Positions 1-38,480 of a stretch of 38,480 bases of DNA are shown here, one piece after another. Below the pieces are notes generated by a model that worked only from the letters and a program-made list of their open reading frames with translations, was not told where the DNA came from and made no database searches. Both the position numbers and the translations under genes were made by a program. Each line of letters opens with the position of its first letter. The stretch's first letter is position 1. This DNA comes from Bacteroidia bacterium. Lineage in GTDB: Bacteria > Bacteroidota > Bacteroidia > Cytophagales > Cyclobacteriaceae. Where the stretch lies: NCBI GenBank assembly GCA_030430675.1, contig JAUIKU010000018.1:1-38480 (forward strand). Direction: 5' to 3'.

Positions 1-770
1 ATGGTGAAGAAATTAGAGAACTGGTAATGGTGGCCACAGATATTACCCAGGAAAAAGAAGCCAGGTTGAGATCCAGGGAAATCAACCGGGAAGAAATTGA
101 GAAAAAAGTGAAGGAACACCGGTACCGTTCGGAATTGATCCTTGAGGGACAGGAAGAAGAACGAAGCAGGATATCCAGGGAAATGCATGATGGGGTGGGA
201 CAAATTCTGACCGCCCTGAAGATGAATATGGAATCCATGGTGCCTTCCAGCTCAATTCATACCCGGAGAAGATTGGAAGAATCCAAAATACTACTAAAAA
301 ACCTGATCGGAGAGGTGCGTCGCATATCGTTCAACCTACGCCCCAGCAGCCTTAGTGATTTCGGTATCGTACCTGCGGTCAAAAAATTCACCAGTGAGAT
401 CAGCCAGTTGTCAGGCATTGAGATAGAATGCATCAACAAAACGGGTTTCATCAACAGGTTGGATGTCCTGGTTGAAAACAACGTGTACAGAATTATTCAG
501 GAAGCCATTAATAATGCTATTAAATACGGCAAACCTGAAAAAATTCAAGTAATTTTTGAACATGGGTTTGAACAACTTCACATAACGGTAGAAGATAATG
601 GGACAGGGTTTGACCTAAAGGAAGTTGAGCAATCCGGGCACTTTAAGCTTTCAGGGCATGGCATATTTAATATGAGGGAACGAGCTGCGTTTATAGATAG
701 CCAACTCTCCATATACAGCAAAATTGGTGAAGGAACCAGGATAACCCTGGCAGTCCCTATAAAAACTTAA
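1..770 (+). CDS. NarX/DesK-type sensor histidine kinase, 3' part (5' end outside window)
   Basis: The reading frame is open from base 3, so the gene starts before the window; the ATG at 27 is internal. The first residues (ending VATDITQEKEA) look like the end of a PAS domain, followed by a charged coiled-coil linker. A HisKA_3 dimerisation domain carries the phospho-acceptor His (codon 186-188) in REMHDGVGQ. The HATPase_c domain shows an N-box (EAINNAIKYG), a G1 box (EDNGTGFD) and a G2 box (GHGIFNMRERA), so the catalytic core looks intact. The partner regulator starts 3 bases after the stop, so the two are almost certainly co-translated. The input domain is not visible. Control of the nitrate operon downstream is inferred from position and from resemblance to NarX/NarL-type systems; the signal is unknown. 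Confidence 0.9.
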   Translation, partial: GEEIRELVMVATDITQEKEARLRSREINREEIEKKVKEHRYRSELILEGQEEERSRISREMHDGVGQILTALKMNMESMVPSSSIHTRRRLEESKILLKNLIGEVRRISFNLRPSSLSDFGIVPAVKKFTSEISQLSGIEIECINKTGFINRLDVLVENNVYRIIQEAINNAIKYGKPEKIQVIFEHGFEQLHITVEDNGTGFDLKEVEQSGHFKLSGHGIFNMRERAAFIDSQLSIYSKIGEGTRITLAVPIKT

Positions 771-773
771 CCT

Positions 774-1457
774 ATGGAACCGATAAAAGTTTTACTGGTA
801 GATGACCACGAAATTGTGAGGAACGGCATCAAAATGTTGCTTGAACACGACAAAAACATTGAGGTGATCGGTGAAGCTTCAAATGGTCTGGAAGCACTTG
901 ATCAAATCAAGATGCTGCATCCAGATATTCTGATTCTGGATATTCGTATGCCGGTGATGAACGGAATTGAATTGGCTCAAATGTTGCCCGAACAGGCTCC
1001 TGGTCTTAAAACGTTAATCCTGTCCATGCATGATGATGCTGAATATGTCACTAAAACCGTTGAAAGCGGAGCCTTTGGATATGTTCTTAAAGATACCAGC
1101 AAGGATGAGTTTATTAAGGCCATTAAAACCATTTATGAAGGGAATAAGTACTTCTGTGGAGATATTTCTAACGTTCTGGTGAATCAATATCTGAATGTAA
1201 TCGAGAAGTCGGATACCCAGGCGCCTGTTGAAACCAGTAACGAGTACCACCTGACCAAACGTGAGAAACAAATCCTGGGTTTATTATACCAGGGACAGAA
1301 CAATAAAGAAATTGCCGATCAACTTGGAAAAAGCATCCGCACCATAGAAACGCACCGCTTTAATATTATGAAAAAAATAGGGGTAACCAGCGTTACAGAC
1401 CTGTTCCGCCGCGTGGAACAAGAACCCCAATTAAAGCAAGTGATAACGTCAGCTTAA
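774..1457 (+). CDS. NarL/FixJ-family response regulator
   Basis: A 227-residue two-domain regulator. The N-terminal receiver domain has the acidic pair D10-D11, the phospho-acceptor D56 (ILILDIRMP), a conserved Ser in LILSMHD and Lys in YVLKDTS. A linker leads to a C-terminal LuxR-type helix-turn-helix (LTKREKQILGLL ... NKEIADQLGKSIRTIETH). Length and architecture are standard for NarL/LiaR regulators, with no key residue missing. It follows the sensor kinase by 3 bases and precedes the nitrate operon by 176 bases, so it is the best candidate to bind the TACGTA sites there. That target is inferred from position. It could also respond to a signal other than nitrate or nitrite. Confidence 0.93.
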   Translation: MEPIKVLLVDDHEIVRNGIKMLLEHDKNIEVIGEASNGLEALDQIKMLHPDILILDIRMPVMNGIELAQMLPEQAPGLKTLILSMHDDAEYVTKTVESGAFGYVLKDTSKDEFIKAIKTIYEGNKYFCGDISNVLVNQYLNVIEKSDTQAPVETSNEYHLTKREKQILGLLYQGQNNKEIADQLGKSIRTIETHRFNIMKKIGVTSVTDLFRRVEQEPQLKQVITSA

Positions 1458-1560
1458 CTTTTGCCAATTCTATAATTTCCGACCTCTTTCAATAGCCGAT
1501 TTTTCGAAATCATCGGATGCACGGCAACTGATTTTCATATCTTATAAAATTAAGTAAAAA

Positions 1561-1602
1561 TACGTAATTAGTATTGTATATAATACGTATATATACGTAA
1601 TT
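1561..1602 (+). promoter_or_regulatory. Candidate operator: three phased TACGTA sites upstream of the nitrate operon
   Basis: TACGTA occurs at 1561-1566, 1584-1589 and 1594-1599. Starts are 23 and 10 bases apart, close to two and one helical turns. The outer copies extend to the identical 9-mer TACGTAATT (1561-1569 and 1594-1602), 33 bases apart, about three turns. TACGTA is itself palindromic, and the region is very AT-rich. It lies 32-73 bases before the porin start. NarL-type regulators are known to bind 7-bp half sites beginning TAC in direct or inverted arrangement, so this is a plausible binding array for the upstream regulator. No confident Bacteroidota promoter (TTG / TAnnTTTG) was found here. 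Confidence 0.5.
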
Positions 1603-1633
1603 TACAACTACAATATACTTAACTATTACTGAT

Positions 1634-2917
1634 ATGAGGAGAATTTTTACCATTGCACTATTTCTTCTGTGTGGCCTATGGTCACACCAGGCTTATGCTC
1701 AATTTTCCATAACAGGCGAGATCAGACCTCGCGCAGAATACCGGCACGGGTTTAAGACCCTGGCTTCGGATGAATCTCAGGCGGCTTTTTTTATAGAGCA
1801 ACGTTCCAGGTTATATCTGGACTTCAAAAAGAGCAGAATGCGGTTTAAGCTTACCCTTCAGGATGTTCGTATTTGGGGAGGAGTCAGCCAGATTTACAAG
1901 GATGACAACACCTTATTCAATGTCTATGAAGCCTGGGGAGAGTATGCATTAAGTGAGGTTTCCAGCATCAAACTAGGACGTCAGGAACTGGAATATGATA
2001 ATGCCCGGATACTCGGTAATCTTGACTGGGCCCAGCAGGGAAGAAGCCACGACCTGGTCAGGTATGTATATACCGGTAAAAAGGGCTCCAGCCTACACCT
2101 GGGGGCTGCTTTTAATCAGGAGGATGTGGTATCCAATCCAGAACCCCAAAGACTATTCGGCACCTATTACAGCGGAGTAAATAATTATAAAACCATGCAG
2201 TATGCCTGGTATCACAAGGACTTTGACAAAGGCACTGTGTCTCTTTTGTTCCTTAACAACGGAATGCAGGACCGGGTCGACTCTTCAGGGGTAAATTTTA
2301 GTCAAACATACGGGCTATACGCAACCAAGAAATTCAAGGGATTAAGCTTGGTGGGAGAGGCCTATTATCAGGGAGGTAAAGACGCATCAAGCAGGGAGGT
2401 TAATGCCTATATGCTGGCATTGAATGCTACCTTCAAAGCAGGAAAGCTACCAATCACCCTTGGTACAGACTATTTAAGCGGCACCGATCCGGGGTCTGAC
2501 AGGAATAACTCATTTATGCCGTTGTATGGTACCAACCACAAGTTCTACGGTTTCATGGACTATTTCTATGTGGGTAATGGTCATGGCAACCGCGGGCTGG
2601 TGGATGTCTTTCTCAAGACCAAACTTACCCTGTCTAAAAAATCATCCCTGTTGGCGCATCTGCACAAATTTTCAGCCGCAGCCGATATAAGTGCCGAGGG
2701 AGGTGAATCCATGTCTTCCAACTTCGGATCAGAGGTCGACCTGGTTTACGCGCTAAAAGTATCTCCGGAAATCAGCCTCAATGTGGGCTACTCGCAATTT
2801 TTCGGTAGTGAATCCCTGGAGTATATCAAGGGGGGTGACAAAAGCGAAATAAATAACTGGGCCTGGATGATGTTCACTTTTAAGCCCAAACTTTTTGAAT
2901 CCAAGAATAACAACTAA
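1634..2917 (+). CDS. Outer-membrane porin, alginate-export-like family, of the nitrate operon
   Basis: A 427-residue protein with an N-terminal signal peptide ending near AYAQ (residues 1-23). The mature part shows alternating amphipathic strands rich in Tyr, Phe, Trp and Gly, with motifs such as GEIRPRAEYRHGF at the start and KLGRQELEYDNARILGN, typical of AlgE/alginate-export-type barrels. The last strand ends in aromatic and hydrophobic residues before a short charged tail. It is the first gene after the regulatory region and is followed 19 bases later by the nrtA-like gene. That position suggests it lets nitrate or nitrite cross the outer membrane; this role is inferred from context, since the family name does not fix the substrate. 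Confidence 0.8.
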   Translation: MRRIFTIALFLLCGLWSHQAYAQFSITGEIRPRAEYRHGFKTLASDESQAAFFIEQRSRLYLDFKKSRMRFKLTLQDVRIWGGVSQIYKDDNTLFNVYEAWGEYALSEVSSIKLGRQELEYDNARILGNLDWAQQGRSHDLVRYVYTGKKGSSLHLGAAFNQEDVVSNPEPQRLFGTYYSGVNNYKTMQYAWYHKDFDKGTVSLLFLNNGMQDRVDSSGVNFSQTYGLYATKKFKGLSLVGEAYYQGGKDASSREVNAYMLALNATFKAGKLPITLGTDYLSGTDPGSDRNNSFMPLYGTNHKFYGFMDYFYVGNGHGNRGLVDVFLKTKLTLSKKSSLLAHLHKFSAAADISAEGGESMSSNFGSEVDLVYALKVSPEISLNVGYSQFFGSESLEYIKGGDKSEINNWAWMMFTFKPKLFESKNNN

Positions 2918-2936
2918 TCATTAACAATTCCCAATC

Positions 2937-4334
2937 ATGAAGAACACTATTAAAAACAAAATATTCTGGCTGCTAATACTATTTGCTTTTGTGTATCAGG
3001 CATGTGGACCATCAGCCACACAAAGTCCCACCGCACAGGCATCGGCAAGTATGTCAACTGGTCAGCAACTAGCCATAGAAAAGCCGCAGTTGACATTTGG
3101 CTTCATAAAACTCACAGACATGGCACCCCTGGCTATTGCCAAGGAGCTGGGCTATTTTGAAGATGAGGGGCTTTTTGTAACGATTGAGGCCCAGTCAAAC
3201 TGGAAGAATGTACTGGACCGGGTAATCGACGGCCAACTGGATGGTTCTCATATGCTGGCCGGGCAGCCAATCGCGGCAGGTGCTGGCTTTGGTCGTCAGG
3301 CTAAACTGGTTACCCCCTTTTCCATGGACCTCAACGGGAACGGCATTACCGTATCAAACGAGGTATGGGCAAAGATGAAGCCTCATTTAACAGTGGACGC
3401 GCAAGGTAAACCGGAACATCCGATATCCGCCGATGCCTTGAAACCTGTAGTTGATGAATATAGGAATTCCGGCAAGCCATTCAAGATGGGCATGGTGTTT
3501 CCGGTTAGCACGCACAACTACGAAATAAGGTATTGGCTGGCGGCCGCCGGCATCCATCCCGGTTACTATTCAAAAGACAACATCCAGGGACAGATCGATG
3601 CCCAGGTCCTGCTTTCGGTAACACCCCCACCACAGATGCCGGCAACCCTGGAAGCTGGCACTATTTACGGGTATTGTGTAGGAGAGCCCTGGAATCAACA
3701 GGCAGTCTTCAAAGGCATTGGTGTTCCGGTGGCCACCAATTATGATATATGGAAAAACAATCCGGAAAAAGTATTTGTAATGACCGAGGAGTTTGTCACC
3801 ACCAACCCCAATACCGCAGTGGCGGTCACTAAGGCCCTGATCAGAGCCGGAAAATGGCTGGATAATCCCGATAATCGTCCCAAAGCGGTAGGGATACTGT
3901 CGATGCCCGAATACGTAGGGGCGGATTCCGTGGTAATTGCAAACTCAATGACCGGGACCTTTGAGTTTGAGAAAGGGGATAAACGTTCTTTACCCGACTT
4001 CAACGTGTTTTTCAAATACCACGCCACCTATCCCTTTTACAGCGATGGCATCTGGTTTCTTACCCAGATGCGTCGATGGGGACAAATTCCGGAATCAAAA
4101 CCAGCAGACTGGTACCAGGAGAAGATCCGGGAGATCTACCGGCCCGACATTTGGAGAGAGGCAGCTGCACTATTATTAGAGGAGGGTCAGTTAACAGCTG
4201 AGGAAATTCCGGATACTGATGGCTACAAAGATCCAACAGCGGATTTTATCGATGGCAAAATCTATGATGGTAAGGATCCACTAGGCTATATCAACAGCTT
4301 TGAGATCGGCTATAAGGATGAATCTGCCATCTAG
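2937..4334 (+). CDS. nrtA: Nitrate/nitrite ABC transporter substrate-binding lipoprotein, NrtA/CmpA family
   Basis: A 465-residue lipoprotein. The signal peptide (residues 1-22) ends in a lipobox with Cys23 (YQAC). The mature region has the family signature [19 protein letters not shown], then [19 protein letters not shown], as in NrtA/CmpA proteins that bind nitrate, nitrite or bicarbonate; [10 protein letters not shown] and the C-terminal region also fit the family. Length is near the cyanobacterial norm. The permease gene starts 37 bases downstream. Nitrate rather than bicarbonate or a nitrogenous organic molecule is inferred from the nitrate reductase in the same operon. Confidence 0.9.
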
Positions 4335-4371
4335 TTGTAATCATACCAAATTCATTTTTAAATAAAAAAGC

Positions 4372-5538
4372 ATGATATCTAAAGTTTTGCAGCCTGCCCG
4401 GGAACTGGTGGAGCCTAAGGAAAAGGTAACCCTGATCAATAAGGACAAGCTAATCAAAGTTGTGAAATTCATAGGCCTGGGATTCCTGGAGCCCCTGGTA
4501 AGGATTGGGGTGGGAGAGGAACCCCGGAAGAACGCCTTACTAATAGTGAAATCAACGGTATTTCCTGTTTGCTCTATTTTATTGTTCCTGGTGCTGTGGC
4601 ACTACGGAGCCGCCTACCTGTTTAATGTAGAGGCCAACATTAAAATTGAAGCAGCCCGGGCCGCTCAAGGTGAAGCAGCGGCGCTGGCAATGAAGGAGTG
4701 CATAGCATCCGGTGATCTATCCTGTAAGCCAAACGTCCTGCCCTCGCCCAGCGAGGTGTACGAGGCAGCAGTAACCTTATGGCAGGACCATTTAGCTATT
4801 ATGGCCAAGAAGGTGGCCTTTAGTGAGAAGGTCGCGGAAACCAATGCCAGCAGGCAGGCACAGGGACTTGAAATGATCACCTATACCGGGCGCCCTTCTT
4901 TTATAGACCAGATAAAAACCAGTATCCTCACCGTATTTGCAGGTTTCCTGCTGGCCATGGTATTGGCTGTCCCTGCCGGGGTATTGATGGGGCTCAGTAC
5001 TACCCTGAGAACCTCTTTCAATTGGTTGATACAGATACTCAAACCGGTATCGCCGGTGGTGTGGTTGCTGCTGGTCTTTATGATCGTTAAAACCCTGATC
5101 AAAGACCCCTCCCTTGACAAATCATTTATCATTTCCTTCGTAAGTGTGGGGTTATGCTCCATGTGGGCTACCCTGGTAAATACCAGTTTGGGCGTATCTT
5201 CGGTTGACAAAGATTTTGTTAATGTAGCCAGGGTGTTGAAGCTTGGGATCGGTAAGAACATTCGCAAAATCGTTCTGCCATTTTCCTTTCCCTACATTTT
5301 TACCGGCCTCAGGATTACTATCTCAGTGGCCTGGATGGTGTTGATAGCCATTGAATTGCTGGCTCAAAGTCCGGGATTGGGTTCTTTCGTCTGGGAAGAA
5401 TTCCAGAATGGCGCCAATGACTCCAATGCAAAAATATTGGTAGCCATGATCGTTATCGGGCTTATCGGATTTTTACTGGACCGGTTGATGGTGATGTTAC
5501 AACGGCTGCTGGTGGTAAGCAAATCTGAAGCCAGTTGA
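4372..5538 (+). CDS. nrtB: Nitrate ABC transporter permease, NrtB family, with a long periplasmic insert
   Basis: A 388-residue inner-membrane permease. A cytoplasmic N-terminus of about 60 residues leads to a first membrane segment (roughly 62-86). Then comes a hydrophilic stretch to about residue 178 with two cysteines, C110 and C118, and the usual [11 protein letters not shown] motif. The rest is a BPD_transp_1 core with several membrane segments and an EAA-like coupling loop ([19 protein letters not shown]). Cyanobacterial NrtB is around 275-280 residues, so the extra length lies in the N-terminus and periplasmic loop. The stop is one base before the next start, indicating tight co-translation with the ATPases. 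Family assignment is firm; transport specificity comes from context. Confidence 0.9.
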
Positions 5539-5539
5539 T

Positions 5540-6424
5540 ATGAGTATACTGCAACTTGAAAAGGTGTCAAAATCATACGGTTCAGGAAATGAGCAGGTAG
5601 AGGTTTTGTCCGATATCAACCTGACTATCGGGGAAGGTGAGTTTGTGGCCATAGTAGGATTTACCGGAAGCGGCAAGACCACACTGATAAATCTGATTAA
5701 TGGACTATTGTTTCCAGACTGTGGTACCGTGTTATTTAAAGGAAAGCAAGTAACCGGGCCTGGCCCAGAAAGAGGGGTGGTTTTTCAGAACTACTCGTTG
5801 TTGCCATGGCTTAGCGTCTACCAGAATATTTATCTGGCAGTGGATCAGGTCAGTCCGGGAACAACCAAAAAGGAGAAGGATGAAATGGTCAGGAAGTATA
5901 TTGGTTTGGTTAACCTGACTCCTGCGTTGGAAAAGAAGCCTGCGGAACTATCGGGAGGTATGCGTCAGAGGGTTTCCCTGGCTCGTACCCTGGCCATGCA
6001 GCCCGAGGTATTACTTATGGATGAGCCCCTTAGTGCCCTAGATGCCCTGACCCGGGCGGTGCTGCAAAAGGAAATCATCAACATTTGGACAAAGGATAAA
6101 AGGACGGCCTTGTTGATCACCAATGATGTTGACGAAGGCATTTTGATGGCAGACCGTATCATCCCATTAAATCCTGGCCCTAAGGCAACCCTGGGACCGA
6201 ATTTCAAGGTGCCCTTTGAGCGCCCCAGGAACTTGCTGGAGATCAACCAGGACCCTGTCTATAAGCAGCTCAGGAATGAGATAATTGAGTATCTGATTGA
6301 AATGGGCAATCACCGGCGGTCTGATTCCAGCGACTCACTGAAACTTCCGGATCTTCAGCCGGTCATGCCAGGCAGAGTTTTCCTGGGCAACAGGGAAAAG
6401 AGAAAAAAGGTAAAATATTTTTAA
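5540..6424 (+). CDS. nrtC: Nitrate ABC transporter ATPase, NrtC-like, with an altered H-loop
   Basis: A 294-residue ABC ATPase. Walker A is GFTGSGKT (40-47), the signature is LSGG (137-140) and Walker B is LLMDEP. The switch position reads TNDVDE, with Asn195 where ABC ATPases normally have His. The C-terminus ([16 protein letters not shown] onward) fits the NrtC/NrtD/SsuB group but lacks the large NrtA-like domain found on cyanobacterial NrtC; instead there is a short basic tail. It probably pairs with the next gene product to form the heterodimeric motor of the transporter. The missing switch His suggests that the site built on this subunit hydrolyses ATP poorly. The nrtC name is by position in the operon. 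Confidence 0.88.
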
Positions 6425-6427
6425 CAG

Positions 6428-7249
6428 ATGGAGCAAGTAACAACTAAAGATTTTGGCCAAGTAAACACCTGGTTGCTGGATCAACCAACTATGTTGCATT
6501 GTAAGGATTTGACCAAAGTTTATCCTACACCCAATGGGGACTACGTAGTGCTTGAGTCACTGCAATTAGAGGTCAGAAAGAGTGAATTCATTTCAATTAT
6601 TGGGCACTCGGGTTGTGGTAAGTCCACCCTTTTGACCATGATTGCCGGTTTGAATGTTATTAGTGGCGGTAAGGTGATGGTCGATGATGATACGGTAACC
6701 GAGTCCGGTCCGGACCGGGCAGTTGTTTTCCAATCACCCAGTCTGCTTCCCTGGTTAACTGTCCTGCAAAATGTAATGATCGGGGTAAACCAGGTTTTTC
6801 CGCATGCTACCAGGGCCCAGAAAAGCGACATATGTCACTACTATCTGGACAAGGTTGGACTGGGAAGCGATACTAAGAAGAGGGCAGCCGATCTTTCTCA
6901 GGGAATGCAGCAGCGGGTTGGAATTGCCCGGGCATTTGCCCTGAAACCCAAAGTGCTGTTGCTGGATGAACCATTTGGCATGCTGGATTCCTTGACGCGG
7001 GGCGAACTGCAGGATGTCCTGCTGGAGGTTTGGCACCGGGAAAAGATCACTGCAGTAATGGTCACCCACGACGTGGACGAATCAATCTTTTTGGCAGACC
7101 GGGTGATCATGATGACCAGCGGACCCTATGCTAAAATTGGAGATGAGCTGGTAATCCCATTTGAGAGACCACGGCGCAGGGCTGAGGTACTGGAGCATCC
7201 TGAATACTACGATTACCGGGGGTATCTGATGAATTTTTTAAACCATTAA
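6428..7249 (+). CDS. nrtD: Nitrate ABC transporter ATPase, NrtD-like, with an altered signature motif
   Basis: A 273-residue ABC ATPase starting 3 bases after the previous stop. Walker A (GHSGCGKST), Walker B (LLLDEP) and the switch His214 (MVTHDVDE) are intact, but the signature motif reads LSQG (156-159) in place of LSGG. The C-terminal part (VIPFERPRRRAEVLEHPEY) is typical of NrtD/TauB/SsuB proteins. In an NrtC-NrtD dimer the signature of this subunit would face the Walker A and Asn195 of NrtC, so both departures fall in one composite site and leave the other with consensus residues. Nitrate specificity is from context. Confidence 0.9.
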   Translation: MEQVTTKDFGQVNTWLLDQPTMLHCKDLTKVYPTPNGDYVVLESLQLEVRKSEFISIIGHSGCGKSTLLTMIAGLNVISGGKVMVDDDTVTESGPDRAVVFQSPSLLPWLTVLQNVMIGVNQVFPHATRAQKSDICHYYLDKVGLGSDTKKRAADLSQGMQQRVGIARAFALKPKVLLLDEPFGMLDSLTRGELQDVLLEVWHREKITAVMVTHDVDESIFLADRVIMMTSGPYAKIGDELVIPFERPRRRAEVLEHPEYYDYRGYLMNFLNH

Positions 7250-7251
7250 CA

Positions 7252-10200
7252 GTGACTATTAAAGGCCAGCATACCAATGTCACCAAAACCATCTGCTCTT
7301 ATTGTGGGGTGGGATGTGGTATTGAAGTGACCAAAGACAAAAAGGGTAACCTTGAGTTACGGGGCGACCGGGATTATCCTGTGAACCGGGGCATGCTGTG
7401 CTCAAAAGGAATGAACCTTCATTATACGGTGCAGGATCAGAGCGATCGACTTACAGTACCAAAAATGAGATGGAGTAAGCACCATCCATTGGAAACTGTT
7501 GACTGGGATACCGCTTTGAACCGGACTGCTGCTGTTTTCAAAACGCTTATTTCAAAGTATGGACCCGATGCCGTGGGTTTTTATGTTTCAGGACAATGCC
7601 TGACAGAAGAATATTATTTGGTCAATAAGCTGGCTAAGGGATTCATCGGCACCAATAACATTGATACAAATTCCCGGCTTTGCATGAGTTCGGCAGTAGC
7701 TGGTTATATGAAAACCGTAGGGGAAGATAGTGTGCCAATTAGCTATGAAGATATAGAGCAGGCAGACTGTTTTCTGATAGCCGGTGCTAATCCCGCATGG
7801 TGTCATCCCATCATATACCGCAGAATCGAACAACACAAAAACGAAAATCCAGAAGTGAAAGTGGTAGTGGTTGATCCGCGAATAACCGATACCGCAAGCC
7901 AGGCTGATCTGCATTTACAGATCAGGCCAGGTACCGATACCTACCTGTACCATGCGCTGGGCCGGGTGTTGATTGAAGAACATTATATTGATCAGGAATT
8001 TATCAGTAACCATACGGAGGGATTTGAAAAGTACCGGGAACTGGTATTTAGTAGATCGGTAGCGGCGGCAGCTGAAATATGTGACATTCCGGAAGACCAA
8101 ATAAGGCAGGCGGCCCGGTACATTGGGGAGGCCAAAGGGTTTATCACCATGTGGGCTATGGGGCTAAACCAGAGCACCTCCGGGGTTAATCACAATGTTG
8201 CCCTGATCAGTTTGAACCTGGTGACTGGTAAGATAGGTAAACCTGGCTCCGGTCCTTTTTCACTAACCGGTCAGCCAAACGCTATGGGTGGCAGGGAAGT
8301 AGGAGGTATGGCCACTTTATTGGCGGCCCATAAGGTTCAAGCCAATCCTGAGCACCGGGACCAGGTGGCTAAGTTTTGGGGAGTAAGTAGCCTGCCGGAT
8401 AAACCCGGGTTGACCGCAACCAATATGTTTGAAGCGTTGTCAAGTGGTCGTATGAAGGCAGTTTGGATCATATGTACCAATCCCTCCGTTAGCATGCCCA
8501 ATGCGCGTTTGGTAGACAAGGCATTGAAAACTGCCAAATTTGTGGTGGTACAGGATATTTCAAATAGATCCGACACCCTGGCCTATGCCGATATGATTTT
8601 ACCGGCGGCTGGTTGGCTGGAGAAGGAGGGTACCATGACCAATTCGGAAAGGAGGATCGGTTATCTGCCTAAATTGGTAACCCCTCCCGGAGAAGCGCTT
8701 CCTGACAGTGAGATTTTGATACGTTTTGCCAGGAAAATGGGTTATCACGGCTTTGATTACAGTGGTATGGACCAGGTGTACCGCGAATATTGTGCCTTGA
8801 CCAAAGGGAGTACCATTGATATCAGCGGCCTCAGCTATGAACGGCTAAAATCGGAAAGGTCCATCCAGTGGCCGGTACCCGGTCCCGGGCATAAAGGTAC
8901 CCCCAGGTTGTTTACCGATGGCCATTTCTATACCGGTTCCGCAAAAGCGTATTTTGCTGACCTGGAGGCAGTAGATCCGGTCGAACAACTGACCCCGGAT
9001 TTACCGCTAATCCTGACTACCGGCAGGATCCGGGACCAATGGCACACCATGACCAGGACCGGAAAAGTAAGCAAGCTGAATCAGCATATAGCCAGACCAA
9101 TGCTGGAAATGCACCCGGTTGATGCATTGACCAGGTCAATAGATGACAATGACCTGGTAGTAATCGAAAACGAACGGGGTCAGGTTAGACTACCGGTAAA
9201 ACTAAGCGTTAAAATAAAACCAGGGGTGGTCTTTCTGCCTATGCATTGGGGCAAGATCCTGCAGTTTGACCAAAAACGGGCTAATAATCTTACCAACAGT
9301 TCCGTGGATCCCATATCTAAACAGCCTGGCTTTAAATTTACCGCAGTTCAGGTCACAAAATTCCGGAAACCATCGGAGAAGGTCATTGTGGTAGGAGCAG
9401 GAGCTGCCGCCTACCGGTTTATTAATACCTACCGCAAATTGGTGAATGAAGATGAAGTGCATGTGTTCTCCAAGGAGATCCATCCTTTTTACAACAGGGT
9501 TTTGCTTCCGGAATATGTAAATGACAACCTTGTTTGGGGTGACCTGGTCAAGTTCAAGGATGATGAACTCAGTAGACTGGATATATCCATCCATGTCGGC
9601 AATAGTATCGAGATAATTAACAGGGAGGCCAAAACGGTGACAGACGTTAAGGGAGCCATCCATTCCTACGACAAACTGGTGTTGGCTACTGGTAGCAGAG
9701 CTTTTCTTCCCAGTGACGTTCCCATCCATCTCCCAGGGGTATTTACCATGAGAAACCGGAAAGATGCCGATGATTTTAAAGAACTTATAGACCCTGGGAC
9801 AGAGGTTATCATCGTAGGTGGAGGGCTTCTGGGGATTGAACTGGCAGCTTCCTTGAGAGAGGTGGAGGTTGGAGTCTCCATAGTGCAGTTGAGCTCACGA
9901 TTGATGGAAAGGCAACTCGATGTGTTGGCCAGTACCTTACTCAGGGAAAAAATTGAAGATCTGGGGATCAAGGTGTACACCAATGACCAGGTTCAGGAGC
10001 TGGAACAAGTGGATCATCAGCGAATTACCGCTAAACTGAAAAGTGGCATCCATTTACAAAGCAGGGCAGTAGTTTATGCCATTGGCACCAGGCCAAATAT
10101 AGAACTCGCCAGGCTGGCTGATCTGTCCTGTGGCAGGGGAATAAAAGTGAACCAATTCCTGCAAACCAGTGATCCTGATATTTTTGCCATGGGGGAGATT

Positions 10201-10773
10201 GCCGAGTATGATCAACGGCTCAACGGGATCACCGCTGCGGCAGAGCAGCAGGCAGATTGTCTGGCACATTACCTCAGCGGAGACTTAACCCATAATTACC
10301 AGGGTTCCATTTCCATGAATATCCTTAAAGTGGCTGATTTTGAACTGTGTTCTTTGGGAATGCCGGAACCTCCTTCTACTGACGCAAACTACCAGGAAAT
10401 AGTATTCATTGACAAAAGCAGACACTACTATAAAAAATGTCTGGTAAAAGATGACCACCTGGTTGGAGCCATCCTTATGGGAGACAAAACCGAGTTTCCC
10501 GAATTCAAAAGATTGATAGAAGAGAATATAGAATTGTCCGAAAAACGCAAAGAGCTGCTGCGATCGGGTCAAACACCCAAAAAGGTAGTCGGCCCCTTGA
10601 TTTGTGCCTGTAACAATGTGGGCCGGGGAAATATTGAGCAGGAATTAGCTGCTGGATCCACCACCTTGAATGCAATATGTCAATCCACCGGTGCAGGATT
10701 AGGATGCGGCAGTTGCAAGCCCGAGATCCAATGTATATTAGAAGAAAAAACCATGGTCACTAAAAATTTGTGA
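7252..10773 (+). CDS. nasA: Assimilatory-type nitrate reductase fused to NirB-like FAD/NAD and BFD [2Fe-2S] domains
   Basis: An 1173-residue fusion, predicted cytoplasmic (no signal peptide). Residues 1-700 are a NapA/NasA-type molybdopterin oxidoreductase with C15, C18, C22 and C50 for a [4Fe-4S] cluster and C144 (NSRLCMSS) as the probable molybdenum ligand; the C-terminal molybdopterin-binding part includes TTGRIRDQWHTMTRTGKV. From about 708 to 1100 there is an FAD/NAD(P)-dependent reductase module like the N-terminus of NirB/NasB, with VVGAGAAA and IIVGGGLLGIE. The end has a BFD-like [2Fe-2S] domain with C1118-x-C1120 and C1152-x2-C1155. This would carry electrons from NAD(P)H through FAD and the clusters to nitrate in one chain. 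The start is GTG, 2 bases after the nrtD stop, chosen because the Cys motif follows at once. Confidence 0.92.
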   Translation: MTIKGQHTNVTKTICSYCGVGCGIEVTKDKKGNLELRGDRDYPVNRGMLCSKGMNLHYTVQDQSDRLTVPKMRWSKHHPLETVDWDTALNRTAAVFKTLISKYGPDAVGFYVSGQCLTEEYYLVNKLAKGFIGTNNIDTNSRLCMSSAVAGYMKTVGEDSVPISYEDIEQADCFLIAGANPAWCHPIIYRRIEQHKNENPEVKVVVVDPRITDTASQADLHLQIRPGTDTYLYHALGRVLIEEHYIDQEFISNHTEGFEKYRELVFSRSVAAAAEICDIPEDQIRQAARYIGEAKGFITMWAMGLNQSTSGVNHNVALISLNLVTGKIGKPGSGPFSLTGQPNAMGGREVGGMATLLAAHKVQANPEHRDQVAKFWGVSSLPDKPGLTATNMFEALSSGRMKAVWIICTNPSVSMPNARLVDKALKTAKFVVVQDISNRSDTLAYADMILPAAGWLEKEGTMTNSERRIGYLPKLVTPPGEALPDSEILIRFARKMGYHGFDYSGMDQVYREYCALTKGSTIDISGLSYERLKSERSIQWPVPGPGHKGTPRLFTDGHFYTGSAKAYFADLEAVDPVEQLTPDLPLILTTGRIRDQWHTMTRTGKVSKLNQHIARPMLEMHPVDALTRSIDDNDLVVIENERGQVRLPVKLSVKIKPGVVFLPMHWGKILQFDQKRANNLTNSSVDPISKQPGFKFTAVQVTKFRKPSEKVIVVGAGAAAYRFINTYRKLVNEDEVHVFSKEIHPFYNRVLLPEYVNDNLVWGDLVKFKDDELSRLDISIHVGNSIEIINREAKTVTDVKGAIHSYDKLVLATGSRAFLPSDVPIHLPGVFTMRNRKDADDFKELIDPGTEVIIVGGGLLGIELAASLREVEVGVSIVQLSSRLMERQLDVLASTLLREKIEDLGIKVYTNDQVQELEQVDHQRITAKLKSGIHLQSRAVVYAIGTRPNIELARLADLSCGRGIKVNQFLQTSDPDIFAMGEIAEYDQRLNGITAAAEQQADCLAHYLSGDLTHNYQGSISMNILKVADFELCSLGMPEPPSTDANYQEIVFIDKSRHYYKKCLVKDDHLVGAILMGDKTEFPEFKRLIEENIELSEKRKELLRSGQTPKKVVGPLICACNNVGRGNIEQELAAGSTTLNAICQSTGAGLGCGSCKPEIQCILEEKTMVTKNL

Positions 10774-12230
10774 TTACCTTGATAGGCGTAAAAGAGTTAC
10801 CGGTAGTTAATATGGACGATAAATGCTTGATCAGAGTATTTACTAAAGGTGGTGTCATTAGTCCGGGTGATCTGCTAAAGATTATTCAGGTAGCAAAACA
10901 ATCGGGCACGAACCATTTGCATTTTGGTTCGAGGCAGGATGTATTGTTGGGGATTCCCCCGGGAAAACTGCCGAAGTTGCGGGAAAGTTTGGGCAAGGAA
11001 ATAGACTTTGATCTTAACGATGATGTACGGCAGAACATCGTTAGTTCCTATGTGGCGTTGGATGTAATGCCCTCCAAAAAATGGTTGGCGCCTCATATTT
11101 ACCATTATATTCTGGATACCTTCGACTACAATCCAACTATCAGGATAAACATTGTCGATCCCTCCCAGTCGTTGGTGCCTTTGTTTACCGGAAAGATCAA
11201 CTTCATTGCTTCGGATTATGACAACTACTGGTACCTGTACTTAAGATTTGAAGAACTATCTGCCAGGGTCTGGTCGCTGCCAATCCTGATTTACGGGTAT
11301 GACCTGCACCGGGTTTCCCGGGAGATTGAGCGATTATATAAATTATATGCACTGGACCTGGAAAAACTGTTTCCCGAGTTGATCCAGTCAATGAAGATCA
11401 ATACCCAACCGGTTACCAAGGAGCTGACCTTTCCCAAGAGCAATTTTCCTTACTATGAGGGAATAAACAGAATCTCCGAAGGCAAGTATTGGCTGGGCAT
11501 TTACTGGCGAAATAATAATTTCGATATCCGGGTGTTGCGTGCGGTATGTAAATTGTGTCAAGCCACTAACATTGGGAAAATAAGTTTAACTCCTTGGAAG
11601 TCTATAATCGTCAAGACCATTCTGGAGAAGGACCGCATTCTCTGGGAGAAACTAATGGGGCAATTTGGTATGAACATGCGCCACTCCTCCCTGGAACTAA
11701 ACTGGCACCTTCCCGCACTTGATGAAGAAGCGCTATCCTTAAAAAAGTTTCTGGTAAGGGAATTGGACAAGATCGATATTAGTACTTCAGGACTTACCTT
11801 TACCATTAAATCCGATCGGGACATTACCGTATTTACCTCAGTTGTTATCGAGAAAAGCCTACAATCGAAACACCGGGAGATCCCTACCTACAACGTCTTA
11901 TATTCTAAGGATTTCAACCCAAATCACACAGAGTATTACCCCTTTGCCAAGGATATCCGGAAGGAGATTATCCCTCTAATTCTGGTAGAGCTCAGTCACA
12001 AGTATTACGAGCAACTTGAGAAAAAGGAAAACAATCCCGCCAAAGAGATCGATACACACACCACAAATAACACTTCATACCAGTGTAGCAACTGTCTTAC
12101 TATTTACGACGAAAAAATTGGAGATCCCACCAATGGAATCGAACCGGGGGTAAGTTTTAAGAAGCTTCCCAATTCTTTTGGGTGCCCACTTTGCGGATCG
12201 CCAAAATCAGGGTTCCGGCCTATAGGATGA
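10770..12230 (+). CDS. Nitrite/sulfite-reductase-like fold protein without cluster cysteines, with C-terminal rubredoxin
   Basis: A 486-residue protein with a GTG start overlapping the nasA stop by 4 bases, so it is translationally coupled. Residues 15-90 resemble the first ferredoxin-like half domain of siroheme nitrite/sulfite reductases (GGVISPGDLLKI ... LHFGSRQDVLLGIP). Residues 225-290 resemble the second (YYEGINRISEGKYWLGI ... GKISLTPWKSIIV). The two cysteine pairs that hold the siroheme [4Fe-4S] cluster are absent: before residue 435 the only cysteines are C19, C260 and C263. The C-terminus is a standard rubredoxin, C439-x2-C442 and C472-P-L-C475 with an intact GCPLCG knuckle. It is unlikely to reduce nitrite itself and more likely passes electrons to or from the nitrate reductase or a separate nitrite reductase. 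The exact role is unknown. Confidence 0.8.
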   Translation: MITLIGVKELPVVNMDDKCLIRVFTKGGVISPGDLLKIIQVAKQSGTNHLHFGSRQDVLLGIPPGKLPKLRESLGKEIDFDLNDDVRQNIVSSYVALDVMPSKKWLAPHIYHYILDTFDYNPTIRINIVDPSQSLVPLFTGKINFIASDYDNYWYLYLRFEELSARVWSLPILIYGYDLHRVSREIERLYKLYALDLEKLFPELIQSMKINTQPVTKELTFPKSNFPYYEGINRISEGKYWLGIYWRNNNFDIRVLRAVCKLCQATNIGKISLTPWKSIIVKTILEKDRILWEKLMGQFGMNMRHSSLELNWHLPALDEEALSLKKFLVRELDKIDISTSGLTFTIKSDRDITVFTSVVIEKSLQSKHREIPTYNVLYSKDFNPNHTEYYPFAKDIRKEIIPLILVELSHKYYEQLEKKENNPAKEIDTHTTNNTSYQCSNCLTIYDEKIGDPTNGIEPGVSFKKLPNSFGCPLCGSPKSGFRPIG

Positions 12231-12237
12231 TATCAAA

Positions 12238-13932
12238 TTAAATATTCCCCGCTTTCATCTGCTTAACCGCATAATCGCAGGCCCTGGCGGTAAGTGCCAT
12301 ATAGGTCAGAGATGTACTGACGTTTCCCGAGGATGCCATACAGGAACCATCGGTAACAAACAGGTTGGGAACATCATGGGCCTGGTTAAAGGCATTCAGC
12401 ACGGAATTCTTGGGATCTCTGCCCATGCGCGCTGTACCCATTTCGTGGATGGTGTTGCCAAAAACCGGTTCCGAAGTTGACACACTGATTTCCTTCAGGC
12501 CTGCCACCTCCAGCATCTCCTCAATTTGCTGATAAATATCTTCCCGCATCTTCATTTCGTTCTCTCCGTAGGCCGCAATCACCCTGATCATTGGAAATCC
12601 CCACTGGTCGGGGTTATCTTCGTCGATTTCTACCCTGTTTTCATAGTTGGGCAGGGTTTCTGCCTGGGTCCCCAATGTCATCACCCATGGTCCGTATTGG
12701 GTAAGGTTATGCTTTAAACCGGGCCCAATTCCTACTTGTGTAGCATCAATGCCCTGACGATGTGCACCTCCCCAGATGCCATATCCCCGTAGAAAGTCCA
12801 TCTGCTGCTGGTCCACATTCCTGAACCTGGGTATGGCTACCATGGCCGGCCGGGATCCTTTATAGATGCGGTCTTCTCCTCCCTCCAGGATTCCTTGACC
12901 ACTGATGCCGCTATGGTGGTCCATAAGGTAGTGACCCAGCACGCCGCTGGAATTGGCCAGCCCTTCTGAAAACCTGGGTGTCTTAGAATTCAGCAGAATG
13001 GCGGTGGAGGTCAGGGTAGAAGCACATAGAAATATCACCCTGGCGTGATATTCGGTTGCTTCCTTGGTTTCTGTGTTGATGACCCTGACACCAACTGCCT
13101 TGTCCTGTTTTTCATCGTATATCACGGAGTGAACCAGTGAGTGTGGTAACAGGGTCATGTTGCCGGTTTCCTCAGCGGCGGGTATGGTGGAACTGTTGGC
13201 GCTGAAATAGGCCCCATAGGGACAGCCCCGCTGGCACATGTTGCGCGACTGACACTCCGAGCGGCCTTTGAATTGTCCGGGCTCCGCCTTGGTAATATGC
13301 GCCACCGGATTGGGTATTAGTTTTCGATCGGTATAGTGGGCTTCCAGCCGTTCCTTAACCACTTTTTCACCGTGATTCAGGTCAAATGGCGGCAGGTAAT
13401 GCTGGCCACAGGGAAGTGTTTGCACATCATGCTGGGCTCCCGCTACCCCAATGAATTTTTCCACGTAATCATACCAGGGGGCAATATCATCATAGCGGAT
13501 GGGCCAGTCAGTCCCAACCCCGTCTTTGGCATTGGATTCAAACTCCAGCCGGCTGAAGCGATAAGCACCCCGGCCCCAAAGCAGCGACCTGCCACCGGTC
13601 TGGTATCCCCTGAACCACCAGAATGGCTTGTCCTCAGGGAATTCATACCTGTGCTCCTTGTCATTAACAAAAAAATGCTTACTGCCGGTGTCGAAGTTGT
13701 ACTTGCGGTGCTGGATGAAGTAATCTTCTTTTTCCTGTTTGGTCAGGTGTCCCCGGTATTCAAACTCCCAGGGAGCTTTGTTGGCGGTGGGATAGTCACG
13801 GACATGTTTTACTTCCCGTCCCCGCTCCAGCACCAGGGTCTTCAGACCTTTTTCCGTCAGTTCTTTGGCAGCCCAACTCCCGGTCATGCCTGCCCCAACT
13901 ACGATGGCGTCGAATGTATTGCTGTTAGTCAT
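12238..13932 (-). CDS. GMC-family FAD oxidoreductase (gluconate / glycoside dehydrogenase large subunit type)
   Basis: A 564-residue flavoprotein. The start at 13932 (MTNSNTFDAIVVGAGMTGS) places the FAD-binding Rossmann motif at the N-terminus; an upstream in-frame ATG at 14013 only adds residues encoded by a heptamer repeat array and is rejected. The C-terminal catalytic region has HEMGTARMG and GNVSTSLTYMAL, matching the active-site His and Asn regions of membrane gluconate, 2-ketogluconate and glycoside-3-dehydrogenase subunits. It has no signal peptide; in this family export usually relies on the Tat signal of the small subunit, encoded just upstream. It likely oxidises a sugar or sugar acid in the periplasm. 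No cytochrome subunit is in the window. Its stop lies 7 bases from the convergent rubredoxin-protein stop, without a visible terminator. Confidence 0.9.
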   Translation of the reverse strand: MTNSNTFDAIVVGAGMTGSWAAKELTEKGLKTLVLERGREVKHVRDYPTANKAPWEFEYRGHLTKQEKEDYFIQHRKYNFDTGSKHFFVNDKEHRYEFPEDKPFWWFRGYQTGGRSLLWGRGAYRFSRLEFESNAKDGVGTDWPIRYDDIAPWYDYVEKFIGVAGAQHDVQTLPCGQHYLPPFDLNHGEKVVKERLEAHYTDRKLIPNPVAHITKAEPGQFKGRSECQSRNMCQRGCPYGAYFSANSSTIPAAEETGNMTLLPHSLVHSVIYDEKQDKAVGVRVINTETKEATEYHARVIFLCASTLTSTAILLNSKTPRFSEGLANSSGVLGHYLMDHHSGISGQGILEGGEDRIYKGSRPAMVAIPRFRNVDQQQMDFLRGYGIWGGAHRQGIDATQVGIGPGLKHNLTQYGPWVMTLGTQAETLPNYENRVEIDEDNPDQWGFPMIRVIAAYGENEMKMREDIYQQIEEMLEVAGLKEISVSTSEPVFGNTIHEMGTARMGRDPKNSVLNAFNQAHDVPNLFVTDGSCMASSGNVSTSLTYMALTARACDYAVKQMKAGNI

Positions 13933-13938
13933 AATTTT

Positions 13939-14022
13939 TGCATAGTGCATAGTGCATAGGGCATAGTGCAAAGTGCAAAGTGCAAAGTGCAAAGTGCATA
14001 GTGCATAGTGCATAGCGCATAG
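13939..14022 (-). repeat. Heptamer tandem array A, 12 units (CTATGCA/CTTTGCA on the minus strand)
   Basis: Twelve 7-bp units run without a gap. On the plus strand they read TGCATAG three times, GGCATAG, TGCAAAG four times, TGCATAG three times, CGCATAG. This gives three blocks of four (CAT, CAA, CAT), a 28-bp higher-order unit. The array lies 6 bases upstream of the GMC oxidoreductase start and within its operon, so copy-number changes would alter the leader length and spacing ahead of that gene. Confidence 0.95.
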
Positions 14023-14041
14023 GGATTTGCACCATCCGCTA

Positions 14042-14090
14042 ATTCCTCCGTCCTTCGTCCCTGCTCCCTGCTCCTTCGTCCCTGCTCCCT
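14042..14090 (-). repeat. Heptamer tandem array B, ARGGANN units starting inside a stop codon
   Basis: On the minus strand, from the second base of the TAG stop of the gluconate-dehydrogenase-subunit-3-like gene, there are seven 7-bp units: AGGGAGC, AGGGACG, AAGGAGC, AGGGAGC, AGGGACG, AAGGACG and a diverged GAGGAAT. The first six form two copies of a 21-bp unit. The purine-rich core resembles a ribosome-binding sequence. The same core unit occurs in array C. Confidence 0.93.
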
Positions 14091-14667
14091 ACATCTGATT
14101 TCCTCTCATTATCTTATCCTCCGGTCCCATCTTCACATCTCCCTGATACGGTCCCGGAATGGGCCTGTAATCAAGATTCTGAGTGATGCCTGCTTCGCTG
14201 GTGAAGTACACAGTGATACACAGCTTTTTAAAAGTGTAGTAAAACGGGGCCTCACCGCTATCATAGTCTTTTTCCATTACCTGGCGATCCACCACTTCCA
14301 GATAGTCCACCCTTTGCTTATCAGATAACCCAGTAAAACTTTCTGCGGTTTCCTGTTGACAGCTCTTATCAAATTCTTGCAACCCAGTCAGAAACGTTTC
14401 TACGGTATCCTGGTCAAAGATATCCCTAAATAGCAGGTCAATAAATTCAACCACTTTTGCCTGGGAAGCTGAAGCTGTTTCAGTACTGGGGATGATGGTA
14501 TCGGCAATAGCGTTGGCCAACCGCCCTTGTTGGGCAGAGAGAACCGAAAACGCGTCATTTTCAATTTGCTGCTGCTGACAACTTTGGATGGCACTGATCA
14601 AACCCGGACCGAACACTGCGGACTGAAGGATCCAACCGGTTTTACGCAGGGCTGCTCTTCTTTTCAT
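14089..14667 (-). CDS. Gluconate 2-dehydrogenase subunit 3-like protein (Tat-type signal)
   Basis: A 192-residue protein. The N-terminus MKRRAALRKTGWILQSAVFG has paired arginines followed by a hydrophobic segment, consistent with a Tat signal of the kind found on small subunits of GMC dehydrogenases; a Cys follows at about residue 29. The mature region (LANAIADTIIPSTETASASQAKVVEFIDLLF) matches the Gluconate_2-dh3 family. It lies 14 bases after the bicupin and 156 bases before its expected partner, the GMC oxidoreductase; two heptamer arrays fill most of that gap. The likely role is to carry the flavoprotein subunit across the inner membrane and stabilise the complex. Confidence 0.88.
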   Translation of the reverse strand: MKRRAALRKTGWILQSAVFGPGLISAIQSCQQQQIENDAFSVLSAQQGRLANAIADTIIPSTETASASQAKVVEFIDLLFRDIFDQDTVETFLTGLQEFDKSCQQETAESFTGLSDKQRVDYLEVVDRQVMEKDYDSGEAPFYYTFKKLCITVYFTSEAGITQNLDYRPIPGPYQGDVKMGPEDKIMRGNQM

Positions 14668-14681
14668 GTCTGGAATTTATA

Positions 14682-15506
14682 TTATTTCCACTGAAATGCG
14701 AAGTAAATTGCCTGTCCGGTGCCAATGTTGGTAGGGGCATGGGGTACCCCGGAGTCAATAAAGGCGAAATCTCCTACTGATGCTTCCGTCTCCTGCCCAT
14801 CAATATGCATGCTTATTTTTCCCTGGATCACCAGGATGATCTCCTCTACCACATGGGTGTGTGGGTCGTGGCTGCTGGTGTTTTCATTGAGGTTGGTCAC
14901 GTGCATTTCAAAATTCTCACACATGGCGGTGGGTCGGTCAAAGAAATCCCTTCGGCCGCCTTTACCGTGCTGTTGGTAGGGAACTTGGTGCCAGTCAACC
15001 AAGAGTGATCCTCCGGCCCGCCCACCCCTGGCCATATCCACCGATGCTTTCGACTGGTACTCAAGTAAATAATATGCTGCTGGTTCATTCCAGGTATTTT
15101 TAATGGTGTAGCGATCTCCTGGCTGGATCAATGCAATACTGCCGGGACCGAGTTCTTTCCGGTGGTCTGCAACGGATAGGGAAAGTCTGCCTTCCTTGAT
15201 AATTATCAGGTTTTCAGATTCGTCCTGGTAGTTGTCCGGCAGGGCTTGACCGCTTTTCAGGGTATTAATACTTATTTTAAGCGACTGCAAGTGAGTGGTG
15301 CTTCCACTGGCCAGCAATTGGGTGGCTGGCGTGGCTTTTCCGCTGGGCCATTGATATACCCCGGAGGCTAAATTTTCTGAACGGTATATGGTAACCGGTG
15401 AATCTAATGGCGTATCCTGGCCGGGTTGTGCCATTACGGTAGCGGTGAGGGAACCAATCAGCAGAATTGGCAGTATTTGTTTGTAGTGGCGTAGATCAAC
15501 TGACAT
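14682..15506 (-). CDS. Exported bicupin protein
   Basis: A 274-residue protein with a signal peptide (residues 1-27, cleavage near VMA-Q) and two cupin domains. The first, about 75-150, includes ESENLIIIKEGRLSLSV and LGPGSIALIQPGDRYTI. The second, about 205-273, includes HDPHTHVVEEIILVIQG and SVGDFAFIDSGVPHAPTN and keeps metal-binding His and Glu residues. The first domain lacks the equivalent His-x-His set, so only the C-terminal domain is likely to bind a metal. It sits 17 bases after the glycosidase gene and 14 before the dehydrogenase small subunit. It may isomerise or bind an oxidised sugar in the periplasm, but no specific reaction can be assigned. Confidence 0.8.
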   Translation of the reverse strand: MSVDLRHYKQILPILLIGSLTATVMAQPGQDTPLDSPVTIYRSENLASGVYQWPSGKATPATQLLASGSTTHLQSLKISINTLKSGQALPDNYQDESENLIIIKEGRLSLSVADHRKELGPGSIALIQPGDRYTIKNTWNEPAAYYLLEYQSKASVDMARGGRAGGSLLVDWHQVPYQQHGKGGRRDFFDRPTAMCENFEMHVTNLNENTSSHDPHTHVVEEIILVIQGKISMHIDGQETEASVGDFAFIDSGVPHAPTNIGTGQAIYFAFQWK

Positions 15507-15523
15507 CTTTATTAGGTATAGGG

Positions 15524-17668
15524 TTATTTTTCCATAACTATTCCATCAAATTGCCCTGGAAGATCCACTTCAAAAGTTATAAAACCGTCACTCCAGGTGT
15601 AGGCTATCTGCTTTTGCTGAACCATGGAAAAAACCTGCTTTGGTTCAAATTCGCACCTTATCTTAAATTCCAGGCCGGTTACCGGCAATGGTTCAAAATA
15701 GGTATTTCCACTGAAACCGGTAAGGTTAACCAGGTGCAATATCATGCCATCCACATGATCTTTCCCGTAGTTCCGGGGCAGGTTTAACCGGTATTGCTGC
15801 AATATGGTTTCCACCCTGGGGTGGGCATTGGTTTGGATCTGCTCAACCGCTTCGGGATACAGATAGTCAATAATATCCAATAGTAAATTTTTATGCTGCT
15901 CATACCCATGTAGGTAGTAAAGTTTGCCCAGGTTTATGGGTAACATGGCAGTCTTTGCCTTGGGGTAATTTTTGATGGCCAGGGCCTGATAACCGGTGGG
16001 ATCATGACCTCCGATCTTCTCAGGTGGTCCGGGTCTGCCCTTGGCTAAAATGGGAAGGTACGTTTCGTCCGCCCGGCTAAAGTCATATAATCCCAGGTTG
16101 AATTTCCAGAATAACATAGTTTGACCCTGCAGGCGCTTAAACAGACTGTAGTTTTCAGGGGCTAGATAATTTCCGCTGCCATCATAGTCGGTGTTTTCCG
16201 GGGTTACCCCAAACAACTCCCGCATCGCCAGGGCATTTCTGAACAGGGTACGATTGGTAGCTATCAGGCTGGTGCCGTGGTCGACCAGTTCCTTTAGCGT
16301 TTCGATAGATGCCTGGTTGAGGCCAGTGATCTCCGGCAGGATGATCAGCTTATAGTTGGCCAGCTTATCTTTTAGGTGGGCTATCTGACTGTCTTCTATA
16401 ATATCGTAGGAAAGATGCGCCTCGTTGAGCATTAATTGGACTCCCCGATATTCCTGCATGGGGTCTCCTCCGGGCCAATACCCCGGGGCTATTACTGCGA
16501 TTTTTGATGCTGACAGATAACGGCCGAAATAGGGTTCATACCTTTTGTGGAACCCGTAAATGCTTTCAATGGCGGGCAGATTTCGCAAATCTTCATAGCC
16601 TCTAAAATCACCCATCAGGCTGATGTCCAGCCCTGATCCATGGGCGATGTTCTCATACAATCGTATGGCGATTTCTTCCGGCTCAATGGCATTGTAGCGG
16701 CTTTGAAAAGAGATTTGCTGGATGCTGGCATTGCTGGCGATATGATCCGGGTAGGAGTTGACCAGGCTGTTCACATTGTCTGAGGAATTGTAGGGCCAGT
16801 AGGGAAGGTCGCGGGTTTGGGATTCATGCCGTATGATATCCACGAAATTGGTACGGTAAGTGCATATAGCGATTTGATCGCTTTTGGACTTAACCATACG
16901 GTGCAGGTTTTTTAGCCAGTCCGTTACCGTAAACTGTTTGAACTCCTGGTATTTTCTAAATGCCGGGTCATCTATGTCTTCCTCCAGTGGCAGATCAAGT
17001 CCACCGCTAAACTCGGCGAACCGCTTTTGGTCGTGTATGTTCTGATCAATACCATGGTAAGTTCCTTGGTAGTGATTGGCGGTATGATAGCCGGGCATGT
17101 TGATGAACAGGCCGTCTATGGCATAATTATCAATTACTTCCTCTACGATCTCAATGGATTTTTCCTGTAAATAAGGGGCATTGATGGAGATCATATACAG
17201 GTCATCGTTAATTATCCGGTCTCCATCCGGGGAGATGTAGCACCAATCGGGGTGTTCCTGAAAAATGCTTTCATGGATCCGGCTAAAGTCGAATCTAACG
17301 ATTACTCTGATTCCCTGTTGATGGCATTTTTCGATTACGTCACCCAGCATATCCGGATTCATGTAAGGGTTGATATAGTGTGAGTCAAGCTTGGTGGGAT
17401 AAAATGCCATGATACCACCGGCATTGATAAGTAATACGTTGGTAGAAAACCGGTTGAGATCGGCCAGCAGAGAATCAACATCGAGTCCCGCTTCATAGGC
17501 CGGCAGGTTGGTTTGTATGAGGCGCAGATTATTGGCCTTCCACCAGGGCATTTCCGCGGGCCATGTGTCCCGGGAAGGGGAATGTATACTCGCTTCCCGG
17601 GGACCCGTAGAACAGGCAGCCAGCCAGCAAACTGAACCGGTTATAAAAAAGAATAACAGTTTTCTCAT
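15524..17668 (-). CDS. Lipoprotein glycoside hydrolase, GHL6-like with beta-galactosidase-type trimerisation domain
   Basis: A 714-residue lipoprotein; the signal peptide ends at Cys19 (CWLAAC). The N-terminal region resembles the putative glycosidase family GHL6 (MPWWKANNLRLIQTN, LLINAGGIMAFYPTKLD, GIRVIVRFDFSRIHESI, PDWCYISPDG), a TIM-barrel fold. The middle (about residues 390-510) resembles the beta-galactosidase trimerisation domain (KLIILPEITGLNQASIETL), and the end is a beta-sandwich-like segment. It is the first gene of a four-gene operon with the bicupin and a periplasmic GMC dehydrogenase. The substrate is unknown. The fold assignment is from pattern recognition; the catalytic acids were not identified with confidence. 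Confidence 0.75.
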   Translation of the reverse strand: MRKLLFFFITGSVCWLAACSTGPREASIHSPSRDTWPAEMPWWKANNLRLIQTNLPAYEAGLDVDSLLADLNRFSTNVLLINAGGIMAFYPTKLDSHYINPYMNPDMLGDVIEKCHQQGIRVIVRFDFSRIHESIFQEHPDWCYISPDGDRIINDDLYMISINAPYLQEKSIEIVEEVIDNYAIDGLFINMPGYHTANHYQGTYHGIDQNIHDQKRFAEFSGGLDLPLEEDIDDPAFRKYQEFKQFTVTDWLKNLHRMVKSKSDQIAICTYRTNFVDIIRHESQTRDLPYWPYNSSDNVNSLVNSYPDHIASNASIQQISFQSRYNAIEPEEIAIRLYENIAHGSGLDISLMGDFRGYEDLRNLPAIESIYGFHKRYEPYFGRYLSASKIAVIAPGYWPGGDPMQEYRGVQLMLNEAHLSYDIIEDSQIAHLKDKLANYKLIILPEITGLNQASIETLKELVDHGTSLIATNRTLFRNALAMRELFGVTPENTDYDGSGNYLAPENYSLFKRLQGQTMLFWKFNLGLYDFSRADETYLPILAKGRPGPPEKIGGHDPTGYQALAIKNYPKAKTAMLPINLGKLYYLHGYEQHKNLLLDIIDYLYPEAVEQIQTNAHPRVETILQQYRLNLPRNYGKDHVDGMILHLVNLTGFSGNTYFEPLPVTGLEFKIRCEFEPKQVFSMVQQKQIAYTWSDGFITFEVDLPGQFDGIVMEK

Positions 17669-17851
17669 GGACAGGGTGGTATGTTACCTAAAGATCTCCT
17701 GCTAAACTGGTAAATACAAATTAGCGGTTTATTTCTTCGGTATGGATCAATTTAGGTTAATCAACTCTTTTTCCTATTTTGGTCAGTAATATCCTTCAAG
17801 GTTTACTTTCTTTAACCACCATATAAACACAATCCGAACAAAAATTCGAAC

Positions 17852-19144
17852 ATGAACAATAACATATTTGTATCGCTGGTAGTGGTCATTGCTTTATCGA
17901 TAGGTGCCTGCAATGCCCCGGAACAGTCTTCATCTCAATCAGAGGCACCGACTTTGATGGTAGATGCTGCGGCTATTTCAAAGATTGATTCCACCCTGAA
18001 AGGTTTTGTAGCAGCCGGAGATATCGCCGGGGTTTCGGCATTGGTATTTGAGCGGGACCAGGAAGTTTACTTTAATGCCTTTGGCTATGCCGACCGGGAA
18101 AACCAGATTCCCATGGATCGCAATACCATAGTAAAGATCTACTCCATGACCAAGCCGGTAACCGGAGTGGCACTGATGACGCTCTGGGAAGAACAGCAGT
18201 TTGAGCTTGACGATTCACTGGCACAGTATGTCCCTGAATTTGCCAATATGCAGGTATACACCGGGGTGGATGAATCAGGCAAGGTAACTACAGAACCTGC
18301 CCACAGACCCATTACCGTTCGCGATATTACCCGCCATACCGCCGGGTTTTTGAACAATAACCAGGTGCCTGGTTTAAGTGAGATGCTGCAACAGGCCAAT
18401 ACCCGGGGATATGAAAATACCCTTACCCAGATGGCGGAAAACCTCGCCGGCATTCCCCTCTGGTTTCATCCCGGAGAACAGTGGGAATATGGGCTTTGCG
18501 TGGATGTACAGGCTTTGATGGTAGAAAGAATATCGGGTCAGCCTTTTGATCAATACCTGCGCGAGCATGTACTGGATCCCCTGGGCATGACGGAAACGCG
18601 TTACTACGTGCCCGAGGCAGACCGGGGTCGATTTGCGGCGGCCTATGAACGCAGTGAGGATGGTGTGCTAAGCCGGACCCCGGATGAAGAAGCCCATTCC
18701 TTTAATTATAACCAATGGCCCCTGAAACCCGGTGGTTACGGACTGACCGCCACCATCGATGACTATATGCGCTTCGCCCGCATGCTGGCAGGCAAAGGTG
18801 CCCTGGAGGATGTGACCATCCTTCAACCGGAAACCGTGGAATTGATGGCCACCAACCACCTGTCAGATAGTGTGACTGAGCGTTCCTGGTTGCCCAGCAA
18901 GGGACAGGTAGGTTTTGGTATTGACTTTGCGGTCCGGCTCAGGCCACCGGCATCGGAGGATGAAAAGTTTGGCGTGGTGGGAGAGTTTTTCTGGGATGGT
19001 GCCGCCAGCACCATGTTTTGGGTGGATCCTGAGAATGAATTAACAGCGGTATTATTTGTTCAACTGCGACCCTTTGACCAGATTGGCCTGCACAAGGGAT
19101 TTAGAGAAGCGGTTTACAGTTCCTATATTGCGAGGAGAGAGTAA
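17852..19144 (+). CDS. Serine hydrolase lipoprotein, class C beta-lactamase / esterase family
   Basis: A 430-residue lipoprotein with lipobox Cys20 (SIGAC). It has the S-x-x-K nucleophile motif S98-M-T-K101 (KIYSMTKPVTG). The Tyr motif, usually YxN, appears as WEYGLCVDVQALMVERISG, with Tyr but without the usual Asn. The GGYGL segment late in the protein may serve as the third motif. Such periplasmic proteins are usually esterases or D-amino-acid peptidases; true antibiotic resistance is not suggested. The 183-bp divergent region before it shows only imperfect promoter-like sequences. A heptamer array starts in its stop codon. Confidence 0.88.
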   Translation: MNNNIFVSLVVVIALSIGACNAPEQSSSQSEAPTLMVDAAAISKIDSTLKGFVAAGDIAGVSALVFERDQEVYFNAFGYADRENQIPMDRNTIVKIYSMTKPVTGVALMTLWEEQQFELDDSLAQYVPEFANMQVYTGVDESGKVTTEPAHRPITVRDITRHTAGFLNNNQVPGLSEMLQQANTRGYENTLTQMAENLAGIPLWFHPGEQWEYGLCVDVQALMVERISGQPFDQYLREHVLDPLGMTETRYYVPEADRGRFAAAYERSEDGVLSRTPDEEAHSFNYNQWPLKPGGYGLTATIDDYMRFARMLAGKGALEDVTILQPETVELMATNHLSDSVTERSWLPSKGQVGFGIDFAVRLRPPASEDEKFGVVGEFFWDGAASTMFWVDPENELTAVLFVQLRPFDQIGLHKGFREAVYSSYIARRE

Positions 19145-19191
19145 GGAATAGGGAATAAGGAGTAGGGAATAGGGATTAAGGATTAGGATAC
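19143..19191 (+). repeat. Heptamer tandem array C, ARGGANN units starting inside a stop codon
   Basis: From the second base of the TAA stop of the serine hydrolase gene: AAGGAAT, AGGGAAT, AAGGAGT, AGGGAAT, AGGGATT, AAGGATT, then a degenerate AGGATAC. From unit 2 to unit 6 the A/G choice at position 2 (G, A, G, G, A) equals that in array B on the opposite strand. The array fills the convergent gap to the deacetylase stop at 19194. Confidence 0.92.
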
Positions 19192-19193
19192 TA

Positions 19194-20852
19194 TCACTGG
19201 AGTAGCTGCTCCACATCTGCGCCTTCATAAAACCACAACTGTCCCTTTAGCCTTACCGTGTCTCCAGGTGCGCAGGGTTCAAACATGGGATCTGTATGAA
19301 TACAGGGCACATCTTCATTACCCCAGGGATTGAAAGTTCGTTCCCAGCTGGTAAGTATCCATTGATTGGAATCTCTTGATTTGACAGCGGCGGTGTTGTC
19401 GCTGAATTTTTTGTTGTCATTGGTGAGGTCATTGAAACTATCTGCCCCCTTCAGCATCACACACACCTGGGTTTTAAGGCTGTCAAGCGGCTGATTGGTA
19501 CCGTTGAACAACCATAATTCCATGCTTACCACCTGGTTTTCCGGGACCGCCCGGGCTCCGAACGATATGCCATTGGGCAGTGTCCAGGTGTTTTGTAGAG
19601 AACCGTCATTGTTTACCTGCCAGTCAGCATTTTCGATAATGGTGTGCTGATTATCCCAAATGGTGGGAATATGCCGGTGTGCTAGGAAGGTCAGGCCCAG
19701 ATTGGAAAAAATGGCTTCCGGCAGGTCGATCACCACATACTGATGGGGGTGGTCAGGTAAAAACACACTGAACTTGGTGCCACGCAGGGGGTCCTGGGCG
19801 CCATCCAGGAAACCGATCCTGGGATGCCGTCCCCCGGGGTAGGGCCGAATTTTTAGCCGGTTGGGCATATCTGAACCAGTACTGGGAGTTTCAACGGAAT
19901 TCCTGATGACCCGGAGTGTGTCTGGTGACAAACCCGTCACCATCTGCGCTTCTTCGATGCTGTAATCATGGTCATCAAACATATTTGGTACCCAGAAGGC
20001 CATAGATTCCCTGGTGGCTTGTTGTTCAATTGGCAATAGTGTCATCTTTTCCAGGTCGGAGGTATGGGTATATTCCAGCATGGGATCTTCTGGCAGTGAT
20101 TCAGGGAGATATTGTTCAAGATCCCGCATGGCAATTACCCGGAATTTTCGCTCTTTCAAATACTCCAAGCACTTTCTGAAAAGATCCGGGTCGGTGGTTA
20201 CCCATTCATGGGCGTTATCCGGAACCCCGTGAAATTGCAGTACCGCGATTTCATCATTTTCTGCGCGGTCCACTACTTTTTTAAAATGATCCAGGTCCCA
20301 ATCCGGGTAGGCGTCGCCGGCGGAGGGAATGAGCAGAGGATGATGCTTGCTAGGACGATAAAGAACGCCGGGGGTTATTTCACCGTATTCTACTTCGGGC
20401 TGCATACCCCGACGCGCGAATTTATATCCCAGCTGATCCAATTTCTGTACCGTCCCGGGACCAAACCAGTTTCCACAATAAGCAAAGCTGACCGGCCGGG
20501 GTACACCTTGCCAGCCAAGCTGTAGATCAACCAGTCCCAGTTCCCCCTCCAGCCGGGCCAGGTTTTCCGGGAGCGAGTAATCCAGGTGTGACCAGCTGTG
20601 ATTTCCGATCTCGAAACCCATCTGGTGTAGCCGGCCTATATCATGCCAGTTCATAAAATTAATACTGTCCGACATCCACCGGGCGGAGACAAAGAAAGTA
20701 GCTCCAAAACCCAGTTCCTCCAACAAGGGTGCTACATAAGTAATATGGGACTTGACGGCGTCGTCGAAGGTAAGCACTATTATACGCTGCTCCGGTGGTT
20801 TACAGGACCAGACAAAAAGGGAAAAAAAGAGCAACAGAATGGCTTTGTACAT
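19194..20852 (-). CDS. Polysaccharide deacetylase (NodB) lipoprotein with an unassigned C-terminal domain
   Basis: A 552-residue lipoprotein; the ATG at 20852 is preferred to the TTG at 20867 because it begins the signal peptide directly, with Cys17 in VWSC. Residues 25-230 are a NodB-type carbohydrate esterase 4 domain: metal-binding Asp pair in LTFDDAVKSH, the HSWSH motif (H-x3-H), and a late LQFHGVPDN region. Residues about 290-550 form a second, beta-rich domain (IGFLDGAQDPLRGT ... VFLPDHPHQYVVIDLPEAIF) that I do not recognise; it may bind or act on a glycan. Likely substrate is an N- or O-acetylated polysaccharide in the periplasm or at the surface. The gene is convergent with the serine hydrolase and divergent from the ABC cassette. 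Confidence 0.82.
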   Translation of the reverse strand: MYKAILLLFFSLFVWSCKPPEQRIIVLTFDDAVKSHITYVAPLLEELGFGATFFVSARWMSDSINFMNWHDIGRLHQMGFEIGNHSWSHLDYSLPENLARLEGELGLVDLQLGWQGVPRPVSFAYCGNWFGPGTVQKLDQLGYKFARRGMQPEVEYGEITPGVLYRPSKHHPLLIPSAGDAYPDWDLDHFKKVVDRAENDEIAVLQFHGVPDNAHEWVTTDPDLFRKCLEYLKERKFRVIAMRDLEQYLPESLPEDPMLEYTHTSDLEKMTLLPIEQQATRESMAFWVPNMFDDHDYSIEEAQMVTGLSPDTLRVIRNSVETPSTGSDMPNRLKIRPYPGGRHPRIGFLDGAQDPLRGTKFSVFLPDHPHQYVVIDLPEAIFSNLGLTFLAHRHIPTIWDNQHTIIENADWQVNNDGSLQNTWTLPNGISFGARAVPENQVVSMELWLFNGTNQPLDSLKTQVCVMLKGADSFNDLTNDNKKFSDNTAAVKSRDSNQWILTSWERTFNPWGNEDVPCIHTDPMFEPCAPGDTVRLKGQLWFYEGADVEQLLQ

Positions 20853-20872
20853 AGTATTAATTAACAACTGTC

Positions 20873-20962
20873 GATTAAAGATTAAAAATTAATACTTAAT
20901 AATTGAAGCTGAGGTTAATAATCAGGGTGAACATTCGTCATAGAACATTCAAACATTCGTCA
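20873..20962 (+). repeat. Degenerate short repeats in the divergent region before the ABC cassette
   Basis: An AT-rich stretch 20873-20907 reads as five degenerate heptamers (GATTAAA, GATTAAA, AATTAAT, ACTTAAT, AATTGAA). Further on, AACATTC occurs at 20930, 20944 and 20952, and the 11-mer AACATTCGTCA is repeated at 20930-20940 and 20952-20962. This lies between the deacetylase and the LolA-like gene, so it may be a decayed heptamer array, a regulatory site, or both. The regularity is weaker than in arrays A-C. Confidence 0.45.
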
Positions 20963-21017
20963 CTGGGTAATCCCTCAAATTTTGCTAATTTTCAATTGCT
21001 ACACCCGTAACCCGCTT

Positions 21018-21761
21018 ATGATCAAAACCATCGTACCGCTGATCCTGGTGCTTTTTTCATTGCAGTCCACTGCCCAGGACCCCCGGGAAATCATACAAAA
21101 ATCACTGGATCTATTAAACGGACAGAGTAATCAGGGAGAGATGGAGATGACCCTGGTGCGCCCTAAATATACCCGCTCCATATCCATGAAGTCCTGGAGC
21201 CTGGGCAACGAGTATTTCCTGATCTATATTACTGCCCCGGCCCGTGATAAGGGACAGGTATTCTTAAAGCGGCAGAATGATATGTGGAACTGGATGCCCA
21301 ACATCAGTAGAATGATCAAGATCCCCCCTTCCATGATGGCCCAGAATTGGATGGGTTCCGACTTCACCAACGATGACCTGGTTAAAATGAACAGTCTGGT
21401 GGATGATTATCAACACACCCTGGCCGGAGAAGAAGAAGTAGAAGGATTTCAATGTTATAAGATCGAACTAATTCCCAAGCCCCAGGCTGCGGTGGTCTGG
21501 GGCAAGTTAACCATCTGGGTGGCGAAGGATGAATATTACCAGTTAAAAGCGGAATACTATGATGAGGATTTTGAGCTGGTCAACCGTATGGAAGCCTCGG
21601 AGGTGAAACAATTCGATGACAGAAAACTTCCTGCCAAACTGGTAATGACCCCCATTAACAAGTCGGGTCAGCAAACTATTATGGACTACCGGACCATGGA
21701 TTTTAATGTGGGTCTTAATGAGTCATTTTTTTCCCAGCAAAATATGAAGCGGATCAAATGA
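21018..21761 (+). CDS. Periplasmic LolA-fold protein (outer membrane lipoprotein-sorting family)
   Basis: A 247-residue protein; the ATG at 21018 begins a clean signal peptide (MIKTIVPLILVLFSLQSTAQ), so the TTG at 20982 is rejected. The mature part matches the LolA-like family PF17131 (GEMEMTLVRPKYTRSISMKSW, VFLKRQNDMWNWMPNISRMI, DDLVKMNSLVDDYQHT). This fold makes a half-open barrel that carries a lipid or lipoprotein acyl chain in the periplasm. It overlaps the next gene by 4 bases (ATGA). The position before two FtsX permeases, an ATPase and an outer-membrane barrel suggests that it ferries a lipid-like cargo from the ABC transporter to the outer membrane. The cargo is unknown; it is not the housekeeping LolA by sequence type. 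Confidence 0.87.
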   Translation: MIKTIVPLILVLFSLQSTAQDPREIIQKSLDLLNGQSNQGEMEMTLVRPKYTRSISMKSWSLGNEYFLIYITAPARDKGQVFLKRQNDMWNWMPNISRMIKIPPSMMAQNWMGSDFTNDDLVKMNSLVDDYQHTLAGEEEVEGFQCYKIELIPKPQAAVVWGKLTIWVAKDEYYQLKAEYYDEDFELVNRMEASEVKQFDDRKLPAKLVMTPINKSGQQTIMDYRTMDFNVGLNESFFSQQNMKRIK

Positions 21762-22987
21762 AATCCAAACTGGTACTGGCCTGGCGCAATATCTGGCGTA
21801 ATAAGAAGCGGACCTACATTACCCTGGCTTCCATCATATTTGCTGTGATCATTGCCACCTTTATGAGAGGGCTGCAACTGGGTAGCTATGACAAGATGTT
21901 GTACGATGCCATACGCAGTTCTACCGGGCATATCGCGCTGATGGATAAATCATTTTGGGACGACAAGACCATGGACAACAGTATGGAGTTTTCTCAAGAT
22001 CTTGAGCAGGTATTGGACCAGGACCAGAGTTTGGAATTCTGGGTGCCGGAAATTCTGGGTGGTTGCCTGATATCGGTGGGCAACAATACCAGGGGGGTAG
22101 TGGTACAGGGAGTGGATCCTGAGAAGAAAGATGCCCAGATCCGTCTCAGGGAGAAAGTGATAGAGGGGTCGTACTTTGAGTCAGAGGATCAGGCGGTGAT
22201 GCTGGGTAAAGACCTGGCCTCATTCTTAAAAGTGGGAGTAGGGGATACCGTGGTACTACTGGGCCAGGGATATATGGGCATGACCGCTGCCGGTACCTAC
22301 CCGGTAAAGGGCATTTACGACCATCCTATGGCAGATTTTAATCGCAGGCTGGTGTTTATGCCATTGGCAGCGGCCCAGTACCTGTTCTTTATGGAAGACC
22401 GGGTGAGCACGGTAAACCTGGTGTTGAAAGACCAGGGTGACATCAGGCAGGAAACAGCACTCTACCGGTCCAGAATAGATACGACTACCACGGAAGTGCG
22501 GAACTGGGAGTCAATGAACCGGGATATGTTGTCGGCCATTGAGTCAGATAATTTCTTTGGCAAGATTATGATCGGGGTGCTGTATATGGTGATAGGTTTC
22601 GGGATTTTCGGAACCATACTAATGATGACCATGGAGCGAAAAAGAGAATTCAGTATTATGATGGCCATTGGTATGCAGGACTATAAACTGATCACCCAGG
22701 TTATCTTTGAGTCCGTGTTCATTGCGGCCATTGGCGCCATCATTGGCCTGATCATCAGTTTTCCGGTGGTTTATTTCTATTCCCTGAATCCAATACCTAT
22801 TACCGGTGAAAATGCTCAAATATACCGGGACCTGAATATGGAACCGGTCTTATCTATATCAACCAAACCGGGGTATATGGTAGCTCAATTTGGTATTGTG
22901 TTGATAATCAGTATTATAGCATCGATATTTCCAATGTATAACATCATGAAATTCGATATTGTGAACATCATCAGGGGAAGGCAATGA
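21758..22987 (+). CDS. FtsX/LolC-type ABC transporter permease (first)
   Basis: A 409-residue inner-membrane protein with the type VII/LolCE topology: one N-terminal membrane segment (about 21-41) after the typical LAWRNIWRNKKRTYI start, a large periplasmic domain (about 45-265), and three C-terminal membrane segments from about residue 270 to 400. The cytoplasmic coupling region KREFSIMMAIGMQDYKLI is typical of MacB/LolC permeases. It is translationally coupled at both ends by 4-base ATGA overlaps. In such systems the periplasmic domain passes force from ATP hydrolysis to extract a lipid or lipoprotein from the outer leaflet. Cargo is unknown. Confidence 0.9.
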   Translation: MKSKLVLAWRNIWRNKKRTYITLASIIFAVIIATFMRGLQLGSYDKMLYDAIRSSTGHIALMDKSFWDDKTMDNSMEFSQDLEQVLDQDQSLEFWVPEILGGCLISVGNNTRGVVVQGVDPEKKDAQIRLREKVIEGSYFESEDQAVMLGKDLASFLKVGVGDTVVLLGQGYMGMTAAGTYPVKGIYDHPMADFNRRLVFMPLAAAQYLFFMEDRVSTVNLVLKDQGDIRQETALYRSRIDTTTTEVRNWESMNRDMLSAIESDNFFGKIMIGVLYMVIGFGIFGTILMMTMERKREFSIMMAIGMQDYKLITQVIFESVFIAAIGAIIGLIISFPVVYFYSLNPIPITGENAQIYRDLNMEPVLSISTKPGYMVAQFGIVLIISIIASIFPMYNIMKFDIVNIIRGRQ

Positions 22988-24198
22988 TTGTAGCATATGC
23001 CTGGAGGAATGTTTGGCGTAACAGTACGCGCAGCCTGGCGGTGATCCTGGCGCTGGCTACCGGGTTGCTGGGCGCTCTGTTTATCGCAGCCCTGGCCAAC
23101 GGTATGATGGACAAGTGGGTGAAAACCGCCATCGACAATGAGATTTCCGATTTGCAAATGCACCATCCGGAATACCTGATCACCCAGGAGCTGACCAGTA
23201 CTATGGACCAGGACAGGATCGCTCAGTATCTCAAGGCAGACAGCAATATTGCCAGTTACAGTTTCCGGGTTAAGGTCGACGGTATGGCAGCTACCGCCAA
23301 TAACAGTGTACAGGTAACGGGCCTGGGGGTGGACCCCACCACAGAATCTGAAGTAACCAATATTCATCATCTGGTGGAAGAAGGGAGCTATTTCGAAGAC
23401 CAGTCGAATTTTAAATCCATGGTAATCTCCCGCAAAATGGCCGATAAACTTAAAGCTGGCCTGAAGTCTAAAATAATCTTGACCCTGGCAGATGCCCAGG
23501 GTGAGATTGCTTATGAAAACTTTAAGGTAACCGGGCTGTTTGCCACCAACAACACCATGTTCGATGAGTCGACCATATTTGTGGAGAAAGACCAGCTGGC
23601 TAGGATATTGAAACTGGAACCTGGTCAGGTTCACGAAGCGGCCGCCCGGGTGGTTGATCCGGACTTATTGGAGGTAACGGTGGCCGGACTTAATTCAAGC
23701 CTGGGAGACGTTGAAACAGAATCCTGGAAAGAGCTTAACCCCACTTTGAAAGTAACTGCTTCCACCATGGACTTATACAATTATATCCTGGTAGGGGTGG
23801 TGCTGCTGGCTTTGATCTTTGGCATAGTTAATACCATGCTGATGGCCATCCTGGAACGGACCAAGGAGATAGGCATGTTAACAGCTTTGGGACTGTCACG
23901 GCTTAAGATTGCCCAAATGATAATAGCAGAAACGGTATTTCTCTGTCTGGTGGGATCTACCATAGGAAACCTGTTGAGCTTTCTGGCCATTGGTTATTTC
24001 GGTAGGCGCGGTATTCATTTCGAGGAGTTTGCCGAGGGGTTTGAGAGTTTTGGATTATCCGCGGAAGTTTTTCCCAGTATCGACACAGAAATGTATTTTA
24101 CTATCACCATAATGGTGGTAATCACCGCCATATTTTCGTCCATTTTCCCAATTGTCAGGGCATTTAAACTGGAACCAGCGGAGGCTATACGCGATTGA
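22984..24198 (+). CDS. FtsX/LolE-type ABC transporter permease (second)
   Basis: A 404-residue permease with the same four-segment FtsX layout as its neighbour: N-terminal AYAWRNVWRNSTRSLAVI, a periplasmic domain of about 220 residues, then three membrane segments with a coupling loop (ERTKEIGMLTALGLSRLKI). The two permeases are related but clearly different, which fits a heterodimer like LolC-LolE. Its start overlaps the previous stop by 4 bases. The longer extracytoplasmic region near the end (IHFEEFAEGFESFGLSAEVF) lies between the last two membrane segments. Confidence 0.9.
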   Translation: MIVAYAWRNVWRNSTRSLAVILALATGLLGALFIAALANGMMDKWVKTAIDNEISDLQMHHPEYLITQELTSTMDQDRIAQYLKADSNIASYSFRVKVDGMAATANNSVQVTGLGVDPTTESEVTNIHHLVEEGSYFEDQSNFKSMVISRKMADKLKAGLKSKIILTLADAQGEIAYENFKVTGLFATNNTMFDESTIFVEKDQLARILKLEPGQVHEAAARVVDPDLLEVTVAGLNSSLGDVETESWKELNPTLKVTASTMDLYNYILVGVVLLALIFGIVNTMLMAILERTKEIGMLTALGLSRLKIAQMIIAETVFLCLVGSTIGNLLSFLAIGYFGRRGIHFEEFAEGFESFGLSAEVFPSIDTEMYFTITIMVVITAIFSSIFPIVRAFKLEPAEAIRD

Positions 24199-24200
24199 AT

Positions 24201-24884
24201 ATGAGCATAATTCATACCCATAACATCACCAAAACCTACAATCCGGATACCGTTCCGGTACATGCCATCAACGGGGTAACCCTGTCATTCAATGAAGGTG
24301 GGTTCTCCGCCATCATCGGCCCATCCGGGTGTGGTAAGACCACGCTGTTGAATATGATCGGAGGACTGGAAAGACCGACTACCGGTACCGTGGAGGTGAA
24401 TGGTGAAACCATCAATACCAAATCCAAGAGGGCTCTTACGGAGTTCCGCCTGAAGAACATTGGGTTTATTTTTCAGGCATATAACCTGATCCCGGTTATG
24501 AGCGCTTTTGAAAATACCGCTTTTATAATGGAGCTATTGGGCTGGCCCCGGGATAAGATCAAGTCCAGGGTCATGGAGTTACTGGAAGCCATGGATATTG
24601 CGGATAAAGCACACCAGCGGCCCAATCAGTTATCCGGCGGACAGCAACAACGGGTGGCGGTAGCCCGGGCCCTCTCCACCAGGCCCAAGTTTATCCTGGC
24701 CGATGAACCCACCGCTAACCTGGATAGTCATGCTACCGGCAACCTGTTGGACATGATGCTCAAAATGAACGAAAGAGAGAAAACCACGTTTATTTTCTCC
24801 ACTCACGATGACCGGGTGATGCGACGGGCCAGGCGTTTGATCAAACTGGATGATGGTAAGGTTGTTGATGATGCCCGGTCATAA
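24201..24884 (+). CDS. LolD/MacB-type ABC transporter ATPase
   Basis: A 227-residue ATPase. The ATG at 24201 ([14 protein letters not shown]) is chosen over the TTG at 24195. Walker [11 protein letters not shown]-loop [10 protein letters not shown], signature LSGGQQQ, Walker [12 protein letters not shown] and switch STHDDRVM are all intact, with the [10 protein letters not shown](I/V)ARAL form typical of LolD/MacB/FtsE ATPases. It starts 2 bases after the second permease stop and overlaps the next gene by 14 bases. One ATPase gene with two permease genes indicates a homodimeric motor on a heterodimeric channel. Confidence 0.92.
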
Positions 24885-26061
24885 GGGATCTGTTATATTT
24901 TTAATGTTTGTTCTGATGGCCGGTCATCAGGCCCTGGCTCAGAAAGATTCTTTTCTGGATTCTTTGAAATATAAGACCTCACTGGATGGCTATGTGAAAT
25001 ACATGCATACCGTGGTGATACCCGAAAGCGACACCAGCGAGCTGATTACCGATAACTTTTTTCACAACCGATTGAACTTTCAATGGGACCTGAGTAAGCA
25101 CTGGACGTTTAACACCTCTATGCGAAACCGTTTGTTCTGGGGGGAACTGGTCAGGCTGAACCCTGAAGCATTTGCCTCTCTTGGCTACGATCCTGGATTT
25201 CTGGACCTGAGCATTTTGTGGAGCAATGGCGACAGTTATGCTTTGCATACCATATTCGACCGTCTGTACTTTACCTATGAAAAAAAGAATCTCAGTATCA
25301 TCACAGGCCGTCACCGGGTCAACTGGGGCATGACCATAATCTGGAACCCCAATGACATTTTCAACAGTTACTCGTTCTTTGATTTCGATTATGAGGAGCG
25401 TCCCGGCTCGGATGCCATTGAGATCAACTATTACACCAGCGCCACTTCTCAGATCGGGTTGGTATATGAACTTTCCGACAGCCTGAAAGGCAGCAGTTTG
25501 GCGGCCCGGTACCGGTGGAATGCTAAAACCTATGATTTTCAGGTGTTTGCAGGATACCAGAGGCAAAATATGGTGCTGGGAGGCGGCTGGGCAGGTGATA
25601 TAAAGGGAGCGGGCTTCAGGGGGGAGGGGACCTATTTTATTTCTGGTCCGGATCTGCCACAGGAAAATCAATTTGTGGGGTCGATGGACCTGGACTATGC
25701 CTTTCCAAAAGGACTGATCCTGCAGGTTTCCTATCTTTTCAATTCTACCGGATCAAACTCCGGTACCGGAGATTACAGTGCGTTTTACCTGGACCGCTTT
25801 CTGACGGTACAAACCTTAAGTCCGGTAATGCACAATTTATTTTTTCAGGGTTCCTACCCGGTATCACCTATTGTGAACGTTACCCTGGCCACCATGCTGA
25901 ATCCTTCGGATGGCTCCTGGTTCATCGGTCCCAGTGTCAGCTGGTCCATTGTGGAAAATTTCGATTTCCTGTTCAATGGGCAACTGTTCAGGGGTGACCC
26001 TATGACTTTATTCGGTGATGGCGGTTCATTCCTGTTTATGAGACTGAAGTACAGCTTCTAG
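24871..26061 (+). CDS. Outer-membrane beta-barrel protein of the ABC cassette
   Basis: A 396-residue protein with a signal peptide ending near ALAQ (start at the second of two adjacent ATGs, 24868 or 24871). The mature part shows alternating beta strands and ends in MRLKYSF, a C-terminal Phe as in outer-membrane barrels. The stretch GRHRVNWGMTIIWNPNDIF resembles the GR..W G...NP.D pattern of DUF1302-type barrels that, in other bacteria, occur beside LolA-like PF17131 proteins and RND-type lipid exporters. It overlaps the ATPase gene by 14 bases, so it belongs to the same operon. Probably the outer-membrane end of the transport route. The exact family is uncertain. Confidence 0.75.
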   Translation: MPGHKGSVIFLMFVLMAGHQALAQKDSFLDSLKYKTSLDGYVKYMHTVVIPESDTSELITDNFFHNRLNFQWDLSKHWTFNTSMRNRLFWGELVRLNPEAFASLGYDPGFLDLSILWSNGDSYALHTIFDRLYFTYEKKNLSIITGRHRVNWGMTIIWNPNDIFNSYSFFDFDYEERPGSDAIEINYYTSATSQIGLVYELSDSLKGSSLAARYRWNAKTYDFQVFAGYQRQNMVLGGGWAGDIKGAGFRGEGTYFISGPDLPQENQFVGSMDLDYAFPKGLILQVSYLFNSTGSNSGTGDYSAFYLDRFLTVQTLSPVMHNLFFQGSYPVSPIVNVTLATMLNPSDGSWFIGPSVSWSIVENFDFLFNGQLFRGDPMTLFGDGGSFLFMRLKYSF

Positions 26062-26073
26062 ATGAGCTAAATT

Positions 26074-27045
26074 TTAATTCGCTCTGGCTTTGCGCCTGGC
26101 CTCCCGGGCTTCCAGGAACGCATCCAATTCATCCCTGGACATGGGAAGGTCATCGTAGTCATCAAGCCATTTCTGAAAATCCTGCTCAAATACTTCCTTA
26201 TCAACCACGAATGCTTCGTTCACATATTCGTACTTGTTGGTTTCCATACAAAAGCGGTTGAATTCATCGCGCAGTGCCGTATATTCTCCACCTATTACCA
26301 CATCCTGTACCAGGTGCGGGGGGATAAAGGCCACTCCGGTTTTTTTGGCCAGCACTACATCGCCGGGCAATACCGTTACCCGTCCGATCCGGATGGGACC
26401 ATTGACGTTAGCTATCATCATCTGTTTGATGGCAGAAGGGTCCGAACCCCTGATCCAGCCATTGAAGCCTTCAATTTGAGACAATCCTTCCACATCCCTC
26501 ACGCTACCATTAAAAATCACTCCTCTTTTGCCCGCCTTGTAGATGGCGTTGCCCAGGTTGTCACCAATCAGGGTACCCTCCACCATTTTTCCATAAGCAT
26601 CGGCCACATATACATCGCCATCCAGCAATTTGATAATGGGGGCGTAATTGGTAACCGGTGTTTTGGTGCCCTCTTTTTCAGCCTGTTGCTGAACGTAATT
26701 GTTGAAGTCTTCCCTCAAGGGCATAAACTGGGCAGTTACCACCCGACCGGTCATTACCTGGTCGGGATGCAGGATTTCCCACCCGTTTTGGTAGGTGCTG
26801 GCAAAATTCTCAAATTGTAGATGGTACCCCCTGAACCGCAGGCTGGACCACACTTCCTCCATGGTCAGCGCTTTCAATCGTTCCAGCAATTCGTCGGATA
26901 CCTTTGGCCTGCCGTCAGGTGTGCGTTCGCCTTCCCACTCCGAGGTCAGTTCACGGATATTTTCGGCGGGCCAGACCACGTTCTGGGAGTAAGACAGGGA
27001 GCTGGTCACTATTAAAAGTGCCAGCAGTATGTTTAGCTTTTTCAT
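26074..27045 (-). CDS. Exported RraA-like protein (HMG/CHA aldolase superfamily)
   Basis: A 323-residue protein; the ATG at 27045 starts a signal peptide (MKKLNILLALLIVTSSLSYS) and is preferred to the start at 27078. The core has the RraA/aldolase signature: ADAYGKMVEGTLIGDNLGNA followed by KRGVIFNGSVRDVEGL, including the Arg-Asp pair that in the aldolases binds substrate and divalent metal. RraA proteins in other bacteria are cytoplasmic RNase E inhibitors or aldolases of about 160-230 residues; this one is longer at both ends and apparently periplasmic, so an RNase-inhibitor role is unlikely. A highly charged C-terminus (EAREARRKARAN) ends it. It may be a periplasmic aldolase or decarboxylase. 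Confidence 0.82.
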   Translation of the reverse strand: MKKLNILLALLIVTSSLSYSQNVVWPAENIRELTSEWEGERTPDGRPKVSDELLERLKALTMEEVWSSLRFRGYHLQFENFASTYQNGWEILHPDQVMTGRVVTAQFMPLREDFNNYVQQQAEKEGTKTPVTNYAPIIKLLDGDVYVADAYGKMVEGTLIGDNLGNAIYKAGKRGVIFNGSVRDVEGLSQIEGFNGWIRGSDPSAIKQMMIANVNGPIRIGRVTVLPGDVVLAKKTGVAFIPPHLVQDVVIGGEYTALRDEFNRFCMETNKYEYVNEAFVVDKEVFEQDFQKWLDDYDDLPMSRDELDAFLEAREARRKARAN

Positions 27046-27149
27046 TTGGTTTAGTCTTTCTGTTAATCGTGCTATCAATGGTAAGACGCAGATATAGCAT
27101 TAATCCCGTAATGGAGTGGTGGAAATTTATAGTTCGTGCCGTCCTACAT

Positions 27150-27186
27150 AAAAAAAGCTCCGGCGTCAAAACGTCGAAGCTTTTTT
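27150..27186 (-). terminator. Intrinsic terminator, strong hairpin with A and T tracts on both sides
   Basis: A stem of 16 paired positions, with one mismatch and one G-T pair, around a CAAA loop: left arm from AAAAAAGCTCCGGCGT, right arm ACGTCGAAGCTTTTTT. It lies 15 bases after the stop of the minus-strand acidic-loop protein gene, giving that transcript a U tract. The symmetry allows it to work in both directions. It separates that gene from the RraA-like gene. Confidence 0.85.
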
Positions 27187-27201
27187 CAATCGGGCTTAAG
27201 C

Positions 27202-27864
27202 CTAGAAGTTCCAGTTCACTCCGAACTCCACTTTTAACCCGCCTGAAGAAGTTGAGCTAATGGCGTCGCTGGGAATATCATGAAATACATCGCTAAAGCG
27301 AACCCCCAGGTAAACCCCAAGTAAGTCGAGTATGGATTGAGAATAACCAATCATGGCGCTTATGGCCGGAGCATCCGCCACAAAAGAATAACCGGCGGTG
27401 GCTTCAACGAACAATGGAATGTTGTCAAACAGATTCAGGGTAACGGTGGCGGCCAGATTATCAAAGTCATCACTCTCACATTCGGGACCTTCCTCTTCAT
27501 CTTCTTCCTCATCTTCATCTTCATCATCGGTATAGAATGAAATGAAATTTCCTTCCTGGTCAATATAGCCGCAATTGCAATTTCCCAGAGTTCCCATGGC
27601 GCTTATTCCAATTCTAACCCGCTCATTAAGTTTTAGAGCAGCTCCCAACTCTCCCAGGGAAAATGAATTGGAAACATTCTCAGGGGCGTACTCAGATTGG
27701 TTTAGATCAATAGAGGGACTTCCTAAAGAACCAACGAACGAAAGGCGATCGATCAGTTTTACCGCTTGGTCTAGATCCAAGGTGTTTTCCGCAGATGCGG
27801 ATTCCTGTGCACTGGCAGTCAATGACATCAAAGCCATCAATACGATTGTAATGGTAGATTTCAT
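27202..27864 (-). CDS. Small outer-membrane-like protein with an acidic loop
   Basis: A 220-residue protein with a signal peptide (cleavage near SASA-Q, residue 19). The mature part has Gly-rich alternating strands and ends in KVEFGVNWNF, with a C-terminal Phe, which fits a small beta-barrel. Residues 113-125 are thirteen consecutive Asp or Glu residues, flanked by C96, C98 and C129. The acidic run is encoded by a GAA/GAT-rich stretch near 27495-27533 that could vary in length by slippage. I recognise no specific family; an acidic loop suggests binding of calcium or another cation at the cell surface. It is a single gene with its own terminator. Confidence 0.65.
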   Translation of the reverse strand: MKSTITIVLMALMSLTASAQESASAENTLDLDQAVKLIDRLSFVGSLGSPSIDLNQSEYAPENVSNSFSLGELGAALKLNERVRIGISAMGTLGNCNCGYIDQEGNFISFYTDDEDEDEEEDEEEGPECESDDFDNLAATVTLNLFDNIPLFVEATAGYSFVADAPAISAMIGYSQSILDLLGVYLGVRFSDVFHDIPSDAISSTSSGGLKVEFGVNWNF

Positions 27865-27945
27865 GGTGTTTGCGGTTGATTGATAAATAGTTTATACCAG
27901 CCGAAACGCCTGATCTTTCCCGGGGGTTGGTTGAACCGTTAGTGT

Positions 27946-29706
27946 TTATTTCGCCTGACCCGCATCAACCTGTACTACTTCACTGGGTTCATAGCCTATC
28001 CGGTGGGCCTGGACAACTATATCACCGGTGGCGGGGGCTTTGATGTCTTGAGTATAAACCGACCAGGCCGGTGGTTCGGAGCCATCGTTATTTACGAATT
28101 TATAGCCGATGGATGCGCCTTCCGTGTCACAGGAGATGTTTAATTTTCCATCGGCAATACTTATTTCGGGATTGGCGGTAACGGGCTTTTGATCACTTCC
28201 CTGCCAAAGCTGGTTCACCAATTCTGCTTCCGGCAGGTTGGGCTGATCACCGATATCCGTCAGCCAGCGGTCCATTTCATGGCGAAGCTCCTGAAGTACT
28301 TCCTGATAGGCGGGATCGCCTGCCAGGTTGTGAAGTTCGTGAGGATCACTAACACAATCAAACAGTTCTTCCTGGTCCTTGCTTTCACGGAACCACTGAA
28401 GCTGGTACTGGTCCAGCTCACCGCTGTCTCTCATACGCAGTAATTCCTGCATGGTGGGAATGCGTTCTCGGTAGACCACCGGAAGGTAATACGCCTGTTC
28501 CGGCCGGTAGTTTCTGATATATTTGAATTTTTGGCCTCTGACTGCTCTTATGGCATCGGTAAACCCGTCGAAACGGTCAGCGGCAGCATGGATATATTTG
28601 CGCGGCTGATCCGACTGGTATGCCCCCAGGAAAGCCTGGCCCTGCAGGTAGTCCGGGGGGGAGATTCCCGCCAGTGAAAATACCGTAGGGGCAAAGTCTA
28701 TAAAGCTGAGCAACTGGTTATCCCTGGAACCGGCCTTTTGTCGATTGGGAAACCTGATGATCATGGGGGTATTCAACCCCGAATCATATATCAGTCTTTT
28801 TTGACGCGGCAAGGGTCCCCCATGGTCACCATAAAAGAATATTATGGTCTGCTCCAGTAGACCATCCGCCTCCAGTTGGTCCAGTACCGCACCCAACTGG
28901 CGGTCCATTTCGGCGATGTTGTTATACATTTTCCACATATCGCGCCGAACCGGTTCGGTATCCGGCAGATAGGGAGGGATGGGGAAATCCAGATCTTTTG
29001 CAACATGTACCGGTGTTTCTTCTTCGGTGGTACGGGTACCCCATTGCGCTGATTTAAAGGTGGTATCTCCGGCGTGGTAGTGTCTCATTTCATTGTGCCT
29101 GAAACCATAGGGCTCAAACAATCCGGATTCATGGGTGGTGGTAAAGTTGAATATGGCGAAGAATGGCTGGTCAGGAGCGCGGTTGCGCCAGTGCGCAAAA
29201 TTACTGCTTTCATCCCAGGCGGTTACCGGATCCTGAAACTGGTAGTCCTTCTTCGAGTTGTTGGTACAGTAGTAGCCGTTGATACGCAGGATTTCACTCA
29301 TCATCCGAGCCTGAGGTGGCGGTACCGCTTCATATGAAGGCAGGCCGGTCACCTCGGTATAGGAGGTGGTTCTCATATGATTGGCTCCGATACCTGAAGG
29401 ATACATACCGGTGGCAATGGCGGCCCTGCTGGGAGCACAAACCCCCGAAGGTGAATACAGGTTGGGATAAACCACTCCTTCGGCCGCCAGCCGGCTCAGG
29501 TTGGGGGTTTGGATGGTGGAATCCCCAAACATTGGCAGCCAGGGTCCCAGGTCTTCAGTGACCAGCCACAGGATATTAGGATGGGCGGGAAGTTCCAGTT
29601 CATCCGATGATGGATCTGTATGTTGAGGCTGTTCCGTTTGACAACAGGCCAGAAAAATGCAAAGAAGTACGGTGTAGGATTTACGGAGCGTGATCGGTTC
29701 AGTCAT
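27946..29706 (-). CDS. Type I (formylglycine) sulfatase lipoprotein
   Basis: A 586-residue protein. The start at 29706 gives a signal peptide with a lipobox (IFLACC, Cys21 or Cys22), while the longer frame from 29766 would add 20 residues ahead of it. The sulfatase signature is GVCAPSRAAIATG with C90-x-P-S-R94, whose Cys is converted to formylglycine by a separate maturase not seen here. The N-terminal metal site reads TEDLG instead of the common DDLG, and FFYGDHGGP provides the later metal-binding Asp-His. The C-terminal 80 residues form a beta-sandwich (ISIADGKLNISCDTEGASIGYKF). It probably removes sulfate esters from algal or animal polysaccharides. No polysaccharide-utilisation (SusCD) pair is present beside it. 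Confidence 0.9.
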   Translation of the reverse strand: MTEPITLRKSYTVLLCIFLACCQTEQPQHTDPSSDELELPAHPNILWLVTEDLGPWLPMFGDSTIQTPNLSRLAAEGVVYPNLYSPSGVCAPSRAAIATGMYPSGIGANHMRTTSYTEVTGLPSYEAVPPPQARMMSEILRINGYYCTNNSKKDYQFQDPVTAWDESSNFAHWRNRAPDQPFFAIFNFTTTHESGLFEPYGFRHNEMRHYHAGDTTFKSAQWGTRTTEEETPVHVAKDLDFPIPPYLPDTEPVRRDMWKMYNNIAEMDRQLGAVLDQLEADGLLEQTIIFFYGDHGGPLPRQKRLIYDSGLNTPMIIRFPNRQKAGSRDNQLLSFIDFAPTVFSLAGISPPDYLQGQAFLGAYQSDQPRKYIHAAADRFDGFTDAIRAVRGQKFKYIRNYRPEQAYYLPVVYRERIPTMQELLRMRDSGELDQYQLQWFRESKDQEELFDCVSDPHELHNLAGDPAYQEVLQELRHEMDRWLTDIGDQPNLPEAELVNQLWQGSDQKPVTANPEISIADGKLNISCDTEGASIGYKFVNNDGSEPPAWSVYTQDIKAPATGDIVVQAHRIGYEPSEVVQVDAGQAK

Positions 29707-29725
29707 TTCGGTTGGTTCGTTGGTT

Positions 29726-29741
29726 TTCCAAATATTTGGAA
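29726..29741. promoter_or_regulatory. Perfect 16-bp palindrome upstream of the sulfatase gene
   Basis: TTCCAAATATTTGGAA is a perfect inverted repeat centred 27-28 bases before the sulfatase start and about 128 bases before the divergent DUF3095 start. The position fits an operator that would block or adjust sulfatase transcription. The binding protein is unknown. Confidence 0.45.
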
Positions 29742-29848
29742 TGCCGGTTTTCCTGCAAAATGGCAAAGAAACCCCTACTTAGCAAATGTTTTAACTGCGG
29801 GAAAATTTATAAAATATGGCGAATTGAAAGCTGAAAAGCCATAAATTC

Positions 29849-29854
29849 AGGAGG
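29849..29854 (+). promoter_or_regulatory. Strong Shine-Dalgarno site for the DUF3095 gene
   Basis: AGGAGG lies 7 bases before the ATG at 29862 and 4 before the ATG at 29859, which favours the later start. Such a perfect site stands out, since the other genes of the window have weak or no Shine-Dalgarno sequences. Confidence 0.7.
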
Positions 29855-29861
29855 ATTGATG

Positions 29862-31016
29862 ATGAGTAACCAAAGTTCAGCACATTTTTACTCAGACCTT
29901 CCGGCATACGATGTGCCGGTAAATGCCTTATTCAGTGACCTGTCCCGCTTTTCACCAGTACCGGACGATTGGTTTATGGTGGTGACCGATGTGAAAAATT
30001 CTACCGGTGCCATTAAAAGGGGATTACACCAGGAGGTAAACTTGATAGCCACCGGTGGTATCATTACCGCGCTGAACCTGGCACGCAAGCATAAGTTGAC
30101 CATTCCTTTTTTCTTTGGAGGGGATGGCGCCAGTCTGCTGGTACCTCCGGAAATGATAGTGGAATTGATGAAGGCATTGGCCGAGCACCGCCAAAATACC
30201 AACAGGAATTTTGGGTTGGTTCTGAGGGTAGGTCATTTCCCGGTTGCCAATGCAAACGGCGGACGTGTGCCACTTATGATTTCCAAAGTAGTGAGATCAA
30301 GGGAATATCACACCCCTGTGATCATTGGTGATGCACTTCACCTGGCAGAAAAGCAGCTTAAATTAGCCGATGTCCAAGACGATTTCATATCCCCAGAACA
30401 GGAGGGAGTGTTGGATCTTTCCGGAATGGAATGTCGCTGGGATGCTGTAGCGCCGCCGAAACCCGGGTATGAAGTACTGTGCCTGCTGGTGGTAGCCTGT
30501 GACCAGGAGCAACAGCCTGTTGTTTATCAAAAGGTATTGGACAAGGTAGATGAGATTTATGGGATGCTGCCACAGCGAAATCCCATATCCGTTCAAAAGC
30601 TACAGTTGAAAGCAAGTTTTGATCGTATCAGGACAGAGACTATAGTAAAACTAGGCCGGGTAGTACCGGGACCATTACTGCGCAATTGGCTCACCACCCT
30701 TCTGGGGCACTGGTATATAAACTACAATAAAACCGGCAGGCGCTATGCAAGGCAATTGGTAGAATTATCAGACACCCTGGTGTTGGACGGCAAGATCAAC
30801 ACCGTTATATCAGGTACGGCTGATCAGAGGAACCGGTTGCTGGCGTTTTTACGGGAAATGGAATCGAATCAGGAGATAACTTATGGCTGGTACGCCAGCA
30901 ATGAAAGCATAGTGTCCTGTTATGTTCGGGAACGTCAGGATCAGCATATTCATTTTGTTGACGGCGCTCAAGGGGGTTATACCAGGGCAGCGGGGATGCT
31001 TAAATCTAAGATCTAA
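29862..31016 (+). CDS. DUF3095 family protein, class III nucleotide-cyclase-like
   Basis: A 384-residue cytoplasmic protein (no signal peptide) of the DUF3095 family. The N-terminal half has two motifs with the layout of class III nucleotide cyclase metal sites: VVTDVKNSTGAIKRG and, about 50 residues later, FFFGGDGASLLVP, each carrying an Asp that could bind the catalytic metals. The C-terminal part, with GKINTVISGTADQR and ITYGWYASNESIVSC, is a separate domain. The product is not known. The start was chosen from the AGGAGG spacing. It is divergent from the sulfatase and convergent with the sugar-acid operon, its stop lying in a small hairpin. Confidence 0.8.
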   Translation: MSNQSSAHFYSDLPAYDVPVNALFSDLSRFSPVPDDWFMVVTDVKNSTGAIKRGLHQEVNLIATGGIITALNLARKHKLTIPFFFGGDGASLLVPPEMIVELMKALAEHRQNTNRNFGLVLRVGHFPVANANGGRVPLMISKVVRSREYHTPVIIGDALHLAEKQLKLADVQDDFISPEQEGVLDLSGMECRWDAVAPPKPGYEVLCLLVVACDQEQQPVVYQKVLDKVDEIYGMLPQRNPISVQKLQLKASFDRIRTETIVKLGRVVPGPLLRNWLTTLLGHWYINYNKTGRRYARQLVELSDTLVLDGKINTVISGTADQRNRLLAFLREMESNQEITYGWYASNESIVSCYVRERQDQHIHFVDGAQGGYTRAAGMLKSKI

Positions 31017-31027
31017 GACCTTAGATC
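31010..31027. terminator. Inverted repeat containing both convergent stop codons
   Basis: GATCTAA, a GACC loop and TTAGATC form a perfect 7-bp stem. The TAA at 31014-31016 ends the DUF3095 gene and the complement of TTA at 31021-31023 ends the Gfo/Idh gene, so each stop lies in one arm of the stem. There is no T tract, so action as an intrinsic terminator is doubtful. Confidence 0.4.
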
Positions 31028-32052
31028 CTAACCGCTTGTTTAAGCTTAGCACTTTCATATATGGCCTCCTGTATCTGTAGGTTTTGCAAATATTTGCTGC
31101 CGGTGGTTTCACAGGGGGTATGTTTCAACAGGCTTTCGATAAGGTGTTTTTGAGTGAAGTAAACACAATCGGCCCCAAAGCCCCGGTGGTGGTGCTGGTA
31201 ATGCACTTCTTCCTCCAGTTGGCCCAGGGGTTGTAATGTCAGGCGACCATCCTGGTACAAACGGATGCTGCCCTGATTACCCTCAAGCAGCATGGTGCCA
31301 AAGGTATACCGGGGATTTTCGGAGTCACTTTCATTGTATCGGTTGGCGTCCCAAATGGCCCTGGCGCCATTGGCCATTTTAAACCAGACCAAGGCACAGT
31401 CCTCACCGGTGATTGCTCCATTCAATTTCCTCAGGTCTGCAAATACGCAGTCCACCTCACCTAATAGATACCTGAAGGTATCGATGAAGTGAATACCCGT
31501 TTCGAAGATCAGCAATTTGGGCATGGTGCGGAAATAGGGTTGTCTTTGCAGGTAGGCATCCGGCTGCCAGCCGTCGCCCGTTCTGGTTCGCAGGTAGAGC
31601 GAATGTATTTGGTCTCCTATGGCACCCTGCTCGATCAATTGCCGGATCTTTCGGTACCAGGGTTGAAACCGGAAGTTCTCATGAACCATAAAGGGCAGGT
31701 TGTCAGGCATACTTTTAACCAACTCCACCGCTTCCTGGTAAGTTGGTGCCAGCGGCTTTTGACAAATGATTGCCACCCCTTTTTCTGCCGCCATTTTACA
31801 CAGCTCCATGTGCGTGGCAGGGGGGGTTATGATGTCGATCAGGTCCAGTGCTTCATTATCCAGCAGTTGTTCCATGGAACCATACACCGTTGTTACGCCA
31901 TTTGCCTGGGCCATCGCCTGGGCTTTTTGTTCATCCCGGTCACAGATGGCCACTAAATTAACTTCCGGGATCCGGGTCCAGGCTTCCACATGGAATTGTG
32001 AGAAGTATCCCGCTCCCACACAAGCCAGTTTTAAAGGAGCTCCATCTTTCAT
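31021..32052 (-). CDS. Gfo/Idh/MocA family NAD(P)-dependent oxidoreductase
   Basis: A 343-residue cytoplasmic protein. The N-terminal Rossmann fold begins KLACVGAGYFSQFHVEAW (glycine motif GAGYFS) and is followed by the family motif CQKPLAPTYQEA, whose Lys-Pro belongs to the catalytic region. The C-terminal half has MVHENFRFQPWYRKI and ETGIHFIDTFRYLLG, with the His-x3-Asp pattern expected for the catalytic residues. It is the last gene of the minus-strand operon and overlaps the preceding 81-residue ORF by 4 bases (ATGA). It probably oxidises a sugar, sugar acid or related polyol; the substrate cannot be read from the sequence. Confidence 0.9.
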   Translation of the reverse strand: MKDGAPLKLACVGAGYFSQFHVEAWTRIPEVNLVAICDRDEQKAQAMAQANGVTTVYGSMEQLLDNEALDLIDIITPPATHMELCKMAAEKGVAIICQKPLAPTYQEAVELVKSMPDNLPFMVHENFRFQPWYRKIRQLIEQGAIGDQIHSLYLRTRTGDGWQPDAYLQRQPYFRTMPKLLIFETGIHFIDTFRYLLGEVDCVFADLRKLNGAITGEDCALVWFKMANGARAIWDANRYNESDSENPRYTFGTMLLEGNQGSIRLYQDGRLTLQPLGQLEEEVHYQHHHRGFGADCVYFTQKHLIESLLKHTPCETTGSKYLQNLQIQEAIYESAKLKQAVRI

Positions 32053-32294
32053 GGTTGTTCAACGGTTATGACAGGTGATTCGGCCGGTCCGATGCCAGAA
32101 GGAACCTGGTACTTCTGACTGAGGATCCATTTGTCGAACTCAAATCCGTCTTCTCGCATGGAGAATGAAATCTTGTGAATACCGGCTGCGGGAATATCCA
32201 GGTAAATGAGCTGCTCTACAAAAGCAGGCACTTCTTTAAGATAATTATCACCTGACCAGCAGGATAAAAAAGCGTATAGCAGAAGGATAATCAT
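32049..32294 (-). CDS. 81-residue lipoprotein-like ORF resembling the end of a carbohydrate-binding domain
   Basis: It begins with a hydrophobic segment and a possible lipobox (MIILLLYAFLSC). The rest, GIHKISFSMREDGFEFDKW and VPSGIGPAESPV, resembles the last two strands of CBM-like domains found at the ends of secreted polysaccharide-degrading enzymes. Only about 70 residues would remain after processing, half of a normal domain, so it is either a genuine small lipoprotein or a fragment left by a deletion. The 4-base ATGA overlap with the downstream dehydrogenase and the 12-base gap after the MFS gene argue that it is translated. No function can be assigned. Confidence 0.55.
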   Translation of the reverse strand: MIILLLYAFLSCWSGDNYLKEVPAFVEQLIYLDIPAAGIHKISFSMREDGFEFDKWILSQKYQVPSGIGPAESPVITVEQP

Positions 32295-32306
32295 TTGAAT
32301 TCTGGT

Positions 32307-33572
32307 TTACTGTTCCATTGTGCCCAACCCCCGGTCTGCTTTGACCTGTAACCACAGCAGTATGGCCAGGGCATTCAACGCTGCAGCTACATAGAAAAAG
32401 TAATCCATGGAGCCCGTCCAGTCCGCAATGTAGGGAAATGCCAGGGCTGTTATAAAAGAGCCCAGGTTACCGGCCATGTTCATGGTACCGGACACGGTGC
32501 CGGAGTTCTTTTTGCCGATGTCCACACATAATGTCCATGATGGGGGAATGGTCATGTCGGCTCCGAAAATGGCGATGCTTAAACAGGCCACCGCCCCCAG
32601 AGGGGTGTCCATGAACAAACTGCCGATCAGTCCCGCTACCGCCAGGGTAAAACCCAATATGGCCGGCAATCTGCGGGACAGGTTCCAGTGGCCGTTTCGG
32701 AATATACGGTCGATCATATATCCCGAAACCCAGTTACCCAGGGCACCGGCAATAAATGGGGCAACCGCATACCAACCGGCTTCTAAAGCTTCCAGCTGGT
32801 ATTTGCTCTTCAAGTAGGGGAAAAGCCAGGTTAGAGCGAAAAAATTGGTGAAGTTGCTGCAAAAATATTGCCCCACCACCGACCAGATATTTTTCGACCT
32901 CACCATTATGGCCGCGCTGATTCCCGATCCTTTGCGGGTTTCTGCATGCTGCCGGTGTGTCAGGATATAGTCTTTTTCCTTACTGCTGAGCCAGGGATGC
33001 TTTTCAGGGGTGTCGCGGAAGAGAGACCACCATACAATGGCCCAGATCACTCCTACAATGCCCAGGATAAGAAAAGACTGACGCCAACCGTATTGATCGA
33101 TCATCCAGGCCACCAGGGGCAGGGCAAAAGCCGCTCCTATCCGGGAGCCTGAAAAGTTCAATCCGATCACAAAACCTCTTTCATTCAGTGGTATCCAGGA
33201 ATAGGTGGCCCTGGACATGCCGGGGAAAGCCCCGGCCTCGCCCATACCAAATAGAAATCTGACCACCAGCAGGCTTATGAAATTCCAGACAGCTCCGGTT
33301 AATGCGGTGAGTATCGACCAGAAAGTAACAATTCCTGACAGTATTTTCCTGGGCCCAAACCGGTCGGCAGACCAGCCGCTGGGTACCTGCATCAGGGCAT
33401 AACCCAGGGCAAATGAAGACAATACCCAACCCATGGCCTTGTCACTAAGGCCTAAAGCCCCTGCAATAGGATCCTTGGCCACTGAAATACAAATACGGTC
33501 TATATACAGTAACAGGGAAAGCAAGAACATACCGGCTGCCACCCAATAGCGTCCTTTGATCCGGCTACTCAT
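32307..33572 (-). CDS. MFS transporter, anion:cation symporter (hexuronate/sugar-acid type)
   Basis: A 421-residue inner-membrane protein with twelve predicted membrane segments. The first cytoplasmic loop carries GWSADRFGPRKIL, the MFS signature, preceded by GWVLSSFALGYALMQVPSG, typical of the ACS family (ExuT, GudP, TtuB, tartrate and hexuronate carriers). The segment FLFGMGEAGAFPGMSR also matches that family. It overlaps the kinase gene by 8 bases, so uptake and phosphorylation of the substrate are encoded together. The likely substrate is a monocarboxylic or dicarboxylic sugar acid. Confidence 0.9.
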   Translation of the reverse strand: MSSRIKGRYWVAAGMFLLSLLLYIDRICISVAKDPIAGALGLSDKAMGWVLSSFALGYALMQVPSGWSADRFGPRKILSGIVTFWSILTALTGAVWNFISLLVVRFLFGMGEAGAFPGMSRATYSWIPLNERGFVIGLNFSGSRIGAAFALPLVAWMIDQYGWRQSFLILGIVGVIWAIVWWSLFRDTPEKHPWLSSKEKDYILTHRQHAETRKGSGISAAIMVRSKNIWSVVGQYFCSNFTNFFALTWLFPYLKSKYQLEALEAGWYAVAPFIAGALGNWVSGYMIDRIFRNGHWNLSRRLPAILGFTLAVAGLIGSLFMDTPLGAVACLSIAIFGADMTIPPSWTLCVDIGKKNSGTVSGTMNMAGNLGSFITALAFPYIADWTGSMDYFFYVAAALNALAILLWLQVKADRGLGTMEQ

Positions 33573-34983
33573 TGATGGGTGACTGGGGGCTAAGCATATT
33601 TACGACGTGGGCCAGTGCCTGCTGATCTCCTACATTACCGGGAAAGATGACCTGATGTATACCGGGGAATTTGGATTCGGATCCCAGCTGCCATACCGGA
33701 ACCCCTTTGATAATCTGACCTCTAACCATGGCCCGCCTGACGCCCATGGATCCGGTGGCGATGTCGCTGGAAGTAATTCCGCCTTTGGAGATCAGGAATC
33801 GTGGAGCAATATTCAGTGCCTTTACCATGTCTGTCAAACACCGAGAAACCGATTGACCGATCAATTGATTCTTCTCAGGTAAGGGATCAGACACCAGATT
33901 CCTGCTGGTGAACAGTACCACTTTCTTTCCCTGCTGTAATAGCTGGCTGAGTTGGTGGGTGAGGTTTTCAAGGTAACTATCGGGAGAAGCTTCCAGTAAC
34001 CTGGTTACAGATAATTCCAGGGTGGCCAGGTCCGGACGCTGCTGTAATAAATGCTGGAGTTGTTCTGTGGTTGTGGAAACAAATGACCCCACCACGATCA
34101 AACCGCCGTTATTGTTATTGAGTACCAACGCGTCACCGGAAAGTAATGGTATGGGTTCCTGGCAGGCCAGCGCTGCCACCAGCGAAGCGGCAGTGCGAAA
34201 AAGCGGAGGGACTCCGGATCGAACCAGGGCCAGTCCGAAGAAAACCAAATCCTGGTAAGCAGCGGCATTCACCACGCAGGTGCTGCCGGCATTCAGTGAA
34301 GATAATTTCTCAGCCAGCTGGTCGATACTGCCGCTTCTAAGATCTGCCAGGGATATGCTGCTAACCCGGTCTCTACTGACCTTACCCCTGGTTTTTTCTG
34401 CCACCCAGTCTTTCAGATCCGAGTGCTTATAGCCGAAAACCGGATCTTGGGCATAGGGAGTTTGGGAAGCGGGGATCAATTGCTGGCCCTGCTGGACATA
34501 GTGAATGTCATCGATGGTAAAGCGGCCTCCTTCGAAGAAGGCGGGAATTACAAAACGGATGCCCCCGCTTTGGCCCAACCCCGCTTCCAGTGCATCAACC
34601 TCTGCCGGATAATGTCCTCGCAAGGTGCTGTCACTGCGGCTTACCACCCAGTACCTGGTGCCGGTTAATTCGGCGGCGGCTTTAATGTTCCCACCAATTT
34701 CAGCAGCCAGGCGGATAGCATGGGCTTCAGTAAGACTTCTGGAATTGGTTAGTATATAGAACAATTTAGTACCCAGTTGGAACTCTTTGTGAATGTCAGA
34801 TACGGACCATTCAGTGAGTACCGGAATATCGTGAACGGTTTGGGTCCCTGTAGGATCGTCATCCAGCACGATGATGGAATCTACCACAGTGTGCATGGCT
34901 TCCTTGAGTATCGTCCGGTAATCTGTGTCGGGTACAGGGGGGAGTCCCTGTATTACATCGATCGATTGTGTGGTGGCATTCAT
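33565..34983 (-). CDS. Four-carbon acid sugar kinase family protein (DUF1537)
   Basis: A 472-residue cytoplasmic kinase; the ATG at 34983 is preferred to the GTG at 34995. The N-terminal sugar-binding domain starts with the family motif IIVLDDDPTGTQTV and includes VVSRSDSTLRGHYPAE. The C-terminal nucleotide-binding domain ends with LISKGGITSSDIATGSMGV and IFPGNVGDQQAL. Characterised members phosphorylate D-threonate, L-threonate or D-erythronate at C4, usually with a PdxA2-type dehydrogenase next to them. No PdxA-like gene is seen here; a tartrate/malate-type dehydrogenase lies one gene upstream. The exact substrate is open. Confidence 0.9.
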   Translation of the reverse strand: MNATTQSIDVIQGLPPVPDTDYRTILKEAMHTVVDSIIVLDDDPTGTQTVHDIPVLTEWSVSDIHKEFQLGTKLFYILTNSRSLTEAHAIRLAAEIGGNIKAAAELTGTRYWVVSRSDSTLRGHYPAEVDALEAGLGQSGGIRFVIPAFFEGGRFTIDDIHYVQQGQQLIPASQTPYAQDPVFGYKHSDLKDWVAEKTRGKVSRDRVSSISLADLRSGSIDQLAEKLSSLNAGSTCVVNAAAYQDLVFFGLALVRSGVPPLFRTAASLVAALACQEPIPLLSGDALVLNNNNGGLIVVGSFVSTTTEQLQHLLQQRPDLATLELSVTRLLEASPDSYLENLTHQLSQLLQQGKKVVLFTSRNLVSDPLPEKNQLIGQSVSRCLTDMVKALNIAPRFLISKGGITSSDIATGSMGVRRAMVRGQIIKGVPVWQLGSESKFPGIHQVIFPGNVGDQQALAHVVNMLSPQSPINE

Positions 34984-35017
34984 GGTTCTGGTCACCCTAA
35001 TATATGGAATTTTTATA

Positions 35018-35650
35018 TCAGGCAGGTTCGAAGGCGATCACCCGGGCAGGAGCACCGTCACCACCGGCAATCTTCAGTGGGAATGCCGCCAGGGTAACGG
35101 ATTTACCACTGATCTGATGCAGGTTGGTCAACCCTTCAATAATAATTACTCCCCCACCCAGCAGCATCTGGTGTATTTCGGTAAGCTCCCTCATATTGTT
35201 GACATCGGCCACTGACGGCGGTTCTACCGCCAGCATTTTTACCCCATTTGCCACACACCACCGGGCCAGTTCTTTACTGATGCGGGGCAGTCCGTCACGG
35301 TATCTCGGTTCATTCAGGTGTTTACTCCAGCCGGTCTCCAGCAGCAAGCTGTCCCCTGATTTGAAGTCATCCAACTGAGCGGTTACTTCTTCTTCTTCGA
35401 TTAAATGGCCGTCAACTGATATGGGCAGGCTTACCTTCCAGGCTTTACCAATGAAGGATGAGACCGGGTATTGGTCGATGGTAGCAGGTGTGGCTTCAAA
35501 ATGAAGCGGGGCATCCATGTGGGTGCCGGCATGGGAATAGATGTGTAACAGTCGGGCATTCCAACCGTGGTCTTTTTTGGTATTGGCTATGTCGTAGTCA
35601 AACCCCCGCATTCCCTTTCGATAGGCCAGGGTCAGGTCGATGGGTTTCAT
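35018..35650 (-). CDS. Cyclase / kynurenine-formamidase-like metal-dependent hydrolase
   Basis: A 210-residue protein. The ATG at 35650 (MKPIDLTLAYRKGM) is chosen because family members start near this IDLT motif; the longer frame begins with TTG at 35692 inside the previous gene. It has the metal-binding signature SHAGTHMDAPLHF (H-x3-H-x-D-x3-H). Family members hydrolyse N-formylkynurenine, lactones or amides, or open ring substrates. In this operon a role as a lactonase for an oxidised sugar, before the acid is phosphorylated, is plausible but inferred. It lies 19 bases after the dehydrogenase gene and 34 before the kinase. Confidence 0.85.
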   Translation of the reverse strand: MKPIDLTLAYRKGMRGFDYDIANTKKDHGWNARLLHIYSHAGTHMDAPLHFEATPATIDQYPVSSFIGKAWKVSLPISVDGHLIEEEEVTAQLDDFKSGDSLLLETGWSKHLNEPRYRDGLPRISKELARWCVANGVKMLAVEPPSVADVNNMRELTEIHQMLLGGGVIIIEGLTNLHQISGKSVTLAAFPLKIAGGDGAPARVIAFEPA

Positions 35651-35669
35651 CCCCAGGATGTCCCGCTGG

Positions 35670-36740
35670 TCAGACACCTTGTGGTTGGCCAATGATTTCC
35701 AGTACCGCGTCGGTCACCTGATCAGTAGATGCGTTTCCGCCCAGGTCCGGGGTCAGGATGCCCTGAGCGGTAACCTGGTTGATGGCCCTGAATAGCTCAT
35801 CGGCTGCTTTTGATTCGCCCAGGTGTTCCAGCATCAGGGAGGCAGACCAAAACTGTCCCAGGGGATTGGCAATATTTTGTCCCGCAATGTCGGGAGCGGA
35901 ACCGTGAATGGGTTCAAACATGCTGGGGAATTCCTTTTCCGGATTGATATTGCCACTGCCTCCCAGCCCTAGACTGCCCATAATGGCCCCTCCCAGGTCG
36001 CTGAGAATATCGCCGATCATATTGGTTGTAAGGATCACATCAAAATACTCCGGATGCAGCACAAAATTGGCGGAGGCAGCATCCACGTACATTTTTCTAT
36101 AGGTGACTTCCGGATAGTGCCGGGAAACTTCCTCTATCACCTTGTCCCAGTAACCCAGGGTGTGGATAAGGGTGTTTGACTTGGTAACATTGATTAAGTT
36201 GCCGCGCCGCTTTTGGGCCAGCTGGAAGGAGTAGTGGGCCACCCGTTCGATGCCGGCCCTGGTAAAAATGCTGGTGTCGGTGGCCAGTCCTTCCGGCCGG
36301 TCGGGGTAGACCGTGGTACCACTCTGTACAAATTCACCTTCGTTGTTTTCCCTGATGATCACAAAATCGATATCATCCGAAGTCTTGTTTCTAAGAGGGC
36401 TGTCTACCCCCTTGAAAACTTTAACCGGACGATAATTGACATATTGTTTAAAGGCAGTACGTACCGCATTGGTAAACTCTTTGAAGGGTAACCGGTCATC
36501 AACCTCGGGCAGTCCCACTGCGCCAAATAACAGGGCATCGTATTGGGCCAATTGAGACATTCCGTCTTTGGCTAGAAAAGCCCCCGTTTTCAGGTAGTAA
36601 CCAGCGCCGTAATCAAAGCTGTCCCACTCAATGTTAAATCCGAACCGATCGCTGGTGGTTTTAAGCACTTCCAATGCTGCCGGCACGATTTCATGTCCGA
36701 TACCATCTCCCTTTATTGCGGCTATTTTGTACGTATGCAT
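35670..36740 (-). CDS. Tartrate/D-malate dehydrogenase-type (isopropylmalate dehydrogenase family)
   Basis: A 356-residue NAD-dependent beta-decarboxylating dehydrogenase. It begins IAAIKGDGIGHEIVPAALEVL. The stretch YDALLFGAVGLPEVDDRLPF and QYVNYRPVKVFKGVDSPL resembles DmlA/TtuC (D-malate and tartrate dehydrogenases) rather than LeuB. The family signature NMIGDILSDLGGAIMGSLGL with its metal-binding Asp residues is intact, as is FEPIHGSAPDIAGQN. The normal length matches DmlA. It lies in the sugar-acid operon where other DUF1537 loci carry PdxA2, a member of the same structural superfamily. It may decarboxylate the phosphorylated acid or act on D-malate or tartrate itself. Confidence 0.88.
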   Translation of the reverse strand: MHTYKIAAIKGDGIGHEIVPAALEVLKTTSDRFGFNIEWDSFDYGAGYYLKTGAFLAKDGMSQLAQYDALLFGAVGLPEVDDRLPFKEFTNAVRTAFKQYVNYRPVKVFKGVDSPLRNKTSDDIDFVIIRENNEGEFVQSGTTVYPDRPEGLATDTSIFTRAGIERVAHYSFQLAQKRRGNLINVTKSNTLIHTLGYWDKVIEEVSRHYPEVTYRKMYVDAASANFVLHPEYFDVILTTNMIGDILSDLGGAIMGSLGLGGSGNINPEKEFPSMFEPIHGSAPDIAGQNIANPLGQFWSASLMLEHLGESKAADELFRAINQVTAQGILTPDLGGNASTDQVTDAVLEIIGQPQGV

Positions 36741-36821
36741 ACCCTGGTGTAAGTAGTTTTATTGAAATACGAATGAAGTATTGGCAATATATGGCGATTT
36801 TTCAAATGTTACCAATCCCGG

Positions 36822-38105
36822 TTACTCCCAGGCCTTGAGGGCATCCTTAAACATGGCTTCCAGGTCATTGGCATCGGCGGGCCTCGGGGATAATTTGGTT
36901 ACCCGGTGTTGCGGCAGGGTGCCCCGTACCAATCCTGGTATATCCTCTTCTCCGTACCCGATGGCGCTTAATCCGTTGGGCATATTGAGCTGTTTCATAA
37001 GATCCACTATCAGGCTGGCCAGCAGTTCGCCTGCTTCTGCTTCCGGGTCTTTTATTTTCGATATATCCGCTCCCATGATCCGGGCCAGCTGCAGGTGCCT
37101 TTCAGGACAAGCGGGACCGGTAAATCTGAAAACCGCCGGGGCATTCAGTACTACCGACATACCGTGGGGTACGATGGGGTGGTCGAGATTTAGTCCTTCG
37201 GGCCGGTAGGTTTTGATCATTCCCGATACCGGGTAGGACATGCCATGGCAATAGTGAACACCGGCATTTCCAAATCCCATACCGGCCATACTGGAAGCCA
37301 GTATCATTTGGTTTCTGGCCTCGTCATCTTCGGGATGGGTAACTGCCTTCACCAGGTATTTTGAGGTAAGCTCCACCGCCTTAAGCGCCCACATGTCGCT
37401 GATGGGGTTGCTGCCCTGGTAGGCAGGGCGGTAGCGCGGACCGGCGGGACGTGGCCGCTGGTAAAAGGGTATGGCAGTGTATGATTCCAGCGCATGGCAC
37501 AGTACATCCAACCCGGAACTTGCCGCTATCACCGTGGGCATGGTACGGGTATTATCCGGGTCAACCAGCCCTAAAATTGGTTTCAGGAACCGATGAGAAA
37601 TACCCGATTTGGCATGGTGTTCGGTCAGGTCCATAATGCTGGTACCGGTGGTTTCGCTGCCAGTGCCGGCAGTGGTGGGGATGGCGATTAAAGGTTTAAC
37701 GGGACCCGGTACCGGTTTGCCCTGTCCAATAGGGGCGTTGATGTAAGCATAAAAATCATCGGGATAGGTGGAATACAGATTGGCCGCCTTGGCGGTATCC
37801 ATAACCGATCCACCACCAACTGCCACAAAACCCCCGTAGTTACCCTCAACGGCAACTGCGACCGCCTCTTTCACCGAAATATCGGTGGGCTCAACTTTTA
37901 CCCCACTATACAGGTCATAGGTGATGCCTTCCGACTCCAGGGATTCCAGCACTGTTTGAACCGGCGGCAATTCTTTCAGGTTGGCATCGGTCATGACCAG
38001 TACCCGGTCAAGGCCTATGTCTTTTAAATCCATGCCTACTTCACGGGTAACTCCAGCACCAAACCGCAGGTTGGAACTGGACATCTGAACAGCATATTCT
38101 TTCAT
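36822..38105 (-). CDS. Hydroxyacid-oxoacid transhydrogenase-like iron-containing alcohol dehydrogenase (ADHFE1/HOT type)
   Basis: A 427-residue cytoplasmic enzyme. Its sequence follows the animal ADHFE1 (HOT) family: MSSSNLRFGAGVTREVGMDL, FVAVGGGSVMDTAKAANLYST, PTTAGTGSETTG, DVLCHALESYT, RPAYQGSNPISD, GVHYCHGMSYPVSG and PHGMSVVLNAPAVF, with Asp and His residues that could bind the metal. HOT moves electrons from 4-hydroxybutyrate or a 3-hydroxyacid to 2-oxoglutarate and forms D-2-hydroxyglutarate. Bacterial relatives are also NAD-dependent 4-hydroxybutyrate dehydrogenases. The gene is 22 bases after the AGE epimerase and 81 before the dehydrogenase. The exact acid oxidised is unknown. Confidence 0.88.
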   Translation of the reverse strand: MKEYAVQMSSSNLRFGAGVTREVGMDLKDIGLDRVLVMTDANLKELPPVQTVLESLESEGITYDLYSGVKVEPTDISVKEAVAVAVEGNYGGFVAVGGGSVMDTAKAANLYSTYPDDFYAYINAPIGQGKPVPGPVKPLIAIPTTAGTGSETTGTSIMDLTEHHAKSGISHRFLKPILGLVDPDNTRTMPTVIAASSGLDVLCHALESYTAIPFYQRPRPAGPRYRPAYQGSNPISDMWALKAVELTSKYLVKAVTHPEDDEARNQMILASSMAGMGFGNAGVHYCHGMSYPVSGMIKTYRPEGLNLDHPIVPHGMSVVLNAPAVFRFTGPACPERHLQLARIMGADISKIKDPEAEAGELLASLIVDLMKQLNMPNGLSAIGYGEEDIPGLVRGTLPQHRVTKLSPRPADANDLEAMFKDALKAWE

Positions 38106-38127
38106 GATTCTTTGGTTTGGTCAGAAG

Positions 38128-38480
38128 TTAGTAAAATCCCAGTCGCTCCAACAACTCCAGCATGGCCCGTCCGTTGTGGTAGGGCGCTTTCCAGGGTCCT
38201 GCCTTATCTTCCCGGTAATCTACATTTCCCCCTTTATCAACCTTCCAGTGCCATTCTCCCTGCGGGTCAGATAGATGTTTTAGAATAAAATCCCAGGTGT
38301 TTTCGGCTAGTTGCCAATACTTTATGTCTCCGGTAATTTGAAAGGCATTAACCAGCCCCACTAAAGCTTCCGCCTGAGGCCACCAGTGTTTTTCGGAGTT
38401 GATAACTCCCGAATCATCACCTTCGTACATTAGCCCGCCATCCTGGTCCATTCCACTTAGAGCGGCATTTGTGAGATTTA
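38128..38480 (-). CDS. AGE-family sugar 2-epimerase, C-terminal part (5' end outside window)
   Basis: The minus-strand frame stays open to the window end, so only the C-terminal 117 or so residues are seen; this is a cut at the edge, not a broken gene. EKHWWPQAEALVGLVNAF, GPWKAPYHNGRAMLELLERL and the earlier DGGLMYEGDD match the C-terminal alpha/alpha-barrel of N-acylglucosamine 2-epimerase family enzymes such as cellobiose or mannose 2-epimerase. The HWWPQAE motif carries the conserved catalytic His. It would supply an epimerised sugar to the operon. The true substrate is unknown. Confidence 0.85.
   Translation of the reverse strand, partial: NLTNAALSGMDQDGGLMYEGDDSGVINSEKHWWPQAEALVGLVNAFQITGDIKYWQLAENTWDFILKHLSDPQGEWHWKVDKGGNVDYREDKAGPWKAPYHNGRAMLELLERLGFY

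Follow-up and report, generated by a model that had tools for sequence, protein, structure and literature searches.

In every cassette dehydrogenase that we examined, phenylalanine replaces the catalytic tyrosine, with the active site lysine, three arginines and three aspartates retained; this is the new observation here. The enzymes resemble tartrate dehydrogenase (TtuC) and are encoded together with a DUF1537 kinase in a conserved five-gene cassette. The cassette probably serves sugar acid catabolism. We tentatively favour, at a little below an even chance, a pathway in which the TtuC-like enzyme would oxidise a tetronate without decarboxylation and the DUF1537 kinase would act next.

The window, meaning the whole 38,480 nucleotide stretch analysed, is one complete contig (C321) that ends at position 38480. 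The features are as follows.

35670 to 36740, minus strand: TtuC/DmlA-like dehydrogenase, called TtuC-F here (356 amino acids; PF00180, E=6e-90; RENNEGEF motif; Phe137 at the catalytic Tyr position)
35018 to 35650, minus strand: PF04199 'cyclase', a metal-dependent hydrolase of the kynurenine formamidase/isatin hydrolase type (PF04199, E=1.5e-24; PDB relatives)
33565 to 34995, minus strand: DUF1537 kinase of a divergent subgroup (PF07005, E=3e-52, 178 bits; PF17042, E=8e-31, 108 bits)
32307 to 33572, minus strand: MFS transporter of the anion:cation symporter (ACS) type, D-galactonate transporter-like (MFS_1, E=4e-62; TIGR00893, 273.9 bits, under the cut-off)
31021 to 32052, minus strand: Gfo/Idh/MocA dehydrogenase (PF01408, E=1.4e-25)
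36822 to 38105, minus strand: iron-containing alcohol dehydrogenase, upstream, 81 bp ahead of the TtuC-F gene (PF00465, E=4e-43)
38130 to 38480, minus strand: C-terminal end of an AGE-type (N-acylglucosamine 2-epimerase-like) protein, truncated by the contig end and named by eye from the frame 2 translation

The first five genes form the cassette and are clustered. The dehydrogenase and cyclase genes are separated by 19 bp, and the cyclase and kinase genes by 22 bp. The kinase and transporter genes overlap by 8 bp, and 254 bp lie between the transporter and Gfo/Idh genes. A preliminary description had paired the kinase and dehydrogenase at 33565-36740 and added an ACS-type transporter and a Gfo/Idh dehydrogenase. 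Both paired ORFs occupy those coordinates and match their family profiles; the MFS_1/TIGR00893-type and PF01408 genes lie downstream. The cyclase ORF is open to a TTG at 35692, and the ATG at 35650 is the likelier start. Its HxGTHxDxP metal motif is retained and identity is 47-51% across phyla. The Gfo/Idh protein is about 50-55% identical among Bacteroidota, Planctomycetota and Verrucomicrobiota, and the MFS transporter is kept within the cassette in relatives. The iron-containing alcohol dehydrogenase and AGE-type protein were rejected as members, since neither is conserved beside the cassette in relatives.

The kinase is carried by 36 of 295 Cyclobacteriaceae genomes. Of the genomes of this family that have a dehydrogenase of >60% identity, 28/28 also have the kinase (hypergeometric 2.4e-32, counting genomes as independent and ignoring relatedness). 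Kinase and dehydrogenase genes lie no more than about 1-3 kb apart in 25 of the 28; in the other 3, contigs break there. The linkage is thus far above chance, as the neighbourhood statistics called for in the preliminary description now show. The cassette is also found in Flavobacteriaceae, Prolixibacteraceae, Planctomycetota and Verrucomicrobiota. At some kinase loci (Rhodopirellula, Verrucomicrobia, Lewinella, Pseudarcicella, Bryobacteraceae) the dehydrogenase seemed to be missing. This was discounted, because a Phe-type enzyme was found elsewhere in the genome, sometimes at a contig end. Among the papers searched, none deals with the kinase, tartrate dehydrogenase and cyclase in combination. 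The new sugar acid pathway first suspected corresponds to a real, conserved and apparently undescribed combination of DUF1537 and TtuC-type enzymes. It would add a widespread, uncharacterised sugar acid pathway to those of polysaccharide-degrading marine and soil bacteria.

The best NCBIfam match to TtuC-F is the tartrate dehydrogenase model TIGR02089, at 455.7 bits; the equivalog cut-off of 470.4 is not reached. The closest solved homologue, used in our alignment, is tartrate dehydrogenase 3flk. Phenylalanine occupies the catalytic Tyr position in 48/48 type-A and 7/7 type-B cassette rows, some strains being duplicated. Conversely, tyrosine is present in 22/22 reference TtuC, LeuB and IDH sequences. 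The remaining active site residues (R, R, R, K, D, D, D) are retained in all 49 cassette rows checked. The Lys-Tyr acid-base pair is established machinery according to Aktas & Cook 2009, as cited in PMC11134350. In human IDH1 the lysine acts as base, and interconversion of oxo acid and hydroxy acid without decarboxylation persists in Y139D mutants (PMC12200840). The pair is incomplete in cassette dehydrogenases, where Lys is retained and Tyr is Phe137. Hence, decarboxylating TtuC/DmlA chemistry is doubtful. The preliminary description had assigned the enzyme the superfamily and chemistry of PdxA2; the superfamily stands and the decarboxylating chemistry does not stand so well. As the acid Tyr is lost, we propose oxidation without decarboxylation. 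From its sequence, TtuC-F would be a 2R-hydroxyacid dehydrogenase of this kind that feeds the kinase. D-malate and L-tartrate have the same 2R centre as L-threonate and D-erythronate.

Could TtuC-F be an ordinary D-malate/tartrate dehydrogenase that lies beside a DUF1537 operon by chance? The match to 3flk and the score close to the TIGR02089 cut-off are in keeping with this. It is nevertheless highly improbable, given that linkage is conserved over several phyla, that the Tyr-to-Phe change is invariant and that the cassette enzymes form a clade apart from canonical TtuC of the same bacterial family. Active site comparison and the separate clade led us to reject an ordinary TtuC identity. Cassette enzymes share the TtuC/DmlA fold, the Arg, Lys and Asp active site residues and about 40-50% identity. 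They differ in the Phe, in clade and in gene neighbourhood; the canonical ttuC of an Agrobacterium plasmid has glycerate kinase and pyruvate kinase genes as neighbours. Automatic annotation of the cassette enzymes as tartrate dehydrogenase is probably wrong.

The cassette dehydrogenases fall into two separate clades, and monophyly is rejected (AU p=0.0013). Hence, the same Tyr-to-Phe substitution arose twice. Besides Phe137, only Leu77 and Tyr218 are common to both clades. Tyr218 is not taken as specific to them, since it also occurs in two Tyr-bearing references. It is possible, though we would put it a little below an even chance, that two unrelated branches of beta-decarboxylating hydroxyacid dehydrogenases were independently recruited into one cassette. 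In both, a single Tyr-to-Phe change would have converted an enzyme of oxidative decarboxylation to a simple sugar acid dehydrogenase feeding a DUF1537 kinase. The pathway would then be an undescribed one, and a one-residue switch of reaction type would have occurred repeatedly. This would be a natural, replicated test of the role of Tyr in the Lys-Tyr pair, in a superfamily (IDH, IPMDH, TtuC) that is among the best studied.

The kinase has the domain architecture and fold of DUF1537 (four-carbon acid sugar kinase) proteins. Its AlphaFold model has a pLDDT of 89 and the top eight Foldseek matches are all DUF1537 structures, 4xgj, 5dmh, 3dqq and 1yzy among them. It carries DDDPTGTQT at residues 45-53 and GGITSSD at residues 405-411. 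Four motifs, DDDPTGTQT, RxDSTLRGH, KGGITS and PGNVG, show little or no variation within the subgroup. The predicted activity is ATP-dependent sugar acid phosphorylation. The protein falls far below the models for D-threonate kinase DtnK (NF047819; 85.3 against 450 bits) and 3-oxo-tetronate kinase OtnK (NF043035; 41.2 against 350 bits). Where it has GGIT, other DUF1537 kinases presumably carry GG(D/E)T, so the substrate may also differ.

The preliminary description placed the dehydrogenase in the position of PdxA2. The DtnK-PdxA2 D-threonate pathway, reportedly described by Zhang et al. in 2016, likewise has a DUF1537 kinase and a dehydrogenase of this superfamily. The cassette differs in having no PdxA2, and its kinase is of another subgroup, far under the D-threonate kinase cut-off. 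PdxA2 was found neither beside the cassette nor elsewhere in the whole assembly (listed as 100% complete). The sole PdxA gene, on C218, adjoins ksgA, plsX and fabH, as expected of a biosynthetic gene. This bears out the reported absence of a PdxA-like gene at the locus, and rules out a PdxA2 hidden beyond position 38480. Substitution for PdxA2 is another matter. The kinase in the window does not belong to the PdxA2-linked type; it is of a divergent DDDPTGTQ/GGITS subgroup, whose relatives almost never lie beside PdxA (only in L141). Their neighbours are instead HIBADH/LtnD-like (L109 and other Bacillota), DenD-like (L067, L086) or class II aldolase genes (L067, L172, L173). Where a kinase is linked to PdxA2 within the window's own bacterial family, it is a distinct, canonical DUF1537 of 391 aa that overlaps pdxA (L210). 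A Rhodococcus plasmid encodes both kinds next to one another, and their partners differ.

These observations weigh on the reaction order originally suggested, in which the kinase phosphorylates the tetronate first. The TtuC-like enzyme would then oxidise C3 of the 4-phosphate, as PdxA2 does, and the beta-keto acid would lose CO2 spontaneously to give dihydroxyacetone phosphate. No Tyr would be needed for such CO2 loss. PdxA, of the same superfamily, likewise leaves decarboxylation to a spontaneous step, so loss of the Tyr would fit. The tight linkage of the kinase and dehydrogenase genes, and the lack of PdxA2 in the genome and of 2-OtnC or 3-OtnC genes in the cassette, also agree. Against this are the kinase subgroup, with its separate partners in Rhodococcus, and the comparison of both Phe clades, in which no newly gained basic residue suited to a phosphate is common to the two. 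We consider phosphorylation first rather unlikely.

Coupling to PdxA2, given in the preliminary description as the rule for DUF1537 pathways, is one of several arrangements. The LtnD/OtnI/3-OtnK/3-OtnC and three-step LtnD/2-OtnK/2-OtnC routes run without it (PMC12540250). The three-step pathway, for L-threonate and D-erythronate, uses LtnD (or DenD), 2-OtnK and 2-OtnC (Guo et al. 2024, as described in PMC12540250). Like it, the cassette combines a hydroxyacid dehydrogenase with a DUF1537 kinase whose relatives adjoin LtnD/DenD-like and class II aldolase genes. Conversely, the cassette dehydrogenase belongs to the isopropylmalate/tartrate superfamily, the cyclase and Gfo/Idh genes are extra, transport is by an MFS rather than a GntP or ABC system, and no class II aldolase is encoded. 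The genome's only match to PF01116, the class II F_bP_aldolase family of 2-OtnC, is incomplete and lies at the end of a contig. Hence, the last step is missing.

In the pathway we favour, a sugar acid is probably released, in many species, by a neighbouring secreted glycoside hydrolase and probably imported by the ACS-type transporter. The cyclase would probably hydrolyse the incoming acid's lactone or an ester of it, and Gfo/Idh might carry out a further oxidation upstream; both roles are guesses. Most likely, the TtuC-like enzyme would depend on NAD+ and a divalent metal and would act on a C4 sugar acid of the L-threonate or D-erythronate type, oxidising the hydroxyl group at the 2R centre to yield the 2-oxo acid. 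The kinase would then phosphorylate the 4-hydroxyl of the oxo acid. With dehydrogenation first, the TtuC-like enzyme takes the place of LtnD/DenD, not that of PdxA2. Release of CO2 to give a triose phosphate would fall to another enzyme or be spontaneous. We infer the substrate, step order, non-decarboxylating chemistry and cyclase and Gfo/Idh roles.

The three retained arginines are those that hold the carboxylates of malate-type substrates, and include the equivalent of IDH1 Arg132 at the leaving beta-carboxylate. This counts against non-decarboxylating oxidation of a tetronate and would suit a dicarboxylate. Thus, the substrate could be a dicarboxylic or branched sugar acid, oxidised by the TtuC-like enzyme without decarboxylation, with the kinase acting on the product of the cyclase and Gfo/Idh. 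Tartrate dehydrogenase oxidises L-tartrate in this way. The two additional conserved enzymes, and nearby secreted hydrolases that suggest an unusual glycan-derived acid, also point in this direction; the neighbouring glycoside hydrolase is predicted to have a GH5/GH140-like (apiosidase-like or GH5-like) fold with DUF5060, on a model of modest confidence (pLDDT 62), and this did not lead on to a substrate. However, described DUF1537 kinases use C4 or apionate-derived acids, and nothing points directly to any particular dicarboxylate. We regard such a substrate as unlikely.

DUF1537 kinases have also been described on apionate-derived acids, and RuBisCO-like proteins are known among their partners. 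The D-apionate pathway reportedly described by Carter et al. in 2018 has a DUF1537 kinase, OiaK, and a RuBisCO-like protein. The cassette shares the kinase family and encodes neither a RuBisCO-like protein nor an oxidoisomerase. Such a locus does exist in the same genome: a second DUF1537 gene, on C301, is accompanied by a RuBisCO-like protein rather than PdxA.

The preliminary description paired a DUF1537 kinase with a tartrate/malate-type dehydrogenase in place of PdxA2. That finding is real and larger than was described. The genes form a cassette (dehydrogenase, cyclase, kinase, MFS and Gfo/Idh) that is a new form of sugar-acid catabolism built on DUF1537, in which the active site of the dehydrogenase carries an unusual change that evolved twice. 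What substrate the cassette uses, in which order its steps run and what the cyclase and the Gfo/Idh enzyme do are inferred.

Genes of the window in order of transcription. The window is a complete contig, with sequence readable only up to 38480.
Minus strand: AGE-type protein, cut
36822-38105, minus strand: iron-containing alcohol dehydrogenase (Fe-ADH)
35670-36740, minus strand: TtuC/DmlA-like dehydrogenase
35018-35650, minus strand: PF04199 cyclase
33565-34995, minus strand: DUF1537 kinase
Minus strand: MFS transporter, anion:cation symporter type
Minus strand: Gfo/Idh dehydrogenase

The Fe-ADH is not conserved, and none of the other cassette loci has one; the enzyme's RPAYQGSNPISD stretch presumably resembles hydroxyacid-oxoacid transhydrogenase (ADHFE1). 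Downstream of the cassette, a sulfatase of the secreted type (27946-29766) and an RraA-like protein (26074-27078) suggest a polysaccharide-use region.

The proposed gene pair was borne out by neighbourhood statistics. A dehydrogenase >60% identical to that of the window occurs in 28 of 295 Cyclobacteriaceae genomes. The kinase, carried by 36 of the 295, is present in all 28 (hypergeometric 2.4e-32, not corrected for relatedness). The two genes are neighbours in 25; contigs break off there in the other three. The five-gene set also occurs in Flavobacteriaceae (Aquimarina, Algibacter, Zobellia, Lutibacter, Ulvibacterium, Cellulophaga, Maribacter), Prolixibacteraceae, Thermogutta (Planctomycetota) and Verrucomicrobiota. 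A Sedimentisphaerales contig carries dehydrogenase, cyclase, kinase and MFS before it ends, and a Puniceicoccaceae contig has the cassette without MFS. The cyclase and Gfo/Idh partners share ~50% identity across phyla and are taken, from sequence, to be orthologues; the kinases derive from more than one lineage. A FadR/GntR- or LacI-type regulator usually adjoins the cassette, and often there is also a secreted protein that carries DUF5060 and has a fold like that of GH5/GH140. Such proteins, with DUF5060 and Collagen_bind_2, recur beside the cassette in three phyla (loci L087 2250-4262, L112, L117, L130, L132, L110, L106 and L092); their fold is near GH5 mannanase and GH140 apiosidase. A second conserved neighbour of ~370 aa (L107 5311-6417, L111 11996-13072, L061 5340-6494) gave only a marginal GH5 match and none in a PDB search by sequence.

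In alignment, the window dehydrogenase reads RENNEGEF versus RENTEGEY in tartrate dehydrogenase 3flk. The catalytic tyrosine position is Phe (Phe137) in all cassette dehydrogenases examined, comprising 48 type A rows (window included, a few strains present twice) and 7 type B rows. It is Tyr in 22/22 reference TtuC, LeuB and IDH rows, among them canonical TtuC from the window's own family. The other catalytic residues (three Arg, one Lys, three Asp) are kept in the 49 cassette rows checked. Absence of the dehydrogenase, where a kinase locus seemed to lack one, was rejected: a Phe-type enzyme lies elsewhere in those genomes, sometimes at the end of a contig.

Maximum-likelihood analysis placed type A (Bacteroidota and Sedimentisphaerales) with canonical TtuC, and type B (Thermogutta, Rhodopirellula, Verrucomicrobiota, Bryobacteraceae) in a clade of its own that has strong support and lies outside both TtuC and LeuB. 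Two changes are needed. With the Phe column omitted, a tree that forces the types together is worse by 55 log-likelihood units (AU p=0.0013, which is optimistic because the grouping was named after the first tree was viewed). Apart from Phe137, only Leu77 and Tyr218 occur in both clades while being rare among the other sequences.

We conclude that the genome has no PdxA2, because the only PdxA in the assembly (listed as 100% complete) adjoins ksgA, plsX and fabH, a setting as expected for a vitamin B6 synthesis gene. The first refuting condition of the preliminary description, a PdxA2 gene just outside the window, is thereby answered in the negative. To name PdxA2 as the partner of DUF1537 is itself an incomplete premise: among known routes for L-threonate and D-erythronate, some do without PdxA2 (PMC12540250). 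A positive control for the pairing is L210 (5071-8668), from another genus of the family, where a canonical 391-aa DUF1537 gene overlaps pdxA (pdxA2). An Fe-ADH gene adjoins the L210 pair.

In this superfamily Lys is the base for hydride transfer and Tyr the acid after CO2 departure (Aktas & Cook 2009, cited in PMC11134350). In human IDH1, Lys initiates catalysis and Y139D retains non-decarboxylating interconversion of oxo acid and hydroxy acid (PMC12200840). An enzyme with the Lys but no Tyr is most plausibly a dehydrogenase for which protonating an enolate is no longer necessary. The 2R preference of known members (D-malate, L-tartrate) matches L-threonate and D-erythronate. Since LtnD and DenD oxidise these ahead of 2-OtnK-type kinases, the TtuC-like enzyme would act upstream of the DUF1537 kinase. 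Two points speak against this order: the enzyme keeps an Arg triad that would fit a second acid group, and no gene is assigned to the decarboxylating step. The cassette has no 2-OtnC-like gene, and the genome's class II aldolase content is one fragment. The alternative, a PdxA2-like role for the dehydrogenase after the kinase, is a less likely possibility.

The window kinase has both DUF1537 family domains, and the only PDB structures that its model matches are those of DUF1537 proteins. It falls in a divergent subgroup (motifs DDDPTGTQT and GGITSSD), far under the D-threonate kinase and 3-oxo-tetronate kinase cut-offs. Subgroup relatives adjoin HIBADH/LtnD-like genes in Bacillota, DenD-like genes in Cytophagales, and class II aldolases in Cytophagales, Deinococcus and Rhodococcus; PdxA adjoins one once, in Lachnospiraceae. 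A single Rhodococcus antarcticus cluster holds canonical DUF1537 with PdxA, and subgroup kinase with class II aldolase. At L128 (3132-5335) and L134 (8162-10407), subgroup DUF1537 genes lie beside a gene named by eye as BKACE-like (beta-keto acid cleavage), possibly another undescribed pairing. The genome's second DUF1537 gene (L005 247-3790, on another contig, C301) lies between RuBisCO-like and PGDH_C-like proteins, a locus that we take to resemble the D-apionate oiaX/oiaK/apnO set.
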